Of a stretch of 64,000 nt of DNA, positions 1 through 64,000 are shown one piece after another. Both the position numbers and the translations under genes were made by a program. Numbering within the stretch: position 1 is the stretch's first letter; every line of letters begins with the position of its first letter. Source of the DNA: Agapetus fuscipes (lineage: Eukaryota > Arthropoda > Insecta > Trichoptera > Glossosomatidae). The stretch is taken from assembly GCA_951799405.1 (NCBI GenBank), contig OX637353.1:14570001-14634000 (forward strand). Reading direction: 5' to 3'. A model generated the notes under the pieces. It was given only the letters and a program-made list of their open reading frames with translations. It did not search any database and had not been told where the DNA came from.

Positions 1-225
1 AGATTTGGTTTTTATGTTGTAGGTTCACATGCGGCATGTGCAAGCGCGAACTTGTACGTGTCTGCTTGTGAAAATGCATGTAATATGAATCTCCAGTGTA
101 ACATATCCTTGCAGCTTAGATTAGATTAGATTAGAACTGCACGTGTTGGTTTGTGGGCATGCATTTGAGAGCCTTAAATGTTAATATATCTCTGCAACTT
201 AAATTATAGATTATAGATTAGGGAC
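1..225 (+). repeat. Rep240 interspersed repeat, two partial copies
   Basis: The stretch from the conserved GCGGCATGTGCAAGCGCGAA block to a TTAGATTAGA tail matches about 25 other places in the window. A second 3' fragment follows at about 140-225. A full Rep240 starts with GACTTATAGGTTGGTATG, contains CACCCCTGTTTCAGGGAAGG and ends at GCAACTTAGATT with a variable TTAGA/ATAGATT tail. It has no ORF and no clear tRNA-like promoter boxes. The simple-sequence tail suggests retroposition, but the class is unassigned. Confidence 0.7.
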
Positions 226-299
226 AAGGGTGTTAGTAAAATCTTTTTTTTGTTTTCGGATAATCGAAAAGTTATATGTTGGTATGAAGCTGGCCAGTC

Positions 300-525
300 A
301 TACAGTAAAATATTTCACATGAGCAATATTTATACGTGTACAGGACCAATGTGTCTTATGAAAACTGGAAATTAATTTTAAAAACATTTGAAACAACTCT
401 CACATTATCGTGTTTTACGTTTTTTTCTTAGCTCAGACTGTGTAGAATGTGATTCTTAAGACAATTCCATTTAAAGCTCATCTTCAAATGGTAGATAAGC
501 CAAATAAGCACTGGGGGGACGATAT
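300..525 (+). repeat. MITE-like repeat, 'GGACCAATGTGTCTTATG' family
   Basis: This block shares GGACCAATGTGTCTTATG, a CTCACATTATCG block and a TTCTTAGCTCAGA block with 16165-16375 (opposite strand) and 51039-51275. The 51-kb copy has terminal inverted repeats, so the family is probably a non-autonomous DNA transposon. Fragments also occur near 48450-48490. Confidence 0.55.
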
Positions 526-529
526 GTGT

Positions 530-890
530 AGCTTAGTTTCATTCTGGATATAGTATTATTACTATATCATAAAAACCGATTTCTTTAACGGGTTGAACTG
601 AATTATAAAAAACACTCTACGCAGAGTTTTCTCTAATGTATTTTTCATGTCATACATCAAAGAAATTTTTTTTTTTTATTATTAGCAGTATCCGGCGTGT
701 TTCCCTACGCAATTCGTGTTTTTTATAAAAATAAAATCAAAATTATTTCGACGGGTAAAGACTGCAGTTTTACACCAAAACTGGAATAAAATAGAAAAAA
801 TACGAAAAAATAATGTTTATAATCAGATCGAAATCAAACTTTATTAACTTACAGAGTTATTAACTTACATTTTTTTGTTTTTTACATATT
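530..890. other. No feature recognised
   Basis: AT-rich non-coding sequence with poly-T runs. I see no ORF, splice-linked exon or repeat match. Confidence 0.5.
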
Positions 891-925
891 CATATGACTT
901 ATAGGTTGGAATGAGGCTGACCGCC

Positions 926-3900
926 AAGGTAGCGGCAGATACACCTTTACGATCCCGGTAATGGTTAGATCTGTTCAGGAATAGCGATCCTGCCTCCGCA
1001 AGCTATTGTGTTTCTCCCACTCCTAACCGGGGGACACAATTCCTTTTCCTTATCCAATCATACTCTTATGCTCCTCAATCCCTCCTTATTTCCCATAACC
1101 GAATAGTTGTCGGTATAAACAACCAACCAGTTATAACTGGTAGGGCACCCTCTTGCCCTGGAGATGAGAAATCGTCTCCGAAGACGGATGAACCAATCCA
1201 CTGGATGGTCAACGGCATAGGATCAGGAAGGCCACGGGAAACCACCTGATTAAAGGATTTTCAAATCATCCCCAGAAAAAATCATCATATGGCATTATTT
1301 AAAACTAAATATTCCGGAGGTAAAAATCCCCCAATCGGATCTCCGGGGGGGAACGTTTTAAGTAAAACTAAAACCAAACATTTTGGAACATGGAATGCTC
1401 GGAGCTTGTATGGAGCGGGGAGACTAGAGTGCGCGATGAAGGAAATGCACCGACTTGAAATTGATTTGCTAGGCATAAGTGAGATGAGGTGGAAGGGAAG
1501 TGGAAGAGAGAGCACATCGGAATATGAAATTTACTTCTCTGGAAACAGTGAGCCTGATCACAGACGGGGAGTTGGGTTCATAGTCTCTAAAAAAATGAAT
1601 TCAACAGTTCTTAACTTTGTGGCTCAGTCAGACAGAGTTGCAATGCTACAAATGAAGGGCCATGGAGTAAATACAAATGTGATCCAAGTCTATGCTCCAA
1701 CTGCAGACAAGAATGAGGAAGAAATTGAGGCTTTTTATGAAGACGTCACTGGCGTACTAAAGCTGACTAAGCATGAAGAGGTCACCATTGTCATGGGAGA
1801 TTTTAACTCAAAAGTAGGAGCAGGAGTACCCAATGATGTTATGGGAGCATGGGGCCTGGGTGAGAGAAACGAGAGAGGTGAAAGAATGATTCGTTTCTGC
1901 CAAGAGGAGGGATTTATGATAATGAACACCTTCTACCAGCTCCCAGCAAGAAGACTATATACTTGGAAGTCACCAAGGGATCAAGATGAGCACATAGTAC
2001 GCAACCAGATTGACTACATGCTGATAAATAAAAGATTCAAAAATGCAATCACGTCTGTAAAAACATATCCTGGAGCTGATATTGGATCCGACCATAGTTT
2101 ACTAATGGGGAAAATTCTACTAAAACTGAAAAAAGTACCCAAAAAAGTCAAGAAAATTGCAACAGACCCAAGACTACTCAAGGAACAAAACATCAAAGAA
2201 AAGGTGCGAAATGAACTGGAAAACGGAATACAAAACCTATCTGAGGTATCTGAGGTGGAACAATTGTGGAATGGCTTAAAGGATACTATGTGTAAGACCA
2301 GTGAAAAATATCTGAAGACTGCAAAACGAGCACACAAAGAATGGATCACAGATGATATTTTATCCTTAATGGAGGAGAGAAGAAAATGGTTACCAAGGGA
2401 TCGTCAGAAATATAGGGAAGTACACAAAGAAATCCAGAAAAAGATCCGAGAAGCAAAACAAAAGCTGGAAGAGGAGCGATGCACTGAAATGGAAGACCTT
2501 GATAACAGGCACGACACCTTCAATCTCCATAAAAGGATCAAGGAATCAATAAAACAGGGTAGAGGAAGACCCCTTACACAGCTAATGCATAACAATGGTA
2601 ATTTAGCAGTGACCATAGATGAAAAAAAGGTGCTATGGGAGACATATGTTGAAGAGCTATATATGGATACACGTAACGAGAGACATGGTGTTGAAATAGC
2701 AATGGACGGCTCCCAGATCCTACAAGATGAGGTTGAGTATGCTATCAAGCAAATAAAAAATGGGAAATCACCCGGTCCAGACAACATCCACGGGGAGATT
2801 CTGAAGTTAATGGAAGGAAATGCACTCAAAAAGATTACATTGCTATTCAACAAAGTGTATGAAAGTGGTAATCTGCCAGAGGATTGGTTAAAATCCTACT
2901 TCATCACTATACCAAAGAATATTAATGCTAAAAAATGTGAAGAACATCGAACAATAAGCTTAATGAGTCATGTGATGAAATCTTTCCTGAAAATTATACT
3001 AAAGAGAATATACCAACAGTGTGACCAACAGTTATCAGCCGAACAGTTTGGTTTTAGGAACGGCTTTGGCACACGAGATGCTCTGTTTGGATTACAGGTT
3101 TTAGTGCAACGTTGTCTCGATATGAATAAAGATGTTTATGTTTGCTTTATTGACTACGAAAAGGCCTTTGACAGAGTGAGACACGACAAGCTGATCAGTA
3201 TACTGAAAGACATTGGGATAGACGATAAAAACACTCGCATTATTGCTAATATATATTGGCAGCAAACTGCTTCAGTGCTTGTAGAGAGTTCAGAGACCAG
3301 ACAAATACCCATCAGAAGAGGAGTTAGACAGGGATGCGTACTGTCACCAACACTTTTTAACCTATATTCAGAAAGGATCATGGCGCAAGCACTTCATGAG
3401 GCTAGGGAAGGCATTGTTGTCAACGGGCAGCTGGTAAACAACCTGCGGTATGCCGATGACACAGTCCTACTCGCTGACACTCAGGCGGATCTGCAAACAT
3501 TGTTGACCAGAATAAATGTCGCTAGCAAAGAAGTTGGCATTAACATTAACTTTAAGAAGACCAAGGTCATGGTTATCAGCAGAAACACAAACGCCTCCGT
3601 ACATGTAGAACTAGATGGCGAAAGCATTGAAAGATGCACTAGTTACAGGTACCTGGGATGTGTGGTCAACGAAAAGTGGGACATGTGTCAAGAAGTCAGA
3701 AGCAGACTAGAGCAAGCCCGAAATGTCTTCGCTAAAATGAGCAAATTACTGTTGTGCCGAAATTTAAGCCTTGAACTCCGGAAGCGCATAGTGAGGTGCT
3801 ACGTTTTCCCAATCGCTCTGTATGGTGTGGAGGGATGGACTCTCACGCAGGCACTGGAGAGACGTATTGAAGCATTCGAGATGTGTTTATACCGAAAAAT

Positions 3901-4236
3901 GCTTCGGATCTCTTGGCGTGATCGAGTCACCAATGAAGAAGTCCTTCAACGAATGCGCACTACAAAGGAGCTCCTGCCTACCATTAAGCAGAGAAAGCTA
4001 ATGTACTTCGGTCACATTATGAGAAATGAGAAGTACCGTCTCCTTCATCTTATCATTCAGGGTAAGATTGAGGGGAGAAGATCTCAGGGACGCCGAAGGA
4101 CATCGTGGCTGAAGAACCTGCGACAGTGGTTCGGCAGAAGCACCAAGTCCCTATTTCGAGCCGCAGCATCAAAACTCAAAATAGCTATGATGATCGCCGA
4201 TCTTCGTTAGAAGTGGCACAAGAAGAAGAAGAAGAA
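926..4236 (+). mobile_element. Full-length RTE-clade non-LTR retrotransposon
   Basis: A 3.3-kb LINE lies between two copies of the 13-bp direct repeat GAGGCTGACCGCC (913-925 and 4237-4249). These I read as target-site duplications made by insertion into a Rep240 copy. The element has a ~360-bp 5' leader, one long ORF (1289-4210) and a very short 3' end closing in an (AAG)n tract instead of poly-A, as is usual for RTE elements. A 5'-truncated sister copy with the same 3' end lies at 48602-49018. Confidence 0.9.
1289..4210 (+). CDS. RTE endonuclease-reverse transcriptase polyprotein (intact)
   Basis: This single 973-codon ORF would copy the element by target-primed reverse transcription. The N-terminal third is an apurinic/exonuclease-endonuclease-phosphatase type endonuclease: TWNARSL near residue 35, GDFNS at 170-174 and SDHS at 267-270. 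The RT domain covers about 500-770, with FIDYEKAFD at 620-628 and catalytic YADD at 721-724. The C-terminal region has the basic GRRRTSWLKNL-type block common in insect RTE copies. The ATG at 1289 lies at the start of the open frame and just after the leader. There is no internal stop, so the copy may be active. Proteins of this kind are often misannotated as craniofacial development protein 2-like host genes. Confidence 0.92.
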   Translation: MALFKTKYSGGKNPPIGSPGGNVLSKTKTKHFGTWNARSLYGAGRLECAMKEMHRLEIDLLGISEMRWKGSGRESTSEYEIYFSGNSEPDHRRGVGFIVSKKMNSTVLNFVAQSDRVAMLQMKGHGVNTNVIQVYAPTADKNEEEIEAFYEDVTGVLKLTKHEEVTIVMGDFNSKVGAGVPNDVMGAWGLGERNERGERMIRFCQEEGFMIMNTFYQLPARRLYTWKSPRDQDEHIVRNQIDYMLINKRFKNAITSVKTYPGADIGSDHSLLMGKILLKLKKVPKKVKKIATDPRLLKEQNIKEKVRNELENGIQNLSEVSEVEQLWNGLKDTMCKTSEKYLKTAKRAHKEWITDDILSLMEERRKWLPRDRQKYREVHKEIQKKIREAKQKLEEERCTEMEDLDNRHDTFNLHKRIKESIKQGRGRPLTQLMHNNGNLAVTIDEKKVLWETYVEELYMDTRNERHGVEIAMDGSQILQDEVEYAIKQIKNGKSPGPDNIHGEILKLMEGNALKKITLLFNKVYESGNLPEDWLKSYFITIPKNINAKKCEEHRTISLMSHVMKSFLKIILKRIYQQCDQQLSAEQFGFRNGFGTRDALFGLQVLVQRCLDMNKDVYVCFIDYEKAFDRVRHDKLISILKDIGIDDKNTRIIANIYWQQTASVLVESSETRQIPIRRGVRQGCVLSPTLFNLYSERIMAQALHEAREGIVVNGQLVNNLRYADDTVLLADTQADLQTLLTRINVASKEVGININFKKTKVMVISRNTNASVHVELDGESIERCTSYRYLGCVVNEKWDMCQEVRSRLEQARNVFAKMSKLLLCRNLSLELRKRIVRCYVFPIALYGVEGWTLTQALERRIEAFEMCLYRKMLRISWRDRVTNEEVLQRMRTTKELLPTIKQRKLMYFGHIMRNEKYRLLHLIIQGKIEGRRSQGRRRTSWLKNLRQWFGRSTKSLFRAAASKLKIAMMIADLR

Positions 4237-4259
4237 GAGGCTGACCGCCCATACATACA

Positions 4260-4745
4260 TAATAAGTCTATGAAATCTCTAGAAATGCGTACAAGCTTAG
4301 GTAGGTACCTAATAATGATTTTTATTTATTCGAGATTAATTGAGTGTTGAATCGAATATTCTGGTGAAATCCAGCAAGGTGGTATGTAACGATTCTCCAT
4401 GTTTCTAGTATGATCTTAATAATCTCTATAAATTAGGACCAAAATCCCTGGACAGACAGATATAAATCAACCGTCGTACTGTTCAAATGTAAAAGCTCTA
4501 TCAAAACCGAAAGCAAGAAAATAAATTTGTGTTATATAAATAAATTGCAGTTTTGATTAAATAGAACCTGCTAAAAACCTAACAATATTTAGTTAGTCTT
4601 CTGTAATTGGTTTTCTTCTTTACCCCCAGTAGGAGATAAGCTCATCAAAATTATCGGCTGTCACAACCATTGATGGGTTGATGATTGAAAGGAGATAAAA
4701 CTACAACGAAAAGAGGCATTGATACATTCAGAAATGATCACAAAA
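4260..4745. other. No feature recognised
   Basis: AT-rich spacer between the RTE element and the next Rep240 copy. A short CGAATATTCTGGTGAAATC block at about 4352 resembles part of the solo LTR at 47011-47380, but not enough to call a second LTR. Confidence 0.4.
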
Positions 4746-4747
4746 TT

Positions 4748-5005
4748 ATTCTATAATCTATAATCTATAATCTAAGCTGCAAGGATATGTAAGCATTTAA
4801 GGCTCATATAAAATGCATGCCTACAGACAGGCACATGTAGGTTCGCGCCTACACATTCTGCATGTGTGCATACAAATAAAGAAAACCTCACATGGACCTT
4901 GACATAAACCTTGCAACTCCTGCCGCCGTTCCCTGAACCGGGGTGGCATTGGCAAAAGTGAACCGATTTTTAGAGCTCGGGTGGTCAGCCTCGTACCAAT
5001 TCTTT
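4748..5005 (-). repeat. Rep240 copy
   Basis: Near full-length antisense copy, reading on the plus strand from the AATCTAAGCTGCAAGGATAT tail to the CAGCCTCGTACCAA head. The central palindromic GTTCCCTGAACCGGGGTGGC block is present. Confidence 0.7.
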
Positions 5006-5139
5006 ATGCGAAATATGATTTACTAACTTCCGAGTGATTTCAGAAAATCCTTAATGAACAAACATGTTTAAAAACTATTCACTGTAACTGTACCTCTCGC
5101 CATGCCGCTGGGGGTGGCAAGAACCTCTGAAAATTTGCA

Positions 5140-5755
5140 TCCATAATAATAATAATAATATTTGGATGATTTATGTGGTTAGCGCTGTTTTTGTGTGAAT
5201 CACACTCCTAGAGCCCTCTGTGAGCTTGGTCGTCGCTGTAGAAAGCGCCAACTCTCAAGCAAAAACCAGTTGTTGTAAGGTTGGATGGGCCTTTGGTGAC
5301 CGGTCTTTGGTAAAGGTTTATGAATTTTTCAACCCAGCGAAGAGCAAATTTGAAAATATAAATTGTACTATTACGAATGCATGGGTTCGTGTGATTGTGT
5401 GCCTAGGCGTGTTGCTTACTGTACATGTGTCTGGTATAATGTCGAAAAATCCACTATGGAAGTATCTAGCTGATTCTCGAATACGCGTTAAGCAGCTCTG
5501 CCCCACGTATAAATATGGGCGGCAATTCTGCGAGAGATCAGTGTTTCTTAAATCACTGTCTCGCGAACACAATAACCAGAGCCGTCAGAGTGAAGCGTAT
5601 TATGTAACCGAGTTTGTGAAAAAAATACTGTAATATAAATTAACCGCAATTTCATTAAAAGTAACTAAAGATAAATCATAACAGAACATTTTTTGTTCTC
5701 CGCCAGGATTCGAACCCACAAAGCGTTACCACTAGACTACGGACCTGCAAATGCC
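5140..5755 (-). repeat. SINE-2 copy split by ~310 bp
   Basis: SINE-2 is a tRNA-derived SINE. Read on the minus strand it has a tRNA-like head with an A-box TAGTCTAGTGGTAACGC and B-box GGTTCGAATCC, a body, and a tail GCGCTCACC...AAATCATCC followed by (ATT)n. Here the tail and body occupy 5140-5372 and the tRNA head 5683-5755. The sequence between them is foreign to the family and unrecognised. An ORF crossing 5220-5633 is a by-product. Confidence 0.65.
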
Positions 5756-5804
5756 GTGTATTTTCATTTCTTCTGCCATACGCAAACGCAACCCAACCAA
5801 GCTA

Positions 5805-6049
5805 CACATATAGTGTAACTTCTTGCCTGCGTTATCCCTGAAGGGGTGGCATGTGGCGATTCGGGACCTATTTATTTTTATGGCTAAGGGGCCGGCCTCA
5901 CACCAACCACTTTCAGTTGAAGTGGGGGTTTTCCTAGCTCCCGGGGGGGCTGGTTCTCATTCTTTGTGAATGCTGAGCAAACCTTGGGATTGAACTCTTG
6001 CTCTCGACATGGAATGCAACCATTCTACCAATTGAGCTATCGACCGGAC
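5805..6049 (-). repeat. SINE-1 copy (tRNA-derived)
   Basis: SINE-1 has the tRNA head TCGATAGCTCAGTTGGTAGA (A-box) with B-box GGTTCGAATCC, and a body containing ACTTCAACTGAAGTGG and CCCCTTCGGGGATAACGC. This copy is antisense and ends at GAGCTATCGACCGG. At least eight copies lie in the window. Confidence 0.75.
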
Positions 6050-6059
6050 ATTTACGAAC

Positions 6060-6290
6060 TTGGTCGTCGTCGCTACAAAGCGCAAATTCTCAAGCAAGAC
6101 CCAGGTGCTGTAAGGCTGGATGGAGCTTTGGTGACCGGTCTTTTGTAAATGTATATGATTTTTTTCAACCCAGCGAAGAGCATATTTGAAAATATAAATG
6201 GTGCATTTTTTGTGCTCCGCCGGGATTCGAACCTACAACCTTCCACTTACGAATCCGAAGCGTTACCACTAGACTACGGACCGGTACATT
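6060..6290 (-). repeat. SINE-2 copy
   Basis: Antisense copy lying against the preceding SINE-1, with the tRNA-like head at its right end (CGGGATTCGAACC, then GCGTTACCACTAGACTACGG). Confidence 0.7.
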
Positions 6291-6739
6291 GTATTTTCAT
6301 TCCTTCTGCTATACAATATGAATTATTATATGACCGAAAGAAAGCGCCGCCTGGCTGTAACTTTGAATGTGAGTTTTATATTGGAAAACCTTCGGGAGCC
6401 ATCTGTTCCTCACAACAAGTATTAATAAGTTCTCCAACAATGGAGAAACTTCATTTGGCTAGAGTTAATTAATTGACGTATTCTCGGCAGGAACGGCTTC
6501 GCGTGATTGCTTTGGGAACAATAAAAATTATTAATGTACTAACTTATTAATTAATTAACTGCTATTAATTATAGTTTACAGACTTCTCCTCCAACAGATG
6601 GTGATGTTTCAATCCAAATAAGAAAATGTCGTAGGCTAAACTTAGGGCAGTCTCATTCAGACTTTTGAATGGGGAGTTTATTTTTATTTTTAAGAAAGCC
6701 TATGCGGGAGACTCCCTAGATTCGAGAGACTCTAAGGGT

Positions 6740-6990
6740 CTATGACACTTGTTATAGTGCCGCAGAGGTGTTGGTGATGTGGCAGTTGTCCATGTCCGGT
6801 TTCAGGGCCGTTAGCTGCGCAGTGCTGTGGTGTGTGTGGCGTTGCTTTGTTTTGAGACACTGAGAGGAAATGGCGATTGATATTGGATTTGAAAAGGGCA
6901 AGGTTAAATTGGGATGGAAACACAGTTACCGGTAACTCATTCCATAAGCGGGCAGTTTGGCAGAGGAATGAGTAATTTATGAACATGATA
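6740..6990 (-). pseudogene. Non-LTR retrotransposon C-terminal remnant
   Basis: The minus-strand translation contains SFLCQTARLWNELPVTVFP followed by a KSNINRHF block. This is the recognisable C-terminal tail of many insect LINE reverse transcriptases. No RT core remains. It is a 5'-truncated fragment. Confidence 0.65.
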
Positions 6991-6999
6991 ACTTTCTTT

Positions 7000-7240
7000 G
7001 ACCTACAGGTTGATATGAGGCTGACCTCCCATACTGTACAAAATGGGGCACTTTGCGAATGTCACCAGTGTTTCACGGAACGTCGGCAAAAATTGAAGGG
7101 TTTATGTAAATTTGAGGTTTGGATTTTAATTTGTAAATACACATGCAGCATTTGTAAGCGCGAACTTCTGTTTGTAGGCATGCATTTAATATCAATTTTA
7201 AATGTTAATAGATCTCTTTGCAAACTTAGATTATAGATGA
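7000..7240 (+). repeat. Rep240 copy
   Basis: Sense copy with the full head, ending in an AGATTATAG-type tail. It lies tail to tail with the next copy. Confidence 0.7.
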
Positions 7241-7254
7241 CTTATAGTATAATA

Positions 7255-7475
7255 ATCTATAATTTAGGTTGCAAGGATATAATCATTTAAAGCTATCAGA
7301 TGTATGCCCACAAACCAACACGTGTAGTTCGCGCTTACAAATGCTGAATGTGTTCTTACAAATAAAATCCAAACCTCAAATGAACATAAGCCCCACAACT
7401 TTTGCCGACCTTCCCTGACACAGGGGTGACATTGGCAAAGTGAACCATTTTTCACAGTATGGTTGGTCACTTCAT
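7255..7475 (-). repeat. Rep240 copy, tail to tail with the previous one
   Basis: Antisense copy. Its tail abuts the tail of the 7000-7240 copy, giving an imperfect inverted repeat of about 470 bp. Confidence 0.7.
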
Positions 7476-7604
7476 TTTTCTTTTTTTTTTAATTTCAGAC
7501 TTTCTACACAGATGGTGATGTTTCAGTAAAAGTAAGAAAATGTAAGCTAAATTTAGAGCGGTCTCATTCTGACTTTTGAATCGTAAACAAAAAGTGAGCT
7601 AAAT

Positions 7605-7795
7605 ATTCCTTATCTCCTTGCACAATTCTTTCATCTCCTCGACATTCATCACTTTCTTCATGCATGCTATTCTCTTATTCTCACTCTGCAGATTCAGGTC
7701 ATTTGCAATATCTCACTTAAATATTTGATCAATCCATTCTTTCAGCGGTCTTCCCCATCCGCGCTTACCTTCGACATTCCTTTTGTAATTGTATT
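7605..7795 (-). pseudogene. LINE 3' end fragment (LINE-T family)
   Basis: This matches the coding 3' part of the fragment at 26590-27090, including the ATTCTCACTCTGCAG and GGTCTTCCCCATCCGCG blocks. It is antisense and non-coding. The family (LINE-T here) has a TTACAG-type 3' tail. Confidence 0.5.
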
Positions 7796-7799
7796 ATAG

Positions 7800-8655
7800 T
7801 TTTGAAAATCAAAATGTTATAATTACATACCAAATGCGTAACTTTTTTTTTTTAATAAATTGTATTTTGCTTAAATATCTAGCGTATCCTTGTCTTTAAA
7901 AACATAACCATAAAAATTGCAAAAGAAATAACAAAACAATTTAATTACTTTGCCTAAATCTTCAGCCTATCGTTGACCTAAAAATACAATTCTAGAAAAA
8001 ATAAACAATCAAATTTAAGACACAATTCCACAGAGAACGCAAACAAAAAAAAAAACAAAAAAAAAAAAAAACAAATCCCATTTTTACAGGCAGTCTTTAA
8101 AATGGTAATGAGCTATAGAACAAGAGGGCCGCCTACATTTCAGTTTTCAGGAAAACTTCTCCTACTCCACCTGTTGAAAACCGGCGGGGTTGAACAACCC
8201 TGAAATAATTTCTAAACGAAAACACTGTGCACCCAAAATCACACAATCAAACACTCACAATTCCATCAATTTTATAAATATACGTTACACTGTTTATTTA
8301 TTTTTTTGTAATTGTTTTCGGATTTTTTTTATTTTGGTTATTTTCTCGGAAAACCCGGCGTTGGCTGGATGTAGCCCCGAAGCCTGTTTCAGGCCGACTG
8401 AGTGTTTTCATCGTTCGGAGGCTGCGATGGGATGGTGGGGAGGTTTTTCAGGGGGTGGTGGGTTCGCTCCCTTACGCGAGCTTTCAATCGTAACCTGCTT
8501 ACGTAACAGATGGCAGAAAGTCGAGCCTGTAAAGATGCCGAGTTGTAAACTATGGTAAATTGTGTACTCTCAGAGACGAATCTATTGTAACCTATATGTG
8601 TTTTATAAATTGGAAGAATTTATTGTTTAGTTTTTTTTTCTATTTTGAAATGAAA
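7800..8655. other. No gene recognised; A-rich tract
   Basis: AT-rich sequence with long A runs near 8045-8075. A more GC-rich patch at 8340-8530 has no convincing coding or repeat signature within the window. Confidence 0.4.
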
Positions 8656-8659
8656 ATAT

Positions 8660-8912
8660 TCCTTGACTTATAGGTTGGTATGCGGCTGACCACCCATGCT
8701 GTAAAAATGGTTCACTTTGCCAATGTCACCCCTGTTTCAGGGAAGGACGGCAAGAGTTGCAGGGTGTATGTCCATTTGAGATTTGGTTTTTATGTTGTAG
8801 GTTCACATGAGGCATGTGCAAGCGCGAATTTGTACGTGTCTGGCTGTGAGAATGCATGTAGTGTGAATCTCCAATGTAACATATCTTTGCAACTTAGATT
8901 AGATTAGATAAG
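8660..8912 (+). repeat. Rep240 copy
   Basis: Nearly complete sense copy from GACTTATAGGTTGGTATGCG to a TTAGATTAGATA tail. It is one of the best copies for defining the family. Confidence 0.75.
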
Positions 8913-9239
8913 AATGTATATTTATGATTAAAGCGATTTTTCCTAATGATAATTTCCTGATTTGGTGATGAATAAAAAGTTGTGACGTCACACGGCCTTG
9001 CAGCTGGGGCAAAAGCGAGCTAATATTTTGACACAATCTTAATAATATTTTGTTACAAAATAAAAATTGTTAATTTTGAAAACTTTTTCAGGTGTAAAAT
9101 GCAGATGGGAGGTGCTGCTTCTTCCGAAACTAGTTGCATACAAAATAAACTCAAAATGGCATTTACAAAAAGAAAATATATTATGTCAATGAATTTCAAG
9201 AGGTTACTACCGAAAATCTTTTTTTTTTTTTTTTTTTAA

Positions 9240-9430
9240 ATAGATTTGTGGAAAGGAATGCAATCCACCAACCTATTTTGCCTGGCCAGTTGTCTTCATG
9301 CGAAAGCAGAAGCTTGTGTGCATGCAACGGCATCTGTTGATCCAGGGTCGAAGTTATCGTCGCGGGATTCGAACCAGCGTTATCCGGTTCCAAATAACCT
9401 GTCTTGATCCCCGTGGCCTTAACACCGACA
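9240..9430 (-). repeat. SINE-4 copy (tRNA-Leu/Ser-like head)
   Basis: The minus-strand reading has a B-box GGTTCGAATCC in a tRNA-like head. It is followed by a body block CTGGCCAGGCAAAATAGG and a tail that matches 17940-18185 in the opposite orientation. A long T tract at 9218-9238 is the reverse complement of its A-rich end. Confidence 0.6.
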
Positions 9431-9504
9431 ATAATATAATATTTTGTTTTTGGTTGCTAATGACCTTAGTTATGACTTACGAAGACGTGTGACGAATGAT
9501 TGGC

Positions 9505-9605
9505 GCTTCCCATAGCAACGCAACGACCAAGCTCGCAGAGGGCTCTTGAGGTGGGATTTACACAAAAGCAGCGCTCACCAAATAAATCCTCCTAATATAA
9601 TTATT
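9505..9605 (+). repeat. SINE-2 3' fragment
   Basis: Contains ACGACCAAGCTCGCAGAGGG-type body and GCGCTCACCAAATAAATC followed by an ATT-rich tail. The tRNA head is absent, so the copy is 5'-truncated. Confidence 0.65.
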
Positions 9606-9701
9606 ATTTATAAATAAAACCGTTTAAAGACGTTCTAGAATAAGTGGGAAGTAAATTTACAGGCTATAAATAAGCATGGTGTGTCACACTGTACCCTAGC
9701 A

Positions 9702-10344
9702 CAGTGTTCCGCAAACTTTTTGTGTTCAAGGTACACCTATCAAATCAAAAATTTATAGAGGTACACCAAAGGAAAAAGCAATGACTATTTAATATTTATA
9801 TATTACTTAAATCAATATACCTAATATGAAAAGATGTTTAGTGAGAAATGTGAGCCTGTTTAACTGAGCACAGGCGAACAAAATTTGGAGCAATCGTTGA
9901 TAAGGCTGCTCTCATTTCTTCATTGATCGTCCTCAGGCGCTCTCTTTTTTCGATTTAATAGTAGTGAGAGTTGAAAATCCCAATTCGCATAAGTAGGTTG
10001 TGGCAAATGGTAATATGTAGAATTGCAACAGCACGCTTTGAAAGCAGTGGATACTCATTTTTTATATGCAGCCAAAAATGTGCTACCTCTACTTCGGAAA
10101 ATTTTAGTTTTAATGTTCGATCAGTTTTTAACTCCATGAATTCTTCCTGCTCGTTTATCGGTAAGTGTCCAAGGGGAATGTTATCCGAGAATGGATTCCG
10201 TACCCAGTCCATAGGTTGCAGGTCACACTTAGGAAAATAATAGTTCATTTTTTCTGCTAACAAAACCTTGACTTTTTTCCGCGGCACACCAACTGATGAC
10301 CACGGTACACCAGTGTGCCGCGGCACACGCTTTGTGGAACACTG
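9702..10344 (-). mobile_element. hAT transposon remnant with 8-bp TSD
   Basis: The element starts with CAGTGTTCCGCAAA and ends with the inverted TTTGTGGAACACTG. It is flanked by a perfect 8-bp duplication CCCTAGCA (9694-9701 and 10345-10352). Eight-bp duplications and CAGNG-type ends are hallmarks of the hAT superfamily. Only ~640 bp remain, so this is an internally deleted copy. Confidence 0.88.
9960..10330 (-). pseudogene. hAT transposase C-terminal fragment
   Basis: The minus-strand reading gives MDWVRNPFSDNIPL, then a QEEFMELKTDRTLKLKF block and FWLHIKNEYPLLSKRAVAIL. This matches the C-terminal dimerisation region of hAT transposases related to ZBED5/SCAND3-type proteins. The catalytic DDE region is missing and the end has decayed. 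It lies inside the hAT ends and was presumably inherited from an autonomous parent. Confidence 0.75.
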
Positions 10345-10352
10345 CCCTAGCA

Positions 10353-11025
10353 TCCCCTGAGTATTAACATCACGTCTTAACTCCACCTTAGCGTTTAATA
10401 AAAAGCTACATACACGGAATCTAAAACGAGGCTGGTTTTAGATTCTTATATTTTTAGTTCATACGCCCTGGTTGGAGAGGACTTCATATATTCGTGAGGG
10501 GACACAAGGGGTAAATAAACGCTTTGTCCCCTCATTCCATCATTCAGTAACTATAGGATGAATTTTTACTACGTAAGGTAGTAAGTGAGTGATACAAAAA
10601 AATTCCATGAAAATTGAAAATCTTGCTCTGAAAAATTTAATTCAGAATTATCAGTATGGAATAAGATGTTCTCAACAAATGAATGGTAATTTTATGTTTT
10701 CTGCAGGATTATTTTTTAAATTACAATACCATAATTTCTTTTTACATAATTTATTTTTCACATTTTATTTCACAGCTTGACAATCACTGTTTATAGGTGT
10801 TACTTAGTGAATCGCTCTCTTGCGACTCTCCTGTCCGTACCATTTTGATCTCTTTTATAATGAACCAGAGGGGCTCTTTCTCGCATTCACTAGATCATTC
10901 CACCACCAGAATGTTATGTACACACACAATCACAACCACTTCCAGACGGTTTCGTCTCAGGTGTATATGTGTGCGTAGTCAAGTTCACAACAGTAGATTT
11001 AAACAAGGCAAGTTAGTCAAAGTAA
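10353..11025. other. No feature recognised
   Basis: Mostly AT-rich. The short ORFs here show no family signature. Confidence 0.4.
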
Positions 11026-11029
11026 TCAC

Positions 11030-11240
11030 TGTAACTCTGTCGCCATTCCGCTAGAGGTGGCTAGAGCCTCTACAGAGCTGCCTCCATTTTTTCCTATCCT
11101 TACATACCTCTTTCAATTCATTCATATCCATACTTTTTTAAACATTTTCTTCTTTTACACTCACTTCGTAGGTATATCTAATTCTTTCAGGATCTGATCA
11201 CTCCATACTTTTCTCGGTCGTACCTTACCCATTTTTCACA
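11030..11240 (-). pseudogene. LINE-T 3' end fragment
   Basis: Begins with CTGTAACTCTGTCGCCATTC and continues with CTAGAGGTGGCTAGAGCCTC and TTTTTTCCTATCCTTACATA. This is the antisense 3' end of the LINE-T family, repeated at 25705, 26590, 37430 and 42775 and found in sense at 47875. Confidence 0.6.
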
Positions 11241-11632
11241 GATTGGTTCTAATTTTCAAGGAAAGTAAGAAAAGAAGTAAATTTTTGATTTGTATTTTTT
11301 TTCTAGTAAAAAAGTTACATACTAACTGTTTTTTTTTCTTGACATTTTATTTCACCACTTTGTAAAGAAGATCATTATACATACTTACTCGTAAATAATA
11401 ATAATTGACGTATTTTTAATTTTTCTATGGTGTAAATATTCGTAAGTCAATTTAAGAAATAAATAATTCAAACAGTCATAATAACAAACAAAAAATGAAA
11501 ATATATACATTAGTTACACAGTACAGGAATTATGTCATGGTTAAGGAGAAGTTCATATACCTAACTTGAAAAAAATAATATTTTTTTTATTTTGAAGAAA
11601 TTCATTACAAACTGATTTTAATTTAAACACAA

Positions 11633-11820
11633 ATGAGGTCGAAACAATGTTTAATTTCGACCTTTTTCTCGGCGGGCAAACGTCAGTCTTCCACGAGACT
11701 GCCATCCTCAGCAATCAATAACAAAGTATTTGTTTACATTTTCCCTAGCGACCCGGCCGGGAGACGACACTATATTGTCCATGTCAATTCACTTGCGGAC
11801 CTCATTATACTATGTAAAAA
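11633..11820 (+). repeat. Low-copy repeat, 'GCGGGCAAACGTC' family
   Basis: Shares CGGCGGGCAAACGTC, CCTCAGCAATCAATAACAAA and a CCCTAGCGACCCGG block with 20215-20370 and 20985-21110. Class unknown. Confidence 0.45.
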
Positions 11821-12168
11821 AAACAATGAAAGTTTTTCATTCATATTCAATTTTAGATAGCTAAGGTAAACTTGAAAAGACATCCTAACCTAACATAATA
11901 AATTTTACTTTGTACGTTCTTATTATGATACTTACCTTTGCTTTAAATAGATAATAGATTAATAAAAGACTGCAAAAGTAAGAATATTTTTATTATTACA
12001 TTTATTTTGATACTTCTGACAGTTTGCATGTTTTTTTTTCTTGCTTGTATGGACGGAAGTCGGGAGCAGGAAGTGAAGTGACAAAAAGGTGGATGGATAT
12101 CTGTAAAAAGGGGAAAAAGTGTACGGGAAATGTTAGAATATAATTCATTATTTAATTGTTCATCTTAC

Positions 12169-12277
12169 CTGCTATCATTCCGTCCATGTCGAGAAGTGTA
12201 GCTTCCAATAATTTAGCCGGATCATTGCATTCTGTCGATACAGGACTTATTTCACATTCGAGATCAACTTTTCCCAT
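12169..12277 (-). CDS. Candidate first coding exon of an unidentified gene
   Basis: On the minus strand an ATG in good context (GCAATGG) opens a 36-codon frame, starting MGKVDLECEISP and ending LLEATLLDMDGMIA. It runs directly into a strong 5' splice site, CAG|GTAAGA, in phase 1. The acidic, well-composed peptide stands out from the AT-rich background, and no repeat family covers it. The gene would continue to lower coordinates, but I found no following exon in the remaining 12 kb, so the first intron is either long or this is a chance match. I do not recognise the protein. Confidence 0.4.
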
Positions 12278-12639
12278 TGCTGACAAAGTTATTGTTCAAA
12301 CAATACACAAAACTTTCTTTAAACTAACAAATAATTAAAACACTCAATTTATCTAGTTTGTTTTGATTTATTTTTCGGTGTTTGTAAATATGTTTTTAAA
12401 GTTTTAATAAACTTTCCCTTTTCTGAAACTTCAAACTCACAAAAATGTCACAAACATATAATAATAATAATTTATGGGCCATTTAATTTTGGGTTCAACA
12501 GCTCGCACCCAACTTTAAATTTGGTATAAAGCGCTACTGTGAAAGGGACGTAGATAAATATTAAATTAGTTATTTGAATAAATGAATCTTTGCAACACGA
12601 TTTAACGATCTTGTGGGTCAAAATTATAAATTTTGTTCG

Positions 12640-12900
12640 TTGACTTATAGGTTGGTATGCGGCTGACCACCTATACTGAACAAATGGTTCACTTTGGCTC
12701 ACAATGTCACCCCTGTTTCAGGGAAGGACGGCAAGAGTTGCAGGGATTATGTTCATTTGAGATTGGGTTTTTATAATGTAGGTCCACATGCGGCATGTGT
12801 TAGCGCGAAATTATATATGTCTGCTTGTGGGAATGCATTTAATATAAATCTTAAATGATATGTATCTTTGCAGCTTAGATTAGATTAGATAAGATTAGAT
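12640..12900 (+). repeat. Rep240 copy
   Basis: Full-length sense copy from GACTTATAGGTTGGTATGCG to a TTAGATTAGATAAG tail. Confidence 0.75.
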
Positions 12901-12904
12901 TGAC

Positions 12905-14050
12905 AACTCAATATACGTGGTTTTGAGATAATTACAGTTGTGATTATGGCTTTTTTTTCAGAAAAAAATATTGTAAAATTTGTGGTTTTAAAAATCACGC
13001 ATTTCCTTCAGTAAGATATTCATTCATAAATATTGCTTTTACAATCGAATTCCAAGAAGACGTGTTTTATATCTATTCAAATATAATATCTGATGAGCGA
13101 GATTTTGAAAAAAGTGATTAACTTTAAAAATATATAATTATATGTATTATTTAACATTGCTGGTGTGTCAACTCTGCGTCATTCATATCATAGGTTGGTG
13201 TTTTATATTCTTATACATATTATTTGTCTTATCATTTTGTTATACGCCATTTAAGTCCAGTACACGTTGAGCGTTATACGACACTTCTTAACTGATATAG
13301 GAGTTGTGAAGTTTACCATAGACAATTAAGAAGTTCTAAACACACGCCGTTATTTCCTCTGAAATGATTTATTTACACATAGTAATCGAAAAATATAAAT
13401 ATTGTTTAACCTACCATGTTTCAGGTTGGCGAAAAGATTTTTGTTCACTTCTACAAAATGTTAACTAAATCTTTATACACAATATAAATACGTGCATAGG
13501 ATGAATTGTTTTGTTCTGAGATAATTATTTTGAAATAAAATATTTTATCTTATACCTTTACTAAAAATTATTTATCCTATACTTTGAGCCAAAAATGTAA
13601 ATGGAAATAAAAAAAAACAAATAATAGTCAAAAAAAATTCAGTAAAGATGTTCCAAATTATTTTTTTCGGCAACCAAATATTGCATATTTATGTAGCTAA
13701 GATCCTTAGCAAGCGATAATAAAGTATCAAATGTAACAAAAAATCCAGAGTCCTGTACGTGTAGATATAGGTACTATTTTTAAAACTTCAGTCTGCTATT
13801 TTTTCAAAGAAAAAGAGGATCTCTACTCAAGTTTCAGTATTAATATTTGCTGGATTTTTGTTAGCACTCTAAGACAGTGTATCCCAATCTTTTTAGCTCA
13901 TCCACCTTTATGCGTAAATGGATAAGCCCATCGCTTATCGTGCCTGAATGAAGATCGACTCGACTGGTGGTAAAATTGCCTTTTCCAAAACCATTTTGAC
14001 TGTCAAGGGTCAAGAGAACTAACGCTCTATCACCCTCTTGGTAATTTTCG
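12905..14050. other. No gene recognised
   Basis: Very AT-rich. A 71-codon minus-strand frame at 13861-14076 partly overlaps a MITE end and has no recognised domain; I do not call it a gene. Confidence 0.45.
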
Positions 14051-14054
14051 TCTC

Positions 14055-14307
14055 CAATGGGGTTATTCTTAGCCATTTTAGTCGTTGGTCGAGCCCACGC
14101 TTTGACAAACTAATGATGCCTGGGCTGAAAGTCTCATCGCCACGGCCATTCTTACCTACCGAATTTTGGTAATATTTGTATGAAAACTAATCACCTGTTC
14201 ACTTGCAGCCATCTTGGATTGACAGGTCTTCATACAAATGCATCATTAGTTTGTCAAAGCGTGGGCTCAACCGACGACTAAAATGTCTAAGAATGGCTCC
14301 CTAAGAC
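14055..14307. mobile_element. MITE with ~60-bp terminal inverted repeats
   Basis: The left arm ATTCTTAGCCATTTTAGTCG...CACGCTTTGACAAACTAATG is repeated inverted at the right end. The central GGTAATATTTGTATGAA and CATCTTGGATTGACAGG blocks are shared with the MITE at 44243-44420. No coding capacity. Confidence 0.75.
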
Positions 14308-14309
14308 GC

Positions 14310-15470
14310 CAGCAACTTGACAATCAACTTTGTTGCTCAATCCATGCCTCTTGCGTTGATCGATGACTTAAAATAAATGAAATAAAACCACATGTTTTTA
14401 AGGTTGCACCAATTTTATTTAATTATCCCTTTACCGACAATATATAAATAAATTAAAATGATCTCTATATAACTCATTGTGTTTGGTTGGATCACAACAG
14501 GCTGGATGCGGGATATACAAAAATATAAATCTATATTTACACTAGCAATAGTATGAGAAAAATAGTGTGCCATTTATCTTATAAAAAAATAACCTCAACT
14601 TTTTGTAATAACTCCATTTTAATTATTACAACTAACTTGTATCCAGCTTATTTTTGTTTAAAACAAAGGTGAATCCTTAATAGATTTATTCCCTATTGGC
14701 TTTGACCACCCTTACTTTGGGTTGTTTTAACACGCACAAAAACGGCAATTAACTTTGACTGACATCAAAATATTAAACCAGATGATGTACTTTAGAATTC
14801 TAGGAACAATTTGATGTATCACGGATATTTTGTAGGTTTCCCTTTGACCAATTTGTAAATATAATTGTTAGCTGGATGCAAAGTTTCTTTTGTAATGTTT
14901 ACATTTAAAAAATACATCTTTCTAATTACAATTTTCTCTAAAATATATGCAGTATTTCTTTTACTGTGAATTTCACTTTGAAAAATCTATAAATAAAATG
15001 TATATAAATATTTTTACAACATCCTTTTAACTTTTTAGAGTGAAATAGGATGTTTTAGTAATTTGTTTTAAATGAAATAAATACTGTACATATTAATTAA
15101 TATTCAGTGATTAATGAACTAGTTATATTTATTGTATTAACACCTAAACATGACTAACTAATGTATCGTTACGCTAAGTGGATGTCAGAAATCTTTGTAA
15201 ATATATTAAGTAATTTTTGCACTAACTATAAAACAAAAAATATAATTACCTAAGTGGTTAATATATAAAAATAAGCTTTCGCCTCATATTAACTATCAAC
15301 AAAAAAACGTATATAAACTCAACAGTATACAATTTCATAGAAAAGATTTTCATAATAGGAAAGCAATAGATGTCTTTTACACATAACGCTTAAAAAAAAA
15401 CCTAATTGAGTCCTGTATAATAAACAACAGCAATCTAAGGTTTTTTATTCAGAAAATGTGATAATATGCC
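14310..15470. other. No feature recognised
   Basis: Long AT-rich stretch without ORFs or recognised repeats. Confidence 0.5.
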
Positions 15471-15472
15471 CA

Positions 15473-15570
15473 TTGACTTATAGGTTGGTATGAAGCTGAC
15501 TACCCATACAGTAAAATAGCCACCCCTGTTTCAGGGAAATTCGATATGAGTTGCAGGGTTTATACGCATA
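15473..15570 (+). repeat. Rep240 5' fragment
   Basis: Head of the family only, from TTGACTTATAGGTTGGTATG to GAGTTGCAGGGTTTAT. It is cut short by a SINE-1 copy. Confidence 0.65.
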
Positions 15571-15589
15571 AGCCACAAATATGGTGCAA

Positions 15590-15830
15590 CTTGGGGCGAG
15601 TGAACCTATTTATTGTTACAGGTAAGGGGGACGGCGTTACGCTAACCACTTCAGTTGAAGTGTAGATCTCCCAGCTCTCGTAGGATCTGATACTAATTTC
15701 TTGTGAAGGCTGAGTAAGCCTTGACGACACCAAAACGGTTCAATTCTGACACCCTCCGTGAGAGCCGAACCCAAGCTTTCGGCATGGAATACAAGCACTC
15801 TACCAACTGAGCTATCGACTAACTACGTTG
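15590..15830 (-). repeat. SINE-1 copy
   Basis: Antisense copy ending in CTACCAACTGAGCTATCGAC. It is joined to the truncated Rep240, suggesting insertion or recombination at that point. Confidence 0.7.
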
Positions 15831-16164
15831 ATTTGAATTTTGCAAGCACACACGCAGTACGTGTAAACTTACACGTATTTGCTTTTAGGCATAAATTTAA
15901 TTTACTTTTGTTTCTGTATCCGTTATTTCATTTTTATAAATAATCTTAGATTGCATCCTTTCTCCATAGATTAGTTATCATTTTTTTTAATGCAAGAAAT
16001 TGCATTGTCAAAGTAAAAAAAACATTTCTAAAAAAGTTATATTAAAAGCTACCAATGTGTTTTCATAAACAACAGTCATTTTATTCCTTTCATGGTAAAT
16101 AATAAAGGATACCTTCATGAAAAATCATATTTTGAATTTTTTTAAATCCTGAACATATTGTCCT

Positions 16165-16375
16165 CTCGTTCTTGTTTGGCTTATCCACCATTTGATTCAA
16201 AGACAAAATATCAATGAAATTGTCTTAAGAATCACATTCTACACAATCTGAGCTAAGAAAAAAACATAAAACACGATAATGTGAGAGTTGTTTTAAATAT
16301 TTTAAAAATAAATATCCAGTTTTCATGAGACGCATTGGTCCAGTACACATTCAAATAATTGCTCATGTGAAATTA
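16165..16375 (-). repeat. MITE-like repeat, 'GGACCAATGTGTCTTATG' family
   Basis: Inverted relative to the copy at 300-525. It shares CACGATAATGTGAGAGTTG and the GTTCTTGTTTGGCTTATCC end block. Confidence 0.55.
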
Positions 16376-16379
16376 CCTC

Positions 16380-17300
16380 TGATGGACATAAGACAAGCAA
16401 GGGCTAAGGAGACAATATATATACAGTTGGAATGTTAATGTAAATATTTTCAAAGAACTAATACAAGTAAGAGCCTATGTATATAAAAAGTAAGATTTAT
16501 TTATTTTAAAATTTAATGGACATCTGAACTCAAATATGCGTTGAGAATTTTCAACTTACAACTATTGTACTTATAAATGTAAGAAAAATGATAATTATAC
16601 AAAACAAAAAGACTTAGCTACCAATAAATATATATATATAGAATCAAATAACAATTATTAACACCGTAATTGGCATGAAAAGCATGCGTTTGCACCTCGC
16701 TACGCTAAGTATTAGCGACAGTAACGTTAAGGACACCACGTGACAAAAGATCATCGTAAGCAATTCGTTAAAGAGCTGCGTTAGACGACCTCCTACTAGG
16801 TACGGTAGCGAACATGATAAAATCTTTAAATGTAACGATTAACATTAAAAACTCCCTAGTAAGTTTATTAAAATATATTTTAATGTTTAATTTGTTAACG
16901 AGTAGGTACTAGAATATAAGTTTGATCGTCTGAGAGGCGATCAAGGGCGCTTGGACGGAATAATCAGGTCGGCCAACCACGGCCGATTTAAAATTTCGTT
17001 GGTAGTTACATTTATTTTTTTGTCTTAACGATATTAAGGCGTCTTCTTATACAGGCAAGACCACAACCGACAATATTAAGTACTAGGTCTAATGGAATGT
17101 AAGAATTATAATCGCTGGTGGTGGACACATCTAGACTAACATTAAACACAAGGAAACACGTGCCCGATAGTTAAACTTTACGCTTCAAGCGCAATCAAAG
17201 CGTTTACCAAACATTGAGAAGCGCGTCCTAATCGGACATCACTCGTATAATTAAAGATTTTAAATTATGATTACGGTCGTTAGACATTTTATAGAATGAA
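16380..17300. other. No feature recognised
   Basis: AT-rich with a (TA)n run near 16630. No coding signal. Confidence 0.45.
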
Positions 17301-17306
17301 AAAAAA

Positions 17307-17645
17307 ACAGATTTTACTGGCCGTGCAAAAGAGAAGAACGATTTTCTCTATGTTTCGTCGGAGTCATATCCGACATCGTCAGGAGACGTGTGTCTTCTAC
17401 AAAGAAGAACCACGAATTAAGACATAATATCATCCTTCTGGGGCTATTGCGACATCTATGAATGCATCACCGAAGGTTAATAAAAGTACCTACAACCTTC
17501 GGCCACGATCAAACAACAATAATTCAACAGTTCGTGGTTCTTCTTTGTAGAAGACACACGTCTCCTGAGGACGTCGGATATGACTCCGACGAAACATAGA
17601 GAAAATCGTTCTTCTCTTTTGCACGGTCAGTAAAATCCGTTTTTT
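17307..17645. mobile_element. Penelope-like terminal repeat pair in inverted orientation
   Basis: Two ~105-bp arms (about 17307-17420 and 17530-17645) are near-perfect inverted repeats around a ~110-bp spacer. Each arm carries a CTGANGA-box, a GTCGGA/TCCGAC stem and GAAAC. This arrangement resembles the hammerhead ribozyme core found in Penelope-like element terminal repeats. No ORF is present. Confidence 0.55.
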
Positions 17646-17939
17646 CCATTCTATAAAATCCCTTGTATAAGTACATTTTTAATTTAATGATGTAAAAATA
17701 CAATGCAACGTTTTTATTCACGAGTTGGTTTAATTCCTCGAGCGCTTACGATGTTATCACATTGTTATCAAGAGGATAACCCAACATCGCAAGCGCTCAA
17801 CGGTCGTCAAGACTTCCACCCCTGTATATGTGTTTTTGTGTATTTTTCATTTAAACAGCTTGATTATACATATTGGGATTGCAACCCAAAAGTTGCTGAA
17901 TACACTGCTTCTTCCCGTATTTATCGAGGAAATTTGTCG

Positions 17940-18185
17940 GTGTTATGGCCGAGGGGGCCGATCTTTCTAGCGTGTTTGGAATAGAACATTGGTTCGATCC
18001 CCGCTTAGGCCATTTGACCATAACTATAACCCTGATTGAACAGATGTTATTGGGTTATTATTAATTAATAATTCATTAAAAATAAACAAGAATGAATTAT
18101 TAATCGATGATATTAATACCTGTTTCTGGCCAGGCAGAAAAGGTTGGTGAATTGTATTCCTCTTCACAAATCTATTGTTTATATT
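17940..18185 (+). repeat. SINE-4 copy
   Basis: The tRNA-like head has TATGGCCGAGGGGGCC (A-box region) and GGTTCGATCCC (B-box). The TTCTGGCCAGGCAGAAAAGG body block is shared with 9240-9430. Confidence 0.6.
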
Positions 18186-18605
18186 ATGTAATTAAGGATT
18201 CGGGACTTATTTTACAAAATCACCTGAACTGGAAGAGTACTAAACACCGTTGTTTTTTTTTTTGGTAAACGCTACGATTGAATTTAAACGCTTAAGTTTA
18301 ACAGTCAGGTCATAGTAGTACAAACATCACCACACCGGCACCAGGCGAAATCACTTTAAAGTATCCTTTACAGTATCTTATCTTATATCAAAACATATAT
18401 CGCCTACATTTGTGTTATGTCGTTAGGGTTATACATTTTGTATTCAAATAGGCAAAACTTTTTATCACCACGGTCAATTGTTTAACAGGCACCTCGGAAA
18501 TCATACAGATCACTTGCGAGTCTAATGTAAATAGATATCTTTTAAAAAAAACACACACAATAATCCTGATTTCACAGATAAGTCAAAAATTTTAAACCTT
18601 TCTCG

Positions 18606-18735
18606 GGCCGGGTATTTTCAACGCTAGCTTATGTGACTTTAAAATGATAAAATAGCTACCCTCGCGATTGACATTAGTCCGTCCTTTTCATTCAGTATAT
18701 AGTAGCTATGCTAAAGTTGAAAATACCGGATCTTA
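18606..18735. repeat. Small inverted-repeat element
   Basis: CCGGGTATTTTCAAC at the left is matched by the inverted GTTGAAAATACCGG at the right, with partial pairing further in. No clear duplication flanks it. Confidence 0.4.
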
Positions 18736-18868
18736 GGATGCGATGGGGTAGCACACAAACAGTTTTAGTTCACTCACAGCCGATACTTAAGGCGTTGATG
18801 ACATAAACATTTGGTATTTGGCTTTTTTAACAAATATTTTAGTGTTATTTATAAATTTGCATTCCTTT

Positions 18869-19046
18869 AGAGCTCGTTTCCACTTGTCGGGTGTCGGATC
18901 CGTATATTAATCGGAGGTTCCAGTGGCAGAACATTATGTATGGAGCTATTCACACTTGTCGGAAACCAATTTTGTCCAAAATGTTCTGCAACTGGAACCT
19001 CCGATTAATATACGGATCCGACACCCGACAAGTGGGAACGGGCTCT
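18869..19046. mobile_element. MITE with ~70-bp terminal inverted repeats
   Basis: AGAGCTCGTTTCCACTTGTC at the left pairs with the inverted right end. The match continues through GTGTCGGATCCGTATATTAA and the GGAGGTTCCAGT block with few mismatches. It is non-coding and abuts a Rep240 copy. Confidence 0.8.
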
Positions 19047-19047
19047 G

Positions 19048-19165
19048 ACTTATCAGTTGATATGTGGCTGGCAGCCCATGCTGAAAAAAAATGGTTCACT
19101 CTACCAAAATTCACTCCCCTGTTTCAGGGAAGGTCGGCAAAAGTTGCAGGGTTTATGCGTGCGTC
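19048..19165 (+). repeat. Rep240 5' fragment
   Basis: GACTTATCAGTTGATATGTG through AAGTTGCAGGGTTTATG; the 3' half is missing. Confidence 0.6.
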
Positions 19166-19509
19166 ACACCTCAAGGGCCCTCTCAAATCACGGATAAGCA
19201 GGTCTTTATTATTGCCATATTCTGGATTTGACCTTTCATGATCGTTTATTGAAAAATTCTCAAAACATCAGATGCATTTTTGGACAAATCTACACTAGAT
19301 TCTACTAACTTTTGACTGGAGAATTTTGCCATCATTCACTTTTGATCTTTTGGAATGTTTTATTTACGATTTAAGTATCAGCGAGCTTCCCCAACGCATC
19401 CCTTGTACAATTTTAAAAGCACCGAAAACACTTGAAAATACAAAAATAGATACAACAGATCTATAGATGAGACTTAAATATAGGGACTTGTCCACTATGG
19501 TATTTTAAG

Positions 19510-19775
19510 TTCACTTAGAATGGTTTACATTTTAGAGTTTTTTGTTTTACAAGAATGATTTACATTTTAGAGTTGTCATTTCACAAGAATGGTTTACATT
19601 TCACAAGAATGGTTTACATTTTACAAGAATGGTTGACATTTTACAGGAATGGTTTACATTTTAAAGTTTTCCGTTTAACAAGAATGGTTTACATTTTACA
19701 GGAATGGTTTACATTTTAGAGTTTCCGTTTAACAAGAATGGTTTACATTTTCCAAGAATGGCTTACATTTAAGAG
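19510..19775 (+). repeat. Degenerate tandem array of AAGAATGGTTTACATTTT
   Basis: About ten units of roughly 18-30 bp carry the core ACAAGAATGGTTTACATTTT, alternating with AGAGTTTTCCGTTT spacers. Confidence 0.8.
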
Positions 19776-20214
19776 CTGCAGGTGAAATCGAACGATGGTG
19801 AATTAAAAAAAATAAACTAACGTTAATTAACAACAAAAACAAAATAATTGGCAGATTTCACTTTGCGAAAAACACGGTAAATAATTTCAAATATTTTTTT
19901 TACACATTTTAAATACTGACAACGGGAATGTCTAAGGTAATCTCAATAAATTTGCAAAAAAAACTTACAAAAAGAAAACATGGAATGTACCTACACTTTC
20001 AACTAGCAACATTTTTATGAGTAAAAAAATATAACGTAACAAAACTTAAGAAAAAATGTTTTATTAAATTATCAAAAATTTCACTAAAGTCATATGATAA
20101 AAAAAATATTGTAATTTCATATTCATGTATTCATGATTAGGATAAAAAAACATTGATTTAATCGCAGATTTATTTGAAATGATATAAAATACAGTGTACC
20201 CTTGATAATCGAAA

Positions 20215-20370
20215 ATATAATGTTTTTCTCTGCGGGCAAACGTCACACATCCATGCGAATACGCCCCTCAGCAACCAATAACAAAATTTTAGTAAGACTT
20301 AACCTTATAAAATCTCGTCGTGTGACGTCAAAACTTTGTCTATGCCAATCAATGTGTGGATTTAATTTGA
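20215..20370 (+). repeat. 'GCGGGCAAACGTC' family copy
   Basis: CTGCGGGCAAACGTCACAC and CCTCAGCAACCAATAACAAA match the copy at 11633. Confidence 0.45.
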
Positions 20371-20984
20371 AATTGCTTTACAAAATTAATATTTTCATTG
20401 TTTTGTCTATGAACACTGTAAAAATGAATTTAAAAACATACAGAAATGACAAATACAAGAAATAATAAGTTGAGAATTTTGTAAGAGAGTTTTTCACAAT
20501 ATTCTTTGTAGATTACCGTGGGTAGACTGTATTGTAATAAATTTTTTAAATCATTAGCTGCCTAGAATGTTTGTTAAAATCGTGAGCTGCCCAATCAATA
20601 TAAGAGATAAATCTTAAAAACACAGTGTGTGGAATGATATTTCTAAGCGTACATCAAATGTGAAACCACAAAATCTATAAATATATATCCTCTCATTTAA
20701 CATTAATGTGAATCTATAATAATTATAACAAAGTAAGATTAAATTTAAGTCTGATGCGGAATGTGATACAAGCGGACCCAAAACTATTTCCGTTTCAACC
20801 AGCCTAAACACACATCGTCTGTAGTTAGAGGGAGAACAAAGATGCTCCCAGTGCGACTTCACTTCAAACAAATGTGTGTGAGAGAAGCTGGATTTTTTTT
20901 CCGTAATGTTGGCATTGCTAAACGTCATTTCTGCGCAGACATGGTTTCAATTGCTTTGGTCAATAAATTTTTCAATGAGATTGG

Positions 20985-21110
20985 AATGTTTTTGAATTTG
21001 TCTTGTATGGGTTTGACATCCTTAGCAATCGATAACAAAATATTTGTACGCCTCCTCCCTAGCAACCCGGGCGACAAGTTATGACACAATATCGTCTATG
21101 CCAATTCATA
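20985..21110 (+). repeat. 'GCGGGCAAACGTC' family 3' part
   Basis: TCCTTAGCAATCGATAACAA and CCCTAGCAACCCGGGCGAC match 11633-11820; the head is lost. Confidence 0.45.
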
Positions 21111-21167
21111 AGCGGACTTCACTTCTAAAGATAAAGGCATTATTATAAGACGCCATGGCACCCCTTG

Positions 21168-21360
21168 ACTTATAGTTTGGTATGTGGCTGACCACCCACG
21201 CTGTAAAAAATGGTTCACTTTACCAATATCACCCCTGTTTCAGGAAAGGTCGGCAAAAGTGGCAGAGCTTGTGTTTATTTGACGTTTGTTTTTTTTTTAA
21301 GGGCATGCATGTAATATGAATTTTCAATGTTCATATATCTTTGCAACTTAGATTATAGAC
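21168..21360 (+). repeat. Rep240 copy
   Basis: Sense copy from GACTTATAGTTTGGTATGTG to GCAACTTAGATTATAGA, with an internal deletion. Confidence 0.65.
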
Positions 21361-21819
21361 GATGGCATGTGTAGGTGTTGGGTATCGAAACACAAGACGG
21401 AGAAAGCAAGAAAACAGAAGTAAAACACGGGTAAGTACATGATTATTAAGTATTTTCAACTGTTTTTTTTTTTGACAGGTCTGAGTGAAAGTTGTGCCTC
21501 ATCCTATGCTTCAATATTGTGAGTTAGGTTCAGGTCCGCTTATATTATACGTCAATGTGTAGAATGGGCTTAATTAATAACAAAAGTGCATCACTTAGTC
21601 ATAAACAAAATAAAGTTTAACAATTTAAAACAAATAAACTCTCTGTAAACAGTAATAAAATGGTTGGAGATAAATTATAAACAATTTAAAACAGTGTTAA
21701 ATAAATGTAGAATTATTTATGCCCTACGTAAGTTTGAAACCGACTCGACACAAATTCCATAAACAACACGATTGTGACTTGGTTGCTAGAAAAAGACCGA
21801 CTAATATTTTGTTATTGTT

Positions 21820-22012
21820 TTGACTGATAGGTTGGTATGCTGCGAAAACTTGGTTCACTTTTGCTGATGCCACCCCGGTTTCAGAGAAAGTCAGCAGGAG
21901 TTGCAAAGTTTATGTTCATGTGAGATCTGGTTTATTTTGTATATTATATACATGCCTGCTCGTGGGCATGAATTAATTGTCAATTTATCTTTGCAGCTTA
22001 GATTAAAGATTA
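21820..22012 (+). repeat. Rep240 copy (internally deleted)
   Basis: Head GACTGATAGGTTGGTATGC, middle GTTTCAGAGAAAGTCAGCAGG and tail GCAGCTTAGATTAAAG are present, with gaps. Confidence 0.6.
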
Positions 22013-22075
22013 AAGTTAGCTAAGAACCCCTGGTCACATAGACGTATGATGTTTGCCCGTTCAGAAAAACTCTAG

Positions 22076-23234
22076 CCCCCGTATTCACGATCAAAACTGG
22101 CACTTACTTAAGGGCAAACCAGCGCTTAGATTGGGGAAATTCATTTCAAGAACAATACTTAAGGTAAAATTAGCACTCAAGCGCTCCAAAAACTAGCACT
22201 TAGGTAAGTAAGGTCGACACGTATATTAACCAACGCTTAAGCGCTGTCAAAATATTCCGTCATATTTCATTGTTATCACATTTTTTGTTTGATAGTGAAT
22301 TTACATGAAAAAATGAATTCCTTCTATAAACATGATTTTTACGAGTGTATTAACATTGTTTTGTCGAGTTGATTTACATTGCTTGACCATCAGAATTGGG
22401 TTTGTTCTCCGGTATGGTCTAGGACCATACTGCAATGACAGATGAACTGTCAAAATATTCCGCCGCATTTCATCAGCACATTTTTTGTTTGGTTGTGAAT
22501 TATTTACATAAAATAATGAATTCTTTCGATACAGTTGACTTCAACGAGAATAATAACATTGTTTTGTTCAAAAATAGTGTCCCAAGAAAATATATCAGAG
22601 ACTGTAAAGACCCCTTTACGTATTACGAAGAGGAAGAATTTAGAAGACGTTTTTGATTGAAAAAATGCGTCGTTCTGTATACAGTTTTGCCGTTGCTCAT
22701 TGAGGGTTGCAAAGCCAACGATTTCTTCGATCTGTTATTTTATCTTCTATTACAGGTTTTTCTTTAATCAGAGCCACCAGCAGCTCCTTTTCCGCTGGAG
22801 AAAACAACATCTTTTTGGCGCTGAAATCGATCAAAACACTTTACATTGGATATTATATAAATGTATTTTTAAAAACTAATAGAAATTGTAAACAAACAAA
22901 TTCGTACTAACGGTTTACTTAAATTAGTAATTGCGTTATACGTACTTATTTGTTGTCAAGTTTTATGCAAAGCTGATATGACATTGAAATTTGAAAGAGG
23001 CGGCAATGATAAGAGTGAAGTACGCCGAATATCGGTCGGAAGGTACTGACCAATTACAGAGCTGGGTTTTTTTGAGAGCCAATGACAAACCCGTACGTCT
23101 CCTGGGGGTTGGGCACTACGCTGATTACTGCTTGAGTGTTCTTTGTGAAACAAAACGCTCCAGAATGTCGACCCTTGAGTAAGTGTAGCGCTTGAGTAAG
23201 GCACTTAAATCAGTTTTGATCGTGAATACGGGGG
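22076..23234. mobile_element. PIF/Harbinger-like DNA transposon remnant
   Basis: Terminal inverted repeats CCCCCGTATTCACGATCAAA at the left and their inverse at the right bound a 1.16-kb element. Flanks are TAG on the left and TAA on the right, compatible with a worn TWA duplication. It encodes a transposase fragment (22435-22656), then decays. Confidence 0.7.
22435..22656 (+). pseudogene. Harbinger-type transposase N-terminal fragment
   Basis: A 73-codon frame ends with DPFTYYEEEEFRRRF, which resembles the conserved N-terminal block just upstream of the nuclease in Harbinger transposases. The frame stops at 22656. The catalytic DDE domain is not recognisable downstream. The family call rests on this motif plus the element's ends. 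Confidence 0.6.
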
Positions 23235-23294
23235 TAAGTTTTTCAATTTGTGTCCATTTTAGTCCATTAGAAAAAGAGTAATTGTAATATTTTG

Positions 23295-23500
23295 TCATCA
23301 CAAACTGTGAAAATCGGTTCACTTGTGTCAATGCCACCCCAGTTTCCGGGAATGGCAGGAAGAGTTGCAGGGTTTATGTCAATTTGAGGTTTCAATGTTT
23401 TTAAACAGAATGTGTAAGCGAAAACTCGCACATGTTTGCTTTCTTTGAAATGAGAATCTTGAATGTTAATATCCCGTTGCAACTGAGATTATAGATTATA
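23295..23500 (+). repeat. Rep240 copy
   Basis: TCGGTTCACTTGTGTCAATG through GCAACTGAGATTATAGATTA; the head is missing. Confidence 0.6.
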
Positions 23501-23592
23501 AAAATCCCCGGTATTACAAATCGACAATATGTGAATTTATGCAAAATTTCATTTTTTTTAAGCACGTTGTATTTTCTGTATTCGAAAATAGT

Positions 23593-23806
23593 ACTGAATA
23601 AGCGGCATATGAAGCTAACATGGGTTTCTCAGATAAATGCACCTTTTTCCTATTTCCTACGAGAGAAAACACTACAAAAGTGTGATAGTCCTGTAGTTTA
23701 GAAGTTTGTCATGAGCACTTCCTTATAATTAGTTCACTTACTATGAGAAGTTACTCACAATAAAATGTTTTATCCACGTCAGTGAATCAGCACTTATTCT
23801 GTTTTA
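23593..23806. mobile_element. MITE, ACTGAATAAG family, copy 1
   Basis: Ends are ACTGAATAAG and CTTATTCTGT (inverted). The whole ~215 bp aligns with 43621-43846, including CACCTTTTTCCTATTTCC and CAATAAAATGTTTTATCCAC. Two dispersed copies with inverted ends indicate a mobile family. Confidence 0.7.
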
Positions 23807-24101
23807 ACTTTTAAATTTCGTTTTCGCCGGTACGTTTATAAAAATAAATAATAAATAAAACATTTGAATAAATAGTTGAGAGTTTTCTTTGTAAAGCAAA
23901 CAATCGGGGAATGTTTTTTTTTTTTTGGCATGTTTGTGGTTGGTAGAGATGCGTATGAAAATATTTATAAAATCAACAATCACTTAAGAGGGTCAACTTT
24001 TTGAGATTTTTGGCTTAACATCCTCCGAGGGGCCAACCTCTCAACAATAAAAAAAACAAAAAACACAAAATCAACTTCAAATAAAATGTGAACACAGTAC
24101 A

Positions 24102-24285
24102 CTGAGTACGAGTTTTTTCACTTTACTCTAAGTATTGAGTATTCGAGAAAAATGTATGCGAACTAGTAAAGCACCTCTGGCAAAATAAGTTTCTAAACCT
24201 TTTTTGCCAGGGGTGCTTTACAAGTTCACATACATTTTTCTCGAATACACAATACTTTGAGTAAAGTGAGAAAACTCGTACTCAG
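24102..24285. mobile_element. MITE with ~75-bp terminal inverted repeats
   Basis: CTGAGTACGAGTTTTTTCAC at the left pairs with the inverted right end. Pairing runs through ATTCGAGAAAAATGTATG to GTAAAGCACC. The terminal GTACGAGTT core resembles that of the MITE at 38959-39186. Confidence 0.75.
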
Positions 24286-24289
24286 GGTC

Positions 24290-24760
24290 CAGACATAAAT
24301 CAAATGCTAAACGTATATATTAATGTGTAGGTATGTATATATATATACTTTCTTTCTTGAACAATATACCAAGTACCAACAATAGTAACAAATTTACTCT
24401 TATTACAAATGGTGACTCAGTTCTACACGGCAACAGATTAATCATTCCTTACAAAGTTTCATAATTATTCTGTATTTGTTTTGTACATCATAAAATTTAG
24501 TTTGCTCTAATATGATTATACACCTTAGATATGGTTCGATTCCCGACAAAAAAAGTATAATTTATATTTCAGAATATGCTCTTCGCTGGGTTGAAAAATT
24601 CATATGCCTTGTTTTTATTTGCCGGCAATAAAATTGATACACTTTGCGCCCTTTGTGTTATAATCTTCAATCATAAGTGACAACTCCTCTTGACTGTACG
24701 ACTTATTGAAACATTAAGTTTCTCCACATAATGGTTCATTAAATCTGTTTTTAATACCTA
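24290..24760. other. Mostly unrecognised; small SINE-2 scrap
   Basis: AATATGCTCTTCGCTGGGTT near 24572 is a short SINE-2 body fragment. The rest is AT-rich with no feature. Confidence 0.4.
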
Positions 24761-24765
24761 GTTGT

Positions 24766-25005
24766 TAGCACCTTGCTGCGCTATCCCTGAAGGGTTTGTG
24801 GCGAGTGGAACCTATAAATTTTTACAGGTAACAGGGCTGGTACTCATTTATTGTGAAGGCTAAGTAAACCTTGATGGTATTTTTATTTTGGGGTTTGAAA
24901 TAAAATAAATAAAATCCCTTCCGACACACTCGGTGGGATTCGAACCCGAGCTCACGGCATGAAATGCAAGCACTCTACCAACTGAGCTGTCGACCGGTAT
25001 CGATT
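24766..25005 (-). repeat. SINE-1 copy
   Basis: Antisense copy with GGTGGGATTCGAACCCGAG (B-box side) and CAACTGAGCTGTCGACCGG. A further SINE-1 scrap with GGGGGCCGGCCTACGCC follows at about 25060-25090, just downstream of the zinc-finger gene's stop. Confidence 0.7.
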
Positions 25006-25154
25006 GAGCTGACTGAATTTTTTTTTTTTTTAGAAGTGAACATTATCTAATTCTTTAGTAAGGGGGCCGGCCTACGCCAAACCACTTCACTTGTGAGTCG
25101 GTTAGTTTACTTTAATCTGTCTGCCGCATAGAGCTAAAGTCTCCTTTGTCGCCC

Positions 25155-25409
25155 TCACTGGTGGCTCTTGCTCAGCAGGTGGGAGTTGAACTCGTAGACG
25201 TTGTTGCACTGCTCGCCGCAGATGTTGCACTTCCAGGGGTTGGAGTCGCAGTGGCAGCCCTTGTGCAGGAAGTAGAGTGTGGTGTCGGGGAAGGAGATGG
25301 CGCAGAAGGTGCACACCAGCGAGGCGGGGTTCAGCAGGCCTGCGCCCCCCATGGGCTCGGCGTGCGTCGACGTAATCCCGCCCTCCGAGGGAGAGGCGCG
25401 CGGAGACAA
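25155..25409 (-). CDS. Zinc-finger gene, last exon (Ikaros/hunchback-type finger pair)
   Basis: Acceptor TGTTCCAG|TTGTCT opens the frame in phase 0; it closes with AGCCACCAGTGA at 25155. The 84-residue tail carries two closely spaced fingers: CTFCAISFPDTTLYFLHKGC with its histidine ligands, then CNICGEQCNNVYEF followed by HLLSKSH. Spacing and sequence resemble the C-terminal dimerisation fingers of Ikaros and hunchback proteins, which mediate self-association and are not thought to bind DNA. It is the terminal exon of the gene continuing at 26229. Confidence 0.88.
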   Translation of the reverse strand: MSPRASPSEGGITSTHAEPMGGAGLLNPASLVCTFCAISFPDTTLYFLHKGCHCDSNPWKCNICGEQCNNVYEFNSHLLSKSHQ

Positions 25410-25704
25410 CTGGAACAGTTACAAACAATGTGTTGAGATTTCAGAATTGAGATGGAGCCGATGTGAATGATTGAAATCAGCTAGTCAAAGCAAAGACGAT
25501 GGGCAGGCGAGGGTGGAGGAGAATCCTGGATGAATAAAATGAATTTGGCTTATGATGATGATGATGATGATGAACATGGATGTTGTAGAAAAAATGTGAC
25601 TTCGCCAAGCCAGATCGTTACGGACCAGGTTAACCAAGATCTTATTGCAAGGGACTTGTTTTTAATAATTTATTTTTCAAGCTCAAGGTTGGTATGAGGC
25701 TGAC

Positions 25705-25795
25705 TACCATTGCTGTTACTGTTACTGTATTATAGCCGTTCCACTAGGGGTGGCTGGTACCTCCGCAGATGCGTCTCCACTTTTTTCTATCCTTA
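25705..25795 (-). pseudogene. LINE-T 3' end scrap
   Basis: GCCGTTCCACTAGGGGTGGC and TTTTTTCTATCCTTACATA match the LINE-T 3' end. It lies in the last intron of the zinc-finger gene. Confidence 0.55.
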
Positions 25796-25999
25796 CATAT
25801 CGCTTGACGAAAAAGTGACCATGTCTCTTCACAGTTGCAGCGCCTTCATTGGCTGCGGATCCCAGAGAGGATTGAGTAAAAAATATTTGTTTCTGTTTTT
25901 AACGCCCTCAGAGGAGTTGCCCCATCGTACTTGTGTGAATTGTGCAGAGTCGACCAGATAGGTGGAAAACAACGGAAAGTGACGCAGTAAACAGGCTTC

Positions 26000-26165
26000 A
26001 ACTGCCACTTTGACAGAACAGAACCGGTTTCGGAGACAGGGCTTTTAGTTTGGCTGGTCCATCCTGCTGGAATAGTCTACCTCTGGAGTTGATAACAGAG
26101 ACCAGTGTTGGCAGTTTCATGAAGTTGCCTAAGACACATTTGTTTAACAGAAGCGTCAACACATA
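26000..26165 (+). pseudogene. Non-LTR retrotransposon C-terminal remnant
   Basis: One plus-strand frame reads GDRAFSLAGPSCWNSLPLEL and later KLPKTHLFN. This is the standard C-terminal tail of CR1/Jockey-type LINE reverse transcriptases. A related tail lies at 50233-50560 on the other strand. Confidence 0.65.
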
Positions 26166-26228
26166 AAAGCGCCCTTGGGGTCGCTATTACAAATTGGCCA
26201 ATCATTATTATTATTTTTGGGAACTCAC

Positions 26229-26477
26229 GGCGTTTCGGCCACGCCCCCTGGCCGATATCCTCCGTCGCAGGTCCTCCCTGAGCAGGCTCTTGAGGGGCGA
26301 CACCTTGATGAGCGAGGACAGGCTGCTGGAGGTCACGCCGCCTCCCCCCCACTTCATGTCGGCCCCCCCGCCTGCTCCCCCGCTGCTGCCGCCTTCCCCG
26401 CCGCTGGTGTTGTTCCCGCCTGCGTCTCCGTTGCCTCCGCTGTTTATTGTTGAGGGATCGTCGTGCGACGACGGTTC
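26229..26477 (-). CDS. Zinc-finger gene, exon 5 in view (Gly/Ser-rich linker)
   Basis: Acceptor TTGCATCCAG|GAACCG and donor GCC|GTGAGT enclose 249 bp (83 codons), phase 0 at both ends. The peptide starts EPSSHDDPSTINSGG, passes through a low-complexity Gly/Asn/Ser stretch, and ends with a basic, conserved-looking segment SPLKSLLREDLRRRISARGR. It links the finger array to the C-terminal finger pair. Much higher GC than the flanks marks it as coding. Confidence 0.85.
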
Positions 26478-26589
26478 CTGGATGCAAATAAAAACAAAGA
26501 ATAAATCAAAATGATAATAGAAGCATCCAGACTACAGCAAAGAGAAACAATTTCTGGAGACCTGTATATTTCAAATAATGAGCCTGTAC

Positions 26590-27090
26590 TGAACTGTATC
26601 CTGCCGCCGTTCCACTAGGGGTGGCCGGTACCTCCGCAGATGCGGCTACACTTTTTTCTGTCCTTACAAACCACTTTTATTTCCTCAATATTCATCACCT
26701 TCTTCATACATACTCTTCTCTTATTCTCACTCTGCAGGTTCTATTCTTTGCAATCTCGCCTATTTGGTCTAATCATTCTTTCCTCGGCCTTCCCCTTCCA
26801 CGCTTTCCTCTGATATTTCCTTTGTACACTTTCTTCATTAGTCGTTCATCATCCATTCTTTCGAGATGTCCGGACCATCTCATTGTACTTTTTTGTACTT
26901 TCATTGTCATATTCTCTTTTATACCACACTCGTTCATCACCCAATCATTACGTACTCTATCACTCATTTTAATTTGGGCAAAAATGGGTACTAACAAATC
27001 ATTTTTGTGTTCTTTCGGGTTTGACCGTGTTCTATTTGCAGCTTCTATACCTGCCGACGTTTCGCTTTCACGAGCAGAAAGCATCCTCAA
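26590..27090 (-). pseudogene. LINE-T 3' terminal coding remnant
   Basis: The minus strand encodes MRWSGHLERMDDERLMKKVY followed by the RGKRGRGRPRK block. This is the characteristic C-terminus of a large group of insect LINE reverse transcriptases. It is followed by the family's 3' end (CCACTAGGGGTGGCCGGTAC on plus). Only the last ~150 codons remain, in an intron of the zinc-finger gene. Confidence 0.7.
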
Positions 27091-27100
27091 GGCGAGTTAT
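27050..27100 (-). ncRNA. Hammerhead-like motif of a Penelope-type fragment
   Basis: On the minus strand TTGAGGATG, a GCTTTC/GAAAGC stem with a 7-nt loop, and GAAACG follow one another. It has the same layout as the motifs at 17360, 17571, 35957, 36972 and 39951, with T in place of the first C of the box. Confidence 0.4.
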
Positions 27101-27649
27101 CAAAGCGCCGCGGTGGTCATCGCTGTCTTTGCAGACGAGCGCTGGTGTTAACGGGCTGGGAATACATATCGTCCCTTAGCTTACAACACCGCTCAAGTCG
27201 AAAATGGCGGTTTTTACATTTGAATGCCATTGGATGTAGCTGCGTAATACGCGTCGAACCATTGGTCACTTGATAGAGATTTCAGCCAATCAGAAGCCGT
27301 AATTTAAAAAATAGTGACAGCGCTCAAGTCGGTTGGCCTCGCAACACCGCACAAGTCGTTAGTCTGTCAAACTTTGCGCGCGTAAGTTCTTGACGCTCCG
27401 TGATTATTCTATTTTTATGTGAATTTTATCGCTGAAAGGTCCATGCAAGAAGTTCTAATGGAAGATTAAGAGGTAAGCTATAGAATAAAGTCATGTTTAT
27501 TGATTTACGCTTATTAATATAGAAACAAAATGATAGTAGAATATGTTCACTACTTACGCGGTGTTTACTAACATTTTTTTCTTAACTTAGGCGGTGTTTC
27601 AAAATGTATTTTATTTCTTTTAAGATACTCAATAATTAAAAATACACTA

Positions 27650-28250
27650 TGGATGAAGAAGAAATTGATTCCTGGAGTAATCTGAGTTCAGGTGATGAAT
27701 TGTTATGTGCCCAATTACATTTATAATTACAAGAATCAGGACTGATGTCAAAACATAAACGGCGTAAACTAAGTTGCAAAGAAGATAAAAAAAGAATTAA
27801 ACTAGGTTAGTATTGAAGGTTTGTTTTGAGGTCCGCATTTATTTCTTGTTTTTTACATTTTTAGTGCAATAATTCCTATTATTTGTTTTAGAATTGAAGC
27901 AAAAAGATAACACTAGTTCTTCTGATACCAAAGCATGCAATTCTCCTACTAAATACGAAATTATTGCAACACCAATAAATGATCAAAACTTCGGGGAGTC
28001 CATAAAAAGTATTTTAAGTAGCCAGGACAATGTAATCTCAATATAAGATCAAAACATGGACTTGGATATTGAAAACATTGACATTAACAATCTACAAGTT
28101 ATAGAAAAAGTTGGTAATGATTTCATTGATCTGCAACAGGAACCACCCGAATTTGCTACGGTGGCCATCGAGTATCTTGAGTCTTCTGTATTGGATGTAG
28201 CCAATATCATGGTAAAAATGAGAACGTTGTACAAGAACTAGGAAATGCTG
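27650..28250 (+). pseudogene. Degraded 5' part of the transposase gene
   Basis: A frame opens with MDEEEIDSWSNLSSGDELL at about 27650 and then meets an early TAA. A plausible intron (GTTAGT...TTTTAG, about 27807-27890) and further acidic coding-like segments to 28241 follow, interrupted by stops and a frame change. This looks like the decayed N-terminal region of the same transposase. Confidence 0.55.
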
Positions 28251-28390
28251 TCCTTAATATAAATTCTGTTAAATCTTTCCCTACTTCAAACCAAGATATT
28301 CTCGTATCTACGAATACTCAAGACCCAGTTTCTGATATAGTCACAAACAATACTCAATGTACAGATAAAAATAATACAACCCAAAACAAT

Positions 28391-29149
28391 ATGCAGCAAT
28401 CCAATGTCTCTGCTACTCCATCGTGTTCTTCAAAAGTGGTCATACTCAGTGATGTTCCCTATCACGGTGATTTGTCAAGTCATAAAAAACGACAGAACAA
28501 GGCGTCAAAAGACCCAAAGAAATATAAACGCAATATTAATAAAGAATTACGGATGAAAGGTGAAAATTATTTGGGATACAGAAGAGACAGAAAAGCAAAG
28601 ATTAATGAAACATTTAAAGTGAAACAAGACGTATTTAAGCCTGCAAGATCCATGAAACCACCGTGCACTTCTGCGTTTTGCAAGAAATCTAAACTCAGGT
28701 CATGTGACAACATAAATGAAGAACAGCGGAAACATTTGTGTGAAAATTTCTGGCAGAATATGAACTGGGAGCAGCGAAGATCATTTATAACTTCACACGT
28801 TAACAAAATACCAAAGAAAATTACTAAAAATCCAGAATCATCCAAAAGAACTGATAGTCGAACTTACGTTTTGACGATTGATAACGTACGTCACCAAGTC
28901 TGCAAAAAAATGTTCTTGGCCACTCTTGGAATTAAAGATTGGTTTATCAGATATTGGTTGACAAAAACCGATTGTGCTATGCCTCCCGATTCATCTACTT
29001 CAACCAGTAATCGCAGAAATCCAGAGAAAATTGAAGACCACAAATATATTGAAAAGTTTTTAGCAGATCTTCCAAAGATGCCGTCGCATTACTGTCGTGC
29101 TAAAACATCACGAGAATATTTAGAACCAGTTTTCACGAACATGACATAG
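28391..29149 (+). pseudogene. Transposase, middle part, ended by an in-frame TAG
   Basis: A 252-codon frame with a basic N-terminal half and a Cys-containing segment (PCTSAFCKKSKLRSC), then HVNKIPKKI and a PSHYCRAKTSREYLEP block typical of a transposase family widespread in insect and cnidarian genomes. It stops at 29147-29149, but the same frame stays open on the other side of that codon. The break therefore looks like a single point mutation in a once continuous gene. Confidence 0.75.
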
Positions 29150-29227
29150 CTTTATAAGACATATAAAGAGAATTGTGAATTAGAGGGTAGAGAATGCCCT
29201 GGCCGTAAATTATTTGACAAAATATTT

Positions 29228-30229
29228 TTGAAACTCAATCTGAGCCTATTCCACCCAAAGAAAGATCAATGCGATGTTTGTTGCAGTCATAAAACTGGAA
29301 ACATTATGGATGAAGAACACGCTGAACATGTTCTGAAGAAAGATCGAGCTAGGAAAGAGAAAGATACTGACAAAGGAATTGCACAGTCCGGAGCTTGTCA
29401 CGTGTTCACACAGGATGTTGAATCGGTAAAATTGGCCCCGTATCTTCAAGCTAGTGCAGTTTACTATAAAACTAAATTATGCGTCCATAATTTTACACTA
29501 TACAATATAGCAACTAAGGAAGTAATGTGTTATTGGTTCGATGAGTCAAATAGCACGCTTGAAGTCTCTGTGTTTGCTTCATGCTTAGTAGACCATTTAG
29601 AGAAGGTTTTGAGTCAGAAATTATTGCCTGTGATTTTATATTCCGATGGCTGTTGCGCTCAAAATCGCAATGCTACCTTAAGTAATGCTTTATTACGTTT
29701 AGCGATTGAAAAAAATATTGTGATTACTCAAAAGTATCTGGAAAAAGGCCATACTCACATGGAATGTGACTCGGTACACAGTGCAATAGAGTGCAAATTA
29801 AAAGGTAAAGAAATTTTCCTTCCACAACAAAACATGGCAATAAGTAAAATTGCTAGGAGTGATCCTATGCCTTACGAAGCTCGTTATTTGGGCTATAACT
29901 TTTTCACAGACTTTTCGAAAGAATTGATTTATACATCTATACGTCCTGGTAAAAAAACAGGTGACCCAGTCGTCACAGATATACGTATGCTAGAATACAG
30001 ACCAAATAGCACAATTTGGTACAAAGTTGATTTTCATAACGAGCTACAGCCGTTACCACATCGTCCCACGCCAATTAACAACATTAAACAAATAAATGGC
30101 CTGCAGAAATTGTACGCAGCTAGAATACCAATTACAAAGCGGAAGTATCAAGATTTGCAAGACCTAAAAAGTGTATTACCACCTAGTTGCCATTCTTTTT
30201 ATGATGACCTTCCGCACAGCAATCGCTAA
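29228..30229 (+). pseudogene. Transposase catalytic part
   Basis: In the same frame as 28391-29149. It contains a zinc-knuckle-like CDVCCSHK near the start, then VILYSDGCCAQNRN (probable second catalytic Asp) and GHTHMECDSVHSAIE (probable third acidic residue). The C-terminal ~100 residues resemble the end of the same family. The ORF ends ~590 bp before the right inverted repeat. Not a host gene: it sits wholly within the transposon ends inside an intron on the opposite strand. Confidence 0.78.
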
Positions 30230-30816
30230 AGACTGAAACTTAGATTAGACTAGAGATTTCGAGTTATTCTTTATCATTTTTATAATTTTATTAATACTAT
30301 TTATATCTTGTTTCTTTGGAGTTTATTAAAGACTAAAACTAATAATTCAAAATATTTACCTATAATAATAAAAAAATATAATTGCATTTTCGCACTAACT
30401 AGAAGTTCCTATGTTACCAAACAACTTTAAGTAATTTATATCAACAATGTGATTCTTAAGATTTAAGTTATAGATACCTAATGCTATAAAGATTTGTTAA
30501 TTTTCTTGAAATATTTCCTAATAAAAGCTTTTCTTTGGAAATCATCTTTTATTTAATATCTTAATCCCTAACATTTCCGCAAACAACACCGCCTAAATCT
30601 AATAAAATATTAGTCAACACAGCTCAAGTCATAAAAAACAAGTTAAAATAAAGTAAATTGTCAAAATAAGTATAAATAATTATTTCTTAACCGCTAACTA
30701 GAGTATGTATTAAGTTATGACAGGAATAATCCCCAGATTTTTTAAAATAGACAGTTTTTTACGTCCCCTGTAAAGTTGGTAAAAATGACTTAGGCGGTGT
30801 TGTAAGCTAAGGGACG

Positions 30817-31020
30817 ATATGCTCTTAGCTGGATGGAAAAATTCACATATCTTTACTAAATACCTGTCACCAAAAGTACAGCCGGCCTTACAGCAACTGG
30901 ATCTTGCTTGAGAAATGGCGCTTTCTATAGTGACGACCAAGCTGGCAGAGGGCTGTTGAGGTGTGATTCACACAAAAACAGCGCTCACCAAATGAATCAT
31001 CTTAATATTATTATTATTAT
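30817..31020 (+). repeat. SINE-2 copy, host of the DNA transposon
   Basis: ATATGCTCTTAGCTGGATGG through CAGCGCTCACCAAATGAATC and (ATT)n. The transposon at 27170-30816 inserted at its ATAT. Confidence 0.7.
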
Positions 31021-31138
31021 ACGTAGCTGGAGTAAAGAGTAAAGGCAATGGACAGGCGAAGGGGTACGAGAATCTTGGATTCAGCCAAGACCCATCCAGG
31101 GTTATGGAGCTTCTAGCATATTTGCCGTTGCAGTGATT

Positions 31139-31696
31139 GGAGTGTGGACGCTGTATCTGCTTGATGGGTATGAGGCTGATGCTCGGGGTGATGCAGGTGT
31201 TGGTGAGGCTGGGCATGGTGCAGTGGGAGCTGCTCGCCACGTTGCAGTTGCTGTCTCCGGACTGGCATGTGTCATTATGTCATGGAGCGTGGACGCTGTA
31301 CCTGCTTGATGGGTATGAGGCTGATGCTCGGGGTGATGCAGGTGTTGGTGAGGCTGGGCATGGTGCAGTGGGAGCTGCTCGCCACGTTGCAGTTGCTGTC
31401 TCCGGACTGGCATGTGTCATTATGTCATGGAGCGTGGACGCTGTACCTGCTTGATGGGTATGAGGCTGATGCTCGGGGTGATGCAGGTGTTGGTGATGCT
31501 GGGCATGGTGCAGTGGGAGCTGCTCGCCACGTTGCAGTTGCTGTCTCCGGACTGGCATGTGTCATTATGTCATGGAGCGTGGACGCTGTACCTGCTTGAT
31601 GGGTATGAGGCTGATGCTCGGGGTGATGCAGGTGTTGGTGATGCTGGGCATGGTGCAGTGGGAGCTGCTCGCCACGTTGCAGTTGCTGTCTCCGGA
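31139..31696 (-). repeat. 145-bp tandem array duplicating the end of an exon plus splice sites
   Basis: Three full units and one partial, period 145 bp. Each unit is a 105-bp (35-codon) exon piece followed on the minus strand by a 40-bp spacer starting GTACAG and ending TGCCAG. Exon pieces lie at 31592-31696, 31447-31551, 31302-31406 and 31157-31261. The first two are identical to each other; the last two differ from them at one codon (Ile to Leu). The most distal copy has lost its GT donor (AT instead). Antisense ORFs crossing the array are by-products. Confidence 0.9.
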
Positions 31697-31752
31697 CTGC
31701 GGCGAGCTGGGGCCCTCGCCGGACCCGTTCAGCCGGCTCTCTGATTTCACCC
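31592..31752 (-). CDS. Zinc-finger gene, exon 4 in view (end is tandemly repeated)
   Basis: Acceptor TGTTTCCAG|GGGTGA and donor AAGCAG|GTACAG give 161 bp that complete the codon left by the previous exon and end in phase 0. The peptide starts VKSESRLNGSGEGPSSPQ and ends SISLIPIKQ; it has no known domain. The VKSE tetrapeptide resembles a sumoylation site (psi-K-x-E), which is inference. The last 35 codons are the unit of the tandem array. Reading past the donor adds VQRPRSMT and then a stop, so intron retention would remove the C-terminal finger pair. Confidence 0.82.
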
Positions 31753-31849
31753 CTGGAAACATTATGACAGAAGTTGTAAAGCATGTGTACGATAAATGAT
31801 ATGCTTGCCTGAAAAGATCAGAATATAGGACATAAGGTCTATCTAACTA

Positions 31850-31915
31850 AAGGTTCATCCAGCCTTACAGCAACTGGGTCTTGCTTGAGAATTGTAGCAA
31901 TGACCAAGCTCATAA
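31850..31915 (+). repeat. SINE-2 scrap
   Basis: CATCCAGCCTTACAGCAACT body fragment running straight into the next SINE-1. Confidence 0.55.
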
Positions 31916-31917
31916 AA

Positions 31918-32245
31918 AAATTATAGCTCAGTTGGTAGAATACATACATTCTATGCCCAGAGCAAGGGTCCGATCCCCACCGAGGGTGTCAGAAATGATC
32001 TCCCGTTTCAGTGTTTCTTTCAAACCCTAAATAAATACCGGACAGGTGTACTCAGCATTCACAATAAATGAGAACCAGCCCCCTCGGGAGCTGGGATCCC
32101 CCACTTCAACTGTAGTGGTTGGCGTGAGGCCGGCCCCCTTACCTCTAAAAATAAATAGGTCCCGAATTGTCACATGCAACCCCTTCGGGGATAACGCAAG
32201 CAAGAAGTTACACCATATGTGTAGCTTAAATGTGTCACATAAATC
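31918..32245 (+). repeat. SINE-1 copy
   Basis: Sense copy with A-box TAGCTCAGTTGGTAGA and a B-box GGTCCGATCCC. The body has CACTTCAACTGTAGTGG and CCCCTTCGGGGATAACGC. Not a functional tRNA: it has no acceptor pairing. Confidence 0.72.
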
Positions 32246-32392
32246 TGTGACATTAGCCCACTGAGGAAAAGTTTTATTCAAGAATTACGCCGGGTCAATT
32301 TAGAGCTGTAACTGTAAATCTGTAACACTGTCGCTGATTCACTACGATTGGCCAGAACCTCTGTAAAGGATCCTCCATGCGCTCACACATAC

Positions 32393-32697
32393 CCTGGCTG
32401 CTGTTTGACTGCCCGGGCGAGTAGGTCTCATTGTTATCGGCCATGGATATCTCCACGTGTGGTGTCAGGTAGTGCATGGGAGGCGTAGCGTTGTCCGTGG
32501 ACCGCGCCCCCGTGCTGTCGCCGCTGTCCGAGTACGAAGCTGCCACGGAGACGGACAGTCCCGGCCCCAGCGAGCCCAGAGCGCCGAGGGAGTTTTCCAG
32601 GACCCCGTCCACGGAGAGCGCCCCCGAGGTGAGGCCGGCGGCTAGGAGGGATACTGGGTTTGTGCCGGGACCTGGGTTGTCTAGGTCTATGCCGTGG
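32393..32697 (-). CDS. Zinc-finger gene, exon 3 in view (Ser/Gly-rich linker)
   Basis: Acceptor TTTTCAG|CCACGG supplies the last base of a split Arg codon and the second His of a C2H2 finger (FFNR|HGIDLDNPG). Donor CAGG|GTATGT ends it in phase 1. The 305 bp encode a linker rich in Leu, Gly and Ser (SLLAAGLTSGALSVDG), then an acidic/polar part ending ETYSPGQSNSSQ. No enzyme motif is seen; it is a probable disordered regulatory linker of the transcription factor. Confidence 0.87.
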
Positions 32698-32699
32698 CT

Positions 32700-33228
32700 G
32701 AAAACACAAATACATTTTATTACTTGAAAAATGGTTTATTTAAATAAGACATTGAAACTAATGAATGAATTTAATTCTTGAAAACAGTTTTTTCATATTA
32801 TCTCAAAAACCGTTCACATAACCTAAAATATTATCCATAGACTATTTAGGAATTGTATCATTCTAAAATTATGATGTAAAAAAATGTTTCCAAAATATAA
32901 AACAACAAAATTAGAAGAAAATAATATGAAAAAAAGGTTTATTTTTTATTTTTTGGCATCATTTTTTATTATTTAAAAAAACTTGACTTGACAATTTAGA
33001 TAAAAAATCAATAAAAACGTGTGATTTTTTCATCAATGTCACTCCCTTATTAATGCCATAAGGTATAAGAAAATATTTTTAAAAACAACGGTCATTTTTT
33101 TGTAAATGGCTGTTTCATCTTACAAACCGTGTACTGCGTTGGACCGTAATGCGAATGATTTCTGTGCAGTAGCGAGTAGTTTAGCCACTAAATTACTCGC
33201 TACTCTACTAAATAAGTCGCCTTGTCCG
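32700..33228. other. Intron sequence, no feature recognised
   Basis: Very AT-rich with poly-A/T runs. Confidence 0.5.
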
Positions 33229-33231
33229 AAC

Positions 33232-33345
33232 TAGCTTTTACAGCAAGTGGGTCTTGCTTGAGAATTGGTACTTTTTAAAGGGACGACCGAGATCGCAAAG
33301 GGCGTTTGAAGTGTGATTCACAAAAAAACAGCGCTCACCAATTAT
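33232..33345 (+). repeat. SINE-2 3' fragment
   Basis: TTTTACAGCAAGTGGGTCTT through AACAGCGCTCACCAATTATA, headless copy in an intron. Confidence 0.65.
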
Positions 33346-33398
33346 ACTTATTATTACTTTTAAAATAAGAATTAAACACAGTGCAGTTGTCTACTTAC

Positions 33399-33949
33399 CG
33401 ATTGAAGAAGTGAACACGTAAACTCTTCATGGTTGGCGCTCTGTAACTGCAGAGAGGGCAAGTCTTCACCAGATCGTGCTGCCCCACGTGCTCATTCTGA
33501 AAGTGCGCCCGCATCGCAATCTGTCGCTGGAATCCTCGGTTGCAAATCGGACAATGGTACGGCAGCGATTTAGTGTGCGTCGTGAAGTGCTCCGCGAGGT
33601 GATCCTTCCGGAAGAACCGCTTCTGGCACACGCGGCACTCGTACGGCTTGACTCCGGTGTGTCGCATCTTGTGTCGCCGCATATTCGCGCCGTTTGAGAA
33701 TTTCATGTTGCAGACGTCGCACTCGAACAGTTTGCGGTGGGGCCGCGCGTCCGGCGGCGTTGCCTGGATCTGGAGGGACGCGCCCGCTGCCACATTGTTG
33801 TTGTCGGCGGAGACGGTGCACTGCGCCATGTGCGCGGAGAGTGAGCGCCCGCTCAGCGTGGTGAAGGTGTCGCACGTGCCGCAGCGTAGGACGGCGCTGC
33901 TCTTGTCTTCCTCCTCGCCTGAGTTGTACTGAGATATGGACGCAGGCAG
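33399..33949 (-). CDS. Zinc-finger gene, exon 2 in view (DNA-binding finger array)
   Basis: Acceptor ATTGTAG|CTGCCT (phase 0) and donor AATCG|GTAAGT (phase 2) enclose 551 bp. The product is a sequence-specific nuclear factor by family. A first, atypical C2HC-like finger reads CGTCDTFTTLSGRSLSAHMA then C. After a 30-residue linker come four consecutive C2H2 fingers beginning CDVCNMKF, CRVCQKRF, CPICNRGF and CPLCSYRA, the first two joined by a TGVKPYE linker. The last finger's second His lies in the next exon. With the finger pair at 25155 the layout resembles hunchback/Ikaros-like factors; a BTB-zinc-finger gene is possible, but no BTB domain is in view. Six exons with consistent phases give 552 residues here, and the 5' exons are missing. 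Confidence 0.92.
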
Positions 33950-34244
33950 CTACAATAAAAATAAATTTGACAGTCATTATTCATTGTATGCATTCCTTGC
34001 TATTGTTATTAAAGTGATTCATTATATTATAAGGATTATTAACTGAACCCTCATTTATTCCCGACTGTTAATTTTGTTTACTTAACAAACACATTAAAAT
34101 TCTATTCCAAGTTTCCCTTACTTTCAATTCTGATAAATTTCTTGAATGACTTTGAATCCAGTCATTCAGAACTAAAGGTGGTAGCCCAGGACTCTAATGT
34201 GATAAAAAAAAACGCAACCAAGCTACGCATATAGTGTAACTCAG

Positions 34245-34372
34245 GCGCGTGCATAGGGTATATGCAAATACATTTCAGAATAATTATTTTCTCCCATTCC
34301 TTTAAAATAACTCATTTGAAATTGACTGAAGTGCTAACGTTGGCTCTAATCAAACTTAAATTTTGAATTTTA
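34245..34372 (+). repeat. Dispersed repeat, 'GGCGCGTGCATAGGGTA' family
   Basis: Shares CGTGCATAGGGTA, AATACATTTCAGAATAAT and CATTTGAAATTGACTGAAG with the inverted copy at 46805-46940. Probably a non-autonomous DNA transposon fragment. Confidence 0.5.
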
Positions 34373-34374
34373 AA

Positions 34375-34595
34375 ATGCAATTAAGCTACACATATAGTAA
34401 AACTTCTTCTCTGGGTTATCCCCGAAGGGGTCGCATGTGGCGATTCGGGATCTATTTATTTTTACGGGTAAGGGGGCCGGCCTCACATCAACCACTTTCA
34501 GTTGAAGTGACACGTTTCCCAGTTCCCGGGGGAGCTGGTTCTCATTTCTTGTGAAGGCTGAGTAAACCTTGAGATCGAACCCTTGCTCTCGAATG
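34375..34595 (-). repeat. SINE-1 copy
   Basis: Antisense copy from TAAGCTACACATATAGTAAA to AACCCTTGCTCTCGA, lying in intron 1 in view. Confidence 0.7.
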
Positions 34596-34624
34596 TATGT
34601 TGAATATTCAGATTTCAAATTCGG

Positions 34625-34895
34625 ACCGGACCGAAGTTCAATGGTAACATTTCTGACTCTTAAATGGAAGGTTGTGGGTTCGAATCCTGACGGAGCACAA
34701 AATACATACCATTTATATTTTTAAATATGCTCTTCGCTGGGTGAAAAAATCATAAACCTTTACCAAAGACCAGTCGCTAAAGGTCAATCCAGCCTTACAG
34801 CAGCTGGGTCGACCAAGCTCGCAGAGGGCTCTTGAGGTGTGATTCACACAAAAACAGCTCTCACCAAATAAACCATCCTAAAATTATTACTATAT
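34625..34895 (+). repeat. SINE-2 copy (full, with tRNA head)
   Basis: Head with GGTTGTGGGTTCGAATCC (B-box), body TATGCTCTTCGCTGGGTG, tail CACCAAATAAACCATCC then ATT-rich. The best sense copy for defining SINE-2. Confidence 0.75.
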
Positions 34896-34937
34896 CGCCT
34901 ACCTATTACGCGCATATGCCTGTATGGGATGCACGCC

Positions 34938-35175
34938 CCTGATGTAACTTCATGCCGCGTTATCCCCGCAGGGTTTCGCATGTGGCGAGTGGAACTTATT
35001 TATTTTTACAGGTAAGGGGGTCGACCTTACGCAAACCACTTCAGTTGAAGTGGGGGTTTCCCAGCTCTCGAGGATTCTGGTACTCAGTTCTGGTGAAGGC
35101 TGATTAAACCTTACCGGAATTTTATTTTGTAGTTTGAAATAAACACTGGCACGGGAAATCATTTCTTCCGCCATC
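34938..35175 (-). repeat. SINE-1 copy
   Basis: Antisense copy with CACTTCAGTTGAAGTGGG; the tRNA head has decayed at the right. Confidence 0.68.
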
Positions 35176-35179
35176 TCGG

Positions 35180-35830
35180 GATCATACCACATTCGGTTAC
35201 AAATACCTGAGAGCCCAGACACTTCTAGGCATGCAATGTAGTCTATCGGACATACATATTGGGAGGAAGGATGAGTTGGAAGGAATTGGGAACGTTGTTA
35301 TGACGAAAGGATCCTTAACCAACCCGAGACAGGTCACAAGTCCTGTGACTCCCATCTCATACTGACTCTGTGCGACGGGCCTGAGTTTGGGTCTTGAGTT
35401 TTTTTAAAGTAAAGACCTGACTTGGTGAGACCGTGGATTGCCCAGTAACTTCACAATTTCAGGTTATTTTCCGAGAAATAGGCAAAAAATAATCAGGAGT
35501 CGAAACCTCAATGTACTTAACCCTAACTTATGAAGAGTATGTATAAAAATTACGACACGCCAAACAAACATCGCTTAGCCTGCCTTTGAGAAACTAACTT
35601 GTAGAGCCTTGTAATGACGTGACTTTGGAACTCAGGCGACGCCAGGCGGTTTGTAGTTTTCAAATATATTATTTTTTCTCAAGCGCGTACGGGATACGGG
35701 ATGTAGCAGGATGGTACACTCAAAGTTTGTGTATCGCGTACGTTCATATGCATAGGGCGGTTAATTTAAAATGAAGCTTCTCAATGCTAATACACAAACC
35801 CTATAAGTAACTCATATAATAAATATTTTG
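35180..35830. other. No feature recognised
   Basis: Moderately AT-rich intron sequence without coding signal or recognised repeat. Confidence 0.45.
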
Positions 35831-35834
35831 GATG

Positions 35835-36055
35835 GTTGGTGCATTAACACTGTGAAAATTCATCTTTATTTAGTTATTAAAAAATCTGTTTTATTTTCAC
35901 TTTTTTTATTATTTATATAAAGGACACAAACGTTTTCGACATTATAATTTTTTTATCACCTGATGATGACTACGAAGTAGTCGAAAACGTTTGTGTCCTT
36001 TATATAAATAATAAAAAAAGTGAAAATAAAACAGATTTTTTAATAACCATATAAT
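35835..36055 (+). mobile_element. Penelope-like remnant with inverted arms and hammerhead-like core
   Basis: It starts with GCATTAACACTGTGAAAATT, also found at 39850. Two ~50-bp inverted arms (TATATAAAGGACACAAACG and its inverse) flank CTGATGATG, a GACTAC/GTAGTC stem and GAAAAC. The core follows the CUGANGA - stem II - GAAA order of hammerhead ribozymes. Confidence 0.6.
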
Positions 36056-36064
36056 AAATAATTA

Positions 36065-36540
36065 AAATGAAGAATATAGACCTGAAACTGAGACTACTCC
36101 TCATCAAAACCTATGTATGGAGTATCTTGATGTACGGCTGCGAGACCTGCGGTGCCTATCCAAAAGAGATAAACGGAGACTAGAGGCTTTCGAGATGTGG
36201 TCATTTAGAAGACTACTAGGAATTTCCTGGAGAGACCACACTACAAATGAGGAGGTTCTCCAAAGAATCGAAGGAGGAAGGCATGTGCTCAGGACCTTGT
36301 CCGAAAGGCGTGCAAGATGGATCGGCCATGTTATACGACAAGAAGGTCTCTTGCATGCCATAATGGAGGGGATGACCGAGGGGATCAACTCTAGGGGACG
36401 CCCACGCCAAGAATACCTGGAGGATCTGTTGGTGGGCGTGCGCTGCTCATCATATGCAGACCTAAAAAGAGCCGCACAAGGCAAGGAAGAATGGAGGAGA
36501 AGAATGAAAGAAATTGCTGCAAGCCAATCCCAGGATTGAA
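36065..36540 (+). pseudogene. LINE reverse transcriptase C-terminal remnant (second RTE-like family)
   Basis: A frame at 36117-36539 contains EAFEMWSFRRLLGISWRDHT, then RRARWIGHVIRQEG and RGRPRQEYLEDLL. These are the thumb/C-terminal blocks of RTE-like LINEs. A preceding segment (LKTYVWSILMYGCET-like) is in another frame, so the copy is frameshifted. It differs in sequence from the RTE at 926-4236. It joins a Penelope-type GIY-YIG segment directly at its right end. Confidence 0.72.
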
Positions 36541-36544
36541 ACAA

Positions 36545-36921
36545 GAGAAAATAATAGAGTATACATTGGGCAGACTTGTAGAAGCTTAAAAATTGGAATG
36601 GACGAACACAGGTGTTGTCTATCTAATAATAACTTCTCCGAGTTTGCCAACCACATCATAGAATCTGGACATACATTTAATAAACATAAAATTAAACTTC
36701 TGCACACAAACACATACAGACCGACCTTAACAGCTCTAGAGACCATAGAAATTAATAATAATTCAAATACTGTCAATTCCTTACTAAATAACTTTCTGAT
36801 TCCTAATCCATCTCCTCTCCTGACCTTGTTTCCTAGAAATAATAATAAATCTGTCACCAGCAGTCCCAGCGCTCTGTTCCCTTCCTCACCCCTCCCACCC
36901 TCCACTACTCCCAGCCCTTAA
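36545..36921 (+). pseudogene. Penelope-like GIY-YIG endonuclease fragment
   Basis: The frame reads RVYIGQTCRSLKIGMDEHR, then FANHIIESGHTFNKHKIKLL and a YRPTLTALETIEIN block. This is the C-terminal GIY-YIG endonuclease of Penelope-like retroelements: the YIGQT...R region and the FAxHxxxxxH block. The upstream RT is missing; the segment begins at the junction with the LINE remnant. A hammerhead-like motif follows ~50 bp downstream of the stop, as expected for the element's 3' terminal repeat. Confidence 0.75.
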
Positions 36922-36969
36922 AAGAATGATACACTAATTTTTATTTTATTTAGTCAGTAATATTTTGTA

Positions 36970-37008
36970 TCTGACGATGGAAACATTGTTTCCGAAACCG
37001 GTCGTACA
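36970..37008 (+). ncRNA. Hammerhead-like motif 3' of the GIY-YIG segment
   Basis: CTGACGATG, a GGAAAC/GTTTCC stem with a 3-nt loop, and GAAACC. The position right after the Penelope ORF fits the hammerhead motifs described in Penelope-like terminal repeats. One extra base separates the CUGACGA box from stem II, as in the other copies here, so self-cleavage is not assured. Confidence 0.5.
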
Positions 37009-37034
37009 TTATTGAATTTTACTCGCCCCGTAAC

Positions 37035-37428
37035 CTAATACAATTTGTTTTTTCTTTTTAATTTTAATTTTTTGTCAATTTTCTTTAGGTAATTTCATGC
37101 GATCTGTTTGTAGTTGTGATGTGTACACAAATTAAATAATTGAAGAGCTGGCTGGAATATGATATTGGAGAGTTTAAAGATCACACCAGCCCGGTGGAAC
37201 ATCCGCGCTATCAGTGAATATGTTTATTATTTATTGTTTCTGTTTGGGAATACACATTATCAAGAATAATTAATAATTGGGTATGTATGCGAGTAAGCAG
37301 ACAAATAAGGGAATATCATGTATAATGGCCGCCCGCTATTTGGGTGGCGATTTAATGTGTAGATAGACGTGGCGATGATGTGGATATATTTAAATTGAAA
37401 ATATTTCCCTCCTGAAGAAAAATTTCAT
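37035..37428. other. No feature recognised
   Basis: AT-rich intron sequence. Confidence 0.4.
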
Positions 37429-37429
37429 T

Positions 37430-37635
37430 CCCCTGTAACTGTAACTCTGTTGCCATTCCACTAGAGGTGGCCAGATTTGCCTCCATTTTGTTTTATCCTT
37501 TCATACCTTTTTCAATGCATACGTATCCATCACATAGTTCATAGATTTCCTTCTCTTGCATTCGCTTTGTACATCCCATTCTGTCACAATTTCACCAATC
37601 TGATCGAGCCGTAGGGTATTCTCGGTCTTCCTTTT
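37430..37635 (-). pseudogene. LINE-T 3' end fragment
   Basis: CTGTAACTGTAACTCTGTTG start and CCACTAGAGGTGGCCAGATT, antisense, matching 11030 and 42905. Confidence 0.6.
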
Positions 37636-37641
37636 CCTCTT

Positions 37642-37735
37642 TTCTAATCTAATCTAAGTTACAAAGATATATGTAACATTGGGGATTCACATTATATGCA
37701 TTTTCACAAGTAAACAGATATATGTTCGCAATTGT
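37642..37735 (-). repeat. Rep240 3' fragment
   Basis: TAATCTAATCTAAGTTACAA tail then GGGATTCACATTATATGC; antisense. Confidence 0.6.
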
Positions 37736-37739
37736 ACAT

Positions 37740-38028
37740 ACACCGCTGGACATAGGCCTTCCCCCATATCTCTACGTTGGGAGTAACCGATGTCATAGAG
37801 AGAGTGGCAAAGCTAAAATGGTCCTTTGCTAGAACCACCGACCAGAGATGTACAAAGAGATTGGTAGAGTGGAGACCTTGTGAAGATAAGAGAAGCAGAG
37901 GGAGACCTGCCACGAGATGGGCTGATGATATAAGAAGGCTTGCTGGAGACTGGATTCAGAAAGCGCAAGACAAAGATACCCCTTACAAAAGAAAGTATTT
38001 TGCATTAGGCTGGCTCCATAACCTGTGA
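37740..38028 (+). pseudogene. LINE C-terminal remnant ('RSRGRPATRWADDI')
   Basis: Upstream CCGCTGGACATAGGCCTTCC is a block commonly seen just before LINE C-termini in moths. The frame encodes AKLKWSFARTTDQRCTKRL, then KRSRGRPATRWADDIRRLAG, the hallmark C-terminal block of a major insect LINE group. 5'-truncated. Confidence 0.75.
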
Positions 38029-38115
38029 AAATAAATATTCTCCACTTGCCGAATGTAGGGACTGCATGGAATATAGTTAGCCGTAGTTTACGGAGAGATA
38101 AGAGAGTGTTGTCAC

Positions 38116-38253
38116 CTTGTCATTGTTGTTGAGGGCGTCGTGTTGGGGCGACACTGAGCCCGAGTCTGCTTCCAGCTCCCCGGAGACAGACATAACATCC
38201 CCCCCGCTGCCCTTCACCGCTCCCTCATCCTTGATGGCGCGCACCCGCTTCAC
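38116..38253 (-). CDS. Zinc-finger gene, exon 1 in view
   Basis: Acceptor CTTGTCCGCAG|GTGAAG and donor GACAAG|GTGACA enclose 138 bp (46 codons), phase 0 at both ends. It reads straight into the finger exon at 33949. The peptide begins VKRVRAIKDEGAVKG and ends HDALNNNDK: a short basic segment that could serve as a nuclear localisation signal (inference), then an acidic Ser-rich part. No initiating Met is needed because an acceptor precedes it; upstream coding exons must exist at higher coordinates, and I could not find them. Confidence 0.83.
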
Positions 38254-38384
38254 CTGCGGACAAGCAGACAACAGCGTCAACAACACACAATCATAAAAAT
38301 ACTTCTTCTTCTTCGATGGCCCAACAGCTCATATCTCTCCTTGGCCTGTATAATCTAAATGTCTATGTCTAAATGTCTAAATCT

Positions 38385-38610
38385 AAATCCAAATCCAAGT
38401 TGCAAAGATATGTATCATTTGAGATTCATATTAAATGCATTCCCACAAGCAGACATGTATAATTTCACGCTCACACATGCCGCATGTGGACCTACAATAT
38501 AAAAACCCAATCTCAGATAAACATAAGCCCTGCAACTCTTGTCGACCTTCCCTGAAACTGGGGTGACATTGGCAAAGTAAACCATTTTTTACAGTATGGG
38601 TGAATAAATG
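38385..38610 (-). repeat. Rep240 copy
   Basis: Antisense from AAATCCAAGTTGCAAAGATA to ACCATTTTTTACAGTATGGG. Confidence 0.7.
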
Positions 38611-38654
38611 TCTAAATCTCTGTTTAAAATGTTATTTGTTGTATATAATTATAT

Positions 38655-38885
38655 TCCTTGACTTATGGGTTGGTATGCGGCTGACCACCTATGCTGTAAA
38701 AGAACGGTTCACTTTTACAATGTCACCCCTATTTCAGGGAAGGTCAGCAAAAGTTGCCGGGTTTATTTTCATTTGAGGTTTGTTTTTTAACTTGCACTTA
38801 AGTACACACGCAGTATATTTTGTAAATGCGAAATTACAAGTGTCTGTTTGTGGGCATGCATTTAATATGAATTTTCAGTTGAAGG
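38655..38885 (+). repeat. Rep240 copy, head to head with the previous one
   Basis: Sense from TTGACTTATGGGTTGGTATG to CATGCATTTAATATGAATTT. With 38385-38610 it forms an inverted pair ~45 bp apart. Confidence 0.7.
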
Positions 38886-38958
38886 GTGTGTGTATTGGCA
38901 TCATGAAGATTCAGTTTATATTAATAATGTAAAAATAAAACACAAAGTTTTTCCTCAC

Positions 38959-39186
38959 CAGTACCCTTAGTACGAGTTGCAAAACTTGAGAAAAGTAAAG
39001 TTTACGGAAAATATTAAATAAGAAAATATTGTTTGTTTGAACTTGATTTTCTTCATTACTGTAACTCTTTTGCTAAGACCATAAAGTGTAAGAAACAAAA
39101 ACGGCAGATTTTGGGAGAAATCACTCTTTAATATTTTCCAAAAACTTTATTTTTCTTAAGTTTTGCAACTCGTACTAAGGGTACTG
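38959..39186. mobile_element. MITE with ~55-bp terminal inverted repeats
   Basis: CAGTACCCTTAGTACGAGTT at the left pairs with the inverted right end; pairing continues through TGCAAAACTTGAGAAAA. Non-coding. Confidence 0.78.
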
Positions 39187-39369
39187 AGAGAGTTGTGTTT
39201 TTTTTTTATTTTGCATCATTAATTTGAATTTTAAACATTAATATATCTTTGAAAATTAGATTATTATAGAATGGATTCCTATAATAAATATTGGCCAATC
39301 AACATTTGGAAGCTATGGACCCAATTCAAATTTAAGACAGATTTAACTTTTCAAAATTGTGCTGTGTCA

Positions 39370-39790
39370 ATTCTTGACTAAGAGGTTGGTATGGAGCTGA
39401 GAAGCCTTACTGTAAAAAATTATTCACTTTGTCAATTTCACACCTGTTGCAGGGAATGTCGGCAAGAGTTACAGGAATTATATTCATTTAAGATTTGAAT
39501 TTTTATTTGGTATGTACCAGTGGCAAAGGGTGCCATACAAGCCGGTTCCCATCGGCTTCCCTTTTAAAATGATGTAAAAAAATATAGGCACAAAGTAAAA
39601 AAATACATTTAAAACCAAAGAAACATTACATATTTTTTCCCCATTAAAACATGCATTCTACTTTATTATCATTTTAAACGGGAAACCGATGGGAATCGGC
39701 TTGTATGGCACCCTTCGCCACTGCTATGTACACATGCAGCATGTGTTAGCTAAAACTTACAAGTGTCTGTTTGTTGGCAAGTATTCTATA
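39370..39790 (+). repeat. Rep240 copy split by a hAT-type MITE
   Basis: The 5' part (39370-39509) and 3' part (39732-39790) of one Rep240 are separated by the element at 39518-39723. The Rep240 copy therefore predates it. Confidence 0.7.
39518..39723. mobile_element. hAT-type MITE
   Basis: Ends CAGTGGCAAAGGGTGCCATA and the inverse, with arms of ~55 bp. Flanking 8-mers GTATGTAC and CTATGTAC match at 7 of 8 positions, fitting an aged hAT duplication. Confidence 0.75.
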
Positions 39791-39794
39791 ATTT

Positions 39795-40235
39795 AGAATC
39801 TAAGTTGCAAAGATATATGAACATTTAAAATTCATTATATTTTGTATGGTTTGTGTATTAACACTGTGAAAATTCATATTTAATAATTTATTTAGTTTAA
39901 GGATTTACAAAATTTTTAAAAAAAATTGTATACTTAAGTACCTGACGATGATCTAAGATCGAAAACATTAGTAAAATTTAAAAATAAAAATTATAAAAGT
40001 GAAAACATAGAACAGTGTTTGATTTAAATCTTTTAACTAAATAAATTATTTAAAATTCATATTAAATGCATGCCCACAAACAGACATATGTAACTTCGCG
40101 CTTACAAATGCTACCCGTGTACTTACAAATCAAAATCCAAACCTCAAATCAACACAAACACTGCAACTTGTGCCAACCTTCCCAGAGTGACATTGGCAAA
40201 TTTTACAGCACGGGGGTCTGCCTCACACCAACAAA
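39795..40235 (-). repeat. Rep240 copy split by a Penelope-like insertion
   Basis: Antisense tail at 39795-39835 and the rest at 40048-40235 (CATGCCCACAAACAGACATA onwards), interrupted by 39836-40047. Confidence 0.7.
39836..40047 (+). mobile_element. Penelope-like short insertion with 13-bp TSD
   Basis: Flanked by two copies of ATTTAAAATTCAT (39823-39835 and 40048-40060). It shares ATTAACACTGTGAAAATTCA with 35850. It contains CTGACGATG, a GATC/GATC stem with a TAA loop, and GAAAAC (39951-39977), the hammerhead-like core. No ORF, so a terminal-repeat-only derivative. Confidence 0.7.
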
Positions 40236-40239
40236 TATA

Positions 40240-42300
40240 ATTTTTGAAAAAAATACAAAAAATGCCACCGAAGACTCCAAAGGATTCATTTGTTGAAATA
40301 CCTTTAAAACTTACATTTATTGCAAATAATAACATTGTTATTTAATCTTAATTTATAATATCCATTAAAATCGTTATAATTTTTATTCTTTATGAGATGA
40401 CACCTTTATGGCACATTGCTCCCAAAAGGCATTGTACCACAAAATCACCAAAATCATGACCCACTTACAAAAAAACTTTTAAACTTTTCCCCAACTTATG
40501 TTTACCTTGAGACTTTAAATTTCTTGTGACCCACATAAAAATACAAAATAATTTAACAATATTATTATTAATATAGCAGTAAATAAACGTAAATATATAA
40601 AAGCAATGTTAATGTGTGGTTAGTATTCCATGGCAGGTTGCAAAAGGTTACTCTTGCAAAATCTGGTTAAGGCTGTGTTGGTAGTGCTACAAAAACAATA
40701 ATTTCATTTATTTACCTTCATTTGATAAAACGCTTATTTACAGATGTAAAAATGTCTGCAATCATGCTCTAGAGACGTGCACTCACGCAGGGAATGGCAT
40801 TGTAAAAGGAAGGCGACCACAGATTGTCTGACCTATATTCCACATCCACGGAACGGCAAACTTTCCAAGCAGGTGACACCGAGAGGTTGAACAATACTAT
40901 TAGCAGGTGAGATCTCCTTTTACCGACAATTTAAGGAGAATCTAGATTTAGAAACAATTAACCGCGGTGATTTCTCGAAAAAACAACTTATCACTGCACA
41001 AGAATGAGTGTACTACTTACAAAAGCTTCATACGTCGACAAGAACAGCGGTATTTTAGGGAAAGATCGCTATGTGGCCTAATTCGGTGCACTGCACTCAA
41101 TACACGTACAAAAAATACCGTTCCACTTGGAATTGCGGGATTTCAAACATTCGATTCTATTCATTAGTTAACAAGGATCATAACGAGCTATTTATATTTA
41201 AGTATCACACTGTTTAAACACGAAAAATAAACCATTTTCCCATAACCAGCAAATGTAACAATCCCATTTCCACTCGTATATCACAGTAGGACAGCACTCA
41301 CACTGGCGCAATAGTCCATTACGGAAGACGCATACATGCACAGTAACACAAATACCTTGCGGGAACGATCGCTGGACTTCAAACACACGTAAACGTTCAA
41401 AACATCTCTGTCTTTCTCAACTTAGTTTTAGCAAGTCAAAAAGAGACCGCTATAGTTTTATAGAACCATTGAAACATATGGTGTAATGTGGCCACAAAGA
41501 AATATTGTTGGGCAACCCTGGAAATTTCCCAACAGTTCAAAGATTGCGATATTTAGAAAACGGGAAGTTTGCGTTTTATTTTTGAAAAAAAAAGGATAAT
41601 CGCATGAATATTTTGCACTTTTGTACGCATGTTTCATGACAGATTGTTCTGTATAAAAATTAATAAATTATATGTTACCTACCATTTTGCAATTTTGATT
41701 GGATATCCTGGCAATGTTTTTATGTTGGTAGACTGCTTTTCATAATACGCGGTAAATTTAAAAACATATTCACATACAAAATATTTTTTCTCTCTCAAAG
41801 AACATTCTACACAGATTTTGAATAGCATAAATATTTCAACTTTGAGATTGGAAATGCTTATAATTTTTTTATTTACTTAAAATTCAGAAATAATCTGTAT
41901 TAATTGACGTTTTCACTGCTAGGCTAATACAAACATTACTTATGTACATAGGTACGTATTATTTGTTTTCTTCAAAATCAAGTCTATCTGAGCCTTTACA
42001 AGAAATGAAATGTACATACTTACTCCGGGAACAGTGAAGAGCTTCACACAAGCTACTTTTATCTGTGAAAATAAATAGGTTCCACACGTAACTGCAATTT
42101 CTTCAAGGACAAAGCTGTAAGGTTTTTAGTAAATTTACCTTGTGTATTTTATTCATGCATAAGATTTTGTGATAAAAAGTAACACTGGTTTTTACCTATT
42201 CAAGAAAAGCTTGCATGCTTCCATTTAATTACCCCTACTAAGGTAAACTATTTTTGCACGCTCTATTTTTACTTTTTGCGCCCCTTTTTACATTTCCCAA
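40240..42300. other. No gene recognised; mildly GC-richer patch at 40750-41480
   Basis: Mostly AT-rich. The patch at 40750-41480 is more balanced and could hold a 5' non-coding exon or promoter of the minus-strand zinc-finger gene, but I see no open frame or splice pair to support that. Confidence 0.35.
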
Positions 42301-42304
42301 TAAA

Positions 42305-42385
42305 CGCAACGTTTTTCTGTAGCTGTAACTCTTGACAATAATCCACTAGGGATGGCCAAAGCTTTTGCTAAGTAATATTGACTCC
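42305..42385 (-). pseudogene. LINE-T 3' scrap
   Basis: CTGTAGCTGTAACTCTTGAC and CCACTAGGGATGGCCAAAGC. Confidence 0.5.
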
Positions 42386-42387
42386 TT

Positions 42388-42630
42388 AACTTATAGGTTG
42401 GTATGCGGCTGACCACCCATGCTGTAGAAAATGGTTCACTTTGCCAATGTCACCCCTGTTTCAGGGAAGGTCGGCAAGAGTTGCAGGATGTATGTCCATG
42501 TGAGATTCGGGTTTTTACATTGTAGGACCACATGCGGCATGCTTAAGCGCGAACTTGTGCATGTCTGTTTGTGAAAGTGCATATAATGTGAATCTTTAAT
42601 GTTACATATATTTTGCAACTTAGATTAAAT
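42388..42630 (+). repeat. Rep240 copy
   Basis: Nearly full-length, head AACTTATAGGTTGGTATGCG and tail GCAACTTAGATTAAATTAG. Confidence 0.75.
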
Positions 42631-42774
42631 TAGATTAGGTAGATATTCAATTCTTCCTAACATATTTCGACCATACTCGTATTTACATCGATCAATACCT
42701 ACTTACTTACTGTAAAATTTGCCAAACTTTGCCAATGTAATCTACTCATCTATGTTTCAGAAAAGGTCATACCG

Positions 42775-43100
42775 CGTTCGATAGATATTATCTTGATGCC
42801 ATTCCATTAGCAGTGGCCAGTATCTCCGCAGATGTGTCTCCATTAACACAATTCTTTCATCTCCTCGACATTCATTCATGCTCTTCTCTTTTTCTCATTC
42901 TGTGTAACTGTAACTCTGTCGACATTCCGCTAGGGGTGGCCAGAGCCTCTGCAGAGTTGCCTCCATTTTTTCCTATCCTTACATACCTCTTTCAATTCAT
43001 TCATATCCATCACCTTTGCATGCATTTTCTTCTTTTACGCTCACTTTGTATATCCCATTCTTTCACAATCTCCTCAATCTGATCACTCCATACATTTGCA
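42775..43100 (-). pseudogene. LINE-T 3' ends, two in tandem
   Basis: One fragment begins near 42795 (CCATTCCATTAGCAGTGGCC). A second begins at 42904 (GTAACTGTAACTCTGTCGAC). Both are antisense 3' ends of LINE-T. Confidence 0.6.
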
Positions 43101-43202
43101 ATCTTGCTATTTATCATTTTAAAATTTTCAGAAAAAATAATAAAATTAAAAGGCACCAATTCTTCTCTTTTTTCTTAATCATGTTCCTCATTGCTAAAAA
43201 AT

Positions 43203-43436
43203 TCTGACCCTTGAAGAAGCAACCACTCTTCTCCAGTTCTCTCTTGACTACGCTGCCTGCAACGCTTCAAGTCCAACCACCGAGGTGCCTGCTGCTGTCT
43301 TTACTTGATCGGTCCATCGTGTGGGGGATCTTCCTGTTCCTTTCTTCCCCTCCAAGCCACCGATTACAACCAGTCGTTCCAGGCTATCATTGCCACGGAC
43401 AAAATGTCCGAAGAACTTAAATGAAATAAAACGCAC
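43203..43436 (-). pseudogene. LINE C-terminal remnant ('GKKGTGRSPTRWTDQVK')
   Basis: The minus-strand translation has FFGHFVRGNDSLERLVVIGG followed by GKKGTGRSPTRWTDQVK, the C-terminal block of another insect LINE reverse transcriptase group. No RT core. Confidence 0.72.
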
Positions 43437-43620
43437 TTATAAATAAAAACAAGAACTTTTCAAATATATAACATTTTATTCAGGTTGTTAAAAAAATATG
43501 TAGGTAACTAAATTAATATATTTTGTATATTTGTTATGTTTTTGTACATAGATACAGGGTTTTGTTAGCGGTCCATTTAGTTAAGAATAATTATAGCCAT
43601 ATTTCGACACCTTGCAGCTG

Positions 43621-43846
43621 AAACTGAATAAGTGACATATTAAGCTAACATGAGTTCCTGAGATAAATGCACCTTTTTTCCTATTTCCTGCGAGAGAAAA
43701 CACTGAAAAAGTGTGAAAATCCTGTAGTTTACAAGTCCCTCATGAGCAATTCCTTATAATTGGTTCACTTACTGTGAGAAGTTGCACCCAATAAAATGTT
43801 TTATCCACGATTGCTCAAATCAGTGAATTAGCACTTATTCAGTTTT
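43621..43846. mobile_element. MITE, ACTGAATAAG family, copy 2
   Basis: Ends AAACTGAATAAGTG and CACTTATTCAGTTTT? are inverted (the left and right 13-mers pair). Full-length match to 23593-23806 in the same orientation. Confidence 0.7.
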
Positions 43847-44242
43847 ACCTTTAAGGTAGCGATATAATTATTTAGCCACCTGAGTATGCAAACGGTTTGT
43901 TATCGATATTCACGAAGGAATTTACACAATGTTTTATTGAAGCAAAGCCCTTACAACTTTATATCTACTGGGGTAAAATAAAATAAAATGTGTTTTTTAC
44001 AACAAATTCATACTAATTACACTTGATGTAAAAGTGTAGGTATTATTTGTTGTACAGGCACTTCTTTTTCTTCTTTTTTTCATTTCGATGTATTGTTTTC
44101 TTTCTTCAAATGTTGTTTTCTTGCGTGTACACATTCGCAGGTCCCAAAGCTCTGCCCTTAACCTTGCCAGCTGCAACAAAGAGAGAAAAAATGTTAGTAA
44201 GACACAGAAAATTTGAAATTAGGGGCATATTTGTGATGCCAC

Positions 44243-44420
44243 TACGGCTGGGAGTCTCATCACCACGGTAATTCTTACCTACTGAATATCGGTAATATTT
44301 GTATGAAGACCTGTCAATCCAAGATGGCCGCAAGTGAACAGCTGATATGTTTTCATACAAATATTACCGATATTCGGTAGGTAAGAATTACCGTGGTGTT
44401 GAGACTTCTAGCCCTGGTCG
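44243..44420. mobile_element. MITE with ~75-bp terminal inverted repeats
   Basis: GGGAGTCTCATCACCACGGT at the left and its inverse at the right, continuing through TTACCTACTGAATATCGGTA. The centre is related to the MITE at 14055-14307. Confidence 0.78.
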
Positions 44421-44424
44421 GGAA

Positions 44425-44610
44425 AATAATAATAATATTAGGACGATTTATTTGGTGAGCGCTGTTTTTGTGTGAATCCCACCTCAAGAGCTCTCGGCAA
44501 GCTCGAGCAAGGACGTTGCTATAGAAAGTGCTAATTCTCAAACAAGACCCAGATGTTACTGTAAGGCTGGATGGACCTTTGTGGACCGGTCTTTGGTAAA
44601 GATAAATGAA
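44425..44610 (-). repeat. SINE-2 copy, headless
   Basis: AATAATAATATTAGGACGAT tail on plus, then GGTGAGCGCTGTTTTTGTGT and the body. Confidence 0.65.
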
Positions 44611-44683
44611 TATTTCGGATTTTAAATATTAACATATTATCTCTTTGCAACTTAGATTACAGATTATATGATATAGAACCAAT

Positions 44684-45271
44684 CAAATCGCACGTTTAAT
44701 AATAAAGAGAAATAACTCAAAAACTGAGAAAATCGAGATTTTGTAATAAAACTCAAGAACTTGTCCGGTCGATAGCTCAGTTGGTAGAGTGCTCGCATTT
44801 TACCCCGTGAGCTCGGGTTCGAATCCCACCGAGGAGGGTGTCAGAAATGATTTCCTATTTCGGTGTTTATTTCAAACCCCATAATAAAAAAATACCGGCA
44901 AGGCTTACTCAGCCTTCACAAGAAATGAGTACCAGCCCCCTCGAGAGCTGGGAAATACCCACTTCAACTGAAGTGGTTGGCGTAAGGCCGGCCCCCTTAC
45001 CTGTAAAAATAAATAGGTTCAACTCGCTACATGCGACCCCTTCGGGGATAACGCGGCAAGAAGTTACACTATATGTGTAGCTTAGTTGCGTTTGCGTAAC
45101 AATGCGAGAAGAATAGGTAGAATGCGACAGCCGTTCAATTTGGACGAATATGACCGAGATGAAACATCGGTCGCCTTTTTCATCCCATACAAGTTGTACT
45201 GGTTGTCTGAACTTCAAACGTGATTTCCCAACATTCTTATTTTTTGAGTTATTACTCTTTGTTAAGCATGC
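44684..45271. mobile_element. MITE (ATCGCACG family) interrupted by a SINE-1
   Basis: The left end AATCGCACGTTTAATAATAA and right end TTGAGTTATTACTCTTTGTT are inverted. The parts flanking 44761-45097 rebuild the same ~255-bp element that lies uninterrupted at 56744-57000. Confidence 0.75.
44761..45097 (+). repeat. SINE-1 copy (full) inside a MITE
   Basis: Head TCGATAGCTCAGTTGGTAGA, B-box GGTTCGAATCCC, body, and end TGTGTAGCTTAGTTGCGTTT. This is the clearest sense copy for defining SINE-1. Confidence 0.8.
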
Positions 45272-45280
45272 AAAAAAAAA

Positions 45281-45606
45281 AACGCAACTAAGCTACACAT
45301 ATAGTGTAACTTCTTGCCGCGTTATCCCCGAAGGGATCGCATGTGGCGAGTTGAACCTATTTATTTTTACAGGTAAGGGGGCCGGCCTTACGCCAACCAC
45401 TTCAGTTGAAGTGGAGGTTTCCCAGCTCCCGAGGGGGCTGGTACTCATTTCTTGTGAAGGCTGAGTAAACCTTGCCGGTATTTTTATTATGAAGTTTGAA
45501 ATAAACACCGAAATAGGAAATCATTTCTGACACCCTCCTCGGTGGGACTCGAACCCGAGCTTACGGGGTAGAATGCAAGCACTCTACCAACTGAGCTATC
45601 GACCGG
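45281..45606 (-). repeat. SINE-1 copy, inverted to the previous one
   Basis: Antisense full copy ending CAACTGAGCTATCGACCGGA. With 44761-45097 it forms a ~330-bp inverted pair separated by ~185 bp. Confidence 0.78.
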
Positions 45607-45609
45607 ACT

Positions 45610-46080
45610 TATCACGTGCGAAATATTGAAATTTAAAATACACTTAGGTACATTAATAAACACGGAATCTCTAAAACTAGTCACTGTCAGTGAGATAGGT
45701 TTTTTTATATGTTCATACCTACATCTCTTTGCAACTTCGATTATACATTACATTATAATATAGAACCACTCAAATATTAAAATTTAAAATACACTTAGGT
45801 ACATAGAAAAAAAACCCCGGTATCTCTAAAACCAGACGCTGTCAGTGAGATATGTTTTTTTATAAGTAGATTCGTTTACATACAGGTTTTTTTATATTTC
45901 GTAAACATTGTCGGTAAACATGGCAGCAGATACTGGAAGCAAGCAGGTCAAACCAAATCATAAAAAAATAACTTGCAGCGTGTTCCCGAAACTCAAGTAT
46001 CAAAATAGACGAGGTGATGAGTAAAATTGGTGTGGTAACAGACACTCAGGGGCGTGCATCACATACAGGCACATGCGTCT
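45610..46080. other. No gene; short direct duplication
   Basis: AAATTTAAAATACACTTAGG occurs at about 45632 and 45782 in a ~150-bp local duplication. Otherwise unremarkable. Confidence 0.45.
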
Positions 46081-46084
46081 AATA

Positions 46085-46590
46085 AGTAGGCAATATCTAA
46101 TCAAATTTAAGTTGCAAAGATATTATGTAACATTGGAGATTCACACTATATGCATTTTAACAAGAAGACACGCATTCCTTGACTTATAGGTAAGTATGAG
46201 GCTTACCCCCCATACTGTAAAAAATGGTTCACTTTGCCAATGTCACCCCTGTGTCAGGGAAGGTCGGCAAGAGTTGCAGGGCTTATGTTCATTTGAGATT
46301 GGGTTTTCATATTATAGGTCCACATGCGGCACGTGTGAGCGCAAAGTTATGCATTTAATATGAATCTCAAATGATGCATATCTTTGCAACTTAGATTTAG
46401 ATTTAGACACGTATAAGTTCGCGCTTGTCCATGCCGCATGTGAGCCTACAACATAAAAAACAAATCTCAAATGAACATACACCCTGCAACTATTACCAAC
46501 CTTCCCTGAAACAGGGGTGGCATTGGCAAAGTGAACCATTTTGTAACAGTATGGGTGGTCAGCCGCATACCAACCTATAATACATACACA
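46085..46590. repeat. Three Rep240 copies in alternating orientation
   Basis: An antisense fragment (46085-46170), a sense copy (about 46172-46400) and an antisense copy (46402-46590) abut one another. The last two are tail to tail. Confidence 0.7.
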
Positions 46591-46804
46591 ACAAATTACA
46601 TTTTTTAAATCAACAAATAATAATACGAGTATGTATAAACATAAAACTAAAGCAGAATACATAATCCTAATTTAAAAAAACCCTTACCCTAGCAGCCAAC
46701 ATTACAGATCAACCGCCAATTTTACTTCTTTAATTTCATCCAGAGTCATAAACTTCCATTTATAGGTAATATATTATGGTAAAAAAAAAATTTAACCTTT
46801 TTAT

Positions 46805-46940
46805 TCAGATTGATATTCAAAATTTCAGTTCGATTGGAGCCATCTTTAGCACTTTAGTCAATTTCAAATGAGTTATTTCAAAGGAATGGGAGAAGATATT
46901 TCTTCTGAAATGCATTTGCCTTTAGGTACCCTATGCACGC
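46805..46940 (-). repeat. Dispersed repeat, 'GGCGCGTGCATAGGGTA' family
   Basis: Inverted match to 34245-34372, including TTTCAAATGAGTTATTTCAA and TACCCTATGCACGCG. Confidence 0.5.
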
Positions 46941-47010
46941 GGTGCACGCGGTACTGCACACTAGATGTATTCTTCCCGGTTTATCAGTGTTTTTTTCTAT
47001 CCGGCGGTAT

Positions 47011-47380
47011 TGTTGTGAATGTGTAATTGTGTGTCTGTGTGAGTTGTGTGAGTTGTGTCTGTGAAGCCTCTAGATGTAGGCACTTAAATAATTGCATTTG
47101 TATTTGTTCAAGATTGTGTGAGTGCTTACTCGAATATTCTAAGTAGAATATTCCGGTGAAATCTCGCATGAGCCAGTTGTCAATGTTTTGAGAATAACCT
47201 TTATTCTCACCTATAAATACAGACTGAGATGCTCTGTAGCCAGACTATTATCTAAATAGTCGAGCTATACAGTTCAAAATCAACTCTGTGAACAAACCGA
47301 ATGTGCCCCGTATCTGAAATAAATTGTGCAAAATAAATACCTGTAATTTTTATTAAATTGAACCCGGTAAAATCATAACA
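47011..47380 (+). mobile_element. Solo LTR with 4-bp GTAT duplication
   Basis: A 370-bp unit begins TGTTGTGA and ends TCATAACA (imperfect inverted ends). It is flanked by GTAT at 47007-47010 and 47381-47384. It holds a TATA box (TATAAATA at 47212) and AATAAA signals in its 3' third. No internal region or second LTR adjoins it, so it is a solo LTR. It is a different family from elements A and B. Confidence 0.85.
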
Positions 47381-47424
47381 GTATGAAAGCTTTCACAGGT
47401 TTATTTTTTTTTATTTTTTACATC

Positions 47425-47545
47425 ACCCCTGCGTCAGGGAAGGTCGGCAAAAGTTGTAGGGCTTATGTTTATTTGAGGTTTCGATTTTATTTGTAAGTAC
47501 ACCTTCAGCATTTGTAAGCGCGAACTGTGTTTGTATGTGGGCATG
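47425..47545 (+). repeat. Rep240 3' fragment
   Basis: ATCACCCCTGCGTCAGGGAA onwards; headless. Confidence 0.6.
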
Positions 47546-47564
47546 CATTTCTATGTATCTATAA

Positions 47565-47815
47565 TCTAAGCTGCAAAGATAATATGTTAACATTTAGGGC
47601 TCATATTAAATGCGTGCCCACAGACAGGCACATGTAAGTTCGCGCCTACACATTCTGCATGTGTGCATACAAATAAACAAAACCTCACATGAACAAAAAA
47701 ATAAACCTTGCAATTCCTGCCGCCGTTCCCTGAACCGGGGTGGCATTGGCAAAAGTGAACCGATTTTTTACAGCACGGGTGGTCAGCCTCATACCAACCT
47801 GTCAGTCAAGGAGCA
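47565..47815 (-). repeat. Rep240 copy
   Basis: Antisense from TCTAAGCTGCAAAGATAATA to TCAGCCTCATACCAACCTGT; a short sense 3' scrap follows to ~47870. Confidence 0.7.
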
Positions 47816-47874
47816 ATTGAGAGCCTTAAATGTTAATATATCTCTGCAACTTAGATTATAGATAGATTATATGA

Positions 47875-48001
47875 TGAAAAAGGTGATGGATATGAAGGAA
47901 TTGAAAGAGGTATGTCAGGATAGGAAAAAATGGAGGCAACTCTGCAGAGGCTCTGGCCACCCCTAGCGGAATGGCGACAGAGTTACAGTTACAGTTACAG
48001 T
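47875..48001 (+). pseudogene. LINE-T 3' end in sense, with (TTACAG)n tail
   Basis: GGATATGAAGGAATTGAAAG through GCGGAATGGCGACAGAG and GTTACAGTTACAGTTACAG. This sense copy shows that LINE-T ends in a TTACAG-type repeat tail. It reads as a short C-terminal frame MKELKEVCQDRKKWRQLCRG. Confidence 0.65.
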
Positions 48002-48294
48002 ATAGACATGCCTTAACAAAACACTACTTTTGTAAGAAATTGGTAGGTAATCGAGTTATTGTAACAATTTATTGATTTTTTCAGTTTTCAATGGACTGTT
48101 TTCATTTGCGCAATGCTGAAAATGATTTATAACGTCCCTACCCATTGTCTAGGTATACTTTTAGACGTGTAGGCATCTACTATCCTAGCTCGCTTGTCAT
48201 GCCGATGACAAATCATACGCGCAAGAATGTGAATGTGTGCCAACAAAACATTTCAATATTATTTTGTATTGGCCAATAGGAACAATCGTATGAG

Positions 48295-48384
48295 CTCGTG
48301 GACAATGTGTCTTTTGACCATTTGCTCGTGGACAATGTGTCTTTTGACCATTTGCTCGTGGACAATGTGTCTTTTGACCATTTG
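48295..48384 (+). repeat. 30-bp tandem repeat, three units plus a partial
   Basis: Unit CTCGTGGACAATGTGTCTTT + TGACCATTTG, three identical copies, then a diverged partial unit (TTCCTGGACAA). Confidence 0.92.
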
Positions 48385-48601
48385 TTCCTGGACAAATCGT
48401 CCCCTATGTGCTTGGTTGTCTTGTGTACATTAGAGGTACTTTCACATTCGAGCAATGTTTGTATGTGTGCTGGCCCAATGTGTCTTATAATCATAATCAT
48501 AAGGGTCTTTATTGTTTTTATCAATATGTACAAGATATTACAATAAAAAATCAAATAAATCTTATTACAATAAATACTCTGGACTATAGTTAGGACTATA
48601 T

Positions 48602-49018
48602 ACGAAGGAAATACTAAGGACTCTCACGCAGGCACTGGAGAGACGTATTGAAGCATTCGAGATGACGTGTCTATACCGAAAAATGCTTCGAATCTCTTGG
48701 CGTGATCGAGTCACCAATGAAGAAGTCCTTCAACGAATGCGCACTACAAAGGAGCTCCTGCGTACCATTAAGCAGAGAAAGCTAATGTACTTCGGTCACA
48801 TTATGAGAAATGAGAAGTACCGTCTCCGTCATCTTATCATTCAGGGTAAGATTGAGGGGAGAAGATCTCAGAGACGCCGAAGGACATCGTGGCTGAAGAA
48901 CCTGCGACAGTGGTTCGGCAGAAGCACCAAGTCCCTATTTCAAGCCGCAGCATCAAAAATCAAAATAGCTATGATGATCTCCGATCTTTGTTAGAAGTGG
49001 CACAAGAAGAAGAAGAAT
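48602..49018 (+). pseudogene. 5'-truncated RTE copy
   Basis: Near-identical to the last ~400 bp of the element at 926-4236, including the stop, the AAGTGGCACAAG linker and the (AAG)n tail. The frame (48662-48994) is open but holds only the C-terminal ~115 codons, so it is non-functional. It is young by similarity. Confidence 0.9.
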
Positions 49019-49019
49019 A

Positions 49020-49630
49020 AATACTCCCCAAAGTAAGCATAGCTTGTGTTTTGGGGAGGATTCCAACTTATCTTAACTTAAAATCAATCACTTAATAGAT
49101 AAACATCGTAATTTTTTTCAATATATACAGCATTTAGTCATTTACTAAGCAAAAACAGGAATACAAAAAATAAAATAACATAAAGAGGTAACATGTTTAA
49201 ATAGAAAATACAGAAATAGGAATTATACATATAGGTATACACATGAAAAAAATAACAAAAATAATAATGATAAGAATGATTACAAAAACCAAATAAATAT
49301 AAACACTCAACTATTTACATATCCTTCAAACATTTGCTAATCATATACTTAATGGCCCTAGGATCTAGGGCCTAGGAATGTGTCTTATGAAAGCTGGAAA
49401 TACAAAATACAGAGTGGATTTGGACAAAATGGCCTTATTTCGTGTGACTACACCACTGCAACGTTTGACAGGACTGAGATAAATGTGGGCTATATAGTAT
49501 GTATCAATTCAGGACGTTAGTTTCTGCTCGTCTGTGTTATAACCAAATGCTTGAAATAATAGATATTGGACGTGTTTGTTTTAACTAATGAGTCGATACT
49601 AGCAGTGTGTCCTCTTACGAGTGAGTCCTT
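49020..49630. other. No gene recognised
   Basis: AT-rich, with TACTCCCCAAAGTAAGCATA near the start resembling the antisense 3' end of another LINE (uncertain). A GTGTCTTATGAAAGCTGGAA scrap of the 300-525 family lies at ~49380. Confidence 0.35.
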
Positions 49631-49632
49631 CC

Positions 49633-50057
49633 CAGGCCCGGATAAACCCCTCTGGGGGCCCTGGTGCGGGGTAAAGCTCGGGGCCCCCTATATGCCCCCC
49701 TCCCCTCTCCGTGAAAATCCTCCCCCCCCTTCCCTCCTACTTTTCCATAACCTCAAAGATGCATATATTTTCCGAAAAAAAGTACGTTGAAGTTTTTTCG
49801 ATACAATATTTTTTAGCTTTTGGGGGGCCCCTTCGAAGCGTATGCCTCGTAAGACTTCCACTTCAAAGATATTTTGTTGTAATGCTTGTAAACTAATTTA
49901 TATTAAGTCTGTCATTGGGGACCCCTTTGGTCACAAATGCCCGGTAAGACCTGGGCACTGATATAAATATAAGAATTTTGTTGGCCCTGTGGGGGCCCCC
50001 TGAGTGTGGGGGCCCTGGTTCGGTTGTACAGCTCGAACCGCCCTTAATCCGGGCCTG
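49633..50057. mobile_element. hAT-type non-autonomous element, perfect 8-bp TSD
   Basis: Ends CAGGCCCGGATAAA and the inverted TTAATCCGGGCCTG; flanked by GTCCTTCC at 49625-49632 and 50058-50065. Subterminal GGGGGCCCTGG blocks recur on both sides. Short internal ORFs have no recognised domain. Confidence 0.88.
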
Positions 50058-50232
50058 GTCCTTCCGATCTATAGTATCTCATTACCATTGTTTAATATGT
50101 AGGGTTTGGTACAAGCAAGCTAGGTGGATACCTTTAGGGTATACACTATACAGTACAAATGCATGACCAGAATGTATATTCAACGCTGATAGAAAAGATG
50201 GCCTGTTGAAGACGGTTATATTTCAGGCTTAT

Positions 50233-50860
50233 TTATGTATTTTTAATTACAAATGATAAGAAAGCCCGCTTTTTTGGGTGTCCCACCTCAAGGGCCATCT
50301 CCAAGCATGGATAAGACTTTTGAAAAAGGTGTGTCTTGGGTGCTCCGCGAAATACACCCATAGATTTGGAGTTCTTCACTCCAGGTTGCAGTTTGTTCCA
50401 CTCCACCGGACCCGCAACACGGAAAGCGCGATCTCCGAAATTTGTACGAATCTGACGGCGCGGCTGAACCAAATTGATTGCTCCATCGCCCGCGGATCTG
50501 AGCGTCTGCCTCCTTACACCCATCTCAACAGGCGAAATCATATTAGTCAGATAAGGTGAAGCCAAGCCAATGATGATAGACTCTATCGTGTTTGTTTAAT
50601 GGTATATAAAGCCATAGACCACCCTTTCCGGGGAACGAAGCCGATGTAGTTATTTTTAACAGCGGAGTGAAGTGAGCGAATTTGGATATCCCGAATATGA
50701 TATTGCTGCTGAATTCAACACAGATTGAAGGCGGTTGAACTTCTTCTTCGGCTGACCACTATAAAGCGTTGAGCAATAACCAATCCGAGACATCACAAAC
50801 GCACTCACCAGGGTCTTAATTAACTGCATCTGACAGGAGACACTTTCTGATTGTCTTTAT
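50233..50860 (-). pseudogene. CR1/Jockey-type LINE 3' coding remnant
   Basis: The minus strand encodes FGDRAFRVAGPVEWNKLQPG followed by NSKSMGVFRGAPKTHLF. Further upstream (plus 50640-50830) is a decayed AFVMSRIGYCSTLYSG-like block: the end of the RT domain and the C-terminal tail of CR1/Jockey-group LINEs. Several stops and shifts. Confidence 0.72.
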
Positions 50861-51038
50861 TTGGCGAAGTGAAAAAAAGGATTTGTGCATGGCTTAACGG
50901 GTCAAAAGTCTAGTGGAGTGTGGAGAAGTATGAAAGCTTTCACATGGTACGTCCGGTAATCCATAGACAAACCTGGTAAAATGGTTCTCATGTAAAAAGT
51001 GGTTGAAGATGCAAGAAAGGAGAACAAATCGCTGCCTT

Positions 51039-51275
51039 AGTTCTTGTTTACCGTACACGCCATTGAGAAAAATTTACATGAGCAATGTTTGCATGTGTAC
51101 TGGACCAATGTGTCTTATGAAAACAAGAAATTTATTTAAAAAATATTTAAAAGAACTCTCACATTATCGAGTTTTACGGTTTTTCTTAGCTCAGATTGTG
51201 TAGAATTTAATTCTTAAGACAACTGCATGAAAAAGTCATATTTGACAAGATTGGCGTATACGGTAAACAAGAACT
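51039..51275. mobile_element. MITE-like element, 'GGACCAATGTGTCTTATG' family
   Basis: AGTTCTTGTTTACCGTACAC at the left is matched by the inverted GTATACGGTAAACAAGAACT at the right. The inside matches 300-525 and 16165-16375. This copy shows that the family has terminal inverted repeats. Confidence 0.7.
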
Positions 51276-51571
51276 GGGGGAGCGAAATGTGCTTCATACA
51301 ATCAATTTGTGGCTTCATTTGTATGGACCACATTTGACCGTTCGATCAAAAAACAATCTTCAAGTAGATACTGATCAATAGATAAATAAAGTTTTAAACT
51401 TTCACCAACACTTCCATGGTCGGTATTACATGATAAAGTTTATACTCGAACGTCATTCAGAAATTAACCATGCGGTTCTATGATAGAACAGAACATCACA
51501 TGACAAAACATCACAAGACAAAAAAAAAACAGATGATAAAACGTCACATACCTATGTGCCGTTTATGGTAT

Positions 51572-52045
51572 TGTTATGTAAATATAAATATTGAAATAAT
51601 TATGGGTAGTTATAGTTATAAGAGTCCTCATAGGTATAGGTAGGTAGGATCGATAATTGTGTATAAGTGTAGAATTCTCTAGGCTAAGTAGGTACTTGTT
51701 ATAATTATAGGAATTCTGTATTACATTTGTAGGTAGGATTTTGGTTGTATCTCTAGGTAGTACGTGAAGCGTCGAGAAGTAATAATTACTCTGGAACCGT
51801 CTGGCGACTTTAGTTCTGGATCATACTGCTCTGAAGAGTATAAAGGTGCGAATGGCCTGCAGAGCGGGCCAGTATCATAGAGACTTACAAACACATCGAA
51901 GTCATCTGATCAGTGAACCAAAACCAAGTGGAATAATCGAGAAAGTAGTGTGAAAATAAATTTTGTAACTGTGTAAAATAAATAACTATTGAAGAAGACC
52001 TGTGTATTTTTAATTTGAAGACAATTGAACCCTAATTTCGTAACA
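51572..52045 (+). repeat. Element A 5' LTR
   Basis: 474 bp, TGTTATG...CGTAACA. TATA box TATAAAG at 51839 with a likely start ~30 bp downstream (CCAGTATC), then AATAAA signals. It differs from the 3' LTR by a 2-bp gap and scattered substitutions, so A is young but older than B. The next bases, ATTGGCGTCAGGTGCGG (52046 on), form the probable primer-binding site; I cannot assign the tRNA. Confidence 0.92.
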
Positions 52046-52712
52046 ATTGGCGTCAGGTGCGGAATTGTCAAGAAAAATTAAGATCTTCTGTCTAAAAATA
52101 AATAAAATAAATTAAATAGTGTTAAAATGAACTTTATTCAAATTGAACTTTGTGTGAACTGACTTTTGTGAAAACAAGTGTTTAAATAAATTTTTGTTAA
52201 AAGAAAAGACGCAAAAGCAAGTTGCTTATAAATTCTGGAACATCATATGGAACATAATTCTGGACATAACATAATGACTATTTTACCGCATTGAGAAAGT
52301 CATCAAATTGGACCATAGTTTTTTTATTATTGTGTGTGATTAAAAAAAAATAAAATAAATAAATAAATAAAAATCTTGAAAAATATTACAAAAGAACGTT
52401 CCAGATTCATCGAGAAAAAGTTTTTGAATAACTATCCTTTGTTTACAAGTGTGTGAATGTACATTAAGTACCTACCTGTGTGTTTGAAAGACTTGAGACG
52501 AAATAAATAATTATGTACTATCAGACATTATTATGTTAAAAATATTGGTGATTTAAAAATAAATATTAAAAGACAGTACCTACCAATCAGTGTAATCAGA
52601 TAAATTATTATTTTGCTAAAGTACGTATTCAAAACAGCTATATATATAAAACTCAAAACTTGTATTAAATAAATTTAAAAATATTTTTGTTTTGAAGTAA
52701 ATTTTGAAAAAA

Positions 52713-54038
52713 ATGGCAACCAAAGTGAACATCAAGGACCTCAAAGTCACTGAGCTTAAAAATGAGCTTCTGGAGAGGGACCTGGAGACCTCAGGAGGGA
52801 AGGCGGCCTTACAGGCACGCCTCATGGAGGCCTTAGAACAGTCAGGCGAAGACCCGGCATATTTTGTCATGGCGTCTGGAGGGGACCGCGCCTTGGACGA
52901 GCTAAACCTCAGCATCACCGGAAACTTCACTTCCATGGAGGAAAAGCTGAAAGGGGAGATGGCTGACAACGCCAAGACCCTGAAAGTGGAGATGGCTGAC
53001 AACGCCAGGACCCTGGAGGAGAAAATGGCTGACAATTCCAAGACCCTGAGGGAAGACCTGAAGGCGGAGATGGCTGACAACGCCAGGACCCTGAAGGCGG
53101 AGATAGCGGATAGTCTCACAACCCTGAAAGGAGAAATAGAGGTGAAGCTGACTGGTTTTGAGGAAACAGTTGCGGAAATGAAAACCCGCATTTCCACCCT
53201 GGAGGACCGTCTGCGTGCCGAGCTGGCTGACAAGTGCCAGATGGAGTCCACCAGGATATCCCCCAAAGGCCTTCACGACGAGATCGACCAGGGATGCTCA
53301 ACTCCAACCAGGGTCACAAGAGGGGATGATGACCCTTCCCTAGCAAAGCACAACCTCCCAACCTTCGACGGGAAGACGTCGTGGGAGGAATACTTGACCC
53401 TCTTTGAGACGGCTGCCATGATGGGAGCCTGGAGCCAGCAGAAGAAGGCTTCGGTTCTCAGCCTGTCGCTCCGAGGAGACGCTCTCAGGGTTCTGCAGGC
53501 CATACCCCTGGACAACCGTGGTGACTTTGGGCAGCTGAAGCAGCGCTTGGATATGCGCTATGGCCACAAGTGCCTGGAGCAGCTGTACAAGTCGCAGCTG
53601 AACACAAGGGTGCAGAAGCCCAACGAGAGCCTCCAGGAGTTTGAAATGGACATCGCCCGCCTGGTACGAGACGCTTACCCGACAGCCTCCGACGACATCT
53701 GTGAGAGCTTGGCAGTGGACAAGTTCCTAAATGGATTGCGGGAATGGGAGACGCAACAAGCCGTAAAACTGGCCCATCCCAAGGCTTTGAACGAGGCGCT
53801 CAGCCAAGCTCTCGAGTTTGAGGCTGTCAAACAGTCCATCAGGGGCCACGCCAGGGTTCGTGCAGTCGAGGCAGAGGAGGTCAAGCTACCTACAACCGAG
53901 GAGCTAATTGAAAAAGTGCTGGAACGTCTGAGACCTCGAAGACGAGACCCACGCTGCTGGAACTGCGGACAGCTGGGCCACCTTAGCACCAAGTGTCCCA
54001 AGCCTCAGAAACCCAGAAAACAGGCTGCGGAAAACTAG
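52713..54038 (+). CDS. Element A Gag with SAP-like N-terminus
   Basis: The start is the ATG at 52713; the frame also extends a few codons upstream through a TTG. Gag packages the element RNA. Residues ~5-45 (VNIKDLKVTELKNELLERDL...LQARLMEAL) form a SAP motif, a DNA/chromatin-binding helix-extended loop-helix seen in host chromatin proteins and unusual at the N-terminus of Gag. Residues ~75-150 contain four to five copies of an 18-19-residue MADNA(K/R)TL repeat, probably a coiled coil. A capsid-like region follows, and a CCHC knuckle CWNCGQLGHLSTKC lies near the end. The ORF overlaps the protease frame by ~45 nt in the -1 register, implying ribosomal frameshifting. Confidence 0.88.
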   Translation: MATKVNIKDLKVTELKNELLERDLETSGGKAALQARLMEALEQSGEDPAYFVMASGGDRALDELNLSITGNFTSMEEKLKGEMADNAKTLKVEMADNARTLEEKMADNSKTLREDLKAEMADNARTLKAEIADSLTTLKGEIEVKLTGFEETVAEMKTRISTLEDRLRAELADKCQMESTRISPKGLHDEIDQGCSTPTRVTRGDDDPSLAKHNLPTFDGKTSWEEYLTLFETAAMMGAWSQQKKASVLSLSLRGDALRVLQAIPLDNRGDFGQLKQRLDMRYGHKCLEQLYKSQLNTRVQKPNESLQEFEMDIARLVRDAYPTASDDICESLAVDKFLNGLREWETQQAVKLAHPKALNEALSQALEFEAVKQSIRGHARVRAVEAEEVKLPTTEELIEKVLERLRPRRRDPRCWNCGQLGHLSTKCPKPQKPRKQAAEN

Positions 54039-54588
54039 AAAGGGTTAATGGGAAGGGGCAACCGTTGACCCACGCTGGAGAGGCCCTGAAATCTGCTGCT
54101 ACTGTCGCAACCGTGAGAGGAAAAACCAGCAGCATTTTTATCAATGGCATAATAGATGGAGTAACTCGTGAACTACTGGTGGACACGGGAGCAACCAGGA
54201 CAATTCTGAGACGCGACATAGTGGCACGAGGTAAGCAGATTGCACCAACAAAGTGGTCTCTGCACACCGCCACGGGAGAGTCAGCACAGGTGTATGGGGA
54301 GACGATTGCCACCTTCCAAATTGGCAGCACCACTTTTGATCATCGGACGTTGGTGGCCAACATTGAAGAAGACGTTATATTGGGAATGGACATACTGGAC
54401 AGATTTGGGTGCAGTTTAAATTTAAAGAAAGGGTCCATTAAAATTGGAAATGAAGAAGTCATCCTGCAAAAACGGAAAGAACTGGCTGCACGTGTTATCC
54501 TAGCCAAGAATACCGAAGTGAAGGGGCGATCCGAGATGATAGTGAGTGCCCGCCTGGATTCCAGTAGTACAAATGACCAAATCTGTAT
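53993..54588 (+). CDS. Element A pol, protease part (cut by element B)
   Basis: A retropepsin-like aspartic protease with LLVDTGATRTIL (DTG at frame residues 64-66) and ILGMDILDRFG downstream. It would mature the Gag-Pol polyprotein. The reading frame is cut at 54588 by insertion of element B; the nominal ORF runs on to 54643 into LTR sequence. Once B and one 4-bp duplication are discounted, this frame is in register with the pol segment at 59871. Confidence 0.88.
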
Positions 54589-54611
54589 TGTAACGAAATA
54601 CACTGGTAGAT

Positions 54612-54808
54612 TGTACATTAAGGCTTTCACGGCCGGCACTTGACACAATCTTAAAATTTTTCTCGGGTTGTGTAGCCATGTTCTATCGGAAGTTTGTTAC
54701 ACTTTTTTTGTTACACTTTTTTCCGGACGGAAAAAAGTGTAACAAAAAAGTGTAACAAACTTCCGATAGAACATGGCTACACAACCCGAGAAAAATTTTA
54801 AGATTGTG
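54612..54808. mobile_element. Foldback element with 12-bp TSD
   Basis: Inserted in B's 5' LTR between two copies of ACACTGGTAGAT (54600-54611, 54809-54820). Nearly all of 54644-54808 is a perfect hairpin of ~80-bp arms around CCGGACGG. A short unpaired lead (AAGGCTTTCACGGCCGGC) precedes it. A 12-bp duplication favours retroposition (Penelope-like or LINE-mediated) over a cut-and-paste MITE. Confidence 0.82.
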
Positions 54809-54994
54809 ACACTGGTAGATGTTTATTGGTGTACGTGTGTTTTGAGAGAATGTTCTGGCCCAGACGATTGTAATTGTAAGGTGTGTATGTAGGTAGGAAA
54901 TGGACTCTTCATGAAATAAATATGTCCAGAATCGTCTATACAACTGTGGTAGTGGAACTTTCTAGGGCAGGCTAGAATGGCCCCTAGGTTCCGC

Positions 54995-55030
54995 TATAAG
55001 AAGGGCGACATTCGGCTGAAGGGAGTCAGT
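54995..55030 (+). promoter_or_regulatory. LTR core promoter upstream of the SERBP1-like gene
   Basis: TATAAGA at 54995 lies 31 bp before TCAGT at 55026, the spacing and sequence of an insect TATA plus initiator. The same pair recurs in the 3' LTR (59611 and 59642). Transcripts from here would run through the SERBP1-like ORF ~230 bp downstream. Confidence 0.7.
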
Positions 55031-55256
55031 CTTCGAAGCACTCACACAGAGGAGTATCTAGTTGCCAGGGCGACCAATAAGGTGTAAAATAAATGTAATC
55101 TGTACGAAATAAATAAGTGTGTTAAAATAAATCTGTTAGAATAAGTCTGTTAAAATTAATCAATAAGTGAAGAAATGTCAGTGTGGTGAAGTTTTGTCGG
55201 TGACGAAATCTGCCAACATCCGTCCGTTGGGGTAGTAAAAACAGATAAAGACCATC

Positions 55257-56684
55257 ATGGAGAACTCGTATGGAGTTGGCGTCGTGAACAGATACGCTCT
55301 TTTTCTGGACGATGAATCCGATCCGCTCGATGTACTGAAGGCGCAGGAGCTCGAGCGGGAGCGGAAGAGGAAGAGCAAAGAGGCCGAGAAAGAGAACAAA
55401 GGCAAGCCGGAGGTCAAAGTCAAGACTGCGGCGGCGGCGGCTCCAGCGCGCAAGGGCATCAAGGAGACCCAAAATGTGAAGCCGCAGGACGGCAAGGTCA
55501 CCGAGCCCAAGCGAGACAACAAACCCAACGCCAGGCCCAACGAGCGCAACCCGGAGCGTAACCCGGAGCGCAACAGCGAGCGCAACCAAGACCGCCCGCC
55601 CGCAAGGCGTCGCGAGGAGCGGCCCAACGGACCTGCTGACGGCGCCGAGGGCAACCCCAGGCCGCCGCGCAGGGACTTCGGGGACAGGAAGCCCGGGAAC
55701 TACGGAGAGCGCCGGAACAACTACGGAGACAACGCCGGGGGGGAGCGCCGCAACTATGGGGACAACGCTGGAGGAGAGCGTCGCAACTATGGGGACAACA
55801 ACGAACGACGTGAAGGAGGAGAGCGCCGCAGCTACGGAGACAACCAGGGCGAGAGGCGCAACTTCGGCGGCGATCATGTGGAACGCAGGAACTATGGCGG
55901 GGAGGGCGAGGGCGGAGAGCGCCGCGCTCCCTTCAGGGACAGGGGGCCGCGGGACGGACAGCGCGACGGGCAGCGCGGGGGCGGCAGACCGTACGACGGG
56001 CGCGGCAAGAGAGAGTTCGACCGCCGCTCGGGATCTGACAGGACTGGAGTGAAGCCTGTGGACAAGCGCGACGGCGGAGGCTCACACAACTGGGGCTCGC
56101 ACAAGGACGACATGGAGGAGTGGAACAAGCCACAGTCTGAAGGTGAGCAAACTGATGCCGAGAAGGTGGAGGGTTCTCCACCTGCTCCTGCTGCTCCCGT
56201 TGAGGTCAAGGAGGGCGAGGAGGAGCAGGCCCCGGCTCCCGTGGAAGAGGAAGCCAAGGAGCTCACGCTGGACGAGTGGAAGGCGCTGAAGGGAGGACGC
56301 GCCAAGCCCCAGTACAATCTGCGTAAGGCCGGCGAGGGAGAGGACCTTTCGCAGTGGAAGAACATGGTGGCACTTAAGAAGGTCAAGGCCGAAGGTGAGG
56401 AGAGTGACGACGAGTATGACAACTCCGAGTATCCTCAGCGTGTGGGCCGACAGAAGCGTGTCGTGGGCATTGAGTTCACATTCTACGAGCCGCGTCGTGG
56501 GGGTGGGGGGATGGGCCGCGGAGGGCGTGGAGGAAGGGGTGGCGGTGGGCGTGGAGGAGGGCCTCGGGGCCCCCGCCGGGACGAGGGGGGCCCTCCCCAC
56601 CCCGTGGCGGAGGAGAGACCACGCAACCAGCGCCAGAACGCCCCCAAGGTGGACGACAACAAGGACTTCCCGTCCTTGGGCTAA
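55257..56684 (+). CDS. SERBP1/HABP4-family (Vig-like) mRNA-binding protein, intronless
   Basis: A 475-codon intact ORF. The family binds mRNA and 80S ribosomes; Drosophila Vig was found with RISC and heterochromatin (known biology, not visible here). Supporting motifs: N-terminal NRYALFLDDESDPLDVL, a long Arg/Gly/Asn-rich region with GGERRNYGDNAG repeats (residues ~160-260), HNWGSHKDDMEEWNK, TLDEWKAL near 338, FTFYEPRRGGG then an RGG block, and terminal DFPSLG. The start has a good context (ATCATGG). Much GC-richer than the flanks and without introns, so it is a processed retrocopy or captured cDNA lying in B's 5' LTR downstream of the LTR promoter. No poly-A tract is evident. Confidence 0.88.
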   Translation: MENSYGVGVVNRYALFLDDESDPLDVLKAQELERERKRKSKEAEKENKGKPEVKVKTAAAAAPARKGIKETQNVKPQDGKVTEPKRDNKPNARPNERNPERNPERNSERNQDRPPARRREERPNGPADGAEGNPRPPRRDFGDRKPGNYGERRNNYGDNAGGERRNYGDNAGGERRNYGDNNERREGGERRSYGDNQGERRNFGGDHVERRNYGGEGEGGERRAPFRDRGPRDGQRDGQRGGGRPYDGRGKREFDRRSGSDRTGVKPVDKRDGGGSHNWGSHKDDMEEWNKPQSEGEQTDAEKVEGSPPAPAAPVEVKEGEEEQAPAPVEEEAKELTLDEWKALKGGRAKPQYNLRKAGEGEDLSQWKNMVALKKVKAEGEESDDEYDNSEYPQRVGRQKRVVGIEFTFYEPRRGGGGMGRGGRGGRGGGGRGGGPRGPRRDEGGPPHPVAEERPRNQRQNAPKVDDNKDFPSLG

Positions 56685-56743
56685 GCACGCAGAACATCTG
56701 GTAACATTATGTATCATCACCTATGAACCTAGATATATCGAGT

Positions 56744-57000
56744 CATATCGCACGCTTAATCATAAAGAGCAATAACTCGAAAAATAAGAATGTTGGGAAA
56801 TCACGTTTGAAGTTCAGACAACCAGTACAACTTGTATGGGATGAAAAAGGCGACCGATGCTTTATCTCGGTCATATTCGTCCAAATTGAATGGCTGTCAC
56901 ATTCTACCTATTCTTCTCGCATTGTTCTTGTGTTTTATTACAAAATCTCGATTTTCACAATTTTTGAGTTATTTCTCTTTATGATTAAACGTGCGATATG
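56744..57000. mobile_element. MITE (ATCGCACG family) in the 3' UTR-like region
   Basis: CATATCGCACGCTTAATCAT and its inverse form ~41-bp ends. It matches 44684-45271 (there interrupted by a SINE). It lies ~60 bp after the SERBP1-like stop and may have been present in the parental 3' UTR. Confidence 0.82.
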
Positions 57001-57004
57001 TATG

Positions 57005-57225
57005 TAATGTTATTATTGAAGTAAATGTATAATTATGTACGAGGATGTTTATTTTGAGGCTCTGCAGGACGGGACTTCCACTGCTGAAGTGTGACGCTCC
57101 TTGGCTAACATCGTTGACTGCGCTTTCAGTAAATTGTTGACATTTTTATAAACATTTAGAAGAAAGGGAAATCCATGTTTGTTGATGTTTTTGTCTTATT
57201 AACTGGTTTTATTGAAGAGTACAAA
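57005..57225 (+). other. Remainder of the SERBP1-like block
   Basis: AT-rich 3' UTR-like sequence between the MITE and the point where LTR homology resumes (AAAGAACCCAGG, ~57226). No poly-A tail or AATAAA was seen. Confidence 0.5.
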
Positions 57226-57700
57226 GAACCCAGGAAAAACGTAACAATGGTGTCGGTGTGAAGTTTAAAACCAAGTACCAAGTAAAAACTGTGCTTGAGA
57301 CTTTTGAAAAATATATGTGGACAACATAATAAAAACTGATGAATAAAAAAAAAAAAAGTTTTAAATAAAACTGGTTAAACTTGAATTAAAAACGATCGTG
57401 TGGTTACCCGCTAAAAATTTGATTGAAGTGTGCATAGATAACGTGTTAATAATATTGTGATAGTGTTAGTAAATACTCATTAGCCGATCTGGCGAAGCAA
57501 AGTAAATAATCATTATCTAATATCATTATTTGAAATTTAAAAATAAATATTAAAAGGCGGTACCTACCTACCGTCAGTATAATTAGATAAATTATTATTT
57601 TGCCAAAGTACGTATTTAAAATAACTTTATATATAAAACTCATAACCCGTATTAAATAAATTTGCAAATATTTTTGTTTTGAAGTTTGTTAAAATAAAAA

Positions 57701-59413
57701 ATGGCTAAGGTGAACATCAAGGACCTCAAAGCCTATGAGCTTAAGAATGAGCTTCTGGAGAGGGACCTGGAGACCTCAGGAGGGAAGGCGGCCTTACAAG
57801 CACGCCTCATGGAGGCCTTGGAACAGTCAGGCGAAGACCCGGCATATTTTGTCATGGCGTCTGGAGGGGACCGCGAGCGAGCCGTGGAAGAGTTTAAAAC
57901 AAAGATGGCTGCCAACTTCAAGAGCTTGTGGGAAGACCTAGGTGGTTGGAAGGAGGAGAGGGCTAAAAACCTAGCCTTAAAAATGTCGGTGGACACTGAT
58001 AGTGTAAAATTAAGTGATAATCAGGATGACAAAAAGGCCGATATGTCAACTGAGGATGAGTCGTCTCAGGAGTTGGGGAAGGGAGACCTGCAGGCCAAAA
58101 ACAACGGCCAGCTCAAGGTTGAGGACGCAGCTGACAGCAAAGATGTCAAAGACGATGTCAAGTCGGCTGAAAACGGCAAGAGTGACTCGGCCGAGGTGAA
58201 GGCTGACAAGGATGCGAAGGAGGAGACGGACGCCAAGGAGGAGGATGAGGACGCCAAGGACAAGAAGGGCAAGGCCAAGAAGGCCAACAGTGTGAAGAAG
58301 AAGCCCGCGCCCAAGAAGAAGGCGGAGGAGGCCGTGGAGGAGGCTCCCAAGAAGAAGAAGGCCGTGGAGCCGCCGGTGCCCGTGCCCGCGGGCCGGGGCA
58401 TCCCCATCGACCACATCCCCGACGTGGAGGTGGCCATCTCCAGGTTCAAGATGGAGGACCTCAAGTTCCGGTACAATCAATTGTGCCGCACGAACCTCAT
58501 CAAGCGCAACAAAAAGAAGTTCAAGGGCTACGAGTTTGAGAAGGACACGCCTGAGCACAAGGCCAAGCTGGAGGAGGTGCAGAAGCTGGAGCCCAAGCAG
58601 CTGCGGACGCTGTGCGAGAAGCTGGGCTTGGACAAGAGGGGCGCGCCCACGGAGCTGGCCAGCAGGGTGGTGGGCTTCCTGCTGCTGCCAAAGCAAGTCT
58701 CCTCGCACGCCAGGGGGCTGATGAAGGAGAGGCCGGTGACTGACCGCGGCGAGGCCACGGGAGGCAGGCCCAGAAGGTCCGCTGCTGCTATTGTCAAGAG
58801 AGGTTACTCTAACGAGGAGTATGAAACAGATCCGGAAACCAAAGTGCGGGGACCCAAAGTCAGCAGGGATGAATTAGGGGATTCAGATGGCTCGTACAAC
58901 CCGAGTGGCTCCGGACAGGAGGCGGACTCTGACTTTGACCCGTCAGTGGGGGAGGGGGGCGCTCTCTCCCGCAGGCGCCGCGCCCCCGCCCGCAGGGGCT
59001 CAGCCAAGCAGAGCAAGCAGAAGGGACGACCCAAGCATGGCGCGGCAGGAAGCCACTCAGCGAGTCAGAGGACGAGAGCAAGAGTGAAAACTCCACTTCC
59101 GAGCAGGAGAGCGGCTCCGACAACCAAGGATTCTGATCCTTTGACGCAGGAGCCGGCGAGCAAGCGGAGCCGAGGAGCGGTGGCTGACCGGGGACGCAAG
59201 GCGGCGCCCCCAACCAAGGAAAGGCGCCCATGCCGGCCGCCAAGAGGAAAGCACCCCCCCCCACACCAGCCAGCAATGACGGGCAAAACCCTAAGGGGAA
59301 AATTCCGTGGAACGTCATTTTTCCTGACCACTGGATGCAACTGTGGGTCAAACTGCCCGTACCTTCTTAAAGAAAAGACTGTTCCGGGGCGGAACAGTCT
59401 AAGGGGGGGATAA
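57701..59413 (+). CDS. Element B fusion protein: Gag SAP start + DEK-like protein + Pol tail remnant
   Basis: A 570-codon ORF. Residues 1-~55 match element A Gag (SAP motif). An acidic/Lys-rich stretch (~110-225) leads to a DEK domain at ~230-335: GRGIPIDHIPDVEVAISRF, FKGYEFEKDTPEHKAKLEEV and LCEKLGLDKRGAPTELASRV. DEK is a chromatin and histone-binding protein. A Ser/acidic region follows (SDGSYNPSGSGQEADSDFDP). Around 59040-59270 a neighbouring frame looks more DEK-like (SESEDESKSENSTSEQES), so a frameshift seems likely; the DEK C-terminal domain is absent. The last ~35 residues (FFLTTGCNCGSNCPYL...) copy the end of A's Pol, but with its CCCH ligands damaged. The stop codon abuts the LTR. 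Confidence 0.82.
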   Translation: MAKVNIKDLKAYELKNELLERDLETSGGKAALQARLMEALEQSGEDPAYFVMASGGDRERAVEEFKTKMAANFKSLWEDLGGWKEERAKNLALKMSVDTDSVKLSDNQDDKKADMSTEDESSQELGKGDLQAKNNGQLKVEDAADSKDVKDDVKSAENGKSDSAEVKADKDAKEETDAKEEDEDAKDKKGKAKKANSVKKKPAPKKKAEEAVEEAPKKKKAVEPPVPVPAGRGIPIDHIPDVEVAISRFKMEDLKFRYNQLCRTNLIKRNKKKFKGYEFEKDTPEHKAKLEEVQKLEPKQLRTLCEKLGLDKRGAPTELASRVVGFLLLPKQVSSHARGLMKERPVTDRGEATGGRPRRSAAAIVKRGYSNEEYETDPETKVRGPKVSRDELGDSDGSYNPSGSGQEADSDFDPSVGEGGALSRRRRAPARRGSAKQSKQKGRPKHGAAGSHSASQRTRARVKTPLPSRRAAPTTKDSDPLTQEPASKRSRGAVADRGRKAAPPTKERRPCRPPRGKHPPPHQPAMTGKTLRGKFRGTSFFLTTGCNCGSNCPYLLKEKTVPGRNSLRGG

Positions 59414-59866
59414 TGTAACGAAATACACTGGTAGATGTTTATTGGTGTACGTGTGTTTTGAGAGAATGTTCTGGCCCAGACGATTGTAATTGTAAGGTGT
59501 GTATGTAGGTAGGAAATGGACTCTTCATGAAATAAATATGTCCAGAATCGTCTATACAACTGTGGTAGTGGAACTTTCTAGGGCAGGCTAGAATGGCCCC
59601 TAGGTTCCGCTATAAGAAGGGCGACATTCGGCTGAAGGGAGTCAGTCTTCGAAGCACTCACACAGAGGAGTATCTAGTTGCCAGGGCGACCAATAAGGTG
59701 TAAAATAAATGTAATCTGTACGAAATAAATAAGTGTGTTAAAATAAATCTGTTAGAATAAGTCTGTTAAAATAAATCTATTGTAAGAAAGTCTGTGTAAA
59801 TAAACTGTATGGCTAACTTGTGTTAAACTTGTGTTTTAATTAAAAGAACCCAGGAAAAACGTAACA
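59414..59866 (+). repeat. Element B 3' LTR
   Basis: 453 bp, TGTAACG...CGTAACA, preceded by a purine-rich tract AAGGGGGGGATAA that also encodes the ORF end. TATA at 59611 and initiator at 59642. Confidence 0.9.
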
Positions 59867-59870
59867 GTAT

Positions 59871-62800
59871 GATAGAACCGGAGAACATGGACAATGTTAA
59901 CAAAGGAGTCATGGTGGCAAGAACAGTGATTCGCGCAAAGGAGACCATTCCTGTCAAGATCATGAATGTGAACAGCTACCCAGTTAAAATGAATGAAGGT
60001 TTTGTTTTGGGCAGATGTGAGAGGATAACTTCCATTGTGCAACAGATGACAAACATGTCATGCGAAGGAAACAAATTGTCAACACAATTGGAAGCCCTGG
60101 TCCACGACGCTTCCCAAGGTCTAACCGAGGAAAACAAACGGAGAGTGAGGAGTTTGATCTGCCGCTACCAGAACATTTTCGAGGACTCTAATGGCCGTCT
60201 GGGAAGAACCAAGGTAGTGCGACATAGCATAGACACCGGAGAAGCGAGACCAATAAAACAGGCTCCAAGAAGACTACCCTTTGCAAAGCGGGAAGAAGCT
60301 GACAAGATCATCAAAGACATGAGCAAGGATGGCATCATAGAACCATCAAGTAGCCCTTGGACATCCCCGGTGGTACTGGTGAAAAAGAAGGATGGTACCA
60401 CGAGATTTTGTGTGGACTACAGACTGCTCAACGATGTTACGAAAAAGGATAGTTACCCTCTGCCAAGGATTGACGACACCTTGGACACATTGGCAGGATG
60501 CACCATTTTTTCCACATTGGACCTGAAAAGTGGCTACTGGCAAGTTGAATTGGATGCCAAAGATAAGGAGAAAACTGCATTCTCGACTGGATCTGGACTT
60601 TGGCAGTTCACCGTGATGCCATTTGGCTTATGCAATGCCCCCGCCACGTTTGAAAGGCTGATGGAGAATGTGCTGCGAGGACTGTCATGGGAAACCTGCC
60701 TGGTATACTTGGATGACATAATCATCCTGGGAAAGGACTTCAACCATCAGTTGAGAAATCTGGAGCAAGTTTTCGGGCGACTACAAGACGCTGGACTGAA
60801 GCTCAACCCGAAAAAGTGTAACCTGTTCAAGAAACAAGTGAATTACCTGGGACACATAGTTTCTCAACGTGGAGTTGAAGTTGACCCTGCCAAAATCAAG
60901 GCAGTAAGAGACTGGCCCGTGCTGAAGGACAAACATGAAACTAGGAGTTTCCTGGGGCTGTGCACTTATTACAGGAGGTTTGTGCCAAGATTTGCGGACA
61001 TTGCAAAACCGCTCACCAAGCTTACGGAAGAAAACACTCGCTTCCATTGGAGTGATTCCTGCGCACAAGCATTTGAAGAGCTTAAGGGAAGATTAACAAG
61101 TGCCCCCATCTTGAGCTACCCACGAAAAGATGGAAAGTTCATCCTGGATACCGACGCTAGTAATGTGGGGATAGGAGGCGTCCTTTCCCAAATACAGGAT
61201 GGGCATGAGACTGTTCTGGGTTACTTCAGTAAAGTGCTTTCCAAGCCAGAACGAAATTATTGCGTGACCAGACGAGAGCTTCTTGCCGTGATAAAATCAG
61301 TGGAACACTTCCGCAAATACTTGTACGGGAGAAAATTCACACTACGGACTGATCATGCTGCACTGGTTTGGCTTCTGAAATTCAAAAACCCAGAAGGGCA
61401 AGTGGCTAGATGGATTGAAAGGCTCCAGGAGTATGATTATGACTCCGAACATAGACCTGGCACGCTTCATCGAAATGCGGACGCATTATCCAGACGACCA
61501 TGCGCCAGTGACTGCAAACATTGCAGCAAGATGGAGGACAAGGTAGCAATTGTCCAAAGGACGACCACCGAAGATGAGGACTGGCAAGATGAAAAATTGG
61601 CGCAAGACCAACTGAATGATCCGGACTTGAAGTATGTGATGGAATGGGCGCGAGAAGGAGAAAGGCCAACCTGGGAAAAACTCGCCCCCTTATCACCAAC
61701 TGTCAAGGCTTATTGGGCTCAATGGGGATCCATAGTGATAGAAGGAGGGTTTCTGAAACGAAAGATCGAGAAGGAAGACGGCACACTTAGAAGAAAGCAA
61801 ACCCTCGTTCCGAGGAGCCGAGTACCGGAAATCCTTGGACTGCTGCATGGAGGAACTTCTGGAGGACATCTAGGCGTTAAGAAGACGCTGGAGAAAGTGA
61901 AAGAGCGATTTTACTGGATCAACTGCAGCGAAGACGTCAAAGATTGGTGTCGAAAATGTGTAACCTGTGCAACGGCCAATGGACCGCAAAGGAAAAGGCG
62001 AGCACCAATGCGTCAGTACAATGTTGGCAGCCCCTTTGAAAGAATTGCCATCGACATAGCTGGCCCATTTCCTACAACTGAGAAGGGTAACAAGTACATC
62101 ATGGTGGTGATGGATTACTTCAGCAAGTGGGTGGAAGCTTACTCAATTCCTAACCAAGAGGCCGTAACCGTGACTGAAGTTCTAGTTACCGAATTTATCA
62201 GCAGGTTTGGCGTACCCCTGGAATTACATTCTGATCAGGGAAGGAACTTTGAAGCTGCTATCTTCCAGCAAATGTGTGAGCGGCTAGGGATCTACAAGAC
62301 CAGGACCACTGCGCTACATCCACAGTCTGATGGAATGGTGGAAAGGATGAACCGTACCGTGGGGAGGTACTTAGCCAAAGTAGTGTCCAGCCATCAGCGG
62401 GACTGGGACCGACATCTGCCTTTGTTCTTATTGGCTTACCGGTCGGCTGTTCAGGAAACGACGAAGAAGACTCCCAGCAGCATACTGTTTGGGCGAGAAA
62501 TGCGACTTCCTTGTGATCTCAAATTTGGCTGCAAACCAGGTGAAGACCTAGCCGGAGAAGACTATGTGACAGACCTTCGCAGGAGGCTGGATGACATCCA
62601 TGATCAGGTCCGCATGAACATCGGGGAAGCCAGCGATCAAATGAAGGAGCGCTATGACACCAGAGCTGACAGCATGGGGTACAAAGCTGGTGACTGGGTG
62701 TGGCTTTTTGACCCCAAGAGGCGCCAAGGATACTGTCCGAAACTTCAGCGTTCCTGGGACGGGCCGTACGAGATCTTGGAGCGCATCAACGATGTGGTCT

Positions 62801-63537
62801 ACCGCATAAAAAAGAGACCAAACGGAAAACCAAGGGTCGTGCACTACAATCGCCTCTCACCATACCTAGGCGATAATGATGACCAACCAGCCCAAAAAGT
62901 ACGACAGTGCGTCGCATCCGAAAGATCACCAGCCTTTGAGACGTTTTGGGAGAACGCGAAGGCAGGGCAGAAGTTTCGCCATGGAGTGACCACAGAAGTC
63001 CACAAGGACTTATTTGAGGTCACTAGGGACCACACACTGGCATGCAGTGTACCGGAAGATCTAGATATGTCTAGAGGAATTGCACGGGTCTTCCGATACA
63101 AATTCGGAGAACCGCAACCCTCGAGCAGCCCGCAAGGAAGAGCTCTGAGACTACCGAAGGGGCGTCAACAAGCATACTGCCTGGTTGTCCCGGATTCCAG
63201 CAACCTGGAAGAGGACTACAAGGCATTGTGGGACGGCCTTGTTGAGCTGCGTGACTACATGTTGGAGGATCAGCAGGCGCGTCTGGCAATACCGAAGATG
63301 GGTGGCGGCCGCGCTAATCGAGACTGGCGGATAATCCGGAGTATGATTGAAGCAGTGTTCTCGGGAGTCGGCATCAGCGTCATGGTGTGCTGCGAGCAAG
63401 CGCAGCCGAGAGCCAGTGGGGAGAAATCCGTGGACTGCCACTTCTTCCTGACCACAGGGTGTCGACGTGGATCAGCATGCCCCTACCTACACAGAGTCAA
63501 GACTGTTCCGGGACGAAAAAGTCTAGGTGGGGGGTAG
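59871..63537 (+). CDS. Element A pol: RT, RNase H, integrase, macro-like domain, CCCH finger
   Basis: The ORF is open from 59869; residue numbers count from there. RT: FSTLDLKSGYWQVELD, MPFGLCNAPATFERLM and YLDD at 280-283. RNase H: LDTDASNVGIGGVLS near 428. Integrase: HHCC zinc module at ~659-705, catalytic D729, D789, E825 (D-35-E) and a GPYEILERI module near the end. Beyond the usual end, residues ~1040-1176 look like a TARG1/OARD1-type macro domain (DLFEVTRDHTLACSV, MSRGIARVFRYKFG, IPKMGGGRANRDW, MIEAVFSGVGISVMV). Then CHFFLTTGCRRGSACPYLH fits C-X7-C-X5-C-X3-H. In TARG1 a catalytic Asp lies in the GxG-loop segment; here that site appears to be Ala, so binding without hydrolysis is possible (inference). 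The stop lies directly against the 3' LTR. Confidence 0.88.
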
Positions 63538-64000
63538 TGTTATGTAAATATAAATATTGAAATAAGTATGGGTAGTTATAGTTATAAGAATCCTCAAAAG
63601 TATTGGTAGGTAAGATCGATAATTATGTATAAGTGTAGAATTCTCTAGGCTAAGTAGGTACTTGTTATAATTATAGGAATTCTGTATTACATTTGTAGGT
63701 AGGATTTTGGTTGTGTCTAGGTAGTACGTGAAACATCGAGAAGTAATAATTACTCTGGAACCGTCTGGCGACTTTAGTTCTAGATCATACTGCTCTACAG
63801 AGTATAAAGGTGCGAATGGCCTGCAGAGCGGGCCAGTATCATAGAGACTTACAAACACATCGAAGTCATCTGATCAGTGAACCAAAACCAAGTGGAATAA
63901 TCGAGAAAGTAGTGTGAAAATAAATTTTGTAACTGTGTAAAATAAATAACTATTGAAGAAGACCTGTGTATTTTTAATTTGAAGACAATTGAACCCTAAT
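63538..64000 (+). repeat. Element A 3' LTR (cut by window end)
   Basis: Begins TGTTATG right after the pol stop and a G-rich tract (GGTGGGGGGTAG). It matches the 5' LTR to its base 465; the last ~9 bp are outside the window. TATA at 63803. Confidence 0.92.

Follow-up and report, generated by a model that had tools for sequence, protein, structure and literature searches.

A predicted TARG1-class macro domain and a CCCH finger at the end of a Ty3/gypsy Pol protein of Agapetus fuscipes

Some RNA viruses use macro domains as counter-defence tools, and the macro domain of ALC1 reads ADP-ribosylated chromatin. The ALC1-like macro domains are ADP-ribose readers or erasers, as described in the sections of PMC7050489 on this class. 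Loss of the two catalytic residues of TARG1, Lys84 and Asp125, does not by itself imply a lack of activity, since SCO6735 is without both residues and still hydrolyses, according to the portions of PMC9411070 and PMC5087735 that treat it. Fish endogenous retroviruses have open reading frames with macro domains (Basta 2009, as cited in a section of PMC4977317). Macro domains in retroelements are thus already known, and, judged against that section, it is the occurrence in a Ty3 Pol that is new. In listings of the openly licensed literature, screened by title and the start of the abstract, no paper was recognised that reports such a domain in the Pol of a Ty3/gypsy element, and none was recognised among openly licensed papers on gene capture in Lepidoptera.

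The window is a 64,000 nt stretch (positions 14570001–14634000 of contig OX637353.1) of the 618-Mb assembly of A. fuscipes, whose 148 contigs were the genome searched. It contains an LTR retrotransposon on the forward strand. The 5' LTR (51572–52045) is preceded by the target duplication GTAT (51568–51571), and the 3' LTR (63538–64000) is cut by the window end, with about 9 more bases followed by GTAT. Over 470 bases the two LTRs share 96.6% identity. Gag (52704–54038) has a SAP domain at the N-terminus and a CCHC knuckle by Pfam. A nested non-autonomous LTR element (54589–59866, forward strand), flanked by its own GTAT duplication at 54585–54588 and 59867–59870, splits the host element between protease and reverse transcriptase, and the protease portion of Pol (53993–54584) is severed by it. 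The Pol open reading frame that follows (59869–63537) encodes 1222 aa. Its Pfam domains, RVT_1, RNase H, Integrase_H2C2, rve and p58/SH3, end near residue 999, and about 220 residues remain. The order of reverse transcriptase, RNase H and integrase, the upstream protease, the Gag protein with its knuckle, the LTRs and the short target-site duplication are those of Ty3/gypsy elements (Metaviridae). The Pfam matches of the window Pol, listed to an E value of 10, include no chromodomain, and the element does not classify as a chromovirus. The original prediction placed the start of Pol at 59869. This is incorrect, as the frame was once part of a longer Pol that the nested insertion interrupted; related copies among the best-scoring ones of the genome search have open frames of at least 1422 aa. 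Some genome copies have open frames of about 1834–1861 aa, enough for Gag and Pol in a single frame, in comparison with the window copy, where Gag and protease are in different frames.

The C-terminal region of Pol shows similarity to the OARD1 (C6orf130, TARG1) class of macro domains at residues of about 1041–1174 (62989–63390). A phmmer comparison of Pol residues 1020–1222 with the PDB has OARD1/C6orf130 in its five top rows, with E values of 6.2e-11 to 7.6e-11. A profile of 27 OARD1-type proteins, built without any element sequence, matches one of the 1184 six-frame open reading frames in the window, the one that bears Pol (E 1.9e-17), and scores the window segment at 63.7 bits vs 6.3 for the best of 1000 shuffled sequences. 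The predicted fold of the segment matches the macro fold, with 26–28% identity to human TARG1 structures. The alignment used for this model has 30 rows (the window segment, the database protein P0001 and 28 OARD1-type proteins, six of them unnamed records), and the OARD1-type rows lean the fold model towards the macro fold; the prediction made without them gave no usable model (pLDDT 39). That the likeness is a misreading, and that no macro domain is present, would be in keeping with the failure of the Pfam Macro model (PF01661) to report the window Pol, either whole or as the segment alone. This reading is refuted and has virtually no probability left: the single-sequence match to OARD1, the independent profile and the shuffled sequences, none of which comes near the real score, rule out a chance resemblance, and the predicted fold points the same way. 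The window Pol is thus confirmed, by homology and predicted structure, as the carrier of a putative ALC1-like/TARG1-class macro domain. The claim made beforehand, of a TARG1/OARD1-type macro domain past the integrase, is borne out by the PDB match, the profile and the fold model. PF01661 gives a weak match in the sister family B described below (12.1 bits vs a cut-off of 22) and does not report the pieces of the more distant lineage C/D.

The window macro domain conserves the glycine-rich second loop, the GIA helix start and a Trp of TARG1/OARD1. The positions of Lys84 and Asp125 are Pro and Ala, so that the TARG1 hydrolase dyad is absent; a loss of the catalytic Asp had been predicted, and both catalytic positions are in fact changed. 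The GxG of the first loop is SRG in the window family (family A) and in family B. Of the 54 core columns with a conservation of at least 95% across 26 OARD1-type rows, family A retains only 25. The macro domain is followed by a finger, C1190-X7-C-X5-C-X3-H1208 (63436–63492), with the exact spacing of the CCCH class. The zf-CCCH model scores it at 21.7 bits on the segment alone (Pfam cut-off 20.5) and at 17.7 bits, below the cut-off, on the whole Pol. The finger, which had also been foreseen from the sequence, is supported by the spacing and the score on the segment alone, and it is retained in all eight copies of families A and B that were read.

In a protein database, none of 533 candidates matched Pol residues 1010–1222 at E 0.01, and one of 294 candidates matched the 203-residue segment: P0001, 99% identical and encoded on a 996-base ENA contig. 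No match to the segment, to Pol residues 1–1010 or to lineage C was found in viral contigs. These searches need shared words, so that their null results do not show absence.

A first look for the 203-residue segment in the genome gave 1401 candidates. Scores were computed for the top 150; all are full-length and without stops, and 149 share one score. Thirty loci were cut out, the window copy and 29 others. These 29 differ from the window copy by 1–3 bases in 609, and all have Asn in place of Lys at one site. The near-identical copies show a recent burst of the family. Ranking by score favours identical copies, so the near-identity reflects the youth of the best-ranked copies and not constraint. 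The right flank begins with RTAY in all 26 loci where the LTR end was found, of 30 best-scoring copies tried (ATAT in 12, GTAT in 6, ATAC in 5 and GTAC in 3), and a 4-bp duplication is present in 10 of 11 assessable end pairs from 15 copies tried. Family A therefore has a strict 4-bp RTAY target preference among its best-scoring copies. Similar repeats are found in the first few hundred bases of some of the 26 flanks and none is common to all, in a filtered listing of best-scoring copies that makes this a weak test.

A second genome search, with the OARD1-type protein P0104 as query, gave 1007 candidates, of which 150 were scored. Three of these places are OARD1-like exons with 48% identity (one read, locus L091), which presumably belong to the host gene. 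Nine were assigned to another lineage, C/D, by score and match length, and seven of them were read. Eight of the remaining 138 places were read; all have the macro domain followed by the C-X7-C-X5-C-X3-H finger, and five represent family A and three sister family B. Two of the eight (L087 and L088) are damaged: their open frame covers the macro part but does not extend back to the integrase C-terminal domain. Internal stops are present in 9 of the 150 places. The segment does not freely degrade, as the original prediction had allowed it might: it is stop-free in 150 of 150 and 141 of 150 scored places, both counts being biased as they come from score-ranked lists, and it is kept in family B.

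Constraint on the segment is best seen by comparing A with B, and not the ranked copies of A. The reverse transcriptases of A and B are 89% identical and the macro domains 51%. Non-synonymous differences are 0.071 in the reverse transcriptase, 0.129 in the integrase C-terminal domain, 0.328 in the linker, 0.335 in the macro domain and 0.237 in the finger; synonymous differences are 0.69–0.95, near saturation, so that the A–B ratios rest on saturated dS. On these substitution rates, the macro domain and finger appear to evolve fast yet under purifying selection. Within families, dN/dS is 0.23–0.42 for the macro domain and 0 to 0.96 for the finger, values that derive from few changes. Family B is the same as A at 23 of A's 25 OARD1-conserved core columns vs 43 of 105 other sites. 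It has Arg at the Lys84 position and Ala at the Asp125 position. The fast change may be due to relaxed constraint, since divergence of the linker is just as fast.

Lineage C/D has a macro domain at another site of Pol. In five of the seven places read (L076–L082) a single open frame has it after RNase H and before the H2C2 zinc domain of the integrase, an order determined by Pfam on L076 and L079; the exceptions are L081, which stops after the macro domain, and L082, which is without the RNase H side. The macro domain of L076 matches OARD1 with an E value of 5.5e-20. Lys84 and Asp125 are kept in three aligned C/D sequences and, by eye, in all seven. The reverse transcriptases of the two C/D copies read are 42–46% identical to that of A, and the sole C/D integrase read on (L095) ends soon after its C-terminal domain. 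Macro domain identity between A/B and OARD1-type proteins is 24–35%, vs 20–25% between A/B and C/D. In an unrooted tree, a branch with long arms and weak support (77/84) sets the element macro domains apart. Ser replaces the leading Gly of the first loop in both A/B and C/D, and likewise in one reptile OARD1 row (P0049). The C/D domain may stem from a capture of its own or from a module that moved. Two distant Ty3 lineages may have captured TARG1-type macro domains from cellular genes independently and at different Pol positions, one remaining an eraser and the other having turned reader; this is a tentative scenario, somewhat on the doubtful side. If true, the captures would mark an undescribed conflict of retrotransposons with host ADP-ribosylation, or an exploitation of it, a theme that would also take in non-autonomous relatives bearing a DEK-like gene of host type.

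Such a relative is the element nested in the window copy. Its open reading frame (57701–59413) is a fusion, in one open frame, of a Gag SAP N-terminus, a DEK-like part (E 6e-12 to DEK in the PDB) and a Pol finger tail. DEK is a chromatin protein. The LTR of the nested element gave 1088 genome candidates, of which 40 were scored. DEK-derived sequence is beside 25 of the 30 LTR loci read (L046–L075, pairs of which are the two ends of one element), with the DEK core at 97–100% in 23. The nested element thus belongs to a non-autonomous LTR family, present in many copies, with a chromatin-protein gene of host type on board. Its finger-like tail is not evidence for finger function, because it adjoins the polypurine tract and because the window copy is without the first Cys and the His. 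In its 5' LTR the nested element holds an intact HABP4/SERBP1-like (vig-like) open reading frame of 475 uninterrupted codons (55257–56684), an insert that replaces about 45 LTR bases. By eye, its ends have no poly-A stretch and no target duplication, which suggests that it arose by template switching in reverse transcription. Long inverted-repeat (MITE-like) insertions are present at 54641–54811, in the same LTR, and at 44763–45608. An intact 973-aa open reading frame of a non-LTR retrotransposon, with endonuclease and reverse transcriptase, is at 1289–4210.

The preferred explanation is that the macro domain at the end of Pol in families A and B, with its CCCH finger, would act on ADP-ribose set by host ADP-ribosyltransferases. 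The candidate substrates are element proteins, element nucleic acid, or DNA ends that arise in integration, and the domain might be released as a separate protein. The A/B domain probably binds the mark, and so shields or tethers, since both TARG1 catalytic residues are gone; that of C/D probably removes it, since the dyad is kept. Binding by A/B is unsure on the residues alone, because of the SRG in the first loop and the Pro or Arg in place of the catalytic Lys. The proposal that loss of the Asp favours ADP-ribose binding only is plausible as to binding, but a restriction to binding does not follow, in view of SCO6735. We know of no host ADP-ribosyltransferase that acts on Ty3 elements. As a whole, the explanation has roughly an even chance of being right.

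A counter-PARP role would fit the position of the A/B domain, directly behind the integrase C-terminal domain, and integration targeting fits it equally well: the macro domain and finger could read ADP-ribosylated chromatin or nascent RNA and hold the integration complex there. Loss of the dyad in both A and B, the DEK-like part of the nested relative, the readers within the ALC1-like class (PMC7050489, in its account of the class) and the chromodomain at the integrase C-terminus of chromoviruses (PMC3605345) are consistent with targeting. It is nevertheless rather unlikely, as insertions show the 4-bp RTAY choice and their flanks share no repeat common to all 26 (the weak test above). Interference with host ADP-ribosylation is preferred over targeting because in C/D the domain retains the dyad and precedes the integrase zinc domain, apart from the C-terminus of the integrase. 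A further reason is the fast divergence, which relaxed constraint could also produce. The captured segment could also serve the integrase as an extension for structure or solubility, with no ADP-ribose function, which would explain the lost catalytic residues, the altered GxG and a divergence as fast as that of the linker. This is less probable still, given the constrained core between A and B, the open frame in all 150 scored copies (the best 150 of 1401, ranked by score), and the macro domain with intact catalytic residues in the distant lineage C/D. Open and constrained macro domains in abundant, recent Ty3 families would make ADP-ribosylation a layer of the retrotransposon-host interaction. 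The dyad-less domain behind the integrase and the dyad-bearing domain between RNase H and integrase provide a natural contrast.

Several described systems are similar in part. The nearest solved fingers are those of CPSF4/CPSF30, the first of which has the same C-X7-C-X5-C-X3-H spacing; unlike these proteins, the element has a single finger, at the Pol C-terminus. Chromoviruses likewise have a chromatin-type module, the chromodomain, behind a Ty3 integrase, as far as the cited part of the literature describes them; here the module is a macro domain with a CCCH finger and without a chromodomain. Fish endogenous retroviruses are retroelements with a macro domain as well, but are epsilon-like and have it in additional open reading frames, according to the citing review. 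The macro domains of alphavirus nsP3, coronaviruses and Kadipiro virus VP8 also represent macro-type domains in mobile or viral coding sequence, there encoded by viruses. VP8 is the best viral structure match of the window fold model (28% identity, E 6.3e-8), a hint that this dsRNA virus has a macro domain of OARD1 type. Viral anti-PARP macro domains suppress host defence by removing ADP-ribose; the window lineage has lost the dyad. SCO6735 and BT1257 (2FG1) are ALC1-like and likewise have neither of the TARG1 residues, the Asp position being Ala, in the section of PMC5087735 on these proteins. Closest to the element macro domain by sequence and fold is TARG1/OARD1 itself; unlike TARG1, the element domain is part of a retroelement Pol, with Lys84 and Asp125 replaced in families A and B and kept in lineage C/D.
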